Assembly (NCBI RefSeq): GCF_013376105.1
Contig: NZ_JAAMFM010000033.1
Location: 1-47,821 of the forward strand
Length of the DNA stretch: 47,821 bases
Reading direction: 5' to 3'
Source: Arthrobacter wenxiniae
GTDB taxonomy: Bacteria > Actinomycetota > Actinomycetes > Actinomycetales > Micrococcaceae
Both the position numbers and the translations under genes were made by a program. The notes under the pieces are model-generated. The model was not told the origin of the DNA. It did not search any database and saw nothing but the letters and a program-made list of their open reading frames with translations. This document shows, piece by piece, positions 1-47,821 of the stretch; the first letter of the stretch is position 1; each line of letters starts with the position of its first letter.

Positions 1-82
1 TGCTGCCCTGGTGCGGCTCGCCCTGCCGCTTGTCCTGCCGCTCGTCGCCGTCGTGCTGGCGGCGGTGAGGCTGGTCCGCTGA
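1..82 (+). CDS. C-terminal end of a hydrophobic protein (partial)
   Basis: Only the last 26 codons and the TGA stop (80-82) lie in the window. The visible tail is almost entirely Leu, Val, Ala and Pro with a few Arg, ending in VRLVR, which suggests a terminal transmembrane helix with a positively charged end. No family can be assigned from so little. It runs in the same direction as the small ORF and rlmN that follow. Confidence 0.5.
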   Translation, partial: AALVRLALPLVLPLVAVVLAAVRLVR

Positions 83-142
83 ACCATTGAATCCCACCGG
101 GAACGGACCTACCGTTTAAGGACATCCAAGGGGGTGGCCAGA

Positions 143-334
143 ATGGAAATTCATCTGTGGTGGCTCGAGCTTGACCTGCCGGCGAAGGAGTGGCTGCGTG
201 AGAACCTCGAGGCGGAAGCGGTGCCGGAGCATGTCCTGGCGGCGGTAAGGGCCGCAGGGGGCGAGGTCGCCAACGGGACGCTGACCGGGAGGGAGTGGAA
301 CTTCATCGAGACCCAGTCCGAGTTTGTTGACTAG
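143..334 (+). CDS. Small uncharacterised protein, 63 aa
   Basis: A short acidic ORF beginning MEIHLWWLELDLPAKEW and ending ETQSEFVD. I chose the ATG at 143 because an AAGGGGG Shine-Dalgarno lies about 8 nt upstream; a GTG at 134 is in frame but overlaps that site. No signal peptide, membrane segment or cysteine motif is present. It has Trp pairs near the N terminus and an amphipathic middle (EHVLAAVRAAGGEV). It precedes rlmN by about 90 nt on the same strand. I do not recognise a family; the start, codon usage and context make it a likely real gene. Confidence 0.6.
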   Translation: MEIHLWWLELDLPAKEWLRENLEAEAVPEHVLAAVRAAGGEVANGTLTGREWNFIETQSEFVD

Positions 335-422
335 CCCGCGCCGGCGCGTCGCCCGCGGCTTGAGTGCGTCCAAATGTGACATTGACTGCCACGGTAGGAC
401 AGAAGTCCCGCGGTAGGGGACA

Positions 423-1688
423 ATGGAAAGGATGACTTCCCCCAAAAACGCCCCCGCACTTGCCGACGCGCCCGCAGCAACGGCCGCCAAGCTGCGCCCC
501 GCCCGCCGCGCCGCCCAGGTCAAGCCCGCCACCGAGGGCTGGCAGCAGGCGAAGGATCCGGGGGGCCGCCCGCTGCTGCAGTTCAAGTCCCCGCGCGTGT
601 CGCAGCCCCCGACCCACCTGGCTGACCTGACGCTGGCCGAACGCGAGGCGAAGTTCAAGGAGATGGGCCTGCCGGCGTTCCGCGCCAAGCAGCTCTCCGT
701 GCACTACTTCCAGCACTACACGACCGACCCCGAGCTGATGAGCGATCTTCCCAGGGACCGCCGCGCCGAGATCACGGCCACCATGTTCCCCAAGCTGCTG
801 ACCGAGGTCAAGCGCCTCACCACGGACAACGGCGACACCATCAAGTTCCTGTGGCGCCTCTTTGACGGCTCGCTCGTGGAGTCCGTGCTCATGCGCTACC
901 CCGGCCGCGTCACCCTGTGCGTGTCCAGCCAGTGCGGCTGCGGCATGAACTGCCCGTTCTGCGCCACGGGCCAGGCCGGGCTGACCCGCAACATGTCCAC
1001 GGCCGAGATCCTGGATCAGATCGTCCAGGCGAACCGGGTCATCGCCGAGGGCGGCCTGGGCAACCTTCGGCGCGACGGCGGGCACGACGCCGAACGCGTC
1101 ACCAACATCGTCTTCATGGGCATGGGCGAGCCGCTGGCCAACTACAAGCGTGTCATGAACGCCGTGCACCGCATGGTGGCCGACGGCCCCGAGGGCCTGG
1201 GCATGTCCGCCCGCGGCATCACCGTCTCCACGGTGGGCCTGGTCCCGGCCATCAACAAGCTGGCGCAGGAGGGCGTGGCCGTCACGTTCGCCCTGTCCCT
1301 GCACGCGCCCGACGACGAGCTGCGCGACGACCTGATCCCGGTCAACGACAAGTGGAAGGTCGACGACGCCCTCGACGCCGCCTACAACTACTACAAGGTC
1401 ACCGGCCGCCGCGTCTCCATCGAGTACGCGCTGATCAAGGACATGAACGACCACCCCTGGCGCGCCGAACTCCTCGCCAGGAAGCTCAACCAGCGCGGCC
1501 GCGGCTGGGTCCATGTGAACCCGATCCCGCTGAACCCGACGCCTGGCTCCATCTGGACCTCCTCCGAACCACACGTCATGCAGGAGTTCATCGACACGCT
1601 GATCGCGCATGGCGTGCCCACCACGCTGCGCGACACCCGCGGCAAGGAGATTGACGGCGCCTGCGGCCAGCTCGCCGCCGCCGAGTAG
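423..1688 (+). CDS. rlmN: 23S rRNA (adenine2503-C2)-methyltransferase / dual-specificity RlmN
   Basis: Radical-SAM methyltransferase that methylates C2 of A2503 in 23S rRNA and, in characterised homologues, A37 of some tRNAs. The 421-residue protein carries the CxxxCxxC iron-sulfur motif as C173-G-M-N-C177-P-F-C180, followed by [10 protein letters not shown]. The C-terminal GACGQL supplies the second conserved cysteine (C414), which with a mid-protein Cys performs the ping-pong methyl transfer in RlmN/Cfr enzymes. The N-terminal 50 residues form an Ala/Pro/Lys-rich extension typical of actinobacterial copies. The ATG at 423 has AGGGGA just upstream; an ATG at 432 is possible. RlmN is favoured over Cfr by length, context and a housekeeping neighbourhood. 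Confidence 0.95.
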
Positions 1689-1715
1689 CGCCAGTCCGGT
1701 GCGGCCGGGGAAGGG

Positions 1716-2369
1716 CTACGTGGCCGTCCTTGTGACGTACGCCGTGGCGGAACCGGGCTCGATCTCGGTGCGGCCGGCGTCGTGGATGAGCGGCCCGGAC
1801 GCCTTCCGCGCCCCCTTGCGGAAATCCCTGGCCGGCAAGTGGACCACGCCCACGGGGAACCCCGCGGCGGCCCAGGCATCCACGGCGGGCCTTCCGGCGT
1901 CGAGCAGCCACGCAAACAGGGCATGGGCGGCCTGCGCGGCGGCCTTCCCGGTGGACATTGCCAGCGAGCCGTTGAGCACTATTGTCAGCGCCCGGGGCGC
2001 CAGCGGCGGGCCGTCGGGCAGCTGCGTGCCGGACACCTGCAGCCTGGCCAGCAGCTTTGGCAGCGCATCCGCCGGCATCGGCGGCAGGCCCACGGCGCGC
2101 GCCGCGCCCACCGCGGCCAGGGCGTGGCCGGGGAAGGCCTCCTCGACCTTGGCGAACATCCTGGCATCGGCCCGGCGCACGGACTTCGCGAACGCCCCGG
2201 CAGCCCAGGGTGCCCAGCCGGGGTGGTCCGGCGCCTGCAGGTATGCCTGCACCGAGGCCAGCGCGGCTGCCGCAATGCCTTCGTCCCGGCCGGCCGGTTC
2301 CACCCGGTCGACGAGCAGGACGATGGGCTGGACCAGCTCGCGGCGGACAGGGGGCGTCATCTCAGTCAC
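1716..2369 (-). CDS. Peptidyl-tRNA hydrolase, Pth2-type
   Basis: A 217-aa cytosolic protein with a C-terminal PTH2-like fold. The core begins RALTIVLNGSLAMSTGKAAA and continues QAAHALFAWL, matching the Pth2 signature with its Gly-Lys-x-Ala-x-Gln-x-x-His pattern. It ends with an IHDAGRTEIEPGS strand-turn as in the family. The first ~100 residues are an Ala-rich helical extension not found in archaeal Pth2, as in actinobacterial PTH2-related proteins. It presumably recycles peptidyl-tRNA, but activity of the actinobacterial branch is less well established than that of Pth1. It is convergent with rlmN (27 nt gap) and divergent from the HAD gene. Confidence 0.8.
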   Translation of the reverse strand: MTEMTPPVRRELVQPIVLLVDRVEPAGRDEGIAAAALASVQAYLQAPDHPGWAPWAAGAFAKSVRRADARMFAKVEEAFPGHALAAVGAARAVGLPPMPADALPKLLARLQVSGTQLPDGPPLAPRALTIVLNGSLAMSTGKAAAQAAHALFAWLLDAGRPAVDAWAAAGFPVGVVHLPARDFRKGARKASGPLIHDAGRTEIEPGSATAYVTRTAT

Positions 2370-2515
2370 CGCACCAGCCTATGCCGCGGACTGCCTGGAC
2401 CTGGCGCCGGGCGGCCGGAAAAACCGCACGACGCCCGGCCCGGCGGCATATGCTGGGAGGGTGAACCTCTTCCAACGGACAACCACCAGCCCCAGCGAAG
2501 AATAGGATTGCAACC

Positions 2516-3250
2516 ATGACAGGAACCACCGTCAACACCAGCTTCGACTGGACCGCCGCCACGGCACTGCTCTTTGACCTCGACGGCGTGCTGACGCCCA
2601 CCGCCCTGGTGCACGAGCAGGCCTGGCGGCAGCTCTTCGACGGCTTTCTGGCCGACACCGGCCACGCAGGCTACCGGGACAGCGACTACTTCGACTTCAT
2701 CGACGGCAAGCCCCGCTTTGACGGCGTCCGCGACTTCCTGGCCTCCCGCAACATCACCCTGACCGAGGGCCCCCTGGATGACGACCCCGCCCACGACACC
2801 GTCCACGGCCTGGGCAACCGCAAGAACGCGGTGTTCAACGCCATCATCGAGAGCGGCGGGGTGAAGCCGTACCCGGGCTCGGTGCGCTTCGTGGAGGCCG
2901 CACTGGCCCGCGGCCTCAAGCTCGCCGTCGTCTCCTCCTCCCGCAACGCACCGGCCGTGCTGAAGGCGGCCGGGCTGGACCACCACTTCCCCGTGGTGGT
3001 CGACGGCGAACTGGCGGCCGGACGCGGGCTGCCGGGCAAACCGAACCACGACACCTTCAGCTATGCGGCGGAACTGCTGGGCGTGCCCACCCGGGACTGC
3101 GTTGTGGTGGAGGACGCCGTCTCGGGCGTCCAGGCCGGGAGCTCCGGCGACTTCCGCGCCGTGATTGGTGTGGACCGTGGCGCCGGGCGCCAGGCGCTGC
3201 TCGACGCCGGCGCCACCCTTGTGGTGGACGACCTCGCCGAACTGCTGTAG
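2516..3250 (+). CDS. HAD-superfamily hydrolase, beta-phosphoglucomutase type
   Basis: A 244-aa HAD subfamily IA protein. Motif I is FDLDGVLTPT with nucleophile D21 and acid/base D23. A helical cap follows, then VVSSSRNAP (motif II), the KPNHDTF lysine (motif III) and VVVEDAVSGVQAG (motif IV). The order and the ED-A-SGV motif match beta-phosphoglucomutases, which interconvert beta-glucose 1-phosphate and glucose 6-phosphate. The gene lies 58 nt upstream of a GH65 phosphorylase, the classic pairing in which the phosphorylase releases beta-glucose 1-phosphate. A trehalose- or sugar-phosphate phosphatase role is the alternative. Confidence 0.85.
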   Translation: MTGTTVNTSFDWTAATALLFDLDGVLTPTALVHEQAWRQLFDGFLADTGHAGYRDSDYFDFIDGKPRFDGVRDFLASRNITLTEGPLDDDPAHDTVHGLGNRKNAVFNAIIESGGVKPYPGSVRFVEAALARGLKLAVVSSSRNAPAVLKAAGLDHHFPVVVDGELAAGRGLPGKPNHDTFSYAAELLGVPTRDCVVVEDAVSGVQAGSSGDFRAVIGVDRGAGRQALLDAGATLVVDDLAELL

Positions 3251-3308
3251 CCCCTGCCCGGCAGCCCCAGCTTGAGACTTCACTTCCTCCGGAGGAGAGA
3301 ATAATTAC

Positions 3309-5675
3309 ATGGCACTGATCAATTCCGACCGCCAGCGCTTCCCCTGCGACCCCTGGAAGCTGGTGGAGACTTCCTTTGACCTGGACAGCGAAGGCACCAT
3401 GGAGACACTCATGGCCCTGGGCAACGGCCACCTGGGAACCCGCGGTTCACATGCCTTTTCCGGCCCCGGGGTGCTGCCGGGCACGTTCATCAACGGCTTT
3501 TATGAAACCTGGGACATCCAACACGCCGAGAACGCCTACGGCTTTGCCCGGACGGGCCAACGCATTGTCTACGTCCCGGACGCCAGCAATTTCACCGTCA
3601 TCATCGACGGCGAACACCTGCAGCTGACCGAGTCCACGGTCCTGGACTACCGGCAGAGCATCGACTTTGCCACCGGCATCTATGAATCCGCCATTGTTTG
3701 GGAGGCCCGCTCCGGCGCCACGGTCACCACCGTGCTGCGGCGCGCCGTCGGCTTTGAATCCCGCGGATCCCTGGGCATTGAACTGACGATCTCGGCGGAC
3801 CAGGAAGTCTATGTCGACGTGACGAGCGCGGTCGTGGACCGGCAGGACCAGCCGGCCACCGAGCCGTCCCTCAACGACCCCCGGAGGCCCGGCCGCCATG
3901 CGGACAGGATCCTGCAACCGCTCTATCTGGAAGGGACCGGCGGCGCCCTGGACCTGGCGTGGGAGACGGCCTCCTCGCGCCAGCGCGTGGCCTTGGCCGT
4001 CCGCCACCAGATCAATTCGGAGGAGCAGCCTTTTGAGACCCTGGTGGCCGAAGACGTTTCAACGGTCCGCTATGTCCTGGCCGTCGAGGAAGGCAGGACG
4101 TTTCGGCTGGAAAAGACCGTGAGCTATGCGGTGGGCGGGGAAAGCGCCGCAGAAGACCGGGGCGCGGTGCTTGCCGCCGAAGCAGGCGCGGCGCTGCTGG
4201 ACGTCGAGGCCATCTTCGCTGACAGCGCCGACCATTACCGCCGCTACTGGGAAATGGCGGACATTGTGGTGGGCGGGGAACCTGAGCTGCAGCAGGCCGT
4301 GCGCTGGAACCTGTTCCAGCTGGCCCAGGCCACCGCCCGGGCCGGCGTTTCCGGCATCCCGGCGAAGGGCGTCACGGGAGCCGGCTATGAAGGCCACTAT
4401 TTCTGGGACCAGGAGATCTACCTGCTGCCCTACCTGACCTACACCAATCCGCACGCAGCCCGGCAGGTGCTCGAATCGCGGCACCAAATGCTCCCGACGG
4501 CCCGCCGCCGCGCCGCGGAGCTGAGCGTGGACGGGGCCCTGTTTGCCTGGCGCACCATCAACGGGCTGGAGGCAAGCGCCTACTACGCGGCCGGCACGGC
4601 GCAGTTCCACATCGCCGCCGCCATCGCCTTTGCCGCCAACCGCTATGAATGGGCCACCGAGGACCCCACCTTCCGGGAAGAAATAGGCGCCGACCTGCTC
4701 ATTGAGACGGCCCGGATGTGGGTGTCCCTGGGTTTCTTCGGCAAGGACGGCATGTTCCACATCCACGGCGTCACCGGCCCGGACGAATACACTGCCGTGG
4801 TCAACGACAACCTGTACACCAACGTCATGGCCCGCTTCAACCTGCGCAAGGCGGCCGCCGTCCAGGGACGCCCGGACGTCTCCGAGCGGGAACGGCAGGT
4901 CTGGGAGCAGGCCGCCCGCCGCATGTCCCTGCCCTACGACGCGCACCTGGAGGTCTACAGCCAGGACGCGGACTTCATGACGCTCGAGCCGTGGGACTGG
5001 TCCACACCCAGGGACAAGTACCCCCTGCTGCTGCACTTCCACCCGCTGGTGATCTACCGCCACCAGGTGCTCAAGCAGGCCGACACGGTGCTGGCCATGT
5101 TCCTGCAGTGGCAGGACTTCACGGACGAGGAAAAGCAGCGCGCCTTCGACTTTTATGACCCGATCACCACGGGGGACTCCACCCTGTCCGCCTGCGTGCA
5201 GGGCATCATGGCCGCGGAGGTGGGCTATGGCCAAACCGCCTTGAAGCATTTCACCGAAGCGGTCTTCATCGATCTTGACAACACCCACGCCAACACCGTG
5301 GACGGGGTGCACATCGCCTCGGCCGGTGGGATTTGGAGCTCCCTGGTGTGTGGTTTCGCCGGCATGCGCGACCAAGGCGACAAGTTACACTTTGACCCGC
5401 GACTGCCCCTCGGCTGGGAAAGCCTGTCCTTCAAGCTGACCGTGCGGGGAATCCTGCTGTCCGTTGCCCTGGCCGCCGACTCGATCACCCTCAGCCTCCA
5501 GGACGGGCGCGACGTCGCACCGCTGGCCGTGGACGTGCGCGGCACCACCTTGCTCCTCACCCCGGGCGACGACGTCAAGGTGCCCCTGCAGCCGGCGCCC
5601 GTGGCAACCAAGGCCGTGTTCCCCGGATCCTTCCCGACCACCGGCATCCCGATCATCGGCAAGGGCCTGTCCTAG
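3309..5675 (+). CDS. Glycoside hydrolase family 65 (inverting disaccharide phosphorylase)
   Basis: A 788-aa protein of normal length for GH65 maltose/trehalose/kojibiose phosphorylases. An N-terminal beta-sandwich (about 1-280) leads to an (alpha/alpha)6 barrel with GHYFWDQEIYLLPYL around 360, and the signature GVTGPDEYTAVVNDN, in which E493 is the expected catalytic acid. A C-terminal beta domain ends the protein (FDPRLPLGWESL). A good GGAGGAGA Shine-Dalgarno precedes the ATG. With the adjacent beta-phosphoglucomutase-type HAD gene it would phosphorolyse an alpha-glucobiose in the cytosol and channel both glucose units to glucose 6-phosphate. Substrate (trehalose, maltose, kojibiose or other) cannot be read from sequence alone. 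Confidence 0.9.
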   Translation: MALINSDRQRFPCDPWKLVETSFDLDSEGTMETLMALGNGHLGTRGSHAFSGPGVLPGTFINGFYETWDIQHAENAYGFARTGQRIVYVPDASNFTVIIDGEHLQLTESTVLDYRQSIDFATGIYESAIVWEARSGATVTTVLRRAVGFESRGSLGIELTISADQEVYVDVTSAVVDRQDQPATEPSLNDPRRPGRHADRILQPLYLEGTGGALDLAWETASSRQRVALAVRHQINSEEQPFETLVAEDVSTVRYVLAVEEGRTFRLEKTVSYAVGGESAAEDRGAVLAAEAGAALLDVEAIFADSADHYRRYWEMADIVVGGEPELQQAVRWNLFQLAQATARAGVSGIPAKGVTGAGYEGHYFWDQEIYLLPYLTYTNPHAARQVLESRHQMLPTARRRAAELSVDGALFAWRTINGLEASAYYAAGTAQFHIAAAIAFAANRYEWATEDPTFREEIGADLLIETARMWVSLGFFGKDGMFHIHGVTGPDEYTAVVNDNLYTNVMARFNLRKAAAVQGRPDVSERERQVWEQAARRMSLPYDAHLEVYSQDADFMTLEPWDWSTPRDKYPLLLHFHPLVIYRHQVLKQADTVLAMFLQWQDFTDEEKQRAFDFYDPITTGDSTLSACVQGIMAAEVGYGQTALKHFTEAVFIDLDNTHANTVDGVHIASAGGIWSSLVCGFAGMRDQGDKLHFDPRLPLGWESLSFKLTVRGILLSVALAADSITLSLQDGRDVAPLAVDVRGTTLLLTPGDDVKVPLQPAPVATKAVFPGSFPTTGIPIIGKGLS

Positions 5676-5789
5676 CGGCGCCCGCAGTCGGCCATGGCCG
5701 TGCTTTCGGGTGCGGCGGGGGCCCGTGTGGCAAGCTGGAAGCTGCGGCCGCGCCGCCGCGCCGCCGCCGTTTCCCGCCAGGAGCCTGCC

Positions 5790-6998
5790 ATGAACCGACC
5801 GCTGACCGTTGCCGCACGCGCCCAGGTGCCGCCGTTTGCCGTGATGGACATTCTGGCGCGGGTGGCCGAGCTGCGTGAGGCGGGCCGGAACGTCGTTTCG
5901 CTGTGCGCCGGTGAGCCCGGCGGCGGAGCGCCGTCGGGGGTGTCGGCAGCGGCCGCGGCCATCCACGGAGCCGGGACCCCACTGACTTATACGCCGGCAC
6001 TCGGCATTTCCGAGCTCCGGGATGCCATTGCGGGCCACTACCGGCGCTGGTACGGCCTGGACATTCCGGCGCGCAATGTCGCCGTGACGACCGGCTCGTC
6101 CGGGGCTTTCCTCCTGGCCTTCCTCTCCGCGTTCAATGCGGGCGACCGCGTGGCCCTGGCACGCCCCGGCTACCCGGCCTACAAGAACATACTGCGTGCA
6201 CTCGGGATCGAGGTGGTGGAGCTGGACTGCGGCCCCGACACCCGCTTCCAACCCACGCCCGCGCAGCTTGACGCCGCCGTCCGCGACCACGGCCCGCTGT
6301 CCGGGCTGGTGCTGGCCTCGCCGGCCAACCCCACGGGAACCATGGTCTCCCGGGAGGAGCTGGCTGCCCTCGCGGCGTGGTGTGCTGGCAACGCGGCCCG
6401 CCTGATCAGCGATGAGATCTACCACGGCATCACCTACCCCGCCGCGGGCGACCCCGATCCCCGGGGCGTCTGCGCCTGGGAAATGGACCGGTGCGGCGTC
6501 GTCATTTCCAGCTTTTCCAAGTACTGGGGCATGACGGGCTGGCGGCTGGGGTGGGCCCTGGTGCCGGACGACCTCATCGGGACAGTGGACGCGCTCGCCG
6601 GCAATGTGGCCCTGTGCCCGCCCGCCCCGGCCCAAATGGCGGCCGTGGCGGCGTTCAGCCCGGAATCCTATGCCGAGGCCGATGCGGCCGTGGCGGAATT
6701 TGCCCGCACCCGCGCCTTCGTGCTGGCGAACCTTGGCCGGCTGGGCTGGGCCGGTGCCGCCCCGGCCGACGGCGCCTTCTACCTCTATGCCGGCCTTGGC
6801 GCCGCCATGGACCGGTTTGCCGACTCGGCGGCCTACTGTTCGGCCCTGCTCGAAGCAGCGGGCGTGGCCGTGGTGCCGGGGCTCGACTTTGACACCGTCG
6901 GCGGCGGCCGCACGGTACGGCTGAGCTTTGCCGCGGGGTATGACGCCGTCCGCGAGGGTGTGGAGCGGATCGCGGCCTTCCAGCGGCCCGGGGCTTAG
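5790..6998 (+). CDS. Class I/II PLP-dependent aminotransferase
   Basis: A 402-aa fold-type I aminotransferase. Visible landmarks are the LTYTPALGISELRDAIA segment, TTGSSGAF (phosphate-binding loop), ASPANPTGT (substrate Asn loop), LISDEIYHGI (PLP-binding Asp/Tyr) and SSFSKYWGMTGWRLGW, with K244 as the Schiff-base lysine. The start at 5790 is chosen because AGGAG lies 6 nt upstream; an upstream in-frame ATG at 5694 lacks a site and codes for a low-complexity Arg/Ala stretch. It resembles aspartate/aromatic aminotransferases, but the amino donor is not determined. The gene stands alone between the GH65 gene and a convergent pseudogene. Confidence 0.85.
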   Translation: MNRPLTVAARAQVPPFAVMDILARVAELREAGRNVVSLCAGEPGGGAPSGVSAAAAAIHGAGTPLTYTPALGISELRDAIAGHYRRWYGLDIPARNVAVTTGSSGAFLLAFLSAFNAGDRVALARPGYPAYKNILRALGIEVVELDCGPDTRFQPTPAQLDAAVRDHGPLSGLVLASPANPTGTMVSREELAALAAWCAGNAARLISDEIYHGITYPAAGDPDPRGVCAWEMDRCGVVISSFSKYWGMTGWRLGWALVPDDLIGTVDALAGNVALCPPAPAQMAAVAAFSPESYAEADAAVAEFARTRAFVLANLGRLGWAGAAPADGAFYLYAGLGAAMDRFADSAAYCSALLEAAGVAVVPGLDFDTVGGGRTVRLSFAAGYDAVREGVERIAAFQRPGA

Positions 6999-7033
6999 CG
7001 ACGGCTCCGGAAGGCAACTGGAGTCCGTAGCCG

Positions 7034-8861
7034 CTACGGGGTGACGTGGAAGGCCCCGAAGGAAACCCGCCTGCCGTCCTTGTCCGGCAGGACCAGCGTG
7101 TCGAGGCCGTTCCCGGTTCCTTCGGGGACCGTGACTGTGACGGTACCGCCCGTGTCGGCCAGGAACCGGCCGAACCGCTGCCCGTGCCGGTTCAGGTACA
7201 CGTAGCCCCACTGGCCGGCGGGCGCGCCCTGCACCGCGGTCCTTAACCACCCAGCCCTGGGCGGCCAGCCTCGCGAAGGCTTCCGTCAATGACGTGCCGC
7301 CGACGACTGGCGCCGCGCCGCCGCCGTACGTGGTGACGGTGATGGGCGCGTCCGTGGTGCCATAGCCCCAAAAGGGGGTGTCCGAGGCCGCGCAGCTGGT
7401 GCCTGCCTTCACATGGATGGTGGCACCGGCGGAGATTTCCGCCTGCCGGAACTGCTCGAGCGGGTTGAACGGGCGGTCCCGCGTTCCCGTGCCCGCCAAG
7501 GGGGCCGAACAGTCAAGAGGGAGGTCCCCGGCCGGTTCCGGGACGGCGGCCAGTGTCCCGTACGGCGAGATGTTGGAGAGGAACGCGGGCGCGCGTGTGG
7601 CGGTGACAGTGATGCGGAACTCCTGGGCCGTGACGGTGGAGGCGAACTTGTGGATGCGCAGGACGCCGATGTTGCCGACGTGCTCGCTCAAGGCGATGCG
7701 ATCCACTGCCTGTGGCGACCCCAGGTCGATTTCCGCGGTGCTGCCCTGGGCCAGGGCCTTTTGGCGTTCGGCCGGGAAACCCTGCAGGGCGGCCGGTGAT
7801 TTCGGCACATCGGTGGGGTGGGCGAACCACCCCTGCGTGGGCTTCATGTCCGCCTCGGCGGGCCACCAGTGCAGGCTGTTGGCGGCGCCGGACTGCACCG
7901 ACTGGATCATGGAGGTGCGGGCGCCACGATTGGCGTCCGTCTCACCGGGTACGGCGCTGATCTTGCCGCCGTCGGCGGGGACGCTGACGGGGACCACGTT
8001 CCATTCGTTCTGGCGGGCGGTGCCGTCCTCGTTGCCGATCCAGCGGACGTCGTTGCCGCCCACGGCCACCACGGCCTTGGGCTGGAGCTCAAAGTCTCCC
8101 GCGTGGAACACTGACGTGGCCGCGGCAAGGCGGACCTCATGCAGGGTGCCGGTGAAGCCGCGGTCGGAACCTTGGGGGTTGACCTCATTGCCAAACACGA
8201 AGGCCGACCCCAGCCCGGGCGCAATTTGGGCAGGGTCGTCGCTCGTGACGGGCGGAAGGACGACGCCGTCGAGCATCACCGAGAGGGTGGTGCCGAGGCT
8301 GACGGCAGATAGTGGAAGGACAGCGCGTGCTCCTGCTTCCGGGCCGGGTAGTCCGCTTCCTGCATGTCGGTGCACCACCTCGAAGCCCCGGACAGGGAGT
8401 CGAAGCCGTATCGGAGCCTGCCGTTCTGGGCGCCGATGTAGAAGTTGCCGCCGGCGGAAACGATCGTGGACATCGTGGCGGATCCGGTGGGGGTGAACGT
8501 GACGTCCCCGAGAAAGCCCAGGTCCGTGGGGTCGTGGCGCGGCCCTGCGTTCCGCCGCCGAGCTGCACCCCGGACTGTGCCACCTGCAATTCGCCCCCGT
8601 CGATGCGCCGGAGCACGCCGTGCATGATCCCGCCGCCCGGGCGGGCAAGGCAGGAATGATGAGCACCGCCACCATGGCCACCGCGGCCACCGCGGCCAGG
8701 GCCGGGATGCCGCGGTGCCGCGGTGCCGCACGATTGGTCCCGCGCTTTGCCTTGATTTGCCGCAGAACATCCTCGCGGTCCCCTTTGTGCTGTTGGTGGT
8801 CCGTCGGCCCCGCGACGTGCCTGGCAAGGACGGGGTCGTTACAGTTCACCTTCGCGTACAT
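7034..8861 (-). pseudogene. Frameshifted secreted LamG / discoidin-like / beta-helix protein
   Basis: Recognisable protein runs along the minus strand but switches frame four times, near 8630, 8540, 8308 and 7240. Pieces in order are a cytoplasmic start (MYAKVNCNDP), a transmembrane or signal segment (ALAAVAAVAMVAVLIIPAL), a LamG-like sandwich (DLGFLGDVTFTPTGS through TLHEVRLAAA), a discoidin/fucosidase-like stretch (KFASTVTAQEFRITVTA) and the start of a right-handed beta-helix (ATIHVKAGTSC, DAPITVTTYGGG). The C-terminal piece QWGYVYLNRHGQRFGRF ends with TAG at 7034. An intact version would be a surface or secreted glycan-active or adhesion protein. Neighbouring genes have no frameshifts, so decay is likelier than poor sequence. 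Confidence 0.75.
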
Positions 8862-9144
8862 ATCAGCTGTATCTCGTCCAAGCTAACGGTAGGTCCTGAT
8901 TCTAAGGAGGGTTTTGCGCATAGTTACGCGCAATGGGCGTTTTTTGGGGTGACTCCAATAAGGTGGCCGACCATACATCCGATGCATGGACTGGGCCGTT
9001 GTAGCACGGGCGCCACGGGGCCGGATTCACGGGCGCCATCCCTCCACAGGCACGGCACGGCCCTCCGCCTTCCACAATTGCCGCCTCGGCGGTGGATTGT
9101 CCGCTGGCGCAGGCAGATGCTGGAGGCAGGAGAAGGGGGAGGCA

Positions 9145-9552
9145 ATGGATGCAAGCTCTGAAGGTGCCCAATTGATCGCCGGGATGGAAAGCGAACTTCA
9201 CCAGCTTTCCGAGGCCATGACCATGCCGCGGCCGCGCGAGTGCCTGGCCTGCTACGTCTTGCGGATGCTCGAATTCGGCTGCCATGGACGGCACTGGATG
9301 GGACGCTACCGCGCCATGCGGGCGCCCCGGGCAACGGCCCTGGAGCGGCGGATGGCCCAGAAGGGCGGATACTGCGACTGCGAGATGTTGATGAACGTCG
9401 TCTTTCCCAACCCCCGCTACTTCCGGGTGGATGAGGATGGGGACATCGTGATCGACCCGAAGCCGCCGTGCCTTGGCGTGCGCGGTGGCTCCACGCAGCC
9501 CTGCGCGCTCTGGGTCGGCCGGGGCCTGGGGCGGGGCCTGTATTCCTTTTGA
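9145..9552 (+). CDS. DUF2695-like cysteine-rich protein
   Basis: A 135-aa soluble protein. Its core has CLACYVLRMLEFGCHG, then RAPRATALERRMAQKGG, then YCDCEMLMNVVF. The paired Cys motifs (CxxC and CxC plus a lone Cys) suggest a metal site. This resembles the DUF2695 family as I recall it, whose function is unknown. I chose the ATG at 9145, which follows an AAGGGGGAGG purine tract; the frame is open back to 8986 without better start signals. The last ~30 residues are Gly-rich and may be a lineage-specific tail. It lies upstream of the NERD gene on the same strand. Confidence 0.65.
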   Translation: MDASSEGAQLIAGMESELHQLSEAMTMPRPRECLACYVLRMLEFGCHGRHWMGRYRAMRAPRATALERRMAQKGGYCDCEMLMNVVFPNPRYFRVDEDGDIVIDPKPPCLGVRGGSTQPCALWVGRGLGRGLYSF

Positions 9553-9659
9553 CGGGCCCTGGCCGCAGCCCCGTCCATGCCATAGGCTCGGTGCACCAGG
9601 GCAGCGCAGCAGTTCGACGACGGCGTTGGGCGTCCTGCATGGGTGGAGAGGCGGCGGAT

Positions 9660-10496
9660 GTGACGGGCGATATTTCAGACCGGGATGATGTTGGCGGGCC
9701 GGGCGCCCCGGACTTGCGGGCCCGGTTCCCGGGGCAGGCTGTTGTTGCCGAGCTCCTTCGCCGGCAGGGCCAGATTCCGCCACGACGCCTTCTGGCGCGG
9801 CTGTTTGGGGCAAGTCCGCTGACGCCCGACACCTCCGCCTGGTTCAAGGGTGCCTTGGGCGAATTTGAGGTGGGACGGTTGCTCGCCGGGCTGGGGCCGG
9901 GCTGCACCGTGGTACATGCCGTCCCCGTCGGCGCCGGAACATCGGACATCGACCATGTCATTATTGGCCCGCAGGGTGTCTTCACCGTGAACACCAAAAA
10001 CCATTCCGGGCAGAAGGTGTGGGTGGCCGGCGGCACGTTCATGGTCAACGGGAAAAGGCTGCCGCACATCCGCAACTCCCTTTTCGAGGCCAACCGGGCC
10101 GCAAGGATCCTTGGCAGGGCCGTGGGGCATCCAGTGGCGGTTACGCCCATGGTGGTGGTGGTCAGCCCCCTGCGGTTGAACATCAAGCGGAAGCCGGATG
10201 GCGTGGAGGTGGTTGACGCCCGCGGGCTCCCTCGGTGGTTTTACCGGCAGCCACAGAGGCTTGCGGCGCAGGAAGCGGCACAGATTGCTGCGGCGGCCTG
10301 CCGGCCATTGACGTGGCACCGTGATCCGCCGGGCGACGGCGACCCTGCACTCTTAATGGCCCGGTTCGAGACCTTGCGCCGTGACGTCGCGAGTTCGCTG
10401 CGACGCCGGATGGTGTGGGGAGCCGCGATGGTTGCCGGCCTTTTTGTGGCCATACCGGCCATCTACCAGGTGTATCTTGATCTGCTGGTCCGTTAG
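9660..10496 (+). CDS. NERD (nuclease-related) domain membrane protein
   Basis: The NERD domain starts at about TSAWFKGALGEFEVGRLLAG and continues through GTSDIDHVIIGPQGVFTVNTKNH, with the D-x-D-H-V and NTKNH motifs characteristic of the family. A C-terminal hydrophobic helix (MVWGAAMVAGLFVAIPAIY) probably anchors it in the membrane. The GTG at 9660 is preferred because GGAGAGG sits 8 nt upstream; ATG 9639 is an in-frame alternative. NERD proteins are predicted nucleases related to PD-(D/E)XK enzymes, mostly uncharacterised. A hairpin terminator separates it from convergent purB. Confidence 0.8.
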   Translation: MTGDISDRDDVGGPGAPDLRARFPGQAVVAELLRRQGQIPPRRLLARLFGASPLTPDTSAWFKGALGEFEVGRLLAGLGPGCTVVHAVPVGAGTSDIDHVIIGPQGVFTVNTKNHSGQKVWVAGGTFMVNGKRLPHIRNSLFEANRAARILGRAVGHPVAVTPMVVVVSPLRLNIKRKPDGVEVVDARGLPRWFYRQPQRLAAQEAAQIAAAACRPLTWHRDPPGDGDPALLMARFETLRRDVASSLRRRMVWGAAMVAGLFVAIPAIYQVYLDLLVR

Positions 10497-10544
10497 AGGT
10501 CGGTCGACGGGTTACCGGGCGGATGGCGTCCGGGCAACGCAGGT

Positions 10545-10581
10545 GGCACCCCAGGTGCGCCAAATGCGCCGCTGGGGTGCC
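10545..10581. terminator. Bidirectional hairpin between the NERD gene and purB
   Basis: GGCACCCCAG (10545-10554) is perfectly complementary to CTGGGGTGCC (10572-10581) around a 17-nt loop that contains a nested GCGC pairing. It lies between the convergent NERD and purB genes. A proper T tract is missing on the plus side, so it may act mainly as an mRNA 3' end stem. Confidence 0.5.
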
Positions 10582-10599
10582 GCCGCCGTTCCTTGGCGG

Positions 10600-12042
10600 C
10601 TACTTTTTCAGGTAGTCCACCAGGGACTCGGCGATGCCCGTGTAGGTCCCCGGGGTGAGGGCGAGCAGGCGGGCCCGGGCTGCTTCGGACAGACCCAGGC
10701 CTGAGACGAACTCCTGCATGCGCGCGGCATCCACGCGGCGGCCGCGGGTGAGGTCCTTGAGGCGCTCGTACGGGTCCTCCATGTTGGGAACGCCGGCCAG
10801 GGCCTCGGCGCGCATGACCATCTGGATGGCTTCGGCGAGCACCTCCCAGTTGTGGTCAAGGTCGTCGGCGAGCACGGACTCGGCGGTGTCCAGCCGGCCC
10901 AGGCCGCCCAGGACATTGTTGATGGCCAGCAGGGAGTGGCCGAAAGCGACGCCGATGTTGCGCTGGCTGGAGGAGTCCGTGAGGTCGCGCTGCCAGCGGC
11001 TCGTCACCAGGGTGGCCGCGAGGGTGTCCAACAGGGCGTTGGAGATCTCCAGGTTGGCTTCGGCGTTTTCGAAGCGGATCGGGTTGACCTTGTGCGGCAT
11101 GGTTGAGGAGCCGGTGGCGCCCGGAACGGGGACCTGCACAAAGTATCCGATGGAGATGTAGCTCCAGACGTCCGTGCACAGGTTGTGCAGAATGCGATTG
11201 AAGCGCGCCATGTCGGCGTACAGCTCCGCCTGCCAGTCGTGCGATTCAATCTGGGTGGTCAGCGGGTTCCACGTCAGGCCCAGGCCCTCGACGAACCCGC
11301 GGGAAACGTCCTGCCAGCTGGCTTCCGGCACGGACGCGTAGTGGGCCGAGTAGGTGCCCGTGGCGCCGTTGATCTTGCCCAGGAACTCCGTGGTCGCGAT
11401 GCGGTCCAGCTGGCGGGTCAGCCGGTGGGCCGTGACGGCCAGCTCCTTGCCGAGCGTGGTGGGCGTCGCCGGCTGGCCGTGGGTCCGCGAGAGCATCGGC
11501 ACGGCGCGGTTCTCCTCGGCCATGTCGGTGATCTTGGCAACCAGGCTCCTCGCGGCCGGAAGCCAGACGTCCTCCACGGCGCCCTTGACGCCCAGGGCAT
11601 AGGAGAGGTTGTTGATGTCCTCGCTGGTGCAGCCGAAGTGGACCAGGGGCTTCAGGCGCTCCAGTCCCAGGGCAGCGAGTCGGTTGCCGATGAAGTACTC
11701 CACGGCCTTGACGTCGTGGACGGTGATCTTTTCAATCTCCGCCAGTTCAGCGATCGAGTCGTCGTCGAACTCGGTGACGATTGCGCGCAGGCCCTCCTGC
11801 TGTTCGGGGGTCAGCGGCTCAGCGCCCCGCAGCACCTTGTTGCTGGTCAGGTGGATGAACCATTCCACCTCGACCCCCACACGGTCGCGGTTCAGGGCCG
11901 CCTCGGACAAGTAATCCACCAGCGGCGCCACGGCGCCTGAATACCGGCCGTCGAGCGGGCCCAGGGCGATGCGCCCGGGGTGCGCGGCCAGGGACAGGCG
12001 GCCGGACGGGATGCGGGAAATGGCGGAGGGGGAATCAGACAT
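10600..12042 (-). CDS. purB: Adenylosuccinate lyase
   Basis: A 480-aa enzyme of the fumarase/aspartase superfamily. It acts twice in purine synthesis, splitting SAICAR to AICAR and adenylosuccinate to AMP, each with release of fumarate. The family signature is plain in GSSTMPHKVNPIRFENAE, as are TSEDINNLSYAL and SRTHGQPATPTTLGKE, which carries the catalytic His. The length matches PurB of the E. coli-like subgroup. The N terminus starts MSDSPSAISRIPSGRL. It is transcribed towards the NERD gene and shares a 5' intergenic region with the WXG-like pair. Confidence 0.95.
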   Translation of the reverse strand: MSDSPSAISRIPSGRLSLAAHPGRIALGPLDGRYSGAVAPLVDYLSEAALNRDRVGVEVEWFIHLTSNKVLRGAEPLTPEQQEGLRAIVTEFDDDSIAELAEIEKITVHDVKAVEYFIGNRLAALGLERLKPLVHFGCTSEDINNLSYALGVKGAVEDVWLPAARSLVAKITDMAEENRAVPMLSRTHGQPATPTTLGKELAVTAHRLTRQLDRIATTEFLGKINGATGTYSAHYASVPEASWQDVSRGFVEGLGLTWNPLTTQIESHDWQAELYADMARFNRILHNLCTDVWSYISIGYFVQVPVPGATGSSTMPHKVNPIRFENAEANLEISNALLDTLAATLVTSRWQRDLTDSSSQRNIGVAFGHSLLAINNVLGGLGRLDTAESVLADDLDHNWEVLAEAIQMVMRAEALAGVPNMEDPYERLKDLTRGRRVDAARMQEFVSGLGLSEAARARLLALTPGTYTGIAESLVDYLKK

Positions 12043-12085
12043 GGCCCAATTCTTTCACGAACCGCGGATTCTTCGTCCAGTGTGT

Positions 12086-12191
12086 CCCCGGGCCATGCCT
12101 GGGGCCGTGCCGCTCCCTGCACAGCCGCCGCGTCCCTCCACCTTGTCCCCACTCCGGGCTGGGGCACTGGCCCGGGCCCCGGGCCATGCCT
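12086..12191. repeat. 15-nt direct repeat and 19-bp near-perfect palindrome upstream of purB
   Basis: CCCCGGGCCATGCCT occurs at 12086-12100 and again at 12177-12191. The second copy overlaps a 19-bp palindrome, TGGCCCGGG-C-CCCGGGCCA at 12168-12186. The 220-nt region between divergent purB and the WXG-like gene must hold both promoters, so one or both repeats may be regulatory. No regulator match is claimed. Confidence 0.4.
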
Positions 12192-12263
12192 ACTGTCGGA
12201 AGGGAGGCCCCTCCGGGAATGGATGTGGGCGTGGGCGGAGCGGGGAACAGGGGAGGTTGGGCC

Positions 12264-12659
12264 ATGGGGTACTCGCCGGGCCTGTCCGGTGGACAATTCA
12301 GCGGGGCGGGGCGCGACAATGGGCGGATTGGTGCTGGGGGCCCGTTCGGCACACAACACTGTGCGGGGCCGTCCGTCTTTTGGGCACCGGACACGTCTCC
12401 CGGGGACGTGTCCGCCCTGGCCGGACGGCTGTCGCGGCTGGCCGGCGAGATTGACGCCGGCCGCGCCAGACTGTCGGCAGCCGCCGCCCTGGAGTGGTCG
12501 TCGAAGGCGGGGGAGGCGTTTCGCGGGGAGGCCGCTTTGCGCGGATCGGCCCTGGCCGGCGCCTCCTCGGACGTCAGGGCGGCTTCCGACTGCGTGGCGG
12601 CCTACGCCCGGGCCCTCGATGCGTTGAGCGCCAGGGGCCCCGGAATGCTTGGAGGTTAG
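12264..12659 (+). CDS. WXG100-like small helical protein
   Basis: A 131-aa protein with a Gly/Ser-rich first 45 residues followed by two helices (DVSALAGRLSRLAGEIDAG and later SDVRAASDCVAAYARALDAL). They are joined by a turn, LEWSSKAGEAFR, that looks like the WXG turn of ESX substrates. The ATG at 12264 has AGGGGAGG about 9 nt upstream; an earlier ATG at 12186 gives a low-complexity Gly-rich extension. It lies 3 nt before the larger WXG-like/hydrolase gene, and that gene's Shine-Dalgarno overlaps its 3' end, so the two form an operon. Type VII secretion is a plausible route, but no ESX machinery lies in the window. Confidence 0.6.
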   Translation: MGYSPGLSGGQFSGAGRDNGRIGAGGPFGTQHCAGPSVFWAPDTSPGDVSALAGRLSRLAGEIDAGRARLSAAAALEWSSKAGEAFRGEAALRGSALAGASSDVRAASDCVAAYARALDALSARGPGMLGG

Positions 12660-12662
12660 GAC

Positions 12663-14351
12663 GTGGCCGGACAAAGCGACGGCGAAACCAGTTTCAGCAT
12701 CACCGGCGGCGCCGGCCGGGTGCACTACACGCTGACGGAAATAGAGGCGGCGGCCGGCCGCATCAACCTGGTCGCGCAGGACATGGGGGAGGTGGCCGCC
12801 ACCCTGGACAGCGAACTCGAGTGGATTTCCAGCTTCACGGCACGGCTTCAGGCATCCGGCCTGCAGGGAGCCGAGGCCACGCACTTTGCGGCGGGGGTGG
12901 CCGCGGGTGGACTTGCCTCGGCTCAGGGATCAGTGGCGGCCGCGGCCCGGGGAGTGCAGGAACTGGCCGCGCATGCATCGGCGGCCGCCCGGCGCTATGA
13001 GGAAGCCGAAGCGGAGACGGTGGCGCGCGAAAGGGCCCGGCGCAGCAGGGCGCTTTTCGACGGTGTGCAGGCCTCGACGGCGGGCATCTTCCTTCCACTC
13101 GTGCTGTGGTGGCAATACCACGTGCTCCGGGATGGCGCGGACCGGCAAGGGATGCGGGACACCGCTGAGGACATGCTCAACGACGGGCCCGCCTACATTG
13201 CGGGCCTGCTGGGGCCGGCGGTCGGCCTGGGCTACCTCCTGGGCCGCTCGCCGATCGAAGGAAGGGGCCGGTCCGGAGCGTTGCCCGCCGCCGGCGTGCG
13301 GAAGTTTGTCGACTGGAGCGGGCTGGCCAGGCCGGGGCACCTTGAATTGCGGGCGGTTCCGGCCGGTGAATGGCATGGCCGCGCCGGGGACTGGCGCCCC
13401 GGCCATGCCGTCCCGGACTTGTCCGGGGACGTCCAGCTCGCGGTCGACCCCAGTGTGTCCGGCCTGCTCGCCGGCAGCCAGGACGCCTACGGATACCCTC
13501 CGGGGTCCATTGCGGTGGACCGCCTTGACCGGCCCGACGGAACACGGGCGTGGATCGTGCACCTGCCGGGCACGGAGGACTGGTCAAAGGTGGACAGCGC
13601 CAATCCCTTTGACTTCGAGGGAGACCTGGAAGGCATGACCGCGGGGCAACAGACCCTGTTCGAACAGCAGCAGATCGTGGTCCAGGAGCTGATGAGGCAG
13701 GCCTTGGCGGATGCCGGGGCCCTGCCCACGGACGACGTCTTGATCACCGGCCACAGCGGCGGAGGGATCCACGCGGCGGCCGCTGCCGCAAATCCGGCGT
13801 TCCTGGCCGATTTCAACGTCAAGATGATCATCATTGCCGGAGCCCCGGCCAGAAACCTGCCCGTCGCCCCCAACGTCCTGGTCCTGGACCTGCAAAATGA
13901 TGACGACCTTGTTGCGGCCGCGGACTACGGCCCGCCGCCCAACTCGGTGAACCGGGTGACGGTGACGTCCCACCGGCCTGGGGCTGCCGAAGGCAAGGGC
14001 ACGGGCGACGTCATCAAGGATGCCCACGACCTTGGGAACTACATCGACGACGCCACGGCGCTGGAGCAGAGCAACGACCCCGGCATCAAGGCGGTGCGGG
14101 ACAGCGTGGGGCTCTTCCTGGGAACCGCCGCGGCCGGCGGCGGTCCCGCGACCGTGTCGCGCAAGGTCTACCAGGGCAGGGACGCCGATGGCCCGAAAAC
14201 CGAAGCGAAATCCAAGCCGGTCATGCCGACAGTCCCCAGGCCCATGAAGCCCGGCCGCCTGTTTCCGGAACCGGACATTCCACCTCTTCCGCTCCCCGGG
14301 GCGGGAGCGGCGGTTACCGGCGGGCCCGGGACCGTGTCAGGCCGCCCATGA
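12663..14351 (+). CDS. Large protein with WXG-like N terminus and alpha/beta-hydrolase domain
   Basis: A 562-aa protein starting at a GTG with GGAGG 8 nt upstream. Residues ~20-120 are heptad-like helices (LTEIEAAAGRINLVAQDMGE, QGSVAAAARGVQELAAHASA) as in WXG100/LXG N-terminal domains. Hydrophobic patches follow (AGIFLPLVLWWQYHV and YIAGLLGPAVGLGYLL). Residues ~230-470 form a lipase-like hydrolase: IVHLPGTEDW, then VLITGHSGGGIHAAAA with nucleophile S365, then FNVKMIIIAGAPARN and DLQNDDDLVAAADY. The C terminus is Pro-rich. The layout recalls polymorphic secreted toxins or lipases with a secretion module, but no immunity gene is obvious and the target is unknown. It overlaps the convergent holin-like gene by 38 bp. 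Confidence 0.7.
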   Translation: MAGQSDGETSFSITGGAGRVHYTLTEIEAAAGRINLVAQDMGEVAATLDSELEWISSFTARLQASGLQGAEATHFAAGVAAGGLASAQGSVAAAARGVQELAAHASAAARRYEEAEAETVARERARRSRALFDGVQASTAGIFLPLVLWWQYHVLRDGADRQGMRDTAEDMLNDGPAYIAGLLGPAVGLGYLLGRSPIEGRGRSGALPAAGVRKFVDWSGLARPGHLELRAVPAGEWHGRAGDWRPGHAVPDLSGDVQLAVDPSVSGLLAGSQDAYGYPPGSIAVDRLDRPDGTRAWIVHLPGTEDWSKVDSANPFDFEGDLEGMTAGQQTLFEQQQIVVQELMRQALADAGALPTDDVLITGHSGGGIHAAAAAANPAFLADFNVKMIIIAGAPARNLPVAPNVLVLDLQNDDDLVAAADYGPPPNSVNRVTVTSHRPGAAEGKGTGDVIKDAHDLGNYIDDATALEQSNDPGIKAVRDSVGLFLGTAAAGGGPATVSRKVYQGRDADGPKTEAKSKPVMPTVPRPMKPGRLFPEPDIPPLPLPGAGAAVTGGPGTVSGRP

Positions 14352-14727
14352 GCATGGAGACGAGGCTGATGATGAGCGCAGCGAGGACGGCCGTCCAGAA
14401 GAAGTGGTCAATGGTGAAGTGCACCGGCGTGTACGAACTCAGCCACGAGGTCAGCCACAGCATGGCCGCGTTGATGACGATCGTGAACAGGCCCAGCGTC
14501 AAGATGGTCACGGGAAGGGACAGGATCTTCACCACCGGCTTCACCAGGGCGTTGACCACGCCGAACACCAGGCCGATGAAAACAAAGGCAAGCACCTTGT
14601 TGACGGTTGCATTGGACGTGTCCAGGCCGCTGGTACCCGTGTTCACCACCGCCACGCCGGGAAGAATCCAGGCGGCAATCCACAAGGCAAGGGCGTTGAC
14701 GAGGACCTGCAACACAATTCTCTTCAT
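14314..14727 (-). CDS. Four-helix membrane protein of the phage-holin-4_2 / YvlD type
   Basis: 137 aa with four predicted membrane helices: VLQVLVNALALWIAAWILPG, VLAFVFIGLVFGVVNALVK, LPVTILTLGLFTIVINAAML and FFWTAVLAALIISLVSMLMG. The KRIVLQ start, FGVVNALVKP and LPVTILTLGLFTIVINA motifs are diagnostic of this widespread family. Despite the name, most members are chromosomal and not lytic; the function is unknown. The C terminus is short and Arg-rich (GGLTRSRARR). It is divergent from hisC with 77 nt between them, and its 3' end overlaps the hydrolase gene on the other strand. Confidence 0.85.
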   Translation of the reverse strand: MKRIVLQVLVNALALWIAAWILPGVAVVNTGTSGLDTSNATVNKVLAFVFIGLVFGVVNALVKPVVKILSLPVTILTLGLFTIVINAAMLWLTSWLSSYTPVHFTIDHFFWTAVLAALIISLVSMLMGGLTRSRARR

Positions 14728-14804
14728 GCTTCAATGCTTTCACACGCCGCGTTCCGCGCCCAGCCCTGCCTGCTGACTTGGGCCGGCTGACTTAGGCTAG
14801 GGGC

Positions 14805-15926
14805 ATGACCTTGAACAGCCAAGCCCAGCAATCCGGCGTCCACCCGCGCCCCGTCGTGGGCCGGCTGCCCAAATACGCGGCCGGCAAGCCGCCGGTGGAG
14901 ATCCCCGGGCTGGAAAGCTTCAAGCTGTCGTCCAACGAGAACCCGCTGGGCCCGGTCCCGGCGGTGCTCGAGCTCCTGCACGGCACGCTGGAGGTGCACC
15001 GCTACCCGGACACCAGCTGCACGGCACTGCGCACCGCGCTGGGCACGTTTTTGGACGTCCCGGCCGACGACGTCGTCACCGGCGCGGGGTCCCTCGGCGC
15101 CCTGAACCAGATCCTGGCGGCCTTTGCCGGGGCCAACGACGACGGCACCGCCGACGACGTTGTCTACGCCTGGCGTTCCTTCGAGGCCTATCCCATCTGC
15201 GTGGGGCTCGCCGGCGCCCGCAGCGTCCAGGTCCCCGTCCGCGCCGACGGCACCCACGACCTGCCCGCCATGGCCGCCGCCATCACCGAAAACACCAAGG
15301 TGGTCCTGCTGTGCACGCCGAACAATCCCACGGGCCCCGTGCTCCGGACCGCTGAAACGGAAGACTTCATCCGCGAGGTGCGCTCCGACGTCGTCATCGT
15401 CATCGACGAGGCGTACCAGGAATTTGTCCGCGCGGAGGATGCGGCGGACGGCATCGCGATGTACCGCAAGTACCCCAACGTCGTGGTGCTGCGCACCTTC
15501 TCCAAGGCCCACGGCCTGGCCGGGCTCCGCGTGGGCTATTCGGTGTCGAACCCGGAAGTCACCGCCTACCTGCGCGCCGCCGCCACCCCGTTCGCGGTGT
15601 CCGGCATCGCCGAGCGGGCCGCCGTCGCATCGCTGGAGAACTACGGCCAGGTTGTGGAAAGAGTACAAAGCCTGGTGGATGAACGCGACCGCGTCACAGC
15701 GGGCCTGAAAGCACTCGGCTGGGACATTCCGGAGGCCCAGGGCAACTTCGTGTGGCTCAACCTGGGGGTCGACACCCCCGGATTTGCCGCGCTGGCAGGC
15801 GAACACGCCCTCTCCGTGCGGGCGTTCGGCACCGAGGGCGTCCGCGTCAGCATTGGCGAGGTGGAGGCCAACACCCGGTTTCTGGAGATCTGTGCCTCCT
15901 ATACAAAAGCGCCGCGCGGTTCCTAG
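14805..15926 (+). CDS. hisC: Histidinol-phosphate aminotransferase family
   Basis: A 373-aa PLP enzyme that converts imidazole-acetol phosphate to histidinol phosphate with glutamate. Seen in sequence are KLSSNENPLGP near the N terminus, GAGSLGALNQIL (PLP phosphate cup), CTPNNPTGPV, VIVIDEAYQEF and RTFSKAHGLAGLRVGYSVS, with the Schiff-base Lys in FSK. Actinobacteria often carry a second copy that acts as an aromatic amino acid aminotransferase (Pat). This one stands alone, outside a his operon, so that role is a real alternative. It ends 55 nt before an AT-richer regulatory stretch that precedes the dehydrogenase operon. Confidence 0.85.
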   Translation: MTLNSQAQQSGVHPRPVVGRLPKYAAGKPPVEIPGLESFKLSSNENPLGPVPAVLELLHGTLEVHRYPDTSCTALRTALGTFLDVPADDVVTGAGSLGALNQILAAFAGANDDGTADDVVYAWRSFEAYPICVGLAGARSVQVPVRADGTHDLPAMAAAITENTKVVLLCTPNNPTGPVLRTAETEDFIREVRSDVVIVIDEAYQEFVRAEDAADGIAMYRKYPNVVVLRTFSKAHGLAGLRVGYSVSNPEVTAYLRAAATPFAVSGIAERAAVASLENYGQVVERVQSLVDERDRVTAGLKALGWDIPEAQGNFVWLNLGVDTPGFAALAGEHALSVRAFGTEGVRVSIGEVEANTRFLEICASYTKAPRGS

Positions 15927-15986
15927 CGATTAACAAAGGCATGCAAAGCGGGACTGTGCCGATACAGTTGTAAATCGAAATTGGAA

Positions 15987-16028
15987 ATATATGCACTTCA
16001 CGGAATACATTCCCATGGAGGCATATAT
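15987..16028. promoter_or_regulatory. Spaced inverted repeat in front of the 2-oxoacid dehydrogenase operon
   Basis: ATATATGC at 15987-15994 and GCATATAT at 16021-16028 are perfect inverted copies separated by 26 bp. They lie in an unusually AT-rich leader for this genome, 67-108 bp before the E1-alpha start. The arrangement suits a dimeric regulator. Lrp-type control of bkd operons is known elsewhere, but no regulator gene is adjacent here. Confidence 0.35.
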
Positions 16029-16094
16029 CGACACCAACGAGCCGGCACAGTGGACCCCACGGAGCTGCTGCGGCCCGGCAAACGAGGAGACGGT

Positions 16095-17285
16095 ATGGGC
16101 TCTGCCCAGCAAGCAGCGACCGGCACGAGGCCTTCCGCCGGCGTGCTGCAGGCCAACGCGGTAGGCGCTGGCGACATGGTCCAACTGCTGGACGAAGGGG
16201 GGATGCGCCATGCGGACGGCGTATTCAGCCCCTACATCGACGCCCTGGACGCCGGCACGCTGCGCGGGTTCTACCGGGACATGGCGCTGGTGCGCCGCTT
16301 TGACGCGGAGGCGACCGCCCTGCAGCGCCAGGGTGAACTGGCCCTGTGGGTGCCCGTGGTGGGGCAGGAAGCCGCGCAGATCGGCTCCGGGAGCGCCATG
16401 GCCACGGCCGACTACGCCTTTCCCACTTACCGCGAGCACGGCGTGGCCCTCACCCGCGGGCTGGATCTGGCTGACCTCCTCAAGCTGTTCCGCGGCGTCT
16501 CCAACGGCGGGTGGGACCCGCGGGAAAGCAACTTTCACCTCTACACGCTGGTGCTGGCCGCCCAGACGCTGCATGCCGTTGGCTACGCCATGGGCATCCA
16601 GCGCGACCTGGCGTTGGACAGCGCCGCCGAGCCGGCCGCCGTCGTCGCCTACTTCGGCGACGGGGCCAGCAGCGAAGGCGACGTGCACGAATCCATGGTG
16701 TTCGCCGCCTCCTACAGCGCGCCCGTGGTGTTCTTCTGCCAAAACAACAACTGGGCCATCTCCGTCCCCTTCGAGGTGCAGTCGAAACTCCCGCTGGTCA
16801 ACCGCGCGGGCGGTTACGGGATGCCCGGCATCCGCGTGGATGGCAACGACGTCCTGGCCGTGTACGCCGTGACACGGTGGGCGCTGGAGCATGCGCGCTC
16901 CGGCAGGGGCCCCGTCCTGATCGAGGCCTCGACCTATCGGATTGGCGCCCACACCACCGCCGACGACCCCACGAAGTACCGCCTGAACGAGGAGGAGGAC
17001 TCGTGGAAGGCGAAGGACCCGCTGGAGCGCCTGGAAAGGTACCTGCGTGCCGAGGGCCTGGCCGGTGACGACTTCTTTGAGCAGCTGGGAAACGACGCCG
17101 ATGAGCTGGCTGCCCATGTCCGCCGGGCTACGCTGGCGCTGGGCGGGGCGGACATTCGGCAAAAATTTGCCACCGTCTATGCCGAGGCCCACCCACTGGT
17201 GGCCGAGGAACTGGCCTGGTTTGAAAACTACGAGGCGTCCTTTGCCGACGCCGGTTCCCCGACTTCGCAAGGCGGTGCCGCATGA
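16095..17285 (+). CDS. Branched-chain 2-oxoacid / pyruvate dehydrogenase E1 component, alpha subunit
   Basis: A 396-aa thiamine-diphosphate enzyme subunit of the 2-oxoacid dehydrogenase complex. It has PVVGQEAAQIGSGSAM and FPTYREHGVAL, the ThDP-binding stretch AYFGDGASSEGDVHESM followed by CQNNNWAISVP, and the RIGAHTTADDPTKYR loop near the phosphorylation-loop region of homologues. The ATG at 16095 follows GAGGAGA; the frame is open upstream to 15981 without a ribosome site. It overlaps the E1-beta start by 4 nt (ATGA). Substrate is more likely branched-chain 2-oxoacids than pyruvate, because Arthrobacter-type actinobacteria use an AceE-type pyruvate E1. This is inferred. Confidence 0.85.
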   Translation: MGSAQQAATGTRPSAGVLQANAVGAGDMVQLLDEGGMRHADGVFSPYIDALDAGTLRGFYRDMALVRRFDAEATALQRQGELALWVPVVGQEAAQIGSGSAMATADYAFPTYREHGVALTRGLDLADLLKLFRGVSNGGWDPRESNFHLYTLVLAAQTLHAVGYAMGIQRDLALDSAAEPAAVVAYFGDGASSEGDVHESMVFAASYSAPVVFFCQNNNWAISVPFEVQSKLPLVNRAGGYGMPGIRVDGNDVLAVYAVTRWALEHARSGRGPVLIEASTYRIGAHTTADDPTKYRLNEEEDSWKAKDPLERLERYLRAEGLAGDDFFEQLGNDADELAAHVRRATLALGGADIRQKFATVYAEAHPLVAEELAWFENYEASFADAGSPTSQGGAA

Positions 17286-18256
17286 CCACCATGACCATTG
17301 CCAAGGCGATCAACGAAGGGCTGCGCGCCACCCTGGAGAACGACCCCAGGAGCTTCCTGATGGGCGAGGACATCGGCTCCCTGGGCGGCGTCTACCGCGT
17401 GACCGAAGGCCTCAAGGCCGAGTTCGGCGCGCACCGCGTCATGGACACGCCGCTGGCCGAGTCCGGGATTGTGGGCACCGCGATCGGCATGGCGCTGCGC
17501 GGCCACCGGCCCATCTGCGAGATCCAGTTCGACGGCTTCGTGTTCCCGGCCTTCAACCAGATCACCACCCAGCTGGCCAAGATCCACACCCGCTCCGACG
17601 GCCAGCTCAGCGCGCCCGTGGTCATCCGCATCCCCTACGGCGGCGGGATCGGCAGCATTGAGCACCACTCCGAGTCCCCCGAGGCGCTCTTTGCCCACAC
17701 GGCCGGCCTTCGCATCATCACCCCGTCCAACGCCAACGACGCGTACTGGATGATCCAGCAGGCGGTGGCGTGCAAGGACCCGGTCATCTTCTTCGAGCCC
17801 AAGCGCCGCTACTGGCTCAAGGGCGAGGTGGACACCGAGCACCCGGCGCAGGACGCGTTCACGGCCCAGGTGGTCCGCGGCGGCACGGACGCCACCATCG
17901 CGGCCTACGGGCCACTGGTCCCCGTGGCCCTGGCCGCGGCCAACGCGGCAGCCGAGGACGGCCACAGCGTGGAAGTCATCGACCTGCGCTCCATCTCGCC
18001 CATCGACTTTGACGCCGTCGAGGAATCCGTGACGAGGACGGGCCGGCTGGTGGTGGCCCACGAGGCACCCACCTTCGGCGGGATCGGCGGGGAAATTGCC
18101 GCTCGGATCAGCGAACGCTGCTTCTACTCCCTGGAGGCGCCGGCGATCCGCGTGGGCGGCTTCCACATGCCCTATCCGGTGGCCCGCGCCGAAGAGCACT
18201 ACCTGCCGGACATTGACCGCATGCTGGAGGCGTTGGACCGCGCCTTCACCTACTAG
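17282..18256 (+). CDS. 2-oxoacid dehydrogenase E1 component, beta subunit
   Basis: A 324-aa transketolase-like subunit. Landmarks are [18 protein letters not shown] with the ThDP-contacting Glu region, [33 protein letters not shown] and [14 protein letters not shown] (transketolase C-terminal domain), then [15 protein letters not shown]. It pairs with E1-alpha as an alpha2beta2 heterotetramer and passes the acyl group to the lipoyl arm of E2. Its ATG overlaps the alpha stop, which indicates translational coupling and 1:1 synthesis. The gene ends 10 nt before E2. Confidence 0.9.
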
Positions 18257-18266
18257 GAAGGCCAAC

Positions 18267-19622
18267 ATGCCCCAGCGCTCCCTCTTCAACCTGCCCGACG
18301 TCGGCGAGGGCCTGACCGAGGCCGAGATCGTCTCCTGGAAGGTCAAGCCGGGCGACGTCGTCGCCGTCAACGACGTCATCGTCGAGATTGAAACGGCCAA
18401 GTCCATCGTGGAGCTCCCCTCGCCCTACGCCGGACCGGTGGCGGAGCTGATGGTGGCCGAGGGCGACACCGTGGCGGTGGGCACGCCCATCATCGCCATC
18501 GGCGCGGGCGCCGGCGCACCCGCGGCGGTGCCCGCCCCCGCAGCTGCGGGGCCGGTTGCCGGGGAGATGAAGCCCCTAGTGGGGTCCGGCCCCAAGGCCG
18601 ACGCCGTGAAGCGCCGCCCGCGCACCGGCTCGGCCGCCGCCGTGGTCCGCCCGCCCGACGCCGCCCCGGCGCCCGCTGCCGCCCAGGCACCCGCCCGGGT
18701 CCCGGCGTCGAACGTCAACGCGGCGGGCGCGGCCAACCGCGTGCTGGCCAAGCCGCCGGTGCGCAAGGCGGCGAAGGACCTGGGCATCAACCTGGCCGAC
18801 GTCTCGCCCACGGGCCTGCGCGGCGAAGTCACCAAGAAGGACCTGCGCAGCTACCAGGACCAGCGGACGGCCGAGCAGGACGGGGCGGCCACGTTCTGGG
18901 CGCCGGGCGCCGGATCCGGGCTGGCCGGCGACCCGCGCGTGGAGCGCATCAAGGTCAAGGGCGTGCGCAAGGCCACCGCGAAGGCCATGGTGGAGAGCGC
19001 GTTTTCGGCACCGCACGTGAGCATCTTTGTCGATGTGGACGCGTCGCGCACCATGGAGTTCGTCAAGCGGCTGAAGGCTTCCCGCGACTTCGAGGGCATC
19101 AAGGTCTCGCCCCTGCTGATCCTGTCCAAGGCCGTCATTTGGGCGGCTGCGCGCAACCCCTCGGTCAATGCGACGTGGACGGGTGAGGAAATCATCATCA
19201 AGCACTTCATGAACCTCGGGATCGCCGCCGCCACGCCCCGCGGGCTCATGGTGCCGAACATCAAGGATGCGCAAAAGCTGTCCTTACGGGAGCTGGCCAT
19301 TGCGCTGAACTCGCTCGCCACCACGGCGCGGGCAGGCAAGACGCAGCCGGCGGACATGCAGGGCGGCTCGCTGACCATCACGAACATTGGCGCCCTGGGC
19401 ATCGACACCGGCACGCCCATCATCAACCCGGGAGAGGTGGCGATCGTGGCGTTCGGCACCATCAAGCAAAAGCCCTGGGTGCTGGACGGGGAGGTCATCC
19501 CGCGCTGGATCACCACCCTGGGCGGGTCCTTCGACCACCGCGTGGTGGACGGGGACCTGTCCGCGCGCTTCATGGCGGACGTGGCGGCCATCATGGAGGA
19601 GCCGGCGCTGCTGCTTGACTGA
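18267..19622 (+). CDS. 2-oxoacid dehydrogenase E2 (dihydrolipoyl acyltransferase)
   Basis: A 451-aa protein. The N-terminal single lipoyl domain has the lipoylation motif [14 protein letters not shown], with K45 as the lipoyl lysine. An Ala/Pro linker follows, then a peripheral subunit-binding domain ([29 protein letters not shown]), then the CoA acyltransferase core with the catalytic [15 protein letters not shown] near the end. A single lipoyl domain is typical of branched-chain E2. It completes the E1a-E1b-E2 operon; E3 (lpd) is not in the window. The start codon at 18267 is preceded by AGGAAGG; a longer open frame upstream is a read-through of E1-beta. Confidence 0.9.
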
Positions 19623-19710
19623 GGCGCCAGCGGTGCCGGGGCAGCCATTTCGCCGCGGATTTCCTTCGCCGCACGCCGGGGAACCTTCCACCGGCCACGG
19701 GCGCGGCACC

Positions 19711-20274
19711 GTGACCCGCCGCAGGACGCGGCGGCCGGCTGCCTGGCTTGTCTCCAGATTGGCCCGTTGTCAGGGCCGGGGCGCCATGGCCGTCGCCATG
19801 GTGGTGCTGGTGGCGGTCGGCGTGGGGGCTGCTGCCCACGCCGGAGTTCCCGCCGCGGTTCCGGTCAAGACCGTCCACGTTGACACCATCGGCGACTCCC
19901 TGAGCGCCGGGTACAAGACGCCCGGCAACACCTGGCCCGGGCAGGCCCAGGCACTCCTCGCCGCCAAGGGCCGCAAGGCGGAGATCACCAACGCCTCCGA
20001 AAACGGGGCGGGCTACGTCCGGCCCGGCGAGCTCGGGGACCTCTTCCTGGACCTGGTGAACCGGGCAGTGAATTCGCAATCCCAGCTGGTGGTGCTTTTC
20101 GGCTCGGACAACGATGCCGGGGCGCCGGGTCTGGCCGCCGCCGCGCAGGACCTTGCCGGCGACCTGGAACACCCCAATGCGGCCGGCGAAACATACCTCG
20201 CCCAGCATATGTCGGCCATCATGGCCCCGGTCATCAGGTCCGCCGCGTACCGGGACCGGTTGCGCAGGCGATGA
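19711..20274 (+). CDS. Exported SGNH/GDSL hydrolase with an internal deletion
   Basis: It has an Arg-rich n-region (VTRRRTRRPAAW), a hydrophobic core (MAVAMVVLVAVGVGAAAHAG) and a likely AHA-G signal-peptidase site. Block I is DTIGDSLSAGYK with the catalytic Ser, and VVLFGSDNDAG fits the block III Asn region. The next recognisable element, DLEHPNAAGETYLA with the Asp-x-x-His pair (block V), follows after only ~18 residues. Family members normally have about 60 more residues between these blocks, so an in-frame deletion is likely. The true start is uncertain: GTG 19711 gives the full signal peptide, and ATG 19786 is the alternative. Function may be lost even though the catalytic residues remain. 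Confidence 0.6.
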   Translation: MTRRRTRRPAAWLVSRLARCQGRGAMAVAMVVLVAVGVGAAAHAGVPAAVPVKTVHVDTIGDSLSAGYKTPGNTWPGQAQALLAAKGRKAEITNASENGAGYVRPGELGDLFLDLVNRAVNSQSQLVVLFGSDNDAGAPGLAAAAQDLAGDLEHPNAAGETYLAQHMSAIMAPVIRSAAYRDRLRRR

Positions 20275-20281
20275 CACCCCG

Positions 20282-20302
20282 CTTCGACAGGCTCAACCAC
20301 CG
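20282..20302. repeat. REP-like extragenic palindrome-associated element
   Basis: CTTCGACAGGCTCAACCACCG lies between two convergent genes. Near-identical TCGACAAGCTCAACCACCG-type units are, from memory, very common in intergenic DNA of Arthrobacter and related actinobacteria. A partial inverted GGTCTCGACG follows. Only one copy is in this window, so the call rests on recall, not on repetition seen here. Confidence 0.4.
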
Positions 20303-20358
20303 CTTGCCGGGGTCTCGACGCGTTCCCAGAGCCCGCTGCTCGCGCAGCGGCACCGGGA

Positions 20359-21717
20359 TCAAAGTGCCGCGATGGCCTCCGCCAGCACGGGTGCCAGCCG
20401 CTTCACGCCTTCGCGCAGGGTTTCCGGCGGGACGGCGCTGTACGCGAGGCGCAGCTTGTTGCTCGGCCCCTTGGCCGCCGTGAACGCGGCACCGGGCACG
20501 AACACCACACCGGCGTCGATCCCCCGGTGCAGCAGGGGGTAGGTGTCGATCCCTTCCGGCAGGGTGAGCCACACGAAGAATCCGCCTTCGGGCCGGGTCC
20601 AGGACACGCCGGCGGGCATGAATTCATCAAGTGCCGAGAGCAACGCCGCGCAGCGGTCCCGGTACAGGCTGCGGTACGTGCTGATCTGCCCCTGCCAGTC
20701 GTAGCTGCCCAGGTAGTCGCTGACCAACAGCTGGTTGAATGTGGGCGGGCACAGCGTGACCGCCTCGCTGGCCAGGTAGAACCGCTGCAACAGGTGCGCC
20801 GGCACCAGCGCCCAGCCAATGCGCAGCCCCGGCGCAAAGATCTTGGAAAACGAGCCCAAGTACAGCACGTCCTCCGGGTTCGCCGCGCGCAGGGGTGCCG
20901 GCAGGACGCCGTCGAACTTCAACAGGCCGTAAGGGTTGTCCTCCAGCACCAGGATGTTGGCTTCGCGGCAGATGTCCACGATCTCCTGGCGGCGCTCCGG
21001 GGCCAGCATCACCCCGGAGGGGTTGTTGAAGTTGGGGATCGTGTAGAGCAGCTTGATGCGCCTGCCCTCCGCCTGCAATGCCGCGATGCGGGTGCGAAGC
21101 TCGGACGGGATGATGCCGTGCTCGTCGCCGGCCACCGGCTGCACGTCCACCTCGTACGCCTCGAAGGTGTTCAGCGCGCCCACATAGGTGGGGTCCTCGA
21201 GCAGGATGACGTCGCCCGGATTGCAGAACACCTTCGCCGCAACGTCCTGCGCGGACTGTGACCCCGCCGTGATGACAACGTTGTCCGGGTCGGCGTCGAG
21301 GATGCCCTCGGCCGCCATGACCTCGCAGATCTGGGTCCGCAGCTCCAGGGTGCCCTGTCCGCCGCCGTACTGCAGCGCCTCCAGCCCGCGCTCGGCAATG
21401 ATGCGCCGGGCCGTCTCGCCCAACCGCTCCAGCGGCAGGGACGCCAGGTTCGGGTTCCCGCCGGCGAGCGACACCAGCCCGGGCTGCATGGAAATCTCAA
21501 AAACGTCGCGGACGGCGGACTGCTTGATGTTCGCCGCACGGGCGGAAAGCAGCGCGTCGTGGCGGTGCGCCGCACCGGCGGACCCGTCCACGGCCTGCGC
21601 GCGCGCCAGGGCGTCGACGGTTTCCTCGGCCAGCAGGTCCCCGGGCAGGTTGTTGGGCGGTGTTTCATTGGGCAGGGACTCGGCGGCAGCATTGGCGCCA
21701 GCGGCTGAAGTGTTCAC
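20359..21717 (-). CDS. PLP-dependent aminotransferase, LysN / MocR-C-terminal type
   Basis: A 452-aa fold-type I aminotransferase. It has LVSLAGGNPNLASLPLE, then QYGGGQGTLELRTQI, then VITAGSQSAQDVAAKVFC, PNFNNPSGVML (substrate Asn) and YLGSFSKIFAPGLRIGWALV with the Schiff-base Lys. These features match 2-aminoadipate/valine-pyruvate-type aminotransferases related to MocR C-terminal domains, here without an N-terminal DNA-binding domain. The GTG at 21717 was preferred; TTG 21732 is possible and neither has a strong ribosome site. The first ~65 residues are a poorly conserved Ala-rich stretch. It is convergent with the SGNH gene. Confidence 0.8.
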   Translation of the reverse strand: MNTSAAGANAAAESLPNETPPNNLPGDLLAEETVDALARAQAVDGSAGAAHRHDALLSARAANIKQSAVRDVFEISMQPGLVSLAGGNPNLASLPLERLGETARRIIAERGLEALQYGGGQGTLELRTQICEVMAAEGILDADPDNVVITAGSQSAQDVAAKVFCNPGDVILLEDPTYVGALNTFEAYEVDVQPVAGDEHGIIPSELRTRIAALQAEGRRIKLLYTIPNFNNPSGVMLAPERRQEIVDICREANILVLEDNPYGLLKFDGVLPAPLRAANPEDVLYLGSFSKIFAPGLRIGWALVPAHLLQRFYLASEAVTLCPPTFNQLLVSDYLGSYDWQGQISTYRSLYRDRCAALLSALDEFMPAGVSWTRPEGGFFVWLTLPEGIDTYPLLHRGIDAGVVFVPGAAFTAAKGPSNKLRLAYSAVPPETLREGVKRLAPVLAEAIAAL

Positions 21718-21776
21718 GATGTCAGGATACAACCGAAGTTGCTAAATAAGCATCAAAAGTTTTTCACCAGGCCTTG

Positions 21777-22355
21777 TCACTTCAAGCTGAGTGCCTGGCT
21801 CAACGTTTTTCCGTTGATCGTGATGGCCACGGGCGCGCCCGCCGCGTCCTTGGCCGTGAGCAGCAGCTGCTGCTCCACGCGGGGAATGTCGCACTCCCCG
21901 CCCATTTTCAGGGTGCCGACCAGATGCGCCGTGATGGATGCCCCGGTGCGCGTGACCGACTGCACGGCCAGGCGCGACCGCCACAGGGCATTGTCGAGGC
22001 CCGACTGCCCCAGGTGCTGCGAGTGGTCCGCCAGCAGCGTCCGCAGCGCACCCTCCACCGGGTCGGTAAAGCTGATCGCCGCGCTGGTCACGGCCACGGC
22101 GCTGTCGCCGCAGCCCACCGGAGGCCCGGAAACCCCGCCATCGCCCTGCGCAATGTAGTACAGCGTGGCCGAGGCCGTGGTCGGCATGACCGTGGGGCCG
22201 TCCCCCGCGGCGGTGCCGCCCAGGGAAGATGCACCCAAGGTCGCGGGGGGAGCCGGGGTGCGTGCCGCCGTCGTGCTTCCTGAAGCGCACGCGCCCAGGG
22301 CCAGCACCGCGCAAGTGGCCAGGGCCAGGGCCGGGTGCCTCCAGGTTCGTGACAT
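21777..22355 (-). CDS. Lipoprotein with GerMN-like domain
   Basis: A 192-aa exported protein. The signal sequence MSRTWRHPALALATCAVLA ends in the lipobox L20-G21-A22-C23, so it is probably lipidated at C23 and tethered outside. An Ala/Pro/Thr linker is followed by a compact domain, TLYYIAQGDGGVSGPPVGCGD, then FTDPVEGALRTLL, then SLTR-like strands and a Cys near GGECDIPRV. The 'a helix after FTDPVEGAL' pattern resembles GerMN domains. Two cysteines outside the lipobox may form a disulfide. Function is unknown. It stands alone between an aminotransferase gene and a DHFR remnant on the same strand. Confidence 0.65.
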   Translation of the reverse strand: MSRTWRHPALALATCAVLALGACASGSTTAARTPAPPATLGASSLGGTAAGDGPTVMPTTASATLYYIAQGDGGVSGPPVGCGDSAVAVTSAAISFTDPVEGALRTLLADHSQHLGQSGLDNALWRSRLAVQSVTRTGASITAHLVGTLKMGGECDIPRVEQQLLLTAKDAAGAPVAITINGKTLSQALSLK

Positions 22356-22521
22356 GTAGCCCTCCCGTGGTGGCCGTCGACGTGGAAGCGGACCGGAGGG
22401 ACCGCATAAAACCAGCGTAGGCGGGCCGCTTCGGCAGCCACAGGGCGGTGGCCCAAGATGCGCACAAGAGCAACGTCATTGCGCCGCGGTCACGGCGCAG
22501 CGCCACACGGTCACTGGCCGA

Positions 22522-22829
22522 TCACGGGCGCCAGCCGGCCCCGAACACCACCGGGACAAGGTGGAGCCGCGGCTCATCGATCATGCCGGCCGCCAGGTGG
22601 TGGTTGATGGTTTGGGCCCCGCCACTAATCGGGACATCGCGTTCCCCGGCTGCGGCGCGAGCCAATTCCATGGCCGCAGCCGGGCTGTCGCCGACGAAAG
22701 AAAATGTGGTGCCGCGGGTCCTCGCCCCACCAGCCGCGCCACGGACCTTTCACCGTGGCGTCCCAGGTTCCCCGGGGGCCGCGGACCGGGCCAAACATGT
22801 TCCGGCCGATGATGACAGCGGGACATCAC
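22522..22829 (-). pseudogene. DHFR / RibD C-terminal family remnant
   Basis: Minus-strand pieces are clear. VIIGRNMFGPVRGPRGTW leads to GPWRGWWGEDP, followed in a different frame by TTFSFVGDSPAAAME, then ERDVPISGGAQTINHHL and IDEPRLHLVPVVFGAG. It stops at a TGA at 22522. The family normally has an N-terminal ~60 residues before GRNMFGP and about 20 residues between the WWGD and GTTF blocks; both are missing and the frame shifts at the junction. An in-frame TGA precedes VIIGRN. It abuts the alpha/beta hydrolase stop. Confidence 0.8.
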
Positions 22830-22841
22830 AGCTGACCAGGC

Positions 22842-23633
22842 TCATGGCAGGCTTCGCAGGAATTCGGCGATCCGGTTGGCCATCACGTCCGGTTCCCAGC
22901 TGTGGTTGGCGGCAGGGATGGTGGCCATGCTCCCGTGCGGGACGTTGGCGGCGATGGACTCGGCGGCCAGGGGCATGATGGGCAGCGTCTGCTCGCCCAC
23001 CACGGCCAGCGTCGGTGCCGTGATGGCGGACCACAACTGCGCGCGGGGCGCCGACTGGGTCCAGGCCAGGGACTCCGTGTCCGGCTCCAGGGACGGGCCC
23101 ATGGCCGTCATGACGGGCCATCCCGGGCTCTTCCGGGCGCCCTCCAGCCATTCAGGCGGCATGTCCTTCATGTAGTACGCAATGACGTCGTCCCCGATCC
23201 CGGCCGCCAGCTTTTCGCGCAGCCCCACCAGGTTAGCGGCGCTGTCGGTGCCCTGTTCCGCCCCCAGCGGCACCTCCCAGAGAACCAGGGCGGAGACGGG
23301 CAGGCCCGCGGCAGCGGCGGCGAGGCAGATGGATCCACCCGAGGAACTGCCAAAGAGCGCCGCGGGTGCCCCTGCCGCATCGATGAGCGCGCGGAGGTCG
23401 TCGATGGTGTCCGCCAGCGTGAACGACGGCGCCTGGGCGCTTTCGCCGCGGCCCCGCCGGTCGTAGTTGACCACAGTGAAGCCCTGGGCGGCCAGCATCG
23501 TGGCCATGGCGACAGTGTTTGGGTCGAAGCCGCGGAACTGCATGGCCCCGCCCACCAGGATGACGGGCGGGCCCGACCCTTCAACGGTGTAGGCGATCCG
23601 GGTGCCGTCGCGCGAGGTGGCAAAGCTGCTCAT
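22842..23633 (-). CDS. Alpha/beta hydrolase
   Basis: 263 aa, soluble. The fold is marked by GSGPPVILVGGAMQFRGFD (oxyanion region), VVNYDRRGRGESAQ and the nucleophile elbow LFGSSSGGSICLAA (Ser in GSSSGG). The acid is near TLAVVGEQTLP and the His is in IPAANHSWEPD. The ATG at 23633 follows AAGGAGTCCCCC; the frame is open to 23756 but without support. It looks like the many actinobacterial paralogues related to haloperoxidases and esterases, with no clue to substrate. It lies 94 nt downstream of ald, and a 15-bp hairpin between them suggests separate transcription. Confidence 0.85.
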   Translation of the reverse strand: MSSFATSRDGTRIAYTVEGSGPPVILVGGAMQFRGFDPNTVAMATMLAAQGFTVVNYDRRGRGESAQAPSFTLADTIDDLRALIDAAGAPAALFGSSSGGSICLAAAAAGLPVSALVLWEVPLGAEQGTDSAANLVGLREKLAAGIGDDVIAYYMKDMPPEWLEGARKSPGWPVMTAMGPSLEPDTESLAWTQSAPRAQLWSAITAPTLAVVGEQTLPIMPLAAESIAANVPHGSMATIPAANHSWEPDVMANRIAEFLRSLP

Positions 23634-23651
23634 GGGGGACTCCTTAAAGGT

Positions 23652-23694
23652 CTCTGGACGGCACGCTACGCGGGTGCGTGCGTGCCGTCCAGAG
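23652..23694 (-). terminator. 15-bp hairpin between ald and the alpha/beta hydrolase gene
   Basis: CTCTGGACGGCACGC (23652-23666) pairs perfectly with GCGTGCCGTCCAGAG (23680-23694) around a 13-nt loop. It lies just after the ald stop in the minus direction. The T run after it is weak (CCTTT), and the hydrolase Shine-Dalgarno begins almost immediately afterwards, so it could also stabilise an mRNA end or limit read-through. Confidence 0.55.
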
Positions 23695-23727
23695 TTTCCT
23701 GCCCGGACGTCCTGGCTGCGAGGAGTC

Positions 23728-24840
23728 CTAGACCAGCTGGTGCCAGTCCTCCGCAAGGGGCAGGCCGTGGGCGGTGGAGACCGAGTGGTGGGCCACCTGG
23801 CCGCCCGCCACGTTCAGCCCGGCGGCCAGTGCGGGGTCCGCGTCCAGGGCCGCGGCGACGCCGAGGTTGGCCAGCGCCACGGCGTAGCGGAGCGTGACGT
23901 TGGTCAGCGCATACGTGGACGTGTTCGGCACCGCGCCCGGCATGTTGGCCACGCAGTAGAAGATGGAGTTGTGCACCTTGAACGTGGGGTTTTCATGCGT
24001 GGTGGGGTGCGTGTCCTCGAAGCAGCCGCCCTGGTCCACGGCGATGTCCACCAGCACGGAACCGGGCTTCATCTTCGCCACGAGCTCATTGGTGACCAGC
24101 TTCGGCGCCTTGGCCCCCGGGATCAGCACCGAGCCGATCACCAGGTCCGCCTGCACCAGGCAGCGCTCGATTTCCAGCGCGTTGGAGGCCACGGTCTTCA
24201 GGCGGCCCTGGTAGTGGTCGTCCAGCTGGTGCAGGCGATCGATGTTGATGTCCAGGATGGTCACGTCGGCGCCGGCGCCGATGGCCATGGCCGCGGCGTT
24301 GGTGCCGGACACGCCTGCCCCCAGGATCACCACGTTGGCCGGCCGGACGCCGGGCACGCCGCCGAGCAGGATGCCCTTGCCGCCGGCCGGGGCGGTCATG
24401 CACTGGGCGCCCACCTGCACGGAGAGGCGCCCGGCCACCTCGGACATGGGGGCCAGCAGCGGCAGTGCGCGGCCCTGCTGGACTGTCTCATAGGCGATGG
24501 CGGTGACGCCGCTGTCCATGAGCGCGCGGGTCAGCTCCGGCTCCGCGGCGAGGTGCAGGTAGGTGAACAGGACCAGGCCCTTGCGGAAGTGCGGGTACTC
24601 AATGCTGATGGGTTCCTTGACCTTGACCACCATGTCCGCCCGGCCCCAGACCTCCGCCGCATCGCTGACAAGTTCCGCGCCCGCGCCCTCGTATTCGGCG
24701 TCCTCGATGCCCGAACCCTGGCCGGCACCCCTCTCCACCAGGACAGTGTGGCCGTGCCGGGTGAACTCGTGCACGCCGGAGGCCGTCATGGCCACGCGGA
24801 ACTCGTTGTTTTTGATTTCCTTGGGGACGCCGATAATCAT
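23728..24840 (-). CDS. ald: Alanine dehydrogenase
   Basis: A 370-aa NAD-dependent enzyme that interconverts L-alanine with pyruvate and ammonia. N-terminal [17 protein letters not shown] and [11 protein letters not shown] (substrate-binding Lys in the KVKEP loop) are diagnostic, as are [14 protein letters not shown] with the catalytic His region, [17 protein letters not shown] (Rossmann Gly motif) and [19 protein letters not shown] with the catalytic Asp. The ATG at 24840 has AAGGA 6-7 nt upstream. It is divergent from a PucR-type regulator. In Bacillus the PucR-type AdeR activates ald, so the same logic is likely here. Confidence 0.95.
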
Positions 24841-24992
24841 GGTTTTTCCTTTTGGTCTGGTGGCCGCTGCGGTCAAATCCACCACGGCCTGGTACCTCCA
24901 AGACTAGGTCCGGTTTGTGGACTGGCTCACGGGACCGCGGCCTTCCGTCCGTCCGCCACCGCGCCATTCCGGGTATTTTCCAGTCATGGTCT

Positions 24993-25026
24993 CGACAAGT
25001 GTCGAATGTGGCCGGTCCAAGTGTCG
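24993..25026. promoter_or_regulatory. Candidate operator in the ald / PucR intergenic region
   Basis: The palindrome CGACA-AG-TGTCG spans 24993-25004. Its right half, AAGTGTCG (24997-25004), is repeated directly at 25019-25026, 22 bp (about two helical turns) further on. The sites lie 34-67 bp before the PucR start and about 150-190 bp before ald. The spacing fits an oligomeric activator that autoregulates, but binding is not shown. Confidence 0.45.
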
Positions 25027-25059
25027 CCCGTTGTCTGTTTTGGGCCGTACGCTGGATCC

Positions 25060-26277
25060 ATGCGGAACCAGGAGATCGAAGAGCTGGTGGAGCGGCTCGC
25101 CGTCGAACTGGGCCGCGGGCTCTCACTGGAGGACCTGGACGGTCTGCTGCTGGCCTACAGCTCAAACCAGTCGCACGCGGACAGGGTGCGGGTGAACTTC
25201 CTGCTCAGCAAGCGGGTCCCGGCCGACGTCAGCACCTGGCAGCTCTCCCACGGCATTGCCGCCGCGGTCCGCCCCGTGGTGGTGCCCGCCAATACGGAGC
25301 TGGGCATGTTGGGGCGCGTCTGTGTGCCGCTGCTGGTCCGCGGTTTCCGCGTGGGATACCTCTGGGTCCAGCAGGACGCCCAGGAGCAAAGCGCGACGGC
25401 GATCCTCGCCCAGCTGCCCCAGGTCCGGGACTCGCTGGACCTCCTCGCCACGCTGCTCCTCGACTCGAACACCGCCGAATCAAGCCAGCGCCGGGCCCGC
25501 GAGCAGCAGTTTCTCGCCGCCGCGGACGGCGACAGGCATGCCATTGACGTCATTGCCGAATGGCCGGAGATCCGCCAGCGCGGGCCGTGGCAGGCGGCCA
25601 CGATATATGCCACGCCCGGCATGGACACCGGCCCGCGGGCGGTGCGGGACCCCCTGGCCGCGGCCCTGGTCAACCGCAGCGCCGGCCTCCAGGCGACGGT
25701 GGGCATTGACGACGCGCTGTTTACGGCCGGGCTGGGCAGCCATGCCGTGATGCTGTTCCGTGCCACGCGGGGCCGCACGGCGCATGCCGCCGTCCTCGGG
25801 CGCTACGAGGGCGAGCTGGCGAAGCGGACGGGAGTCCCGGCGTCGAACGTGGTCATGGGCATCGGGGAGCCGTTCGGCTCGCTGCGCGCGCTGCCGGCGG
25901 CGTACCGGGAGTCGCGGATTGCGGCACAGGCGGCCGCCGTGGACCCCGTGCTGGGGTCGATCCTCGACGTGCGCGGGGCCGGGGTGTATGAGGTCCTGGC
26001 GGGCGGCGCGGCCGACCCGGAGGACAGCGTGTTTTACCGCCTGGTCAGGGACAGGCCGGACGCCGTCGAGCTGTTCCCCGTCTTGGAGCTGCTGTACGAC
26101 AACGACGGCGCCGTCGCCGGGATTGCGGAGCGGCTCCACCTGCACCGCTCCACCGTCTACAACAGGATCGCGCGGGTGCGCGGGATCATCGGCGCCGACC
26201 CCCTGGCAGGACGGGTCCGCCTCGAGCTGCACCTCGCGCTGAAGGCGGCGCGCTGGGCAGCCCGCCCGCGGATCTAG
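25060..26277 (+). CDS. PucR-family transcriptional regulator, AdeR-like
   Basis: A 405-aa cytosolic regulator. An N-terminal region of ~160 residues has a possible sensing fold (GMLGRVCVPLLVRGFRVGYL). A GGDEF-like central domain follows (HAVMLFRATRG, MGIGEPFGSLRALPAAYRES), and a C-terminal PucR helix-turn-helix is plain in FPVLELLYDNDGAVAGIAER and LHLHRSTVYNRIARVRGIIG. The start at 25060 is the first ATG in a frame open from further upstream, although the ribosome site is weak. Divergence from ald and the family precedent of AdeR point to alanine-responsive activation of ald. Other PucR members control purine degradation. Confidence 0.85.
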   Translation: MRNQEIEELVERLAVELGRGLSLEDLDGLLLAYSSNQSHADRVRVNFLLSKRVPADVSTWQLSHGIAAAVRPVVVPANTELGMLGRVCVPLLVRGFRVGYLWVQQDAQEQSATAILAQLPQVRDSLDLLATLLLDSNTAESSQRRAREQQFLAAADGDRHAIDVIAEWPEIRQRGPWQAATIYATPGMDTGPRAVRDPLAAALVNRSAGLQATVGIDDALFTAGLGSHAVMLFRATRGRTAHAAVLGRYEGELAKRTGVPASNVVMGIGEPFGSLRALPAAYRESRIAAQAAAVDPVLGSILDVRGAGVYEVLAGGAADPEDSVFYRLVRDRPDAVELFPVLELLYDNDGAVAGIAERLHLHRSTVYNRIARVRGIIGADPLAGRVRLELHLALKAARWAARPRI

Positions 26278-26364
26278 GGAAACTGTGCTGCACTTGTTGC
26301 CGAAAATCGCGCCGGAAACAGCAACAGGTGCGTCACAGTCTGCGGGCCAGGGTGCGAAGGCGGC

Positions 26365-26457
26365 GGCCTCGTCACACCCCGCGTTGAGCACCGGGTGCTC
26401 CTTCAGGGCCGCCGCCACGGCCACCGCGATGAACGGCAGGAATGTCGGCTTTACGCC
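26365..26457 (-). pseudogene. Remnant of the E2 catalytic core
   Basis: Beyond the TAA of the lipoyl ORF, the minus strand continues in the next frame as [20 protein letters not shown] and HPVLNAG. This matches the start of the acyltransferase domain in 2-oxoacid dehydrogenase E2 proteins. Most of that domain, the subunit-binding domain and the HRVVDG catalytic segment are absent. It therefore looks like a decayed E2 gene whose lipoyl domain alone remains open. Confidence 0.65.
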
Positions 26458-26750
26458 GGGGCGGGGCTTGGTCCCGCCGTCCCGGCCTGCACGGTGGCAG
26501 GGACGGCCGGGACAGCGGTGGTTTGGGGTGCCGGCACCTGGTCGATCCCTGCAGTCGCGTCCTCGCGGACCAGGATGCTTTCCAGGATGCCGGCAAAGGG
26601 GGACGGCAGTGCGGTGTCGACCTTGTCGGTGGAGACTTCCACAAGCGGCTCGTCCAGGTCAATGGTGTCGACCACGGCCTTCAGCCAGCGGGTGACCGTG
26701 CCCTCGGTGACGCTTTCGCCCAGGGCGGGCGGCGGCACCAGCTCAGGCAC
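26451..26750 (-). CDS. Stand-alone lipoyl-domain protein, truncated E2
   Basis: 99 aa consisting of one biotinyl-lipoyl domain, [20 protein letters not shown] then [19 protein letters not shown], with K43 in the lipoylation position, plus an Ala/Pro/Thr linker. The GTG at 26750 has an excellent AAGGAG seven nucleotides upstream and overlaps the allB stop by 8 nt, implying translational coupling. The lipoyl domain is like that of succinyl- or branched-chain E2, but no subunit-binding or catalytic domain follows; a short core relic lies after the stop. It may be an inactive leftover or a free lipoyl carrier. Confidence 0.6.
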
Positions 26751-28152
26751 GGGTCTCCTTTGTCTGGACAAGCTCGGCAGGCTCGACCGCCGGGACCACG
26801 GCGTGGCGCAGCAGCTTGCCCGTCGGGGTGACGCCGTCGATCTCGGCGCCGGCCAGGAAGGTGCGCCGGACCACCCCGGTCAGGGATGCGCCGTCGTACG
26901 GGGTGATGGGGTTCTTGTGCTTGAGCCGGGTCACGTCCACCACCTGCGCCTCGTCGGCGGCGAAGATGGAGAAGTCGGCGTCGGCGCCCACGGCCAGGCG
27001 GCCCTTGGACGCCAGCCCCACCAGCGCGGCGGGCGCGGAGGACATCCAGCCGACCACCTTTTCCAGCGGGATGCCGCGCTTGCGGGCCTCGGTCCAGATG
27101 AGCGGCAGGCCCAGCTGGAGCGAGGACACCCCGCCCCATGCCACGGCGAAGTCGCCGTTGTCCAGATCCTTCAGGTCCAGGGTGCTGGGGGAGTGGTCGG
27201 AGACGATGCAGTCGATGGTGCCGTCCTCCAGGCCCTGCCACAGCTGCTCGCGGTTGCCGGCCTCGCGGATGGGCGGGCAGCACTTGTAGGCGGTGGCGCC
27301 GTCGGGCACGTCCTCGGCCTGCAGGGTCAGGTAGTGCGGGCAGGTCTCCACGGTGATCCGCACGCCCTCGGCCTTGGCGGCGGCGATCAGCGGCAGGGCC
27401 TCGGCGGAGGACAGGTGCAGGATGTGGGCGCGGGCCCCGGTGCGCCGGGCCGCGTCAATGACCCGGGCAATGGCCGCGTTCTCCGCGGCGCGCGGACGGG
27501 AGGCCAGGAAGTCCGAGTAGTGGCGGCCGGGCACGGGCGTGATCTGCTCGATGGTCCGGGAGTCCTCGGCGTGCACAATGAGCAGCGAGCCGAAGGAACC
27601 GATCTCCGCGAGGTCCTTTTCCATCTCCTCGGCCTCCAGGTGCGGGAACTCGTCCACGCCGGAGTGGATGAGGAAGCACTTGAAGCCAAACACGCCCTCT
27701 TCGTGCAGGGGGCGGAGGTCGGAAGTGTTGCCCGGGATGGCCCCGCCCCAGAATCCGACGTTGACAAACGCCTGCCCCGCGGCAGCCTCGCGCTTAAGCT
27801 CAAGATGGGGGACCGTCGTCGTCGGCGGGATGCTGTTCAGCGGCATGTCCACCACGGTGGTGACACCGCCGGCGGCCGCGGCGCGGGTGGCGGAGGCGAA
27901 GCCCTCCCAGTCGGTGCGGCCGGGTTCGTTGATGTGGACGTGGCTGTCCACCAGGCCGGGCAGCAGGGTTTCATCCGCGGCCAGCTCGATGGTTTCACGG
28001 CCCGCCAGGCCCGTGCCGAGGGGCTCGACGGCGGCAATCACTCCGGCGTTGATGCCCACCTCGTGCGCGGCGGTGCCGCCCGGGGTGAGCACTCGCGCGC
28101 CGCGGATGACGAGGTCAAAGGTTGTTGATTCAGACGGGGTTGATTCAGACAA
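26743..28152 (-). CDS. allB: Allantoinase
   Basis: A 469-aa cyclic amidohydrolase that opens allantoin to allantoate. Metal ligands of the dihydroorotase-like fold are evident. The HxH is in [20 protein letters not shown], the carboxylated Lys in [12 protein letters not shown], His in LLIVHAEDS and [11 protein letters not shown], and Asp in [11 protein letters not shown]. The TTG start at 28152 is inferred from GAGGAG a few nucleotides before it and from overlap with the glycerate kinase stop. The next upstream start candidates lack a ribosome site. It closes the glyoxylate operon and overlaps the lipoyl ORF downstream. Uricase and allantoate amidohydrolase are not in the window. Confidence 0.9.
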
Positions 28153-29299
28153 GGGAGGTCTCCTCTTCCAGGGCCGCGGCCAGTTCCATTCCAATGGTTG
28201 CACCGATCCGCTTCAGGAGCTCCCCCGCGTGGCTCATGCAGCGGGAGGCATCGGGTTCAAGATCGGTCAGGGCAAACGTCCGGTCAAAGCCGGCGCCGCG
28301 CAGTGTCGGTTCGTTCAGGGTGGTGCGGCCGCAGACGGCAAGCGTCCGCACGCCCGCCAGGTGTGCCGCCGCGGCAACGCCCACGGGTGCCTTGCCGCGC
28401 AGGCTCTGGTGGTCCAGGCTGCCCTCGCCGGTGACCACGACGGCGGCGCCCGGCAGCCGCTGCGCCAGTGAGGTGAGTTCCATGACGACGTCGATGCCCG
28501 GCCGGCGGGTTGCGTTCAACACGGCCAGGGCCGCGTAGCCGGTGCCTCCGGCGGCCCCGGCGCCGGGGTGGTCGCTGGCATCGACCGAGTGCATGCCCAG
28601 CTCATTGGACAGCACCCGGAAGTACCGTTCCAGGGCGTTTTCCAGCTGGTCCACCTGGGCGCTGCTCGCGCCCTTTTGGGGTCCAAACACGGCGGCCGTG
28701 CCGTCGGGGCCCAGCAGCGGGTTGTCCACGTCGCTGGCCAGCGTGAACCGCGTGCCGGCCAGCCGGGGGTCAAGGGTTTCCAGCACGATCCGCGACACGG
28801 CGGCAAGGGCGGCGCCACCGCGCGGAATGGGTCGGTCCTTCGCGTCGAGCAGCTTCGCGCCGAGGGCAGCCAGCATGCCGGCGCCGCCGTCGGTGCAGGC
28901 GCTGCCGCCCACGCCGAGGACAATCTCGGTGCAGCCAGCGTGCAGCGCCGCCGTCACCAGCTGGCCCGTGCCAAAACTGGACGCCGTGAGCGGTACCAAG
29001 GTGCCGCCGTCGAGCACGTGGAGCCCGGAGGCGGCCGCCATCTCGATGACGGCGGTGGTGCCCCTGACCGCGAGATCCGCGTCAACCGGGCCGCCCGTGG
29101 GTCCCTCGACCGTGGCCGTGACCCGGGTGAACCCGGCGGCGACGGCGGCATCGACGGTGCCCTCGCCGCCGTCGCCCAGCGGGACCAGCTCGAGCTCCAG
29201 TGCCGGGTTCGCCGACCGCAGGCCCGCGGCCAGGTGCCGGGCCACCTCGGGAGCGGACAGGGACCCCTTGAACTTGTCCGGGGCCAGGATGACGCGCAT
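28145..29299 (-). CDS. glxK: Glycerate kinase
   Basis: A 384-aa type II (GlxK/GarK) kinase that phosphorylates D-glycerate, so the glyoxylate route enters glycolysis. The N terminus [16 protein letters not shown] is the family hallmark. [37 protein letters not shown] and [20 protein letters not shown] follow. The gene ends in an 8-nt overlap with the inferred allB start and begins 9 nt after the gcl stop, so it is one cistron of a polycistronic unit. The product is either 2- or 3-phosphoglycerate; the GlxK type usually makes the 2-phospho form. Confidence 0.9.
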
Positions 29300-29308
29300 G
29301 GCAGCTGC

Positions 29309-31087
<1,779 letters not shown>

Positions 31088-31227
31088 GGTGTGCTCCTTG
31101 GGAGAAAGATTTGGGGTGGTTTTGGGTGTGTTGCAGGCGCCGGCGCCGCTTTGTGGCGGACGACGCCGGTTCCTGCACTGGGTGCCTGGTGCGGCAGTTG
31201 GCCGGGCGGCTGGGTGTGGTTCGGCGG

Positions 31228-32106
31228 CTATTGGCGGCCGGAGGTGGCCAGGGCCTGCTTGAAGAGGCCCGAGTGGTCCAGGCCGCCGTCGCCCTGGGCA
31301 ACCATGGCGGTCACCAGCTGGGCCACGGCCGCGCCGAGTGGGACGGCGACGCCGGCTTCGCGGGCAGCGGCGGTGACGATGCCGAGGTCCTTGTTGTGCA
31401 GGGCCAGGCGGAAACCGGGGTCGAAGTTGCGGTCAAGCATCTTCTGCCCCTTCTGGTCCAGGACCTTGGAGCCGGCAAGCCCGCCGCCGAGGACCTTGAG
31501 GGCGGCGTCAGTGTCCACGCCGTAGGCCTCGAGGAAGACGATGGCTTCGGAGAGTGCCTGGATGTTGACGGCCACGATCAGCTGGTTCGCCGCCTTGACT
31601 GTCTGGCCCGAACCGGAGGGGCCCACATGGACAATGGTCCTGCCCACGGCGCTTAGTACGTCAGCGGCGTCCGCGAAGTCCCCGGCGTCGCCGCCGACCA
31701 TGATGGAGAGGACCCCGTCGATGGCGCCCTGCTCCCCGCCGGAAACGGGTGCGTCGAGCGGGCGGATGCCGGCGGCCGCCGCGTCCCCGGCGAGGCGCTT
31801 GGCCACGTCCGGGCGGATGCTGCTGGCGTCAATCCACAGGGTTCCCTTGCGGGCGTTGGCGAAGACGCCGGCGTCGCCGCCGACCACCGCCTCGACGTCG
31901 GGGGAGTCCGGCACCATGGTGATGACGGCGTCGGCGTCCTTGACGGCGTCGGCAATGCTGGTGGCGGCGCGGCCTCCGGCGGCAGCGAGCTTGTCGGTGG
32001 CGGCCTGGCTGCGATTGTAGCCGGCGACCGTGAATCCGGCGTTGACGAGGTTGACCGCCATGGGCAGGCCCATGATCCCGAGGCCGATGACTGCGATGTT
32101 CTTCAT
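31228..32106 (-). CDS. glxR: 2-hydroxy-3-oxopropionate (tartronate semialdehyde) reductase
   Basis: A 292-aa beta-hydroxyacid dehydrogenase. The Rossmann motif is [20 protein letters not shown]. The substrate signature [19 protein letters not shown] and the catalytic Lys region [17 protein letters not shown] are present. It reduces tartronate semialdehyde to D-glycerate with NAD(P)H, between gcl and glxK in the pathway. It lies 29 nt after hyi. Overall length and neighbours make glxR a much better fit than 3-hydroxyisobutyrate dehydrogenase. Confidence 0.93.
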
Positions 32107-32135
32107 GAGGGGTCCTTAGGGGAAAGTGTGGGGGA

Positions 32136-32927
32136 TTAGTTGCTGGCGGCGGGTTCGCGGATGGCCCAGGTGAAGGCGTCCGCTGCGGCGGCCTTGTATT
32201 CAAGCCCGATGGGGCCGGCGTATCCGAGTTCGCGGCTGCGGGTGATCCACTCGCCGAGGGGGAGCGTGCCGGTGCCGGGGGCGCCGCGGCCGGGGTTGTC
32301 GGCGATCTGGATGTGGCCGAAGTCCTTGGCGTGGCTTTCAATGACGGCGGCGACGTCGTCGCCGTTGACAGCCAGGTGGTAGAAGTCGGCCAGCAGCTTG
32401 ATGTTCTCCGCGCCGGTCGTGGCGATGACCTCCAGCGCGTCCTGCGCGGTCTTCAGCGGATAGGCGGGGGTGCCGGAGACCGGCTCCAGCAGCACGGTGC
32501 CGCCGATCGTGGCGACTCCCGCGGCGGCCGCGCGCAGGTTCTCCAGTGCCGCCTCGTCCTGCGCCTCGGGGGACTGGCCGTTCTGGCGGTTGCCGTAGAG
32601 GGCGTTGAAGCCCTTGCATCCCAGGCGGCCGCCGATCCCGGCGACAACGTCGATGTTGTCCCTGAATTCCTGCTCGCGGCCGATCCAGGAGACCAGGCCG
32701 CGGTCGCCTGCCGGCATGTCGCCGGCGCTGAAGTTCAGGCCCGTGAGCTGGACGCCGGCGTCGGTGATGGCGCGCTCAAAGGCGGCGACCTCGGCGTCGG
32801 CGGGGACGGAGGCGGCAAAGGGCCACCAGAACTCCACGGCGTCGAAGCCGGCGGCCTTGGCCGCGGCGGGGCGCTCCAGCAGGGGCAGCTCGGTGAGGAG
32901 GATGGAGCAGTTCACTGTGTACGTCAT
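32136..32927 (-). CDS. hyi: Hydroxypyruvate isomerase
   Basis: A 263-aa TIM-barrel isomerase linking tartronate semialdehyde and hydroxypyruvate. Features include TYTVNCSILLTELPLLERPA and GFDAVEFWWPFA, then the metal-ligand Glu region in TVLLEPVSGTPAYPLKT, LADFYHLAVNGDDVAAVI, GHIQIADNPGRGAPGTG and GLEYKAAAADAF. It is the first gene of the operon hyi-glxR-gcl-glxK-allB-lipoyl ORF, directly downstream of a promoter and a 38-bp dyad operator. The start at 32927 is followed by the hallmark MTYTVN. Confidence 0.92.
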   Translation of the reverse strand: MTYTVNCSILLTELPLLERPAAAKAAGFDAVEFWWPFAASVPADAEVAAFERAITDAGVQLTGLNFSAGDMPAGDRGLVSWIGREQEFRDNIDVVAGIGGRLGCKGFNALYGNRQNGQSPEAQDEAALENLRAAAAGVATIGGTVLLEPVSGTPAYPLKTAQDALEVIATTGAENIKLLADFYHLAVNGDDVAAVIESHAKDFGHIQIADNPGRGAPGTGTLPLGEWITRSRELGYAGPIGLEYKAAAADAFTWAIREPAASN

Positions 32928-32986
32928 CGTGGGGTCCTTCCGCGGAACGTCGGCGTTCCGTTGTCTTGGTCGACTCTTCCCTCAGA

Positions 32987-33024
32987 TTTTCATCTTGTGG
33001 AATTTAGATTCTGCTTTATGAAAA
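32987..33024. promoter_or_regulatory. 38-bp dyad operator upstream of hyi
   Basis: A symmetric element centred at 33005.5: TTTTCAT at the left edge and ATGAAAA at the right edge, with GAAT-TTAG-ATTC in the middle and 6-nt spacers on both sides. It begins just downstream of the -10 and covers the expected transcription start, so a bound protein would block transcription. The same architecture with the same offsets occurs at 38375-38412. Confidence 0.65.
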
Positions 33025-33052
33025 GTTTAGGCAATGTGGGGAGTGTAGTCAA
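33024..33052 (-). promoter_or_regulatory. Promoter of the hyi-glxR-gcl-glxK-allB operon
   Basis: Read on the minus strand, TTGACT (33047-33052) and TAAACT (33024-33029) are separated by exactly 17 nt. Start of transcription would be near 33017, giving a leader of about 90 nt to the hyi ATG. The operator lies immediately downstream and touches the -10. Confidence 0.65.
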
Positions 33053-33135
33053 GGGGCTGCGCACCTTGGATGTGGCCCACGGCATCATCCGCCGGGGCGA
33101 ACGGGACGGCGACGTCTGACCCCTGAAATCAAAAA

Positions 33136-33195
33136 TGCCGCCGCTCCCGCAAAATGCCACCGGTCTGGCGGCGGCAATTTGCGGGAGCGGCGGCA
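33136..33195 (-). terminator. Rho-independent terminator of the maeB-aceB-aldolase-allE operon
   Basis: An 18-bp perfect stem: TGCCGCCGCTCCCGCAAA (33136-33153) pairs with its complement at 33178-33195, with a 24-nt loop that can fold further. On the minus strand the stem is followed by TTTTTGATTT, a good U tract. It lies just beyond the allE stop and insulates the hyi promoter from read-through. The long, perfectly paired stem is unusual for a simple terminator. Confidence 0.85.
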
Positions 33196-33210
33196 AAAAC
33201 CACGGAACCC

Positions 33211-34026
33211 CTATGTCAGCTTGACCTGGCGGTTCATGTCCTTGTACAGCAGGTAGCGGAACTCGCCGGGGCCGCCGGCGTAGCAGGCCTGCGGGCAGAA
33301 GGCGCGCAGCCACATGAAGTCGCCGGCCTCCACCTCAACCCAGTCGTTGTTGAGCAGGTACATGGCCTTGCCCTCCAACACGTACAGGCCGTGCTCCATG
33401 ACGTGGGTCTCCGGAAACGGGATGACCCCACCCGGCTGGAACGAAACGATGTTCACCTGCATGTCGTGGGCCAGGTCGGAGGAATCCGTGAAGCGGGTGG
33501 TCTTCCAGGCGCCGTCGGTGTCGGGCATCGCGGTGGGTTCCACCTCGGCGTCGCTCGTGACGAAGGACTTGGCCTCGTAGCCCTCAAGCCGCTCGTAGGC
33601 CTTGCGGATCCACTGGAAGGTGACGACGCCGTCGGAGACGTTCTCCAGGCCCCACGCGTCCCCGGCCGCCAGGTAGGCGTAGCCGCCCTCCTCCAGCTGG
33701 TGCAGCTCGCCCCCAAGGGTCAGGTTGACCCTGCCCTGGGTGACAAAGATGACGCCCTCGACGCCGGACTCGAACTCGGCGCGCGGTGCCCCGCCACCAG
33801 GGCCGATCTCCACGATCAGCTGCGAGAAGGTGGTGGCGAAGCCGGAGATCGGACGGGCGATGATCCAGGACCGGGTGTTGGTGAACCCGGGCAGGTTGCT
33901 CGTGACGATGTCCGTCATGACGCCCTTGGGGATGACCGTGTAGGCCTCCGTGACAATGGCGCGCTCCGTGGTGAGGTGCGTCTGCGGCGGCAGGCCGCCT
34001 TGGGGGGAGTAGTACTTGCCCATCAA
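33211..34026 (-). CDS. allE: (S)-ureidoglycine aminohydrolase
   Basis: A 271-aa bicupin that hydrolyses ureidoglycine to ureidoglycolate and ammonia. The C-terminal cupin has the Mn ligands of characterised family members: E205, H207 and H211 in PFPETHVMEHGLYVLEGKA, and Q245 in AFCPQACYAGG. The N-terminal cupin (about 60-150) has lost the metal motif, as usual. The N terminus MGKYYSPQGGLPP and KGVMTDIVTSNLPGF are conserved. It lies 7 nt after the CitE-like gene and is the last cistron before the strong terminator. Confidence 0.9.
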   Translation of the reverse strand: MMGKYYSPQGGLPPQTHLTTERAIVTEAYTVIPKGVMTDIVTSNLPGFTNTRSWIIARPISGFATTFSQLIVEIGPGGGAPRAEFESGVEGVIFVTQGRVNLTLGGELHQLEEGGYAYLAAGDAWGLENVSDGVVTFQWIRKAYERLEGYEAKSFVTSDAEVEPTAMPDTDGAWKTTRFTDSSDLAHDMQVNIVSFQPGGVIPFPETHVMEHGLYVLEGKAMYLLNNDWVEVEAGDFMWLRAFCPQACYAGGPGEFRYLLYKDMNRQVKLT

Positions 34027-34033
34027 TGGCTCC

Positions 34034-35302
34034 TTAGTGGGAAATGGGTGCGAGCCGCGGGTGGGCCAGCCGGGTCAGTTGGGTTTGGTCCAGGCCCGTG
34101 GACGCGCGGACCTCATCCGCGCCGACGGCGCCGCAGACCAGCCCGCGCAGGACGAAGTTGGCCAGGGCGCGGGCCGTGGCGGGCTCGTCCATGACGGCAC
34201 CTTCGGTGCGCGAGACGTAGTTGGCGAGCCGGGCCGCCGCCGACGGCAGGCCCTGGCGGTAGAACGCGTAGGTGGCCAGGAAGCGGCTGGGCAGGTGTGC
34301 CGGGTGCATGTCCCAGCCCTGGTAGTAGCCGCGTTCCAGCGAGCGGCGGACCAGCCGGCCGTGCAGCCGCCAGGCGTCCTCCGTGCCGTCGCCCAGGGGG
34401 ATGACGTTGCTGGAGCCGTCCGAGAGCCGGATGCCGGTGCCGGCCACGGCCAGCTGCATCACTTCCTTGGCGAAGTCCGCCGCGGGGTGCTCCATGGACT
34501 GGTACTGCGCCGCGATTTCCAGCGACGCGCTGTAGTCGTAGGTGCCGTAGTGCAGGGCGCTGATCCGCCCGGGGACGGCATGCGCCAGCCGGGCCACGGG
34601 CGAGGTGCCGTCCGCGCCGAGGATCAGCTGGGGCGTTTCCACCTGCACCTCGAAGCGGAGCCTGCCGGCGGGCAGCGAGTGTGCGGCCTCGAGACGGCCG
34701 ACGGCGAAGTCCATCGCCTTGACCTGGTCCACCGTGGTCACCTTGGGCAGCGTCAGCACCAGTCCGTCGGGCAATTCGCCGGCTTCGGCCAGGGTCGAGA
34801 CAAACAGGTCCAGGGTGCGGAGTCCGCGGGCCCGGGTGGCCGCCTCAAGGCTCTTGATACGGATGCCGATGAACGGCGGGGCGGTGCCGGCGGCAACAGC
34901 GGCGGCGACGGCCTTGCCGGCCGCAACGGCGTCGGCGTCCTCCGCCTCGTCGCCGCGGTTGCCGTAGCCGTCCTCAAAGTCCAGACGCAGGTCCTCGATG
35001 GGTTCCGCCGCCAGTTTTGCCGCTACCCGCGGGGCCACCCCGGCGGCCAGTGCGCCGTCCTGGCCCAGCAGGGCGCCCAGGCGTTCCAGCCCGCCATGGG
35101 CCTCGGCCGCGGCCTGGGCCTGCCGGCCCCAGCCGGCCGCGAGGTCCGGGGTGAACCGGTCGGCCGGGACGTAGACGGTGTGCACGGGTTGGCGGGAGCC
35201 GTCGTCGCCCGGGTAGTTGCGGTCCAGCAGCCGGTCCGTGGCCTGCAGTGAGGCGTCTATTTGTGCCAGGTCGCCCGCCGAGAGGGACCGGGCCGGGCTC
35301 AT
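34034..35302 (-). CDS. CitE / HpcH-HpaI-superfamily aldolase-lyase (DUF6986-like), function unknown
   Basis: A 422-aa TIM-barrel protein. [18 protein letters not shown] looks like the Mg-binding E/D of CitE-type lyases (LEDAV), with [23 protein letters not shown] and [12 protein letters not shown] supplying the next ligands. A C-terminal [20 protein letters not shown] resembles the capping segment of malyl-CoA and citrate-lyase beta families but differs in its His-Pro motif. The ATG at 35302 overlaps the aceB stop (ATGA), so it is coupled to malate synthase. The combination suggests C-C lyase or thioester chemistry on glyoxylate- or malate-like compounds. No activity is assigned. Confidence 0.75.
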
Positions 35303-36927
35303 GAGCCGGCCGCCAGTTCGTAGGCGGGGACGGTCAGGAAGTCCGTGAAGTCCTCCGACAGGCAGATGTCCGCGATGAGGTCGCTGGCGGGCTTGTAGTA
35401 CTTGGCGAAGGCGTCGTCGCCCACCTCGCCGTGCAGCTTGGCGGTCTCCTCGGCCAGGATCGCCGTGACGAGTTCGCGGGTGACGGTCCTGCCCGAATCG
35501 GCGAGGGTGACGGCGTTGTGGATCTGCTGCCACACCTGGGAACGGGAGATTTCCGCCGTGGCGGCGTCCTCCATGAGGTTGTGGATGGCCACGGCGCCGC
35601 TGCCGGAGAGCCAGACGGCCGTGTAGGCGACGGCCACGTAGAGGTTCAGGCGCAGCCCTTCCTCGGTGACTGTGCCCTTGGTGGAGGCGATGTCCAACAG
35701 CTGGGCAGCCGTGACGGAGACCTCGGGGCGCTGCTTGTCCAGCTGGTTGGGGCGCTCGCCGAGGACGGCGTCGAACACCTCCTGGCAGACGGGGACCAGG
35801 TCGGGGTGGGCCACCCACGAGCCGTCGAAGCCGTCGTTGGCCTCGCGGGTCTTGTCCGCGCGGACCTTCTCGAACGCGGCCGCCGTGACCTCGGGCTCGC
35901 GCCGGTTGGGGATGACGGCGGCCATGCCGCCCATGGCGAAGGCGCCGCGGCGGTGGCACGTCTTCACCAGCAGCTCGGTGTAGGCGCGCATGAACGGCGC
36001 GGTCATGGTGATCTGGCCGCGGTCCGGCAGGACGAAGGCGGCGCCGGCGTCGCGGAAGTACTTGATGATGCTGAACAGGTAGTCCCAGCGTCCGGCGTTC
36101 AGGCCCGAGGCGTGGTCGCGCAGTTCGTAGAGGATCTCGTCCATTTCAAAGGCGGCCGGGATGGTCTCGATGAGCACGGTGGCCCGGACGGTGCCCTGCG
36201 GGATGCCGAGGTAGTCCTGGGCAAACACAAAGACGTCGTTCCAGAGCCGGGCCTCGAGGTGGCTTTCCATCTTGGGCAGGTAGTAGTACGGACCCTGGCC
36301 GTTGGCGAGCAGCAGCGTGGCCGTGTGGAAGAAGTGCAGGCCAAAGTCCACCAGCGCGCCCGAGGCGGGTTCGCCGTCGACCAGCACGTGGCTTTCCTCC
36401 AGGTGCCAGCCGCGCGGGCGGGCCACGACCACGGACAGCGGGGCATCCGTGCGGAGGCGGTACTCCTTGCCTTCGGGCGAGGTGTACGCGAGCGTGCCGA
36501 GCGCGGCGTCGCGCAGGTTCAGGACGGCGTCCACCACGTTGGCCCAGAGCGGGGTGCTGGCATCCTCGAGGTCGGCCAGCCACACCTTCGCGCCGGAGTT
36601 GAGGGCGTTGATGGCCATCTTGGCGGGTGACGCCGGACCGGTCATCTCCACGCGGCGGTCCGCCAGGGCTGCTGGGGCCGGGGCCACCTTCCAGTCACCG
36701 GCACGAACGTCCGCGGTTTCCGGCAGGAAGTCCAGGCCGCCCGTGGCGGCGACGTGCCCGCGCTTGGCGGTGCGCTCGGCCAGGCGGTCCTTGCGGGCCG
36801 GGTTGAAGCGGCGGTTCAGCTCGGCGACGAACGCCAGGGCTTCCGGAGTCAGGATTTCGCCGGCGCGGGGGATGGGTGTGGTGTCGGTGACGGCAACCGA
36901 TGCTGTGGGCAGGGAGATTTCGGTCAT
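35299..36927 (-). CDS. aceB: Malate synthase A
   Basis: A 542-aa enzyme that condenses glyoxylate with acetyl-CoA to malate. Typical blocks are [20 protein letters not shown] then [55 protein letters not shown] (catalytic-site region), [14 protein letters not shown] and [15 protein letters not shown]. The length fits isoform A, not the larger G form. The start at 36927 has AAAGGA upstream and overlaps the maeB stop by 4 nt. With malic enzyme it would turn glyoxylate plus acetyl-CoA into pyruvate. Confidence 0.95.
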
Positions 36928-38327
36928 GACTGCGTCCTTTCGTTCGATGTTCCTGCCGCGGCAGCCACGGCGGAGGCGACGTCGCCGGCCACATGCGGGT
37001 CGAAGACGCTGGGGATGATGTAGCTGGCGTTCAGTTCGGATGCGTCCACGCGGTTGGCGATGGCGGAGGCCGCTGCGACCAGCATATCGTCGGTGATGTC
37101 GGCCACGCCGGCATCGAGGAGCCCGCGGAAGAACCCCGGAAAGGCGAGGACGTTGTTGATCTGGTTGGGGAAGTCGCTGCGGCCCGTGGCCACGACGGCC
37201 GCGTGCCTGGCGGCGATGACCGGGTCCACCTCGGGGGTCGGATTCGCCATGGCGAACACGATGGCGTCCGGGGCCATGGCGGCCACCTGCTCCTCGCCGA
37301 TGACGTTGGGACCGCTGACGCCGATGAAGACGTCGGCCCCCGTCATGGCCTCGTGCAGGGTGCCGTCGAAGTTGTCGGGGTTGGTGTTCTCGGCCAGCCA
37401 GGCGCGGTGCGCGTCCCTGTGTTCCTCGTTGCGGTGGATGGCGCCGTTGCGCCCGCACGCCACAATGTTGGTGGCGCCCTGGGCGATGAGCAGCTGGATG
37501 ATGGCGTTGCCTGCCGCGCCGACGCCGGCCACCACGATCTTGACGTCGCCGATCTTCTTCTCCACCACCTTCAGCGCGTTGGTGAGCGCGGCCAGGGTCA
37601 CGATGGCGGTGCCGTGCTGGTCGTCGTGGAAGACCGGGATGTCCAGTTCCTCGCGGAGGCGCCTTTCAATCTCGAAGCAGCGCGGCGCGGCGATGTCCTC
37701 GAGGTTGACGCCGCCGTAGACGGGGGCGAGGGCCTTGACGATCATGATGATCTCCTCGGTGTCCTTCGTGTCGAGGCAGACCGGCCAGGCGTCGACATTG
37801 GCGAACTGCTTGAACAGTGCCGCCTTGCCTTCCATGACGGGCAGGGCCGCGGCGGGGCCGATGTCGCCGAGGCCCAGGACGGCGGTGCCGTCGGTGACGA
37901 CGGCGATGGTGTTGCGCTTGACCGTCAGGTTGCGGGCCGCGGAGGGGTCCTCGGCGATCGCCATGCAGACGCGTGCGACGCCGGGCGTGTAGGCCCGCGA
38001 GAGGTCGTCGCGGTTGCGCAGGGCCACCTTGGGGACGACCTCAAGCTTGCCGCCCAGGTGCATCAGGAAGGTGCGGTCGGAAACGTGGAGGACGGAGACG
38101 CCGTCGAGCGCCTCAAGGGCGTCGCGGACACGGTCCGCGTGCGCGTCGTCCGTGGTGTTGGCGGTGATGTCCACGGTGATGCTGCCGTGGTGGGATTCGG
38201 TGACGTCCAGTGCGGTCACTGCGGCGCCCGCCGCGGCCGCCGCGGCGGCAAGTTCACTGGTGACCGTGAAGTTGGAGGGTGCGCTGACACGCAGGGTGAT
38301 GGAGTTTCCGGGGCTGGGGTTCGCCAT
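36924..38327 (-). CDS. NAD(P)-dependent malic enzyme with N-terminal ACT domain
   Basis: A 467-aa protein. Residues 9-87 form an ACT-like regulatory domain ([32 protein letters not shown]). The malic domain follows, with [37 protein letters not shown] and [20 protein letters not shown], which carries the metal-binding Asp residues. The NAD domain starts [19 protein letters not shown]. It decarboxylates malate to pyruvate. It is the first gene of the operon (malic enzyme, aceB, CitE-like, allE) and lies just downstream of a near-consensus promoter overlapped by the 38-bp dyad. It is divergent from the IclR-type regulator. Confidence 0.93.
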
Positions 38328-38374
38328 TGAATGTCCTTTGTGTGGGCCCGTGGGGCTGTCGGAATTAACCTTCG

Positions 38375-38412
38375 TTTTCGTATGATGGATATTATTATCT
38401 ATCTAGTGAAAA
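38375..38412. promoter_or_regulatory. 38-bp dyad operator upstream of the malic enzyme operon
   Basis: TTTTC at 38375-38379 and GAAAA at 38408-38412 flank an inner GATA-TTAT-TATC (38388-38399), all centred at 38393.5. Outer and inner arms sit at exactly the same distances from the centre as in the element at 32987-33024. In both, TG precedes the inner GA. It covers the -10 and the -10/-35 spacer. Confidence 0.65.
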
Positions 38413-38417
38413 TACAA
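38389..38417 (-). promoter_or_regulatory. Promoter of the malic enzyme - aceB - CitE-like - allE operon
   Basis: Read on the minus strand, TTGTAT (38412-38417) and TAATAT (38389-38394) are separated by 17 nt. Both hexamers lie within or at the edge of the dyad operator, which is the arrangement expected for repression. The leader to the malic enzyme ATG is about 55 nt. Confidence 0.65.
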
Positions 38418-38467
38418 GCTCCGCCCACCGGTGGTTCCAAATCCCTCGGGGTGATGTATCTTTAGGA

Positions 38468-38485
38468 GTGAAACACAGTTTTCAC
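38468..38485. promoter_or_regulatory. Inverted repeat GTGAAA-N6-TTTCAC before the IclR gene
   Basis: GTGAAA (38468-38473) and TTTCAC (38480-38485) are perfect inverted copies. The right arm also starts a TTTTC-N7-GGATA half-element (38479-38495) identical in layout to the left half of the dyad at 38375. It is 55-72 bp before the regulator start, a plausible autoregulatory site. Confidence 0.4.
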
Positions 38486-38539
38486 GATGTGGATAAAAAG
38501 GTGGGGCCCACGCGTCCCACGCAACCGGGAGTGGTGGCA

Positions 38540-39295
38540 ATGGCGGCAAAGGCAAATGGCGGCGTTCAGTCCGTCGAGCGGGTGTTTGAACTGCTCGAGC
38601 TCATCACCGACGCCGGCGGCGACGTGACGCTCAGCGAGCTCTCCGGCTCCACGGACCTGCCGCTGCCCACCATCCACCGGCTGCTGCGCACGCTCGTGTC
38701 CCTCGGGTACATCCGCCAGCTCCCCAACCGCCGCTACGCGCTGGGGCCGCGGCTCATCCGGCTGGGCGAGGGCGCCAACAGGCAGCTCGGCGCGCTGGCC
38801 CGCCCGCAGCTGAAGACGCTCGTGGACCGGCTGGGCGAGACAGCCAACATGGCCGTCCTGGAGTCGGACATGGTCATCTACATCGCCCAGGTCCCCTCGC
38901 CGCATTCCATGCGCATGTTCACGGAGGTGGGCCGCCGCGCCCACACCCACGACACCGGCGTCGGCAAGGCGCTCCTGGCCCAGCTGGACAACGACACCGT
39001 GCGCGGCATCATCGCCCGCCAGGGCATGCCCACGCCCACGCCCAAGAGCCTGGGCACCATCGAGGAACTGCTGGCAGACCTTGAGGTGATCCGCCAGCGC
39101 GGCTACTCCATTGACGAGGAGGAGCAGGAGCTCGGCGTCCGCTGCTTCGCCATGGCCGTGCCGCAGGCCCCCACCCCCACGGCCATCTCCGTCTCCGGCC
39201 CCGTCACCCGCGTCGACCAGGCGTTCGCCGACCGCGCGGTGCCCATGCTGGAGGCCGCCGCCGCCGTCATTTCGGCGGAGATGAACAGCAACTAG
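38540..39295 (+). CDS. IclR-family transcriptional regulator
   Basis: 251 aa. The winged helix-turn-helix is at about residues 10-70: GGVQSVERVFELLELITDAG, LSELSGSTDLPLPTIHRLLR, LGYIRQLPNRRYALGPRLI. The IclR effector domain follows, with ANMAVLESDMVIYIAQVPSP, HDTGVGKALLAQL and GYSIDEEEQELGVRCFA. The ATG at 38540 has GGGAGTGG upstream; an in-frame start at 38468 would add 24 residues containing the GTGAAA repeat, and is less likely. Position and neighbours suggest a glyoxylate- or allantoin-responsive repressor like AllR. Direct evidence is the shared operator only. Confidence 0.85.
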   Translation: MAAKANGGVQSVERVFELLELITDAGGDVTLSELSGSTDLPLPTIHRLLRTLVSLGYIRQLPNRRYALGPRLIRLGEGANRQLGALARPQLKTLVDRLGETANMAVLESDMVIYIAQVPSPHSMRMFTEVGRRAHTHDTGVGKALLAQLDNDTVRGIIARQGMPTPTPKSLGTIEELLADLEVIRQRGYSIDEEEQELGVRCFAMAVPQAPTPTAISVSGPVTRVDQAFADRAVPMLEAAAAVISAEMNSN

Positions 39296-39308
39296 CCACC
39301 GCCGGGGA

Positions 39309-40676
39309 TCAACCGCCGTTCACCAGCCTGCGGGCCGCGCGGCTGTGTTCGGCGATGAGCGTGCCCAGGTCAAGGCCCGGGATCTGCCCGTCCACCACGC
39401 GCCACTGCCCGCCCACCATGACCCGGTCCGCCCGGTCGGCCCCGCACAGCAGCAGGGCCGCCACGGGGTCGTGGGAGCCTGAAAACCGCAGCTCGTCGAG
39501 CATGAACAGGGCCAGGTCTGCCTGGCGGCCGGGGGCAATCTCGCCCAGGCTGTCCCGCCCCAGCACCCGGGCCGAGCCGCGGGTGGCCCAGCCCAGCGCC
39601 CGCTCCACGCTGACGCCGGCGCCGTAGCGGAGCCGCTGCAGGTAGAGCGCCTGGCGGGCTTCCTGGATCATGTTGGACGCGTCGTTGGAGGCCGACCCGT
39701 CCACGCCAAGTCCTACCGGGACGCCGGCCGCCTCGAGTTCCAGGATGCGGGCCGTGCCGGACGCCAGCCTCATGTTCGACGTCGGACAGTGGGCCACGCC
39801 GGTGCCGGCGGCTCCCAGCCGGGTGATCTCGGCGTCGTCAAAGTGGATGCCGTGCCCCACCCACGTGCGGTCTGTCAGCCAGCCCACGCTCTCCAGGTAG
39901 TCCACGGTGCGCAGGCCAAAGCGCCCGCGGCAAAAGTCCTCCTCGTCAAGGGTCTCGGCCAGGTGCGTGTGCAGCCGCACGTCCAATTTTTCGGCCAGGG
40001 CGGCGCTCTCCGCCATGAGGTCGCGGGTGACGGAAAACGGTGAGCACGGCGCCAGCGCTATCTGGATGACGGCATCCTCGCCGCGTTCGTGGTAGGCGGC
40101 CACGAGCCGATCGCTGTCGGCCAGGATCACCTCCGGGTCCTGGACGGTCGATTGCGGCGGCAATCCGCCGTCGTCCTCGCCCAGGGACATGGAGCCCCGG
40201 GTGAGGGTGGCCCGCATGCCCAGTGCACGCACAACCTGGACCTGGATGTCGATGGCCTCCTCGAGGCCGCCGGGGAACAGGTAGTGGTGGTCGGCGGCCG
40301 TGGTGCACCCGGAGAGGAGCAGCTCGGCGAGGGCCGCCGTGGTGGCCAGTTCAAGGTCCCGGGGGGTCAGGCGCGCCCATACGGGGTACAGGTTCTTCAG
40401 CCACGGGAACAGCTCGGCATTGGCCACGGGCGCCCAGGCGCGGGTAAGTGTTTGGTAAAAGTGGTGGTGGGTGTTGACCAGGCCCGGCGTGATGACGTGC
40501 CGGCCGGCGTCGAACACCTCTTCGCACGGCACGGCGGGTGATTTGCCGGTGCCCACCACCTCGGCGATGGTGCCGCCGGAAATGACCACCCCGCCGCCGG
40601 CGTCGAGGTCATTGGCGGTAAAGGCGGCGAGCGGGTTCTTCAGCCACAGGCGCTGCTTGGCGTGGGCTTGATTCAC
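39309..40676 (-). CDS. 8-oxoguanine deaminase
   Basis: A 455-aa amidohydrolase-superfamily enzyme. Metal and substrate motifs are visible: LVNTHHHFYQTLTRAWAPV (HxH with extra His), LLSGCTTAADHHYLFPGGLE, VRLHTHLAETLDEEDFC, WVGHGIHFDDAEI, GVAHCPTSNMRLASG and VGLGVDGSASNDASNM (Asp). This set matches 8-oxoguanine deaminase (which makes urate) and related hydroxydechloroatrazine aminohydrolases. The GTG at 40676 follows AAGGA; the frame is open to 40724 through the terminator stem. It is convergent with the IclR gene, and its leader carries an intrinsic terminator. Confidence 0.85.
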   Translation of the reverse strand: MNQAHAKQRLWLKNPLAAFTANDLDAGGGVVISGGTIAEVVGTGKSPAVPCEEVFDAGRHVITPGLVNTHHHFYQTLTRAWAPVANAELFPWLKNLYPVWARLTPRDLELATTAALAELLLSGCTTAADHHYLFPGGLEEAIDIQVQVVRALGMRATLTRGSMSLGEDDGGLPPQSTVQDPEVILADSDRLVAAYHERGEDAVIQIALAPCSPFSVTRDLMAESAALAEKLDVRLHTHLAETLDEEDFCRGRFGLRTVDYLESVGWLTDRTWVGHGIHFDDAEITRLGAAGTGVAHCPTSNMRLASGTARILELEAAGVPVGLGVDGSASNDASNMIQEARQALYLQRLRYGAGVSVERALGWATRGSARVLGRDSLGEIAPGRQADLALFMLDELRFSGSHDPVAALLLCGADRADRVMVGGQWRVVDGQIPGLDLGTLIAEHSRAARRLVNGG

Positions 40677-40799
40677 GGTGTGGATCCTTGCGGTTGGAGG
40701 GGGCGTCCCGCTGTCGGCCAACAAAAAAAGCCGGCACCTTGCGGGTGCCAGCTCAGTGTTGGCCTGTCTGCTGATCCAGGCGGGCCGACGTGGCGGCCC
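40677..40799 (-). promoter_or_regulatory. Structured leader RNA (candidate attenuator or riboswitch) of the 8-oxoguanine deaminase gene
   Basis: Predicted from the promoter at 40806-40835. The transcript starts with a GGGCCG/CGGCCC hairpin (40782-40787 with 40794-40799), then GCCTG/CAGGC (40762-40766 with 40777-40781), and then the terminator stem. An alternative pairing of 40771-40779 with 40748-40756 would sequester the 5' arm of the terminator and exclude the second hairpin. No gene lies upstream, so this terminator cannot simply end another transcript. I do not recognise a known riboswitch class. Confidence 0.55.
40723..40752 (-). terminator. Intrinsic terminator inside the leader
   Basis: Minus-strand order is GGCACC (40744-40749), loop CGCAA, GGTGCC (40733-40738), GGC, then a run of seven T (40723-40729). 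It ends 47 nt before the GTG start of the deaminase gene. The T tract makes it one of the clearest intrinsic terminators in the window. Confidence 0.8.
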
Positions 40800-40805
40800 G
40801 GTTTC

Positions 40806-40835
40806 AACCTAGGCGACGGCCGGACGGGATGTCAA
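40806..40835 (-). promoter_or_regulatory. Promoter of the 8-oxoguanine deaminase leader
   Basis: Read on the minus strand, a perfect TTGACA (40830-40835) and TAGGTT (40806-40811) are separated by 18 nt. A start near 40799 would produce a leader of about 123 nt. Confidence 0.65.
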
Positions 40836-40880
40836 CGGCCCGCCGATTTCATGATGCGATAACGAGTTTCCAAAAAACTG

Positions 40881-40909
40881 TTGCCTGTCTCACATCCGGG
40901 TGTTAGTGT
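40881..40909 (+). promoter_or_regulatory. Promoter of the guanine deaminase / permease / xanthine dehydrogenase genes
   Basis: TTGCCT (40881-40886), 17 nt, TAGTGT (40904-40909). Transcription from about 40916 would give a ~148-nt leader to the guanine deaminase start. It is divergent from the 8-oxoguanine deaminase promoter, with about 50 bp between the two -35 elements. Confidence 0.5.
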
Positions 40910-40915
40910 CTTCAT

Positions 40916-41063
40916 CAAGTCTATGGCGGGCGCCCCTCGAAGGGCCGCTATCTACCGGGCGTATCTTGAATCCCCAACCAAGTGCACACCGGTACATGGA
41001 GGCCCCCGGGCCTCCCGCAAGGACCTGAACAACCGGGTGCTCACAAGTGACAAGGAAGTCACC
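40916..41063 (+). promoter_or_regulatory. Structured 5' leader of guanine deaminase
   Basis: An unusually long leader with three hairpins. GCGG/CCGC has a nested CCC/GGG stem (40926-40948); GGAGGCCC/GGGCCTCC lies at 40998-41015; GTGAC/GTCAC (41047-41051 with 41058-41062) holds AAGGAA, the Shine-Dalgarno, in its 6-nt loop one base before the ATG. TATCTACC at 40949-40956 recalls the core of purine riboswitches, but the rest does not match. Control of translation is plausible. Confidence 0.4.
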
Positions 41064-41549
41064 ATGAATACCAGTCATAGCGGCCAGGACCACCTGGCCC
41101 GGGCAGTGGAGTTGGCTGTGGCCAACGTCCTGGACCACGGCGGGCCATTCGGCGCCGTCATCGTCACGGCGGACGGGCGGGCCTTTGAGGGCATCAACCG
41201 CGTCACGGCCAACAACGACCCCACCGCGCACGCCGAGGTCACCGCCATCAGGAGTGCCTGCACGGCGCTCGGCACCTTCGACCTCTCCGGCGCCACCCTC
41301 TACACCAGTTGCGAGCCCTGCCCCATGTGCCTGGCCTCGGCCCTCTGGGCCCGCGTGGACAGGGTGTTCTACGCCGCCGACCGGCACGACGCCGCCAGGG
41401 CAGGCTTCGACGACGCCGTCTTCTACGACTACTTCGACACCCCCGTGGAGCAGCGGCCCATGCCCGTGCGGCAGCTGGCGCCCGGCGCCAGCGACCCCTT
41501 GGCCCCGTTCACCACGTGGACGGGCCTCGCCACCCGGATTGACTATTAG
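41064..41549 (+). CDS. Guanine deaminase, cytidine-deaminase-like fold
   Basis: A 161-aa zinc hydrolase converting guanine to xanthine. The catalytic HAE is in NNDPTAHAEVTAIRSA and the zinc cysteines are in YTSCEPCPMCLASALW. The family-specific C-terminal swap region AGFDDAVFYDYFDTPVEQR is present. The ATG at 41064 follows AAGGAAGTCACC; an in-frame start at 40881 would run through the structured leader. It is 15 nt upstream of the permease and within the purine-uptake group. Another nucleoside-type deaminase is the only realistic alternative. Confidence 0.85.
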   Translation: MNTSHSGQDHLARAVELAVANVLDHGGPFGAVIVTADGRAFEGINRVTANNDPTAHAEVTAIRSACTALGTFDLSGATLYTSCEPCPMCLASALWARVDRVFYAADRHDAARAGFDDAVFYDYFDTPVEQRPMPVRQLAPGASDPLAPFTTWTGLATRIDY

Positions 41550-41564
41550 GGCGGGGATCCTCAC

Positions 41565-43082
41565 ATGTCACTCTTGAACAAGACCGGGCAAGATGGGGCC
41601 GGCAAGGAAACTGTGAAACCCGAAGGCTCCGCCCAGGCGGCGCCCCGGCGCGGACTCTGGCACTCCATTGACCGCTACTTTGAAATCACGGCGCGCGGCT
41701 CCAACGTCCTGCGCGAATTCCGCGGCGGCCTGGCCACGTTCTTCGCCATGTGCTACATCGTGGTCCTCAACCCGCTGATCCTCAGCTCGGCGGACGGCTC
41801 CGGCCACACGCTGGGCATACCGCAGGTGGCGGCCGTGACCGCCGTCGTGGCCGGCGTGACCACCATTGTGATGGGGGCCTGGGCCAAGTACCCCTTTGCG
41901 CTCGCCGCCGGGCTGGGCGTGAACGCCTTCGTCTCGGCCACCATCGCCACCACCAGGAACCTGACCTGGCCGGAGGTCATGGGACTGGTGCTCATTGCCG
42001 GGATCGTCATGTTCGTGCTGGTCATCTCCGGACTGCGGGAGGCCGTGATGCGGGCCGTCCCGGCCGGGCTGAAGACCGCCATCGTGGTGGGGATCGGCCT
42101 GTTCATCGCCATCATCGGGCTCGTGAACGCCGGGTTTGTCCGCCGCATCCCGGACGCCGCGCACACCACGGTGCCGGTGCAGCTGGGCCAGGACGGGAAG
42201 CTGCTGGGCTGGCCCACGCTCGTGTTTGTGTTCGGTCTGGTGCTGACCATCATCCTGGTGGTGCGCAAGGTCAAGGGCGGGATCCTGATCGGCATCGTCG
42301 CCTCCACGCTCTTTGCCATGGCAATCCAGCTCTTCACCCACACGGCCTCGAGCCAGGGCGACCCTTCCGGCTGGTCCCTCATGGTCCCGGCCGTACCCGG
42401 CACGTTCTTTTCCCTCCCGGACCTGTCCCTGATCGGCAGGGTGGACCTCTTTGGCGCCTTCGCCCACCTGGGGCTCATGTCCGCCCTGCTGCTGACCTTC
42501 ACCATCCTGCTCAGCGTATTTTTTGACGCCATGGGCACCATGACCGGGCTGGCCAGCGAGGCGGGCCTGGTGGATGAGAACAACAACATGAAGAACGCGA
42601 ACCGGGTGCTGCTGGTCGACGCGGCGGGCTCCATGGCCGGCGGGTTCGGCTCCGTTTCCGCCAATGAGATCTTTGTCGAGTCGGCGGCCGGCATAGCGGA
42701 GGGCGCACGCACCGGTCTGGCCAGCCTGGTCACGGGCGGTCTGTTCCTGCTGGCGGCGTTCTTTGCGCCCCTCGTGGCAATCTTCCCGTTCGAGGCCGTG
42801 GCGCCCGCCCTGGTGATCGTCGGATTCATGATGGCCTCGCAGGTCCGCAAGGTCGACTGGAGCGACTACGGGATCGCCATCCCCGCATTCCTGACCTTCA
42901 TCCTGATGCCGTTCACATACTCGATCGCCAACGGCCTGGGCGCCGGGTTCATCGCCTACGTGATCATCCGGGTGGTCCAGGGCAGGGGCCGCGAGATCCA
43001 TGCGCTGATGTGGGGCGTGGCCGCCGCCTTTGTGGTGTACTTCGGCATCGGTCCCATCCAGCAGCTCCTCGGGATCCACTAG
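41565..43082 (+). CDS. NCS2-family purine permease, AzgA-like (guanine/hypoxanthine)
   Basis: A 505-aa inner-membrane transporter with about 12-14 hydrophobic segments. The AzgA-like marks are FRGGLATFFAMCYIVVLNPL, AAGLGVNAFVSATIA, FFDAMGTMTGLASEAGLVDE (substrate-site region) and DAAGSMAGGFGSVSANEIFVE. The N-terminal 40 residues are cytosolic and charged. Co-directional genes for guanine deaminase and xanthine dehydrogenase support import of guanine, hypoxanthine or xanthine by proton symport. Confidence 0.9.
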   Translation: MSLLNKTGQDGAGKETVKPEGSAQAAPRRGLWHSIDRYFEITARGSNVLREFRGGLATFFAMCYIVVLNPLILSSADGSGHTLGIPQVAAVTAVVAGVTTIVMGAWAKYPFALAAGLGVNAFVSATIATTRNLTWPEVMGLVLIAGIVMFVLVISGLREAVMRAVPAGLKTAIVVGIGLFIAIIGLVNAGFVRRIPDAAHTTVPVQLGQDGKLLGWPTLVFVFGLVLTIILVVRKVKGGILIGIVASTLFAMAIQLFTHTASSQGDPSGWSLMVPAVPGTFFSLPDLSLIGRVDLFGAFAHLGLMSALLLTFTILLSVFFDAMGTMTGLASEAGLVDENNNMKNANRVLLVDAAGSMAGGFGSVSANEIFVESAAGIAEGARTGLASLVTGGLFLLAAFFAPLVAIFPFEAVAPALVIVGFMMASQVRKVDWSDYGIAIPAFLTFILMPFTYSIANGLGAGFIAYVIIRVVQGRGREIHALMWGVAAAFVVYFGIGPIQQLLGIH

Positions 43083-43155
43083 CCGGCGCCGGGCCGGGTC
43101 CCGCGGGGCCCGGCCCTACATCCGCACAAACCGTCCATCCACCCAGGAGGTTCCC

Positions 43156-44046
43156 ATGGACATGAACACCATCGAGGCAGTGGTTCCCACAACGGACCCC
43201 GCCGCCTGGCGTCCCGGGGACGCCTGGCTGGCCGGCGGCACCGTGCTGTTTTCCTACGGCAGCACCACGCTGCGCCGCCTGTTGGACCTGACGGAGGCCG
43301 GCTGGGAACCCGTCACCGTCACCCCCGACGGCATCGAGCTGGCCGCCACGTGCAAGATCGCCGAGCTCTACGCCCTGCCGGACCGCCCCGGGGTGCCGGC
43401 CGGCTGGACGGGGCTGGAGCTGGTGCGGCCGTGCTGCGACTCGTTCGTGGCGTCATTCAAGATTTGGAACGCCTCCACGGTGGGCGGCAACATCTGCACG
43501 GCCCTGCCTGCCGGACCCATGACCTCGCTGTGCGCCGCCCTCGACGGCGTGGCCACGGTCCTGGAGCCCGGCGGCGGCAGCCGGCATGTCCCCGTGGCGG
43601 AGCTGGTGGTGGGCGACGCCCGCACCAGCCTGGCCCCGGGCGAACTCCTGCGCAGCATCCACCTGCCCGCGGCCGCCCTGGAATCCCGCGTGGCGTTCCG
43701 GCGGCTCTCGCTGAGCAACCTGGGCCGCTCCGGTGTCCTCGTGATCGGCCGCGCACCGCACGACGGCGGACTGGTCCTGACGGTGACCGCCTCCACCAGG
43801 CGCCCGGTCCAGCTGCGCTTCGCGGCCGCCGGCGCTGGCGGGTTGGGCGCTGCCGGGTTGGGTGCCGCGGGGTTGGGTGCCGCGGCCCTGCGCCGTGCCC
43901 TGGACGCCGCCATCCCCGTGGAGCTGTACCACGACGACATTCACGGCCTGCCGCAGTGGCGCCGCGACATGACCTACCGGCTGGCCGAGGAAATCCGGGC
44001 CGAACTGCTTGGCGCCTCGGCTCAAACCACCAGCGAAGGGGGCTGA
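43156..44046 (+). CDS. Xanthine dehydrogenase, FAD-binding subunit
   Basis: A 296-aa protein of the CO-dehydrogenase flavoprotein family. FAD contacts are the WLAGGT loop near residue 30 and NASTVGGNICTALPAGP near 110. A CODH C-terminal domain follows (ALESRVAFRRLSLSNLGRSG). Residues ~229-243 hold the triple LGAAG repeat encoded by three 15-bp units. The ATG at 43156 is preceded by a perfect AGGAGG. It would pass electrons from the iron-sulfur clusters of the adjacent fused subunit to NAD. Confidence 0.85.
   Translation: MDMNTIEAVVPTTDPAAWRPGDAWLAGGTVLFSYGSTTLRRLLDLTEAGWEPVTVTPDGIELAATCKIAELYALPDRPGVPAGWTGLELVRPCCDSFVASFKIWNASTVGGNICTALPAGPMTSLCAALDGVATVLEPGGGSRHVPVAELVVGDARTSLAPGELLRSIHLPAAALESRVAFRRLSLSNLGRSGVLVIGRAPHDGGLVLTVTASTRRPVQLRFAAAGAGGLGAAGLGAAGLGAAALRRALDAAIPVELYHDDIHGLPQWRRDMTYRLAEEIRAELLGASAQTTSEGG
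43840..43884 (+). repeat. Three tandem 15-bp units inside the FAD-subunit gene
   Basis: Units start GGGTTGGG at 43840, 43855 and 43870; the second and third are identical, the first differs at three positions. They encode G-L-G-A-A repeats that lengthen a loop in the C-terminal half of the FAD subunit. In-frame unit length means copy-number change would not break the protein. Confidence 0.7.
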
Positions 44047-44049
44047 ACC

Positions 44050-46902
44050 ATGGCCATGGACATCAACGGCACGCCGCACGCCAACGAGCCCCGGCCCGGG
44101 CAGTGCCTTCGCACCTTCCTGCGCGAGGAAGGCCTGCTGGGCGTCAAAAAAGGCTGCGACGGAGGCGACTGCGGCGCCTGCACGGTGCACGTGGACGGCA
44201 CGCCGGTGCACAGCTGCATCTACCCGGCGGTCCGGGCCCAGGGAAAAGCCGTCACCACGGTCGAGGGCCTGGCCGACGGCGAAGGGCTGCATCCAATGCA
44301 GGAACAGTTCCTGGCCGCGCAGGGCTTCCAGTGCGGCTTCTGCACCGCCGGCATGCTCATGACGGCCGCCACCTTCGAGGACGCCCACAAGGAAGACCTC
44401 CCCCGGAACCTGAAGGGAAACCTGTGCCGCTGCACGGGCTACCGCGCCATCGGGGATGCGGTCCTGGGCGTGTCCACGGAGACAGGGTCTACGGCGGCGG
44501 CGGAGGCCTGCGGCCATGCGGCGGGCGACGGCACTTCTGCCGGCCGCCCCCTATCGGGCCAGGTGGGCGCCAACCAGGGCGCGCCCGCCGGACCCGCCGT
44601 GGTGACGGGCACCGCCCGCTACACGCTCGACGTCGACCCCGCCGACTATCCGGGGCTGCTGCACATGAAGCTGGTCCGCTCCCCGCACGCCCATGCGCGG
44701 ATCACCTCCATAGACGCGTCGGCGGCCCTGCGGCTGCCCGGCGTGCATGCCGTGTTCACACACCTGGACTCCCCGCAGCAGCTGTTTTCCACGGCCCAGC
44801 ATGAGCTGTACACGGACGACCCCGACGACACCCTGGTGCTGGATTCGGTGGTGCGCCACGTGGGCCAGCGCGTGGCCGCCGTGGTGGCAGATTCCGTCCA
44901 GGCGGCCGAGGCCGGCGTGCGCGCCGTGGTGGTCGGCTATGACGTGCTGCCCGCCGTTTTCGACCCCGAGGAGGCCCTGCTCCCCGGCGCCCCGGCCGTG
45001 CACGGTGACAAGGACGGTGCGGCCAGCCGCATTGGCGACCCCGCACGGAACATCGTCGCCGAGCTGCACTCCGAGCTCGGCGACGTTGCAGCGGGGCTGG
45101 CGGCGGCCGACGTCGTCCATCAGGAAAGCTACAGGACGCAGCGGGTGCAGCACACGGCGCTGGAGACCCACGCGTCGATCGCGCACCTGGACCGGGAGGG
45201 CCGGCTGCACGTGAGATCGTCCACGCAGACGCCGTTCCTGACCCGGCGCGCGCTGTGCCGCGTCTTTGGCCTGGCGGAGGAGGACGTGCGCGTGGTGGCG
45301 GGCCGGGTGGGCGGCGGCTTTGGCGGCAAGCAGGAAATGCTGACGGAGGACGTCGTGGCGCTCGCCGTCCTGGCGCTCAAGCGGCCGGTGCAGCTGGAAT
45401 ACACGCGCACGGAGCAGCTCACCGCGTCCACCACCCGGCACCCCTTCACCATCAGGCTGCGGGCCGGGGCGAGGCGGGACGGCACGCTGACGGCGCTGGC
45501 CGTGGACGTGGTGACCAACACCGGCGCGTACGGCAACCACGCCCCCGGCGTCATGTTCCACGGCTGCGGGGAGTCCCTGGCCGTGTACCAGTGCCCCAAC
45601 AAGAAGGTGGACGCCCGGGCGGTCTACACGAACACGGTGCCCGCCGGCGCGTTCCGCGGGTACGGGCTGAGCCAGATGTTCTTTGCGGTGGAGTCGGCCA
45701 TGGACGAGCTGGCAGCGGGCCTGGGCATGGATCCCATGGAGTTCCGGCGGCGCAACATGATCCGTGCCGGGAACCCCATGCTGTCGACCTCCCCCGAGCC
45801 CGAGGCGGACGTCCACTTTGGCAGCTACGGGCTGGACCAGTGCGTGGAGCTCGTGGCGGACGCCCTGCGGCGAGGGGCCGAGCGGTATCGCGAGGCCGGG
45901 CTCGGGGAGCTGGGGCCGGAGTGGGCCGTGGGGACGGGCACTGCGCTGTCCATGATTGACACCGTGCCGCCGCGCGGGCACTTTGCCCATTCCGTGCTGC
46001 AGCTGTTGGCCGACGGCACGTTCAGGGCCAGCGTGGGTACGGCCGAATTTGGCAACGGCACCACCACCGTGCACGCCCAACTGGCGGCGACGGCGCTCAA
46101 CAGCCGGGCGGAACTGGTGGAGGTGCGCCAGTCGGACACGGCGCTGACGGAGCACGACACCGGCGCGTTCGGCTCCACCGGCACCGTGGTGGCCGGCAAG
46201 GCGACGCTGCTTGCCGCCCAGGACCTGGCCGCGGAGATCCTCAAGGTTGCCGCGGACGGGGCGGGGGCGGATGTTGCCGCGTGCCGCCTGGTGCCGGGGG
46301 CCGTGGACTGCGGCGGCGTGCTGCTGCCGCTTTCCCGCGTTTTTGCGCTGGCCGCCGCGGCCGGGCGCACGCTGCGGACGGAGGGGCGCTGGGGCGGCAC
46401 GCCCCGCTCGGTGGCGTTCAACGTCCATGGCTTCCGCGTGGCCGTCAACACCGGCACGGGGGAGCTGCGGATCCTCCAAAGCGTGCAGGCGGCGGACGCC
46501 GGCGTGGTGGTCAACCCGCGGCAGTGCCGGGGACAGGTCGAGGGCGGCATTGCCCAGGCGCTGGGCGCCGCCCTCTATGAGGAGGTGCTGGTGGGGCCCG
46601 ACGGCGCCGTGACGACGGACATCCTGCGCCAGTACCACATCCCCACCTTTGCTGACGTGCCGCGCAGCGAGGTCTATTTTGCCGTCACCCATGACGCCTT
46701 GGGGCCGCTGGGCGCCAAGTCGATGAGCGAGAGCCCGTTCAACCCGGTGGCGCCGGCGCTGGCCAACGCCATCCGCAATGCCACCGGCGTCCGGTTCACC
46801 CGGCTGCCGCTGGCCCGGGATGTCATCTACCTGGGGTTGAAGGCCGCAGCCGCTGCAGGGGCTGCCGCACCCCCGGTGCCCGTGCTGGAGCCGCGGCCAT
46901 AG
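44050..46902 (+). CDS. Xanthine dehydrogenase, fused [2Fe-2S] and molybdopterin subunit
   Basis: A 950-aa protein. Residues 1-150 are the iron-sulfur module: C36, C41, C44 and C56 for the plant-ferredoxin-type cluster, and C95, C98, C126 and C128 for the second. Residues ~180-950 are the molybdenum module: [20 protein letters not shown], then [11 protein letters not shown], then [19 protein letters not shown]-terminal [17 protein letters not shown] has the expected catalytic Glu. Purine hydroxylases usually keep these as separate subunits or join all three; here small and large are joined and FAD is separate. It starts 3 nt after the FAD gene. Substrate is xanthine or hypoxanthine by context. 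Confidence 0.88.
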
Positions 46903-46991
46903 CGCGGCGCGATCGCGGTGAACCGGTGTCGGCAACGCAGCCTTCCGGCAACCTGGCACCCGGGCGCAGGCCAGGCAGGCAGGCTGGCAGC

Positions 46992-47654
46992 TTAGCTTTG
47001 CTTGCGGGCGTGATCGTGGACCGGCGAAGCCAGGTGGCCGTTTAGCAGGTGCAGGTCGGATTCGGTGTCCAGGTCGGCGCCGTCGAAAAGGTCGCCGCAG
47101 TCCACCAGGTCGATGAGCCCGGGGTGGGCGCGCAGGAAGTCCCGGGCCCCGGCGTCGCCCTTTGAGGCGGCAGCCGCCCTGGATGCCAGGGCCGGGTCGA
47201 AGATGATGGGGTGGCCGCGGTGCAGGCCGGGACTGTCCGGGGACAGGGCGCCGGACGGGTAGCCTGCGGCCGTGACCCGGCCCGGGCGGTGCGCGGCAAT
47301 CAGCCGCGACACAAGCGCCGCCGTGACGCCGGGCTGGTCCACCAGGGCCACCAGCACGGTGTTGCCCGGCGAATTGCCCGCGGCCGCGGCCACGCCCAGG
47401 CGGAACGAGCCGCCCATGCCGGACGCCCAGTCCTCATTGGGCACCAGCCGGCAGCCGGCCAGGCCCGGAAGTGCGGCGACCTCCGCGGCCCCGGCACCCA
47501 CCACCACCACAACGCCACTGCAGCCGCCGTCCCGCAGGACGGCGGCCGCATGCTCCACAAGTGTGCGGCCGCTGAAGGGCAGCAAGGCCTTGGGCCCGCG
47601 CCCCAGCCGGGTGCCGGCCCCCGCCGCCAGCAGGACCGCCGTCGTGTTCACCAT
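46992..47654 (-). CDS. MocA-like molybdenum-cofactor nucleotidyltransferase
   Basis: A 220-aa MobA/MocA-type protein. The N-terminal nucleotide signature is TTAVLLAAGAGTRLGRGPKA followed by LLPFSGRTLVEHA. VLVALVDQPGVTAALVSRL has the Asp for Mg, and HRGHPIIFDPAL follows. It would attach CMP to molybdopterin for the xanthine-dehydrogenase family. The start at 47654 gives a standard MVNTTAV N terminus; TTG at 47663 is possible. It is convergent with the dehydrogenase, so it belongs functionally but not transcriptionally to that operon. An XdhC-type insertion chaperone is not in the window. Confidence 0.85.
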   Translation of the reverse strand: MVNTTAVLLAAGAGTRLGRGPKALLPFSGRTLVEHAAAVLRDGGCSGVVVVVGAGAAEVAALPGLAGCRLVPNEDWASGMGGSFRLGVAAAAGNSPGNTVLVALVDQPGVTAALVSRLIAAHRPGRVTAAGYPSGALSPDSPGLHRGHPIIFDPALASRAAAASKGDAGARDFLRAHPGLIDLVDCGDLFDGADLDTESDLHLLNGHLASPVHDHARKQS

Positions 47655-47721
47655 GGCATCCAATCTATCCCCGCCCGCTCCGGGGTTTCGACGGGCCCAG
47701 CCACGGGGGAGGTGTTGGGGT

Positions 47722-47821
47722 TTAGCTGTCGCCTCCGGCGTTGCCGGTGGTGCCGGCGTTGACGTTGTTCAGGTCGTATTTTTCGGCGGCCTGGCGGGGT
47801 GTGCCGGGGTCGATCGTGCCT
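47722..47821 (-). CDS. C-terminal end of an unrecognised protein (partial)
   Basis: The last 32 or so codons end at TAA (47722-47724). The visible tail is TIDPGTPRQAAEKYDLNNVN then AGTTGNAGGDS, hydrophilic and acidic-to-neutral. The Gly/Thr/Asn-rich last residues look like a disordered tail. No family is assigned. Its 5' part lies beyond the window. Confidence 0.55.
   Translation of the reverse strand, partial: GTIDPGTPRQAAEKYDLNNVNAGTTGNAGGDS

Follow-up and report, generated by a model that had tools for sequence, protein, structure and literature searches.

Introduction

To our knowledge, few natural RNAs sense oxidised purines. For 8-oxoguanine, the consulted part of a review from 2022 mentions just one candidate, which is rare (PMC9971707). 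Among the described systems, NMT1 is a small riboswitch of purine catabolism with xanthine and urate as ligands, and some of its copies precede 8-hydroxyguanine/guanine deaminase-like genes (PRK12393); in the sections consulted it is described as a hairpin interrupted by an internal bulge (P1, P2a, P2b) that acts as an OFF switch, with terminators almost absent, and is reported in Proteobacteria only (PMC7373994). According to the accessible sections of PMC11625349, preQ1-I is a very small H-type pseudoknot with a guanine-like base as ligand, which uses terminator or Shine-Dalgarno platforms depending on the species, the terminator platform being OFF. The guanine-I variants that recognise 8-oxoguanine and xanthine have a three-stem junction and kissing loops, and those for xanthine are described as ON switches (PMC9295807, consulted sections).

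Here we analysed a stretch of 47,821 nt from Arthrobacter wenxiniae (the window), in which the leader of an 8-oxoguanine deaminase gene contains what is likely a candidate new riboswitch class: a small (~32 nt) H-type pseudoknot occurring in two forms, of which type 1 would respond to 8-oxoguanine and type 2 to urate, both as ON switches. It resembles NMT1 in being a small RNA in a purine-catabolism setting, but NMT1 is a bulged hairpin and an OFF switch, whereas the motif described here is best folded as an H-type pseudoknot, is predicted to be ON and is found in actinobacteria too. The crystallised NMT1 sequence (from the accessible part of PMC8266621) and the motif consensus have, by eye, no common core, and an identity with NMT1 (xanthine-I) was rejected on sequence and topology. 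With preQ1-I the motif has in common its size, the H-type pseudoknot topology (from pairing evidence only in our case) and both kinds of platform; the gene context differs, however, and the preQ1 terminator platform is OFF whereas an ON switch is predicted here. The likeness to the guanine-I variants lies in the oxidised-purine ligand space (the ligand here being the predicted one), but a pseudoknot of ~32 nt cannot accommodate a three-stem junction.

The original prediction, made from the sequence of the window, had recognised no known class, and this holds. Rfam 15 gave no match at gathering score for the window and 14 relatives, and permissive searches (E up to 10 for the window, up to 5 for two relatives) returned chance-level matches only, e.g. 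RcsR1, which scored 18.4 bits where the threshold is 60. No preQ1 family row appeared for the window to E 10 or for two relatives to E 5, no purine-riboswitch row for the window and the 14 relatives, and no NMT1-type row in the searches of the 4227 models (inclusion of an NMT1 model among them being unconfirmed). Searches of open-licence PMC articles returned no riboswitch report on 8-oxoguanine deaminase or uric acid, the articles on uricase were off topic by title and abstract, and 8-oxoguanine led to a preQ1 review only; the accessible portion of a 26-genome survey (PMC8632094) contains nothing on the deaminase gene. Unreported thus means absent from Rfam 15 and from these open-licence PMC searches, and a non-Rfam motif of the 2017 survey of 224 motifs may match.

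The deaminase leader and its genomic setting

The deaminase gene occupies 39309..40676 on the minus strand, with a GTG start at 40676 and, by reading, a Shine-Dalgarno-like AAGGA at 40685..40689 (-). Its product belongs to the NCBIfam equivalog PRK08203 (687.7 bits, cut-off 532); the protein queries carried one extra residue ahead of the GTG. The divergent neighbour is a deaminase-family protein at 41064 (+), and since the genes on the divergent side encode a member of the cytidine/deoxycytidylate-deaminase family, a permease of the Xan_ur_permease family and xanthine-dehydrogenase-like subunits, the setting is one of purine breakdown. An IclR-type regulator, of a DNA-binding family, is also encoded near the deaminase. 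The uricase of the same genome is encoded on a different contig, where it follows a coding sequence on the 3' side, and no motif precedes it.

The leader comprises ~123 nt. As originally predicted, it is headed by a TTGACA -35 element (40830..40835, -) and a TAGGTT -10 element (40806..40811, -) with three of six consensus bases and a spacer of 18, a promoter that a sigma-70 consensus scan did not list. Its shape (TTGACN, 17-18 nt, TANNNT, 23-26 nt ahead of the motif) recurs in seven of the eight leaders examined, the window's included, i.e. in six of the seven same-genus leaders and in G049, and is absent in G012. The leader fold is more stable than all 200 of 200 shuffled sequences (z -4.8). 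The predicted intrinsic terminator is real: a stem-loop of 11 bp at 40728..40754 (-), with a hairpin energy of -19.4 kcal/mol and seven T at 40729-40723. It precedes the GTG start as stated, but its last T lies 46 nt away from it and not 47. The claim that no gene lies upstream of the terminator was likewise confirmed: with the upstream neighbour divergent, the terminator serves no upstream gene, and a minus-strand ORF there (40890-41564, a mechanical call) is antisense to the divergent gene. Taken alone, a terminator-like site is weak evidence, because shuffled sequences give 2.5 of them per 6 kb (five were found in the 6 kb analysed). The segments GGCCAACA (40764-40757, -) and UGUUGGCC (40722-40715, -), which flank the terminator, are predicted to pair with each other when the read-through RNA folds.

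A second hairpin, GGGCCG/CGGCCC at 40782..40799 (-), lies upstream of and outside the conserved core. Hairpins at the equivalent place occur in 113 of 135 type-1 and 34 of 34 type-2 leaders, and in 53% and 38% of the respective shuffled sequences. Being variable in sequence and frequent in shuffles, this hairpin was rejected as part of the aptamer.

A conserved motif ahead of 8-oxoguanine deaminase genes

A conserved motif of 32 nt is located at 40780-40749 (-) in the window leader. Searching with the leader DNA, we obtained matches in seven of 23 genomes of the genus, exactly the seven that carry the deaminase at E 1e-150, and in 48 of 245 genomes of the family, mostly covering query positions 61-94 with the consensus CCUGGAUCAGCAGACAGG-N-CACUGAGCUGG. 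When loci were fetched with the deaminase protein instead, the motif was present upstream of the gene in 79 of 80 cases (the best 80 of at least 585 relatives), at a median distance of 48 nt from the start of the protein alignment. These 80 loci come from Micrococcales and Pseudomonas (Arthrobacter, Pseudarthrobacter, Microbacterium, Isoptericola, Pseudomonas and others), and the one locus without the motif is from Georgenia (L059). In the controls, the motif pattern was found in none of 8000 shuffled upstream regions and on none of the 80 antisense strands; in the other 400-nt windows of the same loci it matched 11 times out of 1252, and all 11 are copies of the type-2 form described below.

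In total, 159 of the 160 distinct type-1 sites stand ahead of a deaminase, many of these sites having been fetched through the deaminase itself; for the 89 sites fetched with the RNA model only, the number is 88. The remaining site in each case precedes a deaminase remnant, which in the full set is L277 (G553): an intact motif is followed by 24 aligned deaminase residues (71% identity) and a stop a few codons on, and the locus reads like a decayed deaminase gene with a surviving leader. Among 92 non-redundant leaders, the information content is 1.3-2.0 bits per column in the core and averages 0.16 (upstream) and 0.21 (downstream) in the flanks, the values in loop and tail columns being partly built in, since L1, S2, L2 and the tail (see below) are largely prescribed by the motif pattern, which leaves the S1 bases free apart from their pairing. 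The same pattern lies behind the count of 79 in 80 leaders, the terminator-register test, the L3 lengths and the numbers of type-1 and type-2 sites. Many of the loci are close relatives of one another, and the family and genus names of part of the genomes were inferred from named relatives. Taken together, the motif is almost certainly a conserved cis-acting RNA.

Pairing evidence for a pseudoknot

The best fold of the motif is an H-type pseudoknot, in which S1 (40780-40777/40766-40763) is interleaved with S2 (40773-40770/40752-40749). Read along the minus strand, it consists of the S1 5' strand CCUG (40777..40780), L1 with the sequence GAU (40774..40776; GAG or GAA in some type-1 leaders, RGAG in type 2), the S2 5' strand CAGC (40770..40773, partner 40749-40752), L2 with AGA (40767..40769; AGG, rarely AGA or GGG, in type 2), the S1 3' strand CAGG (40763..40766), L3 (40753..40762), which is made up of a variable stretch and a conserved ACUGA (AAUGA in type 2), and finally the S2 3' strand GCUG (40749..40752), the putative switching strand, which is common to the terminator 5' strand. 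An optional fifth S1 pair (G40781-C40762, -) is standard in only 36 of 77 rows and was not counted as established.

To assess covariation we used an alignment (A3) with one sequence per distinct state, i.e. 23 sequences kept from 80, of which 20 are type 1. In these 20 sequences, a selection that favours variable rows, 97.7% of the cells are paired and five of nine pairs show a change on both sides. Three of the four core pairs of S1 are among the pairs changed on both sides, and in S2 an A-U pair becomes G-C in Isoptericola/Cellulosimicrobium-type loci. The covariation score of 0.316 (shuffle mean 0.106) was reached by 0 of 500 shuffles and drops to 0.14 or less when the pairing partners are slid. 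The observed states are CCUG:CAGG, CUUG:CAAG and CGGCG:CGCCG for S1, and CAGC:GCUG and CGGC:GCCG for S2. On a tree of 77 deaminases (thinned from the 127 of 135 type-1 loci that have a usable protein) the S1 states need two changes and the S2 states one, so the independent compensatory events are few.

In the original prediction, 40771-40779 had been paired with 40748-40756 as an alternative to the terminator. This helix exists on paper (eight of nine positions), but it is not the conserved one: none of its pairs changed on both sides, a U-A pair is broken in 2 of the 20 sequences and, judging by the alignment, the helix is out of register. Stems that covary in relatives are indeed found, not as the proposed helix but as S1 and S2 of a pseudoknot. 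We consider it very probable that the motif folds in this way.

The part of L3 before the tail ranges from 3 to 52 nt and usually has 5. Inserts of 52 nt are found in L258 and L007 (G006) and of 19 and 22 nt in L005 and L006, and three same-genus leaders have longer stretches (up to 52 nt); by comparison of these leaders, L3 is evidently tolerant of inserts. The changing length of the loop before the tail (3, 4, 5, 6, 19, 22, 52 nt) makes an attenuator with a leader peptide unlikely, and this reading was rejected, the L3 lengths modulo 3 (0, 1, 2) being distributed as 26, 7 and 59 in the 92 non-redundant leaders. In L027 (2834-2895), a full type-1 motif is directly preceded by an incomplete tandem repeat of the motif's 5' half (CCTGGATCAGCAGCGTGC).

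Overlap of the motif with expression platforms

The GCUG of S2 is at the same time the U-proximal part of the terminator stem. Starting from GAGCUG of the motif, this stem has 11 bp in six of the seven same-genus type-1 leaders and 8 bp in G049, and the seventh same-genus leader (L258) has a hairpin of 12 bp with a poor U tract. When GCUG is blocked, the minimum energy of the window leader changes from -40.2 to -27.8 kcal/mol, and a stem of 5 bp remains that lies away from the U tract. Five further type-1 leaders flagged as having terminators are taken as chance.

In Pantoea and many Pseudomonas leaders the strand, as GCUGGCU or GCUGGC, has a different partner, AGCCGGC or AGCCAGC, which adjoins GAGG in the Shine-Dalgarno region just ahead of the start codon. 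Taken one by one, most of these Shine-Dalgarno-masking stems do not differ significantly from shuffles (p 0.01-0.3); significant ones occur in L047 (10 bp, p under 0.01) and in the unrelated L115 (11 bp, p 0.01), and L078 and L152 have stems of 11-12 bp on the GCUG strand, far from the start codon. Of the 110 type-1 leaders without a terminator only 24 (21.8%) have a downstream stem that beats 95% of the shuffles, so that the platform is unconvincing in many type-1 leaders; ribosome-site masking as the general platform of all of them was rejected on this count.

The reading of the window leader as a transcriptional riboswitch or attenuator, as put forward in the original prediction, is strongly supported by what we observed, i.e. 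conservation in two phyla, compensatory changes in the predicted structure, gene association and the overlap of aptamer and expression platforms. As GCUG is common to S2 and to the terminator or the Shine-Dalgarno-masking stem, an ON switch is predicted, and by this folding logic the formed aptamer would quite probably turn the gene on. Without ligand, the strand GAGCUGGCACC would pair with GGUGCCGGCUU and transcription would halt at the seven U. With the ligand bound, the pseudoknot of S1 (CCUG:CAGG) and S2 (CAGC:GCUG) would hold GCUG, the U-proximal part of the terminator could then not form, and the deaminase would be transcribed; the RNA would act as an ON switch for the induction of a degradative enzyme.

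A sister form ahead of uricase and permease genes

In the family of the window a second form, type 2, has the sequence CCUG-RGAG-CAGC-AGG-CAGG-N-AAUGA-GCUG and is found a few kb from type 1 or elsewhere in the genome; the two types were told apart by L1. Among 39 distinct type-2 sites, 31 precede a uricase, five a permease and three a small ORF, and none (0/39) a deaminase; those fetched with the RNA model comprise five, one and one, respectively. These downstream genes were identified by tblastn with one uricase and one permease query, and with Pfam on representatives only, which returned PF01014 for L018 and PF00860 for L240 and, in a partial reading, for L242. A terminator stands in the same register at 33 of the 34 type-2 sites tested (those taken in by a stricter pattern), with a stem of 11-12 bp whose sequence varies with the pairing kept. 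The deaminase and the uricase/permease forms differ in L2 and in the base before UGA. An intermediate, L242, has the L1 and tail of type 2 and the L2 of type 1, and stands ahead of a permease.

Distribution across genomes

Model R1 gives one convincing copy in the window genome, the next best match having E 2. Across the family, 51 of 245 genomes carry the deaminase and all 51 have the motif upstream (47 by model R1, four by reading); the four leaders that were read have 52 nt in L3 (G006) or a rewritten S1 (G172, G207, G216). The R1-marked leaders lie within 250 nt of the aligned end in 46 of 47 cases, and in G056, where the alignment starts only at residue 164, the match is 699 nt away from it. 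Five more R1-positive genomes of the family carry type 2 only. A survey of the order with model R2 covered 218 genomes; the CGGCG:CGCCG form was present in nine genomes belonging to a single genus (g42), for which 'Brevibacterium-like' is our guess, and these loci stand ahead of the deaminase. In L248-L250 and L283-L291, which have this S1, a downstream hairpin of the GGUGGCGA/UCGCCAC type resembles GGCGAC beside the start codon, a likeness that makes the opposite switching direction possible; judged from these sequences, the switch might run in the opposite direction in the Brevibacterium-like clade.

Among Pseudomonadaceae, 86 of 198 genomes have a strong match (E 4e-12 or better) and 17 more have weak matches alone, judged by score only; all 30 of the 30 loci fetched lie ahead of the deaminase. 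With even sampling, two of 369 genomes matched in Gammaproteobacteria, one of them the centre genome, and 14 of 394 (E 0.01) in Actinomycetes, six of them strongly. The plasmid searches yielded a single type-1 leader match, in Pantoea, directly before an annotated 8-oxoguanine deaminase, and no match to the type-2 query. Neither reading nor the pattern nor model R2 revealed a motif at ten more distant deaminases (of 74 other plasmid records; Rhizobium, Vibrio, Paracoccus, Deinococcus and others), which have at most 62.5% identity; the best R2 match near these genes is antisense with 14.7 bits. The patchy spread, together with the protein identity of 72-77% between the window deaminase and most Pseudomonas deaminases among the matches listed, suggests that the gene and its leader may have moved together by horizontal transfer. 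Weak model matches of ~22-33 bits in the broad surveys appeared by eye to be chance among those fetched, with two exceptions (L137/L226, 30.2 bits; L246, 32.6 bits), both of which are type-2 copies.

Candidate ligands and alternative readings

From the comparison of leaders and downstream genes we infer direct ligand binding, the identity of the ligands and the direction of switching. That the RNA would sense its ligand directly appears quite likely. The best candidate for type 1 would be 8-oxoguanine, the substrate of the deaminase, and for type 2, ahead of uricase and a purine permease, urate; for each of these two assignments we see about an even chance. A more specific reading, which we propose tentatively and rate slightly below even, is that of an unreported class similar in size to preQ1-I, whose sister aptamers would discriminate between 8-oxoguanine and urate through a small number of loop bases (GAU/AGA/ACUGA versus RGAG/AGG/AAUGA), both being ON, with terminators in some actinobacteria and ribosome-site masking in Pseudomonas.

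We read the clean split of the genes between the two types as a sign of different ligands. If both forms were instead riboswitches for the same ligand, most likely urate, with the loop differences tuning affinity only, type 1 would not be expected ahead of deaminase genes only (159 of 160, the other being the remnant) and type 2 never there, nor would L2 and the tail differ consistently between the forms. Urate is the product of the deaminase, the substrate of uricase and a possible cargo of the permease; it would link all three gene types, and the intermediate L242 ahead of a permease favours a single ligand, which we nevertheless regard as rather unlikely. Less probable still is that the RNA does not sense a metabolite directly but is bound by a protein, either an antiterminator or a translational activator: conserved RNAs as small as this one can act as protein sites, but the element stands ahead of the deaminase gene in both phyla and also on the Pantoea plasmid, with transcription as well as translation platforms, and the IclR-type regulator near the window deaminase belongs to a DNA-binding family. 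Finally, it is highly improbable that the motif is an operator in the DNA, or that the leader is ordinary and constitutive and its terminator due to chance: the motif is close to promoters, and hairpins (53% of shuffled type-1 upstream regions) and chance terminators (2.5 per 6 kb) arise easily, but the motif keeps a single orientation (0 of 80 antisense strands), has compensatory changes in two helices, takes up to 52 inserted nt, and its terminator and ribosome-site stems use one common strand.

If the reading as sister riboswitches for 8-oxoguanine and urate is true, base damage and urate would be sensed by a compact RNA, a pseudoknot of ~32 nt, and a purine-catabolic riboswitch would operate in actinobacteria as well as in Pseudomonas. 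With two sister forms, the exchange of a few bases offers a direct test of ligand discrimination.

Small ORFs downstream of type-2 motifs

The three type-2 motifs ahead of a small ORF are L226 (G060), L243 (G140) and L246 (G236). The ORF of L243 (96 aa), the one of the three that was run, had no Pfam match. The small ORFs of L226 and L243 have a common KRT(R/K)HPR...GTGVVD core and a similar ORF was read in L246; this small ORF linked to type 2 may encode a new purine-linked protein.
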